Source of the DNA: Desulfuromonadales bacterium C00003107
GTDB lineage: Bacteria; Desulfobacterota; Desulfuromonadia; Desulfuromonadales; Syntrophotaleaceae
Reading direction: 5' to 3'
Assembly: GCA_001751225.1 (NCBI GenBank)
Contig: MAXT01000027.1
Span: forward strand, 1-11,890
DNA length: 11,890 nt
The notes under the pieces were generated by a model. That model searched no databases. It had not been told where the DNA came from and worked only from the letters and a program-made list of their open reading frames with translations. Below, piece by piece: positions 1 through 11,890 of the stretch. Numbering within the stretch: position 1 is the first letter of the stretch; the number at the start of each line of letters is the position of its first letter. A program made the translations under genes and the position numbers.

Positions 1-974
<974 letters not shown>

Positions 975-1009
975 TTACCTTTCTTGATGGCATCGCAAAA
1001 AGACCCGAC

Positions 1010-1088
1010 CTACGGCATTGCAGTGTGTTTTCGGGACTTCAACATACGGTGTATGCCTTCATCCCTGAAAAGCCACTACGCCTTGTAG
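1010..1088. repeat. 79-bp imperfect palindrome between recX and alaS
   Basis: The element is almost symmetrical about position 1049. The centre is CATAC-GGT-GTATG (1043-1055). Outward from it are GGGA/TCCC, then TTTTC/GAAAA, then CAGTG/CACT, then CTAC (1010-1013) and GTAG (1085-1088) at the ends, with mismatches and small bulges between. Read on the minus strand (the direction of recX and alaS), the hairpin is followed 8 bases later by a TTTTT run (998-1002), so it could act as a terminator or attenuator of the recX transcript. The compact symmetric build is also typical of dispersed intergenic palindromic repeats. No second copy is visible in this window. No convincing promoter for alaS was found in the gap. 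Confidence 0.6.
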
Positions 1089-1111
1089 ATCGAAATTTTT
1101 ATTTAGCCATC

Positions 1112-1567
1112 TCATAGTTTTTTCAGTTGATCCAGTACGGTCGCCAAGGCAAAGCCCCGGCGTAAAAAATAATTGACGACCCGGCGTTTTTCCCGATCGT
1201 CTGCTTGGCCATAGTCAAAGGAAGCAAAGCGTCGTTCGAGTAATTCGGTGAGCAGCGTTTCTTCGCTGAAATCGTCTTTCAGTTCTGCCAGGGCTTGCTC
1301 GGCAAGTTCTTCGCCTACGCCTGCAAGTTGCAACTCTCGTCGCAATCGCCCACCGACAGCCCGGCCACTGGTAAGCAAATGGCGGGCTTTGCAACGGGCA
1401 AAGCGAGCATCGTCGACATAGCCGTATTCCCGGCAGCGGTCCACCGTGGCATCGATGACCTCCGCCTCAAAGCCTTTGCGATGCAGCCTTGACGCTAGCT
1501 CTTTTTCACTCCGTTCGCGGGTCTTCAATAACCGCAGTGCGGCGTTGAAGGCCTCATTCCTGGTCAT
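1112..1567 (-). CDS. recX: Regulatory protein RecX
   Basis: This is a RecX-family protein of 151 residues (family usually ~150-160). RecX binds RecA filaments in the cytoplasm and modulates their recombinase and coprotease activity. The sequence shows the all-helical repeat pattern of the family: an N-terminal RxLLxxRERSEKELASRLxRKGF block, then VIDATVDRCREYGYVDDARFARCKARHL, and a C-terminal RRVVNYFLRRGFALATVLDQL block. A longer frame reaches back to 1630, but that extra stretch only overlaps the pilT 3' end and lacks family similarity. The ATG at 1565-1567 ([11 protein letters not shown]) was chosen, with GAGG just upstream. It overlaps the pilT stop by 14 bp, so translation is probably coupled. 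RecX together with recA two genes upstream supports the assignment. Confidence 0.9.
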   Translation of the reverse strand: MTRNEAFNAALRLLKTRERSEKELASRLHRKGFEAEVIDATVDRCREYGYVDDARFARCKARHLLTSGRAVGGRLRRELQLAGVGEELAEQALAELKDDFSEETLLTELLERRFASFDYGQADDREKRRVVNYFLRRGFALATVLDQLKKL

Positions 1568-2720
1568 TAACCTCGGGCGACAAATCCGCCTCGTCCTCTT
1601 GGGTTGGTTCGTGGGACTGCTCGAAAGCATCCCAACTTAAATCGGAGGTAGAGGAGATGCCGGAGGCCTTGAGCTTGAAGTCGTCGGGGTTAGAGCTCTG
1701 GCGTAGGGCTTCTTCAAAGCTGATAAGCTTTTGCTTGTAAAGTGTCATCAGCGACTGGTCGAAGGTCTGCATGCCGTAAGAAACGTAACCCTGCTGAATA
1801 GTGTCTCGCAGAAGTTTGGTCTTTTCCCGGTCGTCAATGAGGTCACGCGTACGGGCAGTGGAAACCATGACCTCCACGGCTGGAACCCGGCCCTTGCCGT
1901 CGGCCCGTGGCACTAGTCGCTGGGAGACGACTGCCTTGAGGATGCCGGATAACTGGGCGCGAATCTGGCGGTGCTGATGGGGCGGAAACACCGAAATGAT
2001 ACGGTTGATCGACTCCGGTGCGTCGACGGTATGCAGAGTGGCCAGCACCAGGTGGCCAGTCTCGGCAGCGTGCAGTGCCGTCTCCACCGTCTCTTGATCG
2101 CGCATCTCGCCGACCAGGATTACGTCCGGGTCTTGGCGCAGGGCATATTTAAGGGCGATGGGAAAACTTTCAGTATCACTACCGATTTCCCGTTGATTGA
2201 TGATCGACTTGCGGTCCTTGTGAAGGAATTCGATCGGATCCTCCACAGTAATGATGTGTACGGTGCGCTCGCTGTTGATGTGGTCGATCATAGCCGCAAG
2301 GGTGGTTGATTTACCGGAACCTGTGGCACCGGTAACCAATACCAGTCCGCGGTGTTCCATGGCGATCTTCTTGATCACCGGCGGCAGGACCAAGTCGTCT
2401 AGTTTGGGGATTATAAAGGGGATGACGCGAAACACCATGGTGATGCTGCCGCGCTGGCTGAAGACATTGGCACGGAATCGACCTAGACCGGGAACACCGT
2501 AGGCCATATCGATTTCGTGGGTCTCTTCAAAGAGACGCCGGCGCTTCTCGTTCATGATGGCAAAAGCCATCTGCCGGGTTTCGTCGGCGCTGATCCGATT
2601 GGCTTTGGGCAGCGGCCGCAGGGCACCATCGATACGGTAAATGGGTGGTAGCCCCGGCTTGATGTGAATATCCGAAGCCTTGGCTTTAAGAGCTACTGTG
2701 AGGATTTCATTCAGTTCCAT
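1554..2720 (-). CDS. pilT: PilT-family type IV pilus retraction ATPase paralogue
   Basis: This is a 388-residue secretion-type hexameric ATPase of the PilT/PilU family. Such proteins sit at the cytoplasmic base of type IV pili and power pilus disassembly. An N-terminal PAS-like domain starts with [12 protein letters not shown]. It is followed by Walker [10 protein letters not shown] (131-139), the Asp box ITVEDPIEF (157-165), Walker [10 protein letters not shown] (200-208) and the His box ATLHT (227-231). The usual retraction motif AIRNL is RTRDL here (290-294). The C-terminus carries an acidic, Ser-rich tail of ~35 residues (354-388) beyond the normal end. The start ATG at 2718-2720 (MELNEIL) matches the family and has GGGGA upstream; the frame's earlier ATGs lie inside recA. 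It overlaps recA and recX by 14 bp each. Desulfuromonadota often carry several pilT paralogues, so this need not be the main retraction motor. Confidence 0.9.
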
Positions 2721-3744
2721 GGTCCCCATCCGCTGCAACGGCGGCCGGCGTTGCCAGGCCGAAGTGCTCAAAGAGTTTACGTTCGATGGTCAGGCCCATG
2801 TCGGGGTGCTCGCGCAGAAACTGCTTAGCGTTTTCCCGACCCTGACCGATGCGCTCGCCTTCAAAGGAATACCAGGCGCCGCTCTTGTCGATGATGTCGT
2901 GGGCTGCGCCGAGATCGACCAGATCCCCCTCGCGGGAGATGCCCTCGCCGTACATGATGTCGAATTCGGCCTCCTTAAAGGGAGGCGCGACCTTGTTCTT
3001 GACCACTTTGACCCGGGTACGGTTGCCGATCACATCCTGCCCCTGTTTCAGGGCCGCGATGCGTCTAATATCCATGCGTATCGACGAGTAAAACTTGAGG
3101 GCGTTGCCGCCGGTGGTGGTTTCCGGGTTGCCGAACATGACGCCGATCTTCATGCGGATCTGATTGATAAAGATCAGACTGCAATTCGATTTGCTGATGG
3201 TGCCGGTGAGTTTCCGCAGAGCCTGGGACATGAGTCGTGCCTGCAAGCCCATATGAGAGTCACCCATCTCTCCTTCGATTTCGGCCCGTGGCACCAGGGC
3301 AGCTACGGAGTCGACTACCAGCACGTCAATAGCGCCGCTGCGCACCAGTACCTCGGTGATTTCCAAGGCCTGTTCGCCGGTGTCGGGCTGGGAGACCAGC
3401 AGGTCGTCGGTCTTGACGCCCAGTTTACGGGCGTAGCTGATGTCCAAGGCGTGCTCGGCATCCACAAAGGCAGCGATGCCGCCTTTTTTCTGCGCTTCAG
3501 CGACAATATGCAGGGCCAGGGTCGTCTTGCCCGAGGATTCAGGACCATAGATTTCGGTAATGCGGCCGCGGGGGATACCGCCGACCCCAAGGGCCAGATC
3601 GATGCTCAGGGCCCCGGTGGGGATGACCTCGATGTCGGGCATGGCGCAGTCTTCTCCGAGGCGCATGATACTGCCCTTACCGAATTGTTTTTCAATTTGG
3701 CTCATGGCCAAGTCGATGGCGCGATCGCGGTTGTTGTCGCTCAT
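2707..3744 (-). CDS. recA: Recombinase RecA
   Basis: This is the full-length 345-residue RecA, the ATP-dependent recombinase that forms filaments on single-stranded DNA, drives strand exchange and activates LexA self-cleavage. It shows Walker [10 protein letters not shown] (67-75), the FVDAEHALD segment, Walker B-type [12 protein letters not shown], loop 1 around [10 protein letters not shown], the [26 protein letters not shown] stretch covering loop 2, and [18 protein letters not shown]. The C-terminus ([13 protein letters not shown]) is shorter and only mildly acidic compared with E. coli. The ATG at 3742-3744 is preceded by AAGGA about 10 bases upstream. Only 33 bp separate it from thpR, and that gap contains no recognisable LexA palindrome. 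It is therefore probably transcribed from the upstream operon promoter or from a promoter inside thpR/cinA. Confidence 0.98.
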
Positions 3745-3777
3745 ATAGTTGAAATCCTTTGGTGGTTAAAGGTCGTT

Positions 3778-4356
3778 TTAGGGCTGAGGTCCGCTCAGGG
3801 TCACCGTGTGCCTCGGCAGGTGCAGCGCACCTCGGGGGCCGAGTCGGCTTTCATAGAGAACCAGTTGATCGAGCTGTGCACTACCGCAGTCCCGGTCACT
3901 AAAGGAATCGAGTATTCGTCCAGCCCCGGGAACGGGCTTTCGGTGGCGACCAAGGGTCAGGTGGGGCACAAAGGGCCGGTCGTCAATCGGTAGCTGCAGG
4001 ATATCCAGCTCCGTCTTCAGGGCTCCATGTAGCTGACTCAAGGTGTTGCCGCCGTTAAGACCCAGCCAGACCACCCGTGGTCTGCTGCGGGAAGGAAAGG
4101 CACCGACCCCGGAAAATGTCGCTGTGACAGGAGGCTGTAAGCCACCTATCGATAGCATAGAAGTGCCGAGCTTTTCAAGGGAATCTTCTGCAATATCGCC
4201 GAGGAAGGCCAGGGTCAAATGGATCGTTCCCGGCTTCACCCAGCGTATCCCCGGCAGGGCTGTTGCCAGTTCCTGTTGCAGCTTGGCGATGATCCGCAGG
4301 GTGGCTTCCGGCAGGGGCAGGGCGATAAAGGCGCGTATCTTGGTCATGGGCGGCAT
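3778..4356 (-). CDS. thpR: RNA 2',3'-cyclic 3'-phosphodiesterase (2H family, LigT/ThpR)
   Basis: This is a 192-residue 2H-phosphoesterase. Family members open 2',3'-cyclic phosphate RNA ends to 2'-phosphates; some were first described as 2'-5' RNA ligases. The two catalytic HxTx motifs are visible as HLTL at residues 46-49 and HLTL at 132-135, spaced as the fold requires. The N-terminus KIRAFIALPLP is typical, and RPRVVWLGL forms the central strand. The ATG at 4354-4356 has AGGTCGAG upstream; a second ATG three codons downstream (MTKIRAF) is a possible alternative start. It follows cinA after 16 bp and precedes recA by 33 bp, so it sits within the cinA-recA operon. This neighbourhood is common in delta-type Proteobacteria, but a direct role in recombination is not established. 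Confidence 0.92.
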   Translation of the reverse strand: MPPMTKIRAFIALPLPEATLRIIAKLQQELATALPGIRWVKPGTIHLTLAFLGDIAEDSLEKLGTSMLSIGGLQPPVTATFSGVGAFPSRSRPRVVWLGLNGGNTLSQLHGALKTELDILQLPIDDRPFVPHLTLGRHRKPVPGAGRILDSFSDRDCGSAQLDQLVLYESRLGPRGALHLPRHTVTLSGPQP

Positions 4357-4372
4357 TTTCTCGACCTGCTGT

Positions 4373-5611
4373 TCACAGCCGGGTGTTCAGGTAGCGGCGC
4401 ACCCATTCCAGGGCCATGCAGCTGGCCATACGACGAATTTTTTCCCGCTCGCCGCTGAAACGGTAGCCCTTGACCTGCTCCGATTGACCATCACAGAGAG
4501 CGAGGAATACCGTGCCTACCGGTTTTTGCGGGGTGCCGCCATCGGGGCCGGCGATGCCGGTGATGGCCAGGCCCAAGTCGCTGCCGGCGGCGGAGCGGAT
4601 GCCTTGCGCCATGGCCAGGGCGCAGGTCTCGCTGACTGCACCGGGATTTTGCAGAATCTCGGTCGGTACCTGCAGCCAGTCGTGCTTGGCGGTATTGGAA
4701 TAGGTCACCGCACCCCGTTCGAAAAAGGCCGAGGCGCCGGGCAGTTCGGTAAGCATGCGGGCGACTTCCCCGCCGGTACACGATTCGGCCAGAGCAATGG
4801 TCAATCCCGCATCGGTAAGCATACGGCCGACATTGCCGGCCAGGGTCTCCTGGCCGTTGGCAAAGACATAGGGTTCCAGCAGTTGGCGAGCTTGGAGCTC
4901 GGCTCGGTCGAGCAGCGGTTCTGCCGACTCGCCACTGGCCCGGAGTTTAACATGGACGAATGGGAAATCGACGCCAAAGGCCAAGGCGATTCCACTGGGC
5001 AGGGCCTGAGTGTCAAATAATTCTTCAACCCTTGGCTCCGAAAGACCGAACACTTTAAGTATGCGTTCCTGTAGAGGACTAGTCCCGCCGCTACGTTGTT
5101 GCATGCGCGGAAGCACCTGTTGTTCAAGCATGTCGACCATTTCCTTGGGTACCCCGGGCAGAAAGAACAGATCGCAGTCTTGTTGGTGCAGGGTGAAACC
5201 AGGAGCGGTGCCGAGGCGGTTGCCGAGGATGGTCGACTTTAGGGGCAACAGGGCCTGTTTTTCATTGCGCGGATTCATCTCCATATTGCGTTCGACAAAA
5301 AAGGCTCGGATCTGCGCCAGAGCTTCATCATTAAGAACCAGGCGCCGGCCGAAGGCTCGAGCAGCTATCCGCGCGGTCAGGTCATCTTCGGTGGGTCCGA
5401 GACCGCCGGTAACGATGACCACTTCCCGCTTGCTGGCCAGATCGCATAGGGCACCTTCGATTTCCTCCTCCACATCGCCCACCACTCGGGATTCCCGTAT
5501 GATATAGCCCTGTGTGCCGAGGATGTTGGCGATACGCGAGGTGTTAGTGTCGGCCATTTCGCCGTTGATCAGCTCATCGCCGGTGGCAAGTACCGCAATG
5601 TTGAGACTCAT
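4373..5611 (-). CDS. cinA: CinA-family protein with C-terminal NMN amidohydrolase (PncC) domain
   Basis: This is a 412-residue two-domain CinA protein. The N-terminal domain (about 1-170) is a MoaB/MogA-like fold with GDELINGEMADTN (11-23) and TGGLGPTEDD (68-77); in characterised members it hydrolyses ADP-ribose. The C-terminal domain (about 255-410) is PncC-like, deamidating nicotinamide mononucleotide to nicotinate mononucleotide for NAD salvage; it carries ESCTGG (276-281), ITGIAGPDGG (350-359) and KPVGTV (363-368). Both domains look intact. The start at 5609-5611 (MSLNIAVLATG) is fixed by GGAGGG 7 bases upstream and by a 4-bp ATGA overlap with the pgpA stop. A longer frame to 5638 would enter pgpA without a better site. 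Linkage of cinA to recA is widespread and was first noted in competence operons of Gram-positives; here it is probably housekeeping. Confidence 0.95.
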   Translation of the reverse strand: MSLNIAVLATGDELINGEMADTNTSRIANILGTQGYIIRESRVVGDVEEEIEGALCDLASKREVVIVTGGLGPTEDDLTARIAARAFGRRLVLNDEALAQIRAFFVERNMEMNPRNEKQALLPLKSTILGNRLGTAPGFTLHQQDCDLFFLPGVPKEMVDMLEQQVLPRMQQRSGGTSPLQERILKVFGLSEPRVEELFDTQALPSGIALAFGVDFPFVHVKLRASGESAEPLLDRAELQARQLLEPYVFANGQETLAGNVGRMLTDAGLTIALAESCTGGEVARMLTELPGASAFFERGAVTYSNTAKHDWLQVPTEILQNPGAVSETCALAMAQGIRSAAGSDLGLAITGIAGPDGGTPQKPVGTVFLALCDGQSEQVKGYRFSGEREKIRRMASCMALEWVRRYLNTRL

Positions 5612-6081
5612 GCTCGGCCCTCCAGAAAAAATGTCCAAAGTAACAGGCCGAGGCGCAGGGCCAGAGCACCGTAGAGGCCGGCAACCACATCGTCCAGCAC
5701 GACACCAAAACCGTTTTTCAGTCGCCGGTCGAACCAGGAGGCCGGTGGTGGTTTAACGATGTCGAAGATGCGGAATAGCACGAAGCCGAGCAGGGCATTG
5801 GTCCAGGAAAAGGGCAGCAGGGCCACCGTAACCAGGTAACCGACCAACTCGTCGATGACAATGCGGCCATCATCAGCCTCACCATAGATGTGGCCGGCCG
5901 CTCCGGCCACCCAGAAGGAGAGGCAGAGCAGGGCGCACCAGGTGAGGATGTAGAGGGGCGCCGGCAGGGTCGCCAGTAGGTAAAAAGCCGGTATCCCGGC
6001 CAGGGTGCCGACGGTGCCAGAGGCAATGGGGCTGTAGCCGAGCCCGGCATTGCTCGCCAAACAGAGGACGAAGCGGCGCAT
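5608..6081 (-). CDS. pgpA: Phosphatidylglycerophosphatase A
   Basis: This is a 157-residue integral inner-membrane lipid phosphatase that dephosphorylates phosphatidylglycerol phosphate to phosphatidylglycerol, a late step of anionic phospholipid synthesis. Family signatures are GLGYSPIASGTVGTL (13-27), the acidic ADDGRIVIDELVGYLVT (69-85), FRIFDIVKPPP (103-113) and NGFGVVLDDVVAGLYG (123-138). Hydrophobic membrane segments lie near 30-60, 82-106 and 132-152. The ATG at 6079-6081 has an ideal Shine-Dalgarno, AAGGAG (6087-6092), 5 bases upstream. It is the first gene of the minus-strand cluster. A readable sigma70 promoter lies 70-100 bp upstream, and its stop overlaps the cinA start by 4 bp. 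Confidence 0.95.
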   Translation of the reverse strand: MRRFVLCLASNAGLGYSPIASGTVGTLAGIPAFYLLATLPAPLYILTWCALLCLSFWVAGAAGHIYGEADDGRIVIDELVGYLVTVALLPFSWTNALLGFVLFRIFDIVKPPPASWFDRRLKNGFGVVLDDVVAGLYGALALRLGLLLWTFFLEGRA

Positions 6082-6111
6082 GTATGCTCCTTAGGTATCA
6101 AACGCTGGGGG

Positions 6112-6135
6112 GATGGCCGAGGCCGGTGGGCCATC
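6112..6135. repeat. Perfect 7-bp stem hairpin in the pgpA leader
   Basis: GATGGCC (6112-6118) and GGCCATC (6129-6135) form a perfect inverted repeat with a 10-base GC-rich loop that can form further GGCC pairs. It lies between the predicted pgpA transcription start (about 6145) and its Shine-Dalgarno (6087-6092), so it would be in the 5' untranslated leader. No U-run follows on either strand, so it is not a standard terminator. It could stabilise the leader or be incidental in GC-rich DNA. Confidence 0.4.
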
Positions 6136-6151
6136 GGCATGCAGGACTAAC

Positions 6152-6180
6152 AAGATAGCAACTCAGGTAGGGAAAATCAA
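6152..6180 (-). promoter_or_regulatory. Sigma70-type promoter for the pgpA-cinA-thpR-recA-pilT-recX cluster
   Basis: On the minus strand TTGATT (-35, 6175-6180) is followed after exactly 17 bases by TATCTT (-10, 6152-6157); each hexamer matches consensus at 4 of 6. Transcription would start near 6145, giving a leader of about 65 bases before pgpA. No other promoter this good was noticed between here and the pgpA start. Confidence 0.55.
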
Positions 6181-6219
6181 AGGGGAAATGTCGTGGGGAG
6201 AGCGGTGCTGAAAGGGGTT

Positions 6220-6246
6220 GGCGGGAAGCCGTGAGGACTTCCCGCC
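6220..6246 (-). terminator. Hairpin terminator after the TupA-like gene
   Basis: GGCGGGAAG (6220-6228) and CTTCCCGCC (6238-6246) form a perfect 9-bp GC-rich stem with a 9-base loop, starting 18 bases after the stop codon of the substrate-binding protein gene on the minus strand. The following tract (AACCCCTTTC on the minus strand) is only weakly U-rich, so termination may be incomplete or need help. It separates this gene from the pgpA operon transcribed in the same direction. Confidence 0.6.
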
Positions 6247-6264
6247 GGGATGATTATGTAAAAG

Positions 6265-7164
6265 TTAAGGGTGTATGACTGGACCGATGGGCCAGACCGG
6301 ATAGAAGAAGGGAAATCCACCGGTTTGATCTTTGCCGAAGTGGGCCATGAAATTCTGAATTTCGGGCGACATGATGAAGTCGGCCAAAGCCTTGGCTCCA
6401 GCATGATTTGCTTGGGGGTGGCGAGCCGGATTGGCCTCCATGAGAATGTAGGGGCGGCGCATGGTGGGGTCCTGATCGACCAAGATCTGTGCCTTGCCAA
6501 AGGGATGTTTTTCAAACACAGAGGGCATGCGGCCAAAGATGAAATAGGCTTCTTTGTTAGCGCCGAAAAGCGGAACATCACCGGAATAAGGTGCTTCGTC
6601 CTGAACAAACCAGGCACCGCTCGGACGGATTTTGGCCCGTTTCCACAGAGTATGACCGACCTCCCGGGGGCCGTTGCTGTTGACATCCATGAAGGTGCTC
6701 TGGGTGGTAGCGATGCGCTTCAACGCCTCTGCTCCGTCCTTCATGCCGCGGATGCCGGCCGGGTCGCTGGCCGGACCGTAAATAACAAGGTCATTGCGAG
6801 CGCAGGGGCGCATGTTGATGCCGTGGCCGTCGGCCACCAGGTCAGTGGTAATGTCGCCGGCATGCATAACCAAGAAGTCGGCATCGCCACTGCGAAAGGG
6901 TCCCGAAATCGTTGACCGCGGGCCGGTGGCAATCAATTCAATCTGATAATCGGTCTTAGCTTCGAAACGTTGCACGATAACATCCCACAGGCCAGTCATG
7001 GTCATGCCGCCAATGACACAGGCTCGTACTGTAGTATTTTGATTGCTTGCCGGTTCGGCCTCTGGTTTGTTTGGTGATGCTGCCAGGGCTGTTTGAGCCA
7101 TCAGTAGGCAGCCAAGTAAAGCCACGACAAGGCCGCGGGCAGGATTGTATATCGCTGGTTTCAT
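6265..7164 (-). CDS. TupA-like periplasmic substrate-binding protein (tungstate/molybdate type, divergent ligand motif)
   Basis: This is a 299-residue exported substrate-binding protein. Residues 1-29 form a Sec signal peptide with a hydrophobic core (GLVVALLGCLLM) and a likely cut after ALA-A. The mature part resembles the TupA group of oxyanion-binding proteins: GLWDVIVQRFEAKT, DADFLVMHAGDITTDLVADGHGINMRP, NDLVIYGPASDPAGI, GAEALKRIA, LWKRAKIRPSGAWF and NPARHPQANHAGAKALADFIMSPEIQNF all follow the TupA layout. The TTTS motif that holds tungstate in classical TupA is replaced by IGGM around residues 51-54, so the ligand may differ. The start at 7162-7164 has AAGGAG 7 bases upstream and gives a clean signal peptide; the frame continues to 7236 without a better start. 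No permease or ATPase gene is adjacent; the partner is the divergent TonB receptor. A ModE-like operator lies upstream. Confidence 0.8.
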   Translation of the reverse strand: MKPAIYNPARGLVVALLGCLLMAQTALAASPNKPEAEPASNQNTTVRACVIGGMTMTGLWDVIVQRFEAKTDYQIELIATGPRSTISGPFRSGDADFLVMHAGDITTDLVADGHGINMRPCARNDLVIYGPASDPAGIRGMKDGAEALKRIATTQSTFMDVNSNGPREVGHTLWKRAKIRPSGAWFVQDEAPYSGDVPLFGANKEAYFIFGRMPSVFEKHPFGKAQILVDQDPTMRRPYILMEANPARHPQANHAGAKALADFIMSPEIQNFMAHFGKDQTGGFPFFYPVWPIGPVIHP

Positions 7165-7250
7165 CGAGTCTCTCCTTGCATTCTTTTTAGGTGCTTGTAG
7201 CGTCATTGGGTCTAAATATGCAGCTTTTGGAGTCAAAAATTAACCTCAGG

Positions 7251-7277
7251 ACGTTATTTGCGTGACGATATAACGAT
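7251..7277 (-). promoter_or_regulatory. ModE-like operator 1 (TupA-like gene side)
   Basis: On the minus strand the site reads CGTTATAT, 8 bases, AAATAACG: a perfect 6-bp inverted repeat CGTTAT-N12-ATAACG at 7252-7275, flanked by AT and T. From memory, the E. coli modA operator bound by molybdate-loaded ModE has the same half-sites and the same 12-base spacing; by eye about 19 of 24 positions agree. It lies 87-113 bp upstream of the TupA-like start and would cover the -10 of its tentative promoter, so repression under molybdate sufficiency is the natural model. Confidence 0.65.
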
Positions 7278-7293
7278 GTATTGCAGGGTGCAA
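7265..7293 (-). promoter_or_regulatory. Tentative promoter for the TupA-like gene
   Basis: On the minus strand TTGCAC (7288-7293) lies 17 bases from TATCGT (7265-7270). The -35 is poor (3 of 6) and the -10 moderate (4 of 6); TATATC three bases away is an alternative -10. The -10 falls inside ModE-like operator 1, mirroring the arrangement on the receptor side. This would give a leader of roughly 90 bases. Confidence 0.3.
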
Positions 7294-7358
7294 GTTAGAA
7301 GTGTTTTAAGTGGGTGCGGTTCTGGTTTCAGTAGTTTGCGTAGCGCTATGTTGACTGC

Positions 7359-7388
7359 TTGACAACGGTTGCGGGGTGTCGTTATGGT
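7359..7388 (+). promoter_or_regulatory. Sigma70-type promoter for the TonB-dependent receptor
   Basis: A perfect -35 TTGACA (7359-7364) is followed after 18 bases by TATGGT (7383-7388, 4 of 6); TTATGG at 17 bases is the alternative. Transcription would start near 7395, about 78 bases before the receptor ATG. The -10 lies inside ModE-like operator 2, so repressor binding would directly block RNA polymerase. Confidence 0.6.
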
Positions 7389-7403
7389 CTCGCGATTATA
7401 GCG
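7380..7403 (+). promoter_or_regulatory. ModE-like operator 2 (TonB receptor side)
   Basis: CGTTAT (7380-7385) and ATAGCG (7398-7403) form an inverted repeat with one mismatch and a 12-base spacer, the same geometry as operator 1. It covers the -10 and the expected start point of the receptor promoter. It is a weaker match than operator 1 (about 16 of 24 to the E. coli modA operator as remembered), but its exact spacing and placement on the promoter argue against chance. Confidence 0.5.
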
Positions 7404-7472
7404 GCGATAGTTTTGATCCGGATGTACGCTGCAGAATTTGAAATTTATTTTGAAAGATGATGAGGAGGATTT

Positions 7473-9437
7473 ATGAAACACAGATTTATTGCGGTTTTGG
7501 CTGCATTGGCCATGCTGGGTGGAACTGTCGGTCTAGCGTCGGCTGCCGATGACGGCGTTTATCGTCTCGGTGAGGTTGTTGTCTCAGGCCAGGAGTCTGG
7601 TGTTGAGGCCATCGGCACTACCCACAAGGTGACCGCCGAAGAAATCGAAAAACGTGGCGCACGTACCCTTGATGAGGCTATCAACCTGCTGCCGGGCGTG
7701 TCGGTCCGTGTAGGTGGTGACGGTACTCCGCGTATCGATATTCGCGGTCTGCGTACTCGTCACATCAAGCTGTTGCTTAACGGTACCCCTTTCAACAGCA
7801 CTTACGATGGTCAGTTTGATCCGTCATTAATTTCGGTGGAGAATATTGCCGAGGTTAGCGTCACCACCGGTGGCGGCTCTGAACTGTACGGTTCGGGCGG
7901 CAATGCCGGGGTTATCAATATCATCACAAAGAAGGGCGGCCAAGGCTTCAACGGTTCTGCGGGGGTCGAACTCGGCGAAGTTGATGCCAGCCTGCTGCGG
8001 GCCACTGCCGGTTACGGGACGGAAAAGTACGATTTCTTCGTCAGCGGCAGCATCTACGATCGTGATGCCTTCCGGATGTCAAACCATTTCAGTGAGGAAA
8101 AGTATGAAGATGGTGACGACCGGGAAAACAGCGACCGCGAGCGCCAAACCTTGTTCTTCAATGTGGGTTACCAGCCCACCGATGCGACCCTGTTGGGTGT
8201 AACCTTCAGCGCCATCAATGGCGAGCGGGGCAAGCCGCCGGTCGTCTACGACAACAAAGAAGACGATTTCGCAAAATCGGTAAAATATGAAAGAGAAGAT
8301 GATGCCGACGAATTCAACGTACAGGTGGCTGCCAGCCACGATTTCGCCGGACCGTTGAGCGTCAAGGGCTGGGTCTATTACAATAGTCTCGACCTGGAAG
8401 AGAATGGCTATGATGATGACACTTATTCCAGCCAGACCAAAAGCAAATCCTATAGCTATGATTCAGAGACTGAAATTTCTGGGGCCAATCTGCAACTGCG
8501 TTACGATTTAGAACGTTTCGGAGCTGTGACTGTAGGAGGTATGTTCGAGGATAATCAGTGGGAAGTTGATGGGTATGAAGTCGGCAAAAGCAAGACGACC
8601 CTGGTGGACGAAAAAGAAGACTTCCAACTCTATTCGGCAAGCATGGAGTATGTAGTTTCCCCCGTGGACAAGCTCGGTGTGGTCCTCGGTGCTGGCGCCC
8701 ACTGGCAGGATCGCGACGGCAAGGACGAGGATGATTATTCTTACCTGATCGGCCTGACCTACAATCTGCGTGAAGGGACCCGCCTCAAGACCTCCCACAC
8801 CCGCAAGGTGCGCTTCCCCACCCTGAAAAACCTTTACGATCCCGAAGATGGCAATCCTGAACTGGAGGCCGAGATTACCCGCAGTTACGAGGCTGGCGTG
8901 GAGCAGCAGATCCCGGCCAAAACCCTGCTGTCGGTGACCGGATTCTATATCGAAACTGAAGATTTCATCGAAAAGGTCGATCCCGATCCTTTGGTGCGGA
9001 ACTACGACGAGTACGAGTTCTACGGTGTGGAAGTCGCGGCAGAAAATCGCTATTTCGACCGTCTGTTCCTCAGAGCCAGCTACTCTTACTTGAAAAGTGA
9101 AGACAAAAGCGATGATGCCGACCGTGACGAGTTGCAGAATCGGCCCGAACACAAGATCACCCTCGAGTCGACCTATAATCTTCCCTGGGGCATGACCGCT
9201 TACGGTTCTGCTCTGTATGTTACCGACAACTACTACTACAGTCGCACCACTCCCATGGAGCAGGCAAAACTGTCGGATTATGTTGTTGTCGATTTCAAAC
9301 TCAACAAGTCGGCTGCCAACGGCGCCATCGATCTTTATCTTGGTGTCGATAACATGTTCGACGAGGACTACGAGCAGAGCTACGGTTTCCCCCTGGCCGG
9401 TCGTACCTTCTATGGCGGCGCAACCTGGAAGTTTTAA
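7473..9437 (+). CDS. TonB-dependent outer-membrane receptor
   Basis: This is a 654-residue TonB-dependent receptor, an energised outer-membrane gate that imports scarce metals or metal chelates using TonB-ExbB-ExbD. Residues 1-25 are a Sec signal peptide (cut near ASA-A). GEVVVSG (33-39) is the TonB box. The plug spans about 45-155: ITAEEI-like VTAEEIEKRG, LLPGVSVRV, IDIRGLRTRHIKLLLNG, and VINIITKKG near its end. The remainder is a beta barrel ending in an aromatic residue (TFYGGATWKF), as needed for outer-membrane assembly. Several predicted loops are strongly acidic (about 207-222, 260-280, 307-333, 412-422, 541-553). The ATG has GAGGAGG 4 bases upstream. Divergence from the TupA-like gene and a ModE-like operator on its promoter suggest a molybdenum or tungsten species as cargo, but the substrate cannot be read from the sequence; cobalamin, siderophore or nickel cargo remain alternatives. 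Confidence 0.95.
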   Translation: MKHRFIAVLAALAMLGGTVGLASAADDGVYRLGEVVVSGQESGVEAIGTTHKVTAEEIEKRGARTLDEAINLLPGVSVRVGGDGTPRIDIRGLRTRHIKLLLNGTPFNSTYDGQFDPSLISVENIAEVSVTTGGGSELYGSGGNAGVINIITKKGGQGFNGSAGVELGEVDASLLRATAGYGTEKYDFFVSGSIYDRDAFRMSNHFSEEKYEDGDDRENSDRERQTLFFNVGYQPTDATLLGVTFSAINGERGKPPVVYDNKEDDFAKSVKYEREDDADEFNVQVAASHDFAGPLSVKGWVYYNSLDLEENGYDDDTYSSQTKSKSYSYDSETEISGANLQLRYDLERFGAVTVGGMFEDNQWEVDGYEVGKSKTTLVDEKEDFQLYSASMEYVVSPVDKLGVVLGAGAHWQDRDGKDEDDYSYLIGLTYNLREGTRLKTSHTRKVRFPTLKNLYDPEDGNPELEAEITRSYEAGVEQQIPAKTLLSVTGFYIETEDFIEKVDPDPLVRNYDEYEFYGVEVAAENRYFDRLFLRASYSYLKSEDKSDDADRDELQNRPEHKITLESTYNLPWGMTAYGSALYVTDNYYYSRTTPMEQAKLSDYVVVDFKLNKSAANGAIDLYLGVDNMFDEDYEQSYGFPLAGRTFYGGATWKF

Positions 9438-9458
9438 TCGAAAATCGCATGTTTAGGT

Positions 9459-9504
9459 AAAAATTACGGCCGGACCCCATTAAGGGTGTCCGGCCGTTTT
9501 GTTT
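9459..9504. terminator. Bidirectional rho-independent terminator between the TonB receptor and larC genes
   Basis: ACGGCCGGAC (9466-9475) and GTCCGGCCGT (9488-9497) form a perfect 10-bp GC-rich stem around a 12-base loop. TTTTGTTT follows on the plus strand (9497-9504), and AAAAATT precedes it (9459-9465), which reads as AATTTTT on the minus strand. It therefore ends both the receptor transcript, whose stop is 28 bp upstream, and the converging larC transcript, whose stop is 45 bp away. Confidence 0.9.
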
Positions 9505-9542
9505 CTAGAATGAGGCAATGTTGTAAATGGGATCTTAAAGGA

Positions 9543-10721
9543 TCAATTCTTGTTCGCCGATTGGATGGCTCGTTCCACCAGTCGGTAGATTTCAGGCAAT
9601 GGCTGGCCGCTATCCATTGCCAGTTGTCGGCAGCTCTCAAATTCCGGCACCGTGCGAAGTCGCTGCTCTCCCTCGTAAAAGTGTTTAACCTGCGCCGTGC
9701 CAAGGGGGGTGGTTACCATAGCCGGTTCGCTGCGCAGCTTGTAGCGGCGCGACTCCTGCCAACGGACTCCGGCAGCGCTGCTTTCCCGCAAGATGATCCG
9801 TGCCAGTTGTTCGGATAAATGGGGTGGGGCGATAACGGTCAGGGCCAGCCCAGGTCGATTCTTTTTCATCTGCAAGGCGCTGTAACCCACGTCGAAAGCA
9901 CCGGCGGACAGCAGGCTGTCCATCAAGACGCCGAGCCACTCAGGGTTAGCGTCGTCAAGGTGGCTTTCGAGAATTGTCACCCGGTCCTGGTCGAGAGTTT
10001 CTTCAACTTCTGCTTCACCGAGAAGGCCCCGTAGCAGGTTAGGTCGGTCGGTCTGCTCTCGCTCGCCGGCCCCGTAGCCGACGGTTTCCAGAGTCATGGC
10101 CGGCATGGTTTCAAAAGAAGCAATTTCGGCAGCGATAGCGGCTCCGGTGGGGGTGACCAATTCGACTTCGGCACGATCCTCGATTATCGGCAGGCCGCGA
10201 AGAATCTCCAGGGTGGCCGGGGCTGGCAGGGGAAAGTTACCGTGAGCACAGCCTACCGTGCCGCGGGTCATCGGCAGGGGGGCGCAGACGACACGCGGAT
10301 TGCCCAGTAGATGTAAACCGATGGCGGCACCGACAATGTCGATGATGGAGTCGAGGGCGCCGACTTCGTGAAAATGAACCGCTTCCAGAGCCACGCCATG
10401 AATCTTGGCTTCCGCTTCGCCGATGCGGCGGAAGATGCGGCGCGCCAGTTCCCTGGTCTCTGTAGCCAGGGCACTGTCCGCCAGCATGCGGTCGATGTCG
10501 CGCCAGGTTCGGTGATGGTGCTGTTCTTCGCAGTGCACGGTCAGCTTGCTGCCGGTGATGGCTTGACGTTGGACTTTCTTCAGCTCCAGGTGGTAGCCGT
10601 CCACGGGCAACTTTTTTAACTCTGATTCAAGGTCGGCCAGGGGCAGGCCCAGATCGAGCAGCAGGCCGAGAAACATATCGCCGGAAATGCCGGAGAAGGT
10701 ATCGAGGAACAGGGTTTTCAT
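9543..10721 (-). CDS. larC: Nickel-pincer cofactor biosynthesis protein LarC (DUF111)
   Basis: LarC is the CTP-dependent nickel insertase that completes the nickel-pincer nucleotide cofactor used by LarA lactate racemase and related racemases/epimerases. The 392-residue protein is full length and in one frame. It starts MKTLFLDTFSGISGDMFLG, as the family does, and carries a short His run CEEQHHH (64-70), VHFHEVGALDSIIDIVG (115-131), PLPAPATLEIL (164-174), LVTPTGAAI (188-196), GYGAGE (215-220) and ESHLDDANPEWLG (252-264). In Lactobacillus plantarum the protein is split and made through programmed frameshifting; no such break is seen here. Its ATG overlaps the larB stop by 4 bp (ATGA), so the two are cotranslated. 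The ribosome site is weak (GGAA), which fits coupling. larE and larA are not in the window. Confidence 0.94.
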   Translation of the reverse strand: MKTLFLDTFSGISGDMFLGLLLDLGLPLADLESELKKLPVDGYHLELKKVQRQAITGSKLTVHCEEQHHHRTWRDIDRMLADSALATETRELARRIFRRIGEAEAKIHGVALEAVHFHEVGALDSIIDIVGAAIGLHLLGNPRVVCAPLPMTRGTVGCAHGNFPLPAPATLEILRGLPIIEDRAEVELVTPTGAAIAAEIASFETMPAMTLETVGYGAGEREQTDRPNLLRGLLGEAEVEETLDQDRVTILESHLDDANPEWLGVLMDSLLSAGAFDVGYSALQMKKNRPGLALTVIAPPHLSEQLARIILRESSAAGVRWQESRRYKLRSEPAMVTTPLGTAQVKHFYEGEQRLRTVPEFESCRQLAMDSGQPLPEIYRLVERAIQSANKN

Positions 10722-11476
10722 GATGGGTTCCGTCGGTTAATGCGGGCGGCGGCGCATGCGGCACCGAAGCCGTTGTCGATATTGACTACAGTCACACCGC
10801 TGGCACAGGAGTTAAGCATGCCGAGCAGGGCAGCGATGCCGCCGAAACTAGCCCCGTAGCCGACCGAGGTCGGCACGGCGATGACTGGTGTTGCCACCAG
10901 GCCTCCGATCACCGAAGGCAGAGCCCCTTCCATGCCGGCCACTACGATTAAAACCTCTGCGCTGCGAAGCAATTCCAGCCGGTCGAACAGACGGTGAATG
11001 CCTGCTACCCCGACATCGACGAGCTCTTCCACCTCGTTGCCGAGCATTCGCGCGGTTACGGCAGCTTCCCGAGCTACGGGCAGGTCGGAGGTGCCGGCAC
11101 AGACTACCAGAATTTTGCCTCGGCCAACGATCTCGATGGGGCTCTGCACCTGGGAGAAGGTTCGCGCTTCGCTGTCATAACAGCCTTGAGGGAATTCGCT
11201 CAACAGCTGCTCAGCCTTGCTTTCATCGAGGCGGGTAACCAGCACGTTGCTATTGCGGCGAACCATAGCGCCGACGATGGTGATTATCTGTGCCGCCGTC
11301 TTGCTGGCGCCAAGAATCGTCTCCGGGGTGCCTTGACGCAGCTGCCGGTGGTGGTCGAGGCAAGCAATGTCGAGGTTCTCGTAGGGCAGGGTGGCCAGTC
11401 GCTTCATTCCGTCTTCAACGGAGAGTCTGCCGTTGCTGAGATCCTCAAGCAGTATTTTCAGGTCATTGGGATTCAT
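10718..11476 (-). CDS. larB: Nickel-pincer cofactor biosynthesis protein LarB
   Basis: LarB carboxylates the pyridinium ring of nicotinate adenine dinucleotide and hydrolyses the phosphoanhydride, giving pyridinium-3,5-biscarboxylate mononucleotide, the first step toward the nickel-pincer cofactor. The 252-residue cytoplasmic protein has a variable N-terminal half and a PurE/AIR-carboxylase-like C-terminal domain with CAGTSDLPVAREA (126-138), DVGVAGIHRLFD (154-165), GMEGALPSVIGGL (181-193), PTSVGYGASFGG (202-213) and LNSCASGVTVVNIDNGFGAA (221-240). The cysteine at 224 fits the family's conserved catalytic cysteine (from memory). The ATG at 11474-11476 gives the normal family N-terminus (MNPNDLKILLEDLSNG) but has only a weak GAG upstream. 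It lies 83 bp after a DRTGG-like gene and overlaps larC by 4 bp. Confidence 0.94.
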   Translation of the reverse strand: MNPNDLKILLEDLSNGRLSVEDGMKRLATLPYENLDIACLDHHRQLRQGTPETILGASKTAAQIITIVGAMVRRNSNVLVTRLDESKAEQLLSEFPQGCYDSEARTFSQVQSPIEIVGRGKILVVCAGTSDLPVAREAAVTARMLGNEVEELVDVGVAGIHRLFDRLELLRSAEVLIVVAGMEGALPSVIGGLVATPVIAVPTSVGYGASFGGIAALLGMLNSCASGVTVVNIDNGFGAACAAARINRRNPS

Positions 11477-11559
11477 GAAAACTCGCGGAAAGAGTAGCCT
11501 GGTCGCTCGGTCCAGAGCTCAAAGCGTTCGATTGTGAATACATGCTGCTGGGCTGACGG

Positions 11560-11890
11560 TTAAAAAATTGCGTCGATGGCTTCAAAGTCCAGTTCGGTTT
11601 CGGCCAGGGATTGCAACAAGCTGATTTTCTGACGGTCCTCGGCATCGATTTTGGCGACGTCGTTGGCTATGGTGGAGAAGACTTCCCCACTGCTGTAGCT
11701 TTCGGCTCGCATATAGGGGATCTGGCTGCGGTCGAGAATTTGCTGGGTGACTTTGGAAATGGGAAGCAGGCCGGGGATCACCAGCCCGGCAATCTTGTTC
11801 CGGTAGTCCGGAATGTTGTAAAGGGCCGCCATGGTGACCAGCAGTTCGTTGCGGGTACTGGTGACGATCAGCAAAGAGGATTCTTTCAGG
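11560..11890 (-). CDS. C-terminal part of a probable DRTGG-domain protein (phosphotransacetylase/BioD-like), cut by window edge
   Basis: This frame is open from the right edge to a TAA at 11560-11562, about 109 residues, with no start inside the window that must be used. The visible part has a hydrophobic strand (SSLLIVTSTRNELLVTMAAL), then KIAGLVIPGLLP, IPYMRAESYSSGEVFSTI, and a tail KIDAEDRQKISLLQSLAETELDFEAI. This strand-helix pattern and the I-AGLV-GLLP / IPYM--E-Y---EV / D--KI--L-------D---I spacing resemble the DRTGG domain found in phosphotransacetylase regulatory regions and in BioD/CobQ-like ATPase fusions. The N-terminal part needed to decide the family is missing. Its 83-bp distance to larB allows, but does not prove, cotranscription with larBC. 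Confidence 0.6.
   Translation of the reverse strand, partial: LKESSLLIVTSTRNELLVTMAALYNIPDYRNKIAGLVIPGLLPISKVTQQILDRSQIPYMRAESYSSGEVFSTIANDVAKIDAEDRQKISLLQSLAETELDFEAIDAIF

Follow-up and report, generated by a model that had tools for sequence, protein, structure and literature searches.

Two operators with the half-sites and spacing of the regulator ModE lie between the divergent genes for a TonB-dependent outer-membrane receptor and a TupA-like periplasmic binding protein in a genome of the Desulfuromonadales, and they are almost certainly genuine. Control of the receptor gene by ModE is very likely, judging from the sequences compared here, and uptake of molybdenum or tungsten (Mo/W) by the predicted system is likely. 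Molybdate and tungstate are generally taken to diffuse through porins into the periplasm. The arrangement suggests a dedicated outer-membrane import route for these metals, and its best reading, which we consider probable, is that a molybdenum or tungsten species is taken up with TonB energy under the control of ModE. The 11,890 nucleotides analysed, here called the window, make up an entire contig. The draft genome to which it belongs has 2.53 Mb in 423 contigs, at 87% completeness and 7% contamination; in the public record, the close relatives of the window are Desulfuromonadales.

Operators and Promoter of the Divergent Gene Pair

The binding-protein and receptor genes diverge from a 308-bp gap (7165-7472; Table 1). 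The start of the TupA-like gene is set at the ATG at 7164; the list of open reading frames begins at an upstream TTG instead. On the far side of the receptor gene, larC and larB stand tail to tail with it (9543-11476).

The original prediction, made from the letters of the window, described two dyads in this gap with ModE half-sites and a 12-bp spacer, and both are found exactly at 7252-7275 and 7380-7403, their centres 128 bp apart. It also placed each dyad over the -10 element of a promoter. For the second dyad this was reproduced by a promoter scan, which returns a perfect TTGACA followed, after an 18-bp spacer, by a -10 hexamer that lies inside 7380-7403. The scan gave no promoter on the minus strand, and so the overlap of the first dyad with the -10 element of the opposite gene is left unconfirmed. 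A third dyad, which the original prediction did not report, covers the TTGACA and precedes 7380-7403 by 36 bp. This spacing of 35-36 bp from the third site to the next recurs in three relatives (loci L017, L019 and L020), and by itself the third site is noise (-0.4) with the position weight matrix (PWM) described below.

Table 1. Genes, operators and promoter elements of the window.
Feature	Position	Strand	Basis
TupA-like periplasmic solute-binding protein, 299 aa	6265..7164	-	PF13531/PF12849; NCBIfam TupA 50 bits, cut-off 400
ModE-type operator beside the solute-binding protein gene, perfect CGTTAT-N12-ATAACG	7252..7275	.	PWM 19.5 bits, p 8.1e-8 per position
Weaker third site, operator-like, across the receptor promoter's -35, CGCTAT-N12-ACAACG	7344..7367	.	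2 mismatches; conserved
-35 element TTGACA, receptor promoter	7359..7364	+	promoter scan
ModE-type operator across the receptor promoter's -10, CGTTAT-N12-ATAGCG	7380..7403	.	PWM 17.0 bits, p 3.3e-7 per position
-10 element TATGGT, spacer 18	7383..7388	+	promoter scan; TATAGT in G020 and G017
TonB-dependent outer-membrane receptor, 654 aa, plug + barrel	7473..9437	+	PF07715 and PF00593 above cut-off
larC (nickel-pincer cofactor protein), a neighbour also in most clusters of the relatives	9543..10721	-	profile match
larB (nickel-pincer cofactor protein), a neighbour also in most clusters of the relatives	10718..11476	-	profile match
BioD-like/DRTGG protein, C-terminal part, cut by the contig end	11560..11889	-	weak match, 18.6 bits

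Chance or Signal

Loose matches to the dyad are no commoner than expected. With at most two mismatches, 46 places are found in the whole genome vs 75 for a reversed control, and with at most three, the window holds 3 matches vs 2.61 expected from shuffles. Such counts, near or below the control, leave the question of chance unsettled, and they are what speaks for taking the half-sites as chance, or as sites of another dyad-binding regulator. Three stricter tests settle the question. Chance, or another such regulator, is extremely improbable in view of the independently trained matrix, the sites in all target regions and the conservation of the half-sites described below, together with the site in a ModE-positive Providencia and its absence from Ferrimonas.

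The matrix was trained on seven operators of wtpA operons, the window genome's own and six from the family, none of them from the studied gap. A motif built from the lineage's own Mo/W transporter promoters had been proposed as a check, and the prediction passed it: 7252-7275 ranks first in the window and 7380-7403 second, with the next-best place at 3.1 bits. The per-position probabilities under this matrix, which knows wtpA operators only (Table 1), bear out the claim that the two sites are unlikely to have arisen by chance. The wtpABC operon of the window genome is itself preceded by CGCTATATTTGCAATGATATAGCG, 63 bp before the WtpA gene start (C372:746-769), and its WtpA scores 439 bits with the NCBIfam WtpA model (cut-off 355). 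In the 2.53-Mb assembly, 7252-7275 is the sole place with zero mismatches.

Across the 14 genomes of the family, the exact dyad CGYTAT-N12-ATARCG occurs at 33 places, vs 8 for the reversed control, and at least once in 12 genomes. Twenty-three of these places lie upstream of wtp operons (7), window-type receptors (7), ECF operons (5), further TupA-like genes (2) or a receptor of another type (2), and the other ten precede genes without a known molybdenum role. Certain genes also have an exact dyad close by in both genomes of a pair (L103:4050, L108:268, L092:4009, L099:3738, L093:3998, L095:3996); these genes, named by eye as PrmA-like, CoA-binding-protein-like and one unnamed, are possible further members of the regulon.

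In ten cluster loci, the matrix gives 19 matches of at least 8 bits in 18 of 18 regions upstream of receptor or ECF genes (6,537 bp; we drew their bounds from the gene matches and, for a few, chose the outer end), where about 0.18 would be expected with a third-order background; the remaining 136,460 bp hold 4. At 15 bits or more, 3 of the 18 regions are empty, and there are 16 matches vs 1 elsewhere. Most family loci (L084-L111) were picked because they contain an exact site. Others were found blind to it, through the binding protein (L017-L023, with L018 cut inside the gene) or through EcfS (L183). Among the blind loci that come from genomes with a strong ModE and have an intact upstream region, a site is present in five of five (L017, L019, L020, L023 and L183); the two Ferrimonas loci, likewise found blind, have none.

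Conservation of the Sites

Of the seven loci found through the binding protein, six were aligned with the window; L018 was left out, its gene being cut, and the binding-protein row of L020, which is out of frame near the C-terminus, was kept as is. In the four-species alignment of the genus, the 24-mer at 7380 ranks first and that at 7344 fourth among 285 by conservation, with half-sites at 0.92 and 0.86 vs spacers at 0.68 and 0.64. Fewer species lower or mix these ranks: 7380 falls to 22 with three species and 11 with two, and 7344 takes ranks 2 and 7. Both sites share some positions with the -35 and -10 elements; their outer half-sites lie clear of these.

The site at 7252-7275 is the least conserved of the three, at rank 157 of 285, with half-sites at 0.72 vs a spacer at 0.33 in the three species that have the binding protein. 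The corresponding operator has one mismatch in G020, is degenerate in G018 and is absent in G017, in which the binding-protein gene is a short remnant (L104:8484-8624) and the receptor-side operators are retained. The expected conservation in orthologous regions is seen at the two receptor-side sites, but on the binding-protein side the operator is weakened, degenerate or gone.

ModE across Genomes

A ModE-controlled locus calls for a ModE in the same genome, as the original prediction had recognised, and a ModE DNA-binding (HTH) domain is detected there at 95 bits. This is just under the cut-off of 98.5, in a frame that ends at the contig end after 113 aa. The domain is present at 93-100 bits in all 13 other genomes of the family. 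In two congeners and in Providencia, the HTH of ModE is accompanied by two TOBE domains.

Outside the family, Providencia burhodogranariea combines a ModE of 126 bits with a 22.2-bit site before a receptor/TupA-like operon. The matrix background follows the composition of the window genome and is too favourable for the AT-rich Providencia, hence a background of its own composition was used there; on it, the site's score is reached at 2 of 24.5 million positions (E ~5e-5 for the region). In two Ferrimonas with the same gene pair, the matrix finds no site upstream, and HTH matches are only unspecific (at most 27 bits). Five further genomes of the phylum lack a strong ModE: three have none, and the other two reach 53-54 bits. 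Their upstream maxima are -0.8, 1.3, 5.6, 7.8 and 9.8 bits. The last of these, a borderline site in G772, speaks slightly against a clean rule that ModE and the site go together. In G640, the 53-bit ModE-like protein gives no TOBE match.

A search for ModE found none in G597 or G459. Regulators that join an HTH to a PBP_like domain stand close to the binding-protein or ECF loci of three genomes, G597, G485 and G459 (L178:7003-7908, L217:14595-15512 and, by eye, L179:6691-7599), and may replace ModE as the sensor.

The TupA-Like Binding Protein

The predicted pairing of a TupA-like protein with a TonB receptor stands, but the protein is not TupA by either score or signature residues. The TupA signature consists of a TTTS motif, Arg118 and Thr124 (PMC4139814), and these align with Val-Ile-Gly-Gly, Val and Pro in the window protein, as read by eye from a HMMER alignment whose TTTS part was extended by hand. 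With the tungstate signature replaced and 50.4 bits vs the 400 of the NCBIfam equivalog, TupA identity is rejected. The fold is like that of TupA from the tungstate transporter TupABC (PDB 3lr1 and 5my5): the best fold matches are TupA, at 25-28% identity in the structural alignment, and then ModA-type structures, which is weak evidence given the low confidence of the predicted model (mean pLDDT 63.9). Unlike in TupABC, no tupB or tupC is found among the genes that adjoin the TupA-like gene in the window.

The binding-protein family is rare. A close copy is present in 6 of the 14 family genomes, and in Providencia's class 1 of 369 genomes has it at high score (Providencia itself), with nine others at 140-167 bits. 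Among 395 genomes of the phylum, G000, G597, G459, G640 and G596 score at least 350 bits (to the nearest bit), and G772 holds a contig-edge fragment at 214 bits; the remaining genomes of the 69 phylum matches reach at most 172 bits. Plasmid records give 113 matches, all below 60% identity, and among the matches listed the best 15 of 113 lie at 26-33%. Where the protein occurs in phylum genomes outside the family, a receptor adjoins it in four of five. Around the G597 copy, no receptor match is found in 18 kb, and FecCD-type ABC genes and a DTD gene are there instead. In G772, the copy shares an 8.4-kb stretch with another receptor type, SelB and a molybdopterin oxidoreductase gene.

Receptor, ECF and Neighbouring Genes in Relatives

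The cluster of the relatives comprises the receptor, a BioD-like protein, LarB, LarC, a paired ECF ATPase, EcfT, EcfS, a protein here called DTD, a repeat protein, ExbB, ExbD and sometimes the binding protein, in an order that varies among genera. In the congeners G017, G018 and G020, the ModE-controlled ECF operon begins directly beyond the BioD-like gene. The window ends within that gene, and the ECF genes of its genome may lie beyond the contig end; a search of the window's own assembly (87% complete) did not find EcfS. A further operator precedes the ECF ATPase gene in all eight clusters in which that gene has an upstream region of its own (G011, G012, G014 and G016 to G020), three of these operators being weak (8.2, 10.5 and 12.4 bits). 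In G008, the receptor, ECF genes, DTD, ExbB, ExbD and TonB form one gene row behind a 23.6-bit site. A TonB gene also lies in the cluster of G459.

The relatives' ECF ATPase best matches two NCBIfam ECF ATPase models at 304 and 298 bits, just under their cut-offs of 315 and 330, and scores above the cut-off with the cbiO model. Neither membrane protein, T or S, has a match in Pfam or NCBIfam (for S, at E 0.001), and their labels rest on position, size and look. EcfS is found in 9 of the 14 family genomes, and all nine have a PWM match of at least 8 bits before the receptor or the ECF genes.

Of 395 phylum genomes, ten outside the family have EcfS, and the loci of eight were fetched. Seven of these contain a full-length EcfS, and in every one the genes for the receptor, ECF ATPase, EcfT, EcfS and DTD stand together; the eighth (G650), a 7.6-kb contig with a weak EcfS match, shows the ECF ATPase alone. 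The seven loci have no binding protein, no lar match and no PWM score above 10.4 bits, so that a molybdenum link there is by relationship only. From these gene sets, the receptor, ECF and DTD genes look like a stable core to which ModE control and the binding protein are additions.

Identity to the window's receptor is 35-45% for the receptors of the ECF loci and for those of G459, G640 and G596, and it is 27-34%, over the aligned parts, for the receptors of Ferrimonas, Providencia and G772; the receptor tree was used for identities and grouping only. The nearest solved structure is the B12 receptor BtuB, and homology thus offers no hint of molybdenum. Long glycine-rich tracts (GGGN/GGGS-type repeats) are seen in the receptors of L021, L022 and L023 (Ferrimonas and Providencia); the receptor of G014 (L094:12295-14346) has a shorter one. 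A second TonB receptor type has exact ModE sites upstream in G012 (L088:1592-3553) and G013 (L091:1765-3753), and a 43-44% identical relative in G772 (L182:5355-7385) diverges from the TupA-like copy.

Six of the eight clusters of relatives contain larB and larC. In G017, G018 and G020, the two genes separate the receptor from the ECF genes; in G011, G012 and G016, they stand opposite the receptor across the divergent ModE region, which they may share with it. Together with the known ECF transporters for nickel and cobalt, this linkage could point to uptake of nickel for the adjoining nickel-pincer genes, with the ModE sites as cross-regulation. We regard nickel as a highly unlikely cargo: the stretches of G008, G014, L178-L182, L021-L023 and the seven distant ECF loci that were read contain no lar match, EcfS matches none of the curated nickel/cobalt S-component models (CbiM/NikM) in Pfam or NCBIfam, and a molybdate sensor that switches nickel uptake would make little sense.

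A DTD protein of 246 aa is encoded at L104:17355-18095, L105:14866-15606, L178:15793-16527 and other loci. It accompanies the ECF genes, except in G597, where its neighbours are the binding-protein gene and FecCD-type transporter genes. It matches the TiaS kinase-like domain and methanogenesis marker 11 weakly.

Predicted Mechanism and Cargo

In the ModE-controlled uptake that we favour, plentiful intracellular molybdate (or tungstate) would lead ModE to bind 7380-7403 on the -10 element, together with the weaker 7344-7367 on the -35 element, and to block the receptor gene. A further dimer at 7252-7275 would act on the TupA-like gene. On scarcity of the metals, the genes would be switched on, and the receptor would draw a molybdenum or tungsten species through the outer membrane with energy from TonB-ExbB-ExbD. 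The inner-membrane step in the relatives would fall to an ECF transporter (EcfAA', EcfT and EcfS) under the same operators, and the DTD protein would act on the cargo inside the cell. The TupA-like protein would be an accessory periplasmic carrier, retained in some lineages and lost in others.

A Mo/W cargo is proposed because wtp operons and TupA-like genes belong to the predicted regulon, the partner protein resembles TupA and ModA, and a molybdopterin oxidoreductase and SelB lie near the pair in G772. Weighing against it are the EcfS missing from the window's assembly, the replaced tungstate residues and the lar neighbours, which point to nickel.

ECF transporters and BtuB-like receptors mostly carry vitamins, so the ModE sites could be real and the cargo a vitamin-like compound or other nutrient containing neither metal, for example a corrinoid or a cofactor for Mo-independent pathways. 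The resemblance of the receptor to BtuB, that of DTD to the TiaS domain, and the ten of 33 exact sites before other kinds of gene fit such a cargo. It is nonetheless unlikely, since much of the remaining regulon is Mo/W transport (wtp and TupA-like genes), the paired binding protein is nearest to TupA and ModA by both sequence and fold, its copy in G772 lies near a molybdopterin oxidoreductase, and eight loci searched at Rfam gathering thresholds contain no riboswitch, of the cobalamin or any other known type.

Within the favoured reading of Mo/W uptake, a TonB receptor for a small oxyanion would be odd, and a complex or cofactor is put forward for this reason as a plausible chemical form of the cargo. 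Tentatively, and with rather less confidence than in Mo/W uptake itself, we propose a Mo/W-bearing organic compound in place of the bare oxyanion, either a metallophore complex or a scavenged molybdopterin-type cofactor, whose uptake would be induced through ModE at metal shortage and which the TiaS-like DTD protein would open with ATP.

Relation to Known Systems and Implications

The E. coli-type ModE consensus is given as ATCGNTATATA-N6-TATATANCGAT, and the same study reports such a site before modDABC of Geobacter sulfurreducens and none for the mod operons of Desulfuromonas (PMC545781). The present case resembles the E. coli-type regulon in its half-sites, the 12-bp spacing, the HTH with two TOBE domains in congeners and the operators before Mo/W ABC transporters. 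It differs from the ModE regulon described there in that the operators here precede a TonB receptor, a binding protein without a permease of its own and an ECF operon.

The plug and barrel of the receptor and the ExbB and ExbD genes of the relatives' clusters agree with BtuB-type transport; the ModE operators in front, the lack of a riboswitch in the eight loci and the ECF-type transporter that adjoins in relatives set the system apart. For Pseudomonas, a molybdate route in which secreted ModA delivers to the outer-membrane protein IcmP is mentioned in PMC11734730, and a dedicated outer-membrane step for molybdate was thus already proposed there. The system described here, in contrast, is a predicted ModE-controlled receptor with ECF genes in relatives. 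Cobalt/nickel ECF transporters (CbiMNQO), such as the cobalt transporter in Geotalea daltonii (PMC13119186), have in common with the relatives' loci the predicted ECF architecture and the trace-metal theme, but the S-component of the relatives has no profile match of that kind and ModE sites lie in front. In the open-licence literature, judged by title and the start of the abstract, none of the matches listed concerns a TonB receptor for molybdenum or tungsten or a ModE-controlled TonB/ECF locus.

E. coli-type ModE operators are now seen in a family of the Desulfuromonadales, near a group for which PMC545781 reports none before the mod operons (Desulfuromonas). If the reading is correct, the ModE-controlled TonB receptor with its linked ECF transporter would make molybdenum or tungsten one of the few metals that bacteria import with energy across the outer membrane, and EcfS and the TupA-like binding-protein family would gain a predicted class of substrate. 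Should the cargo be an organic compound, these bacteria would have a route for scavenging molybdenum or tungsten analogous to the uptake of B12 or siderophores.
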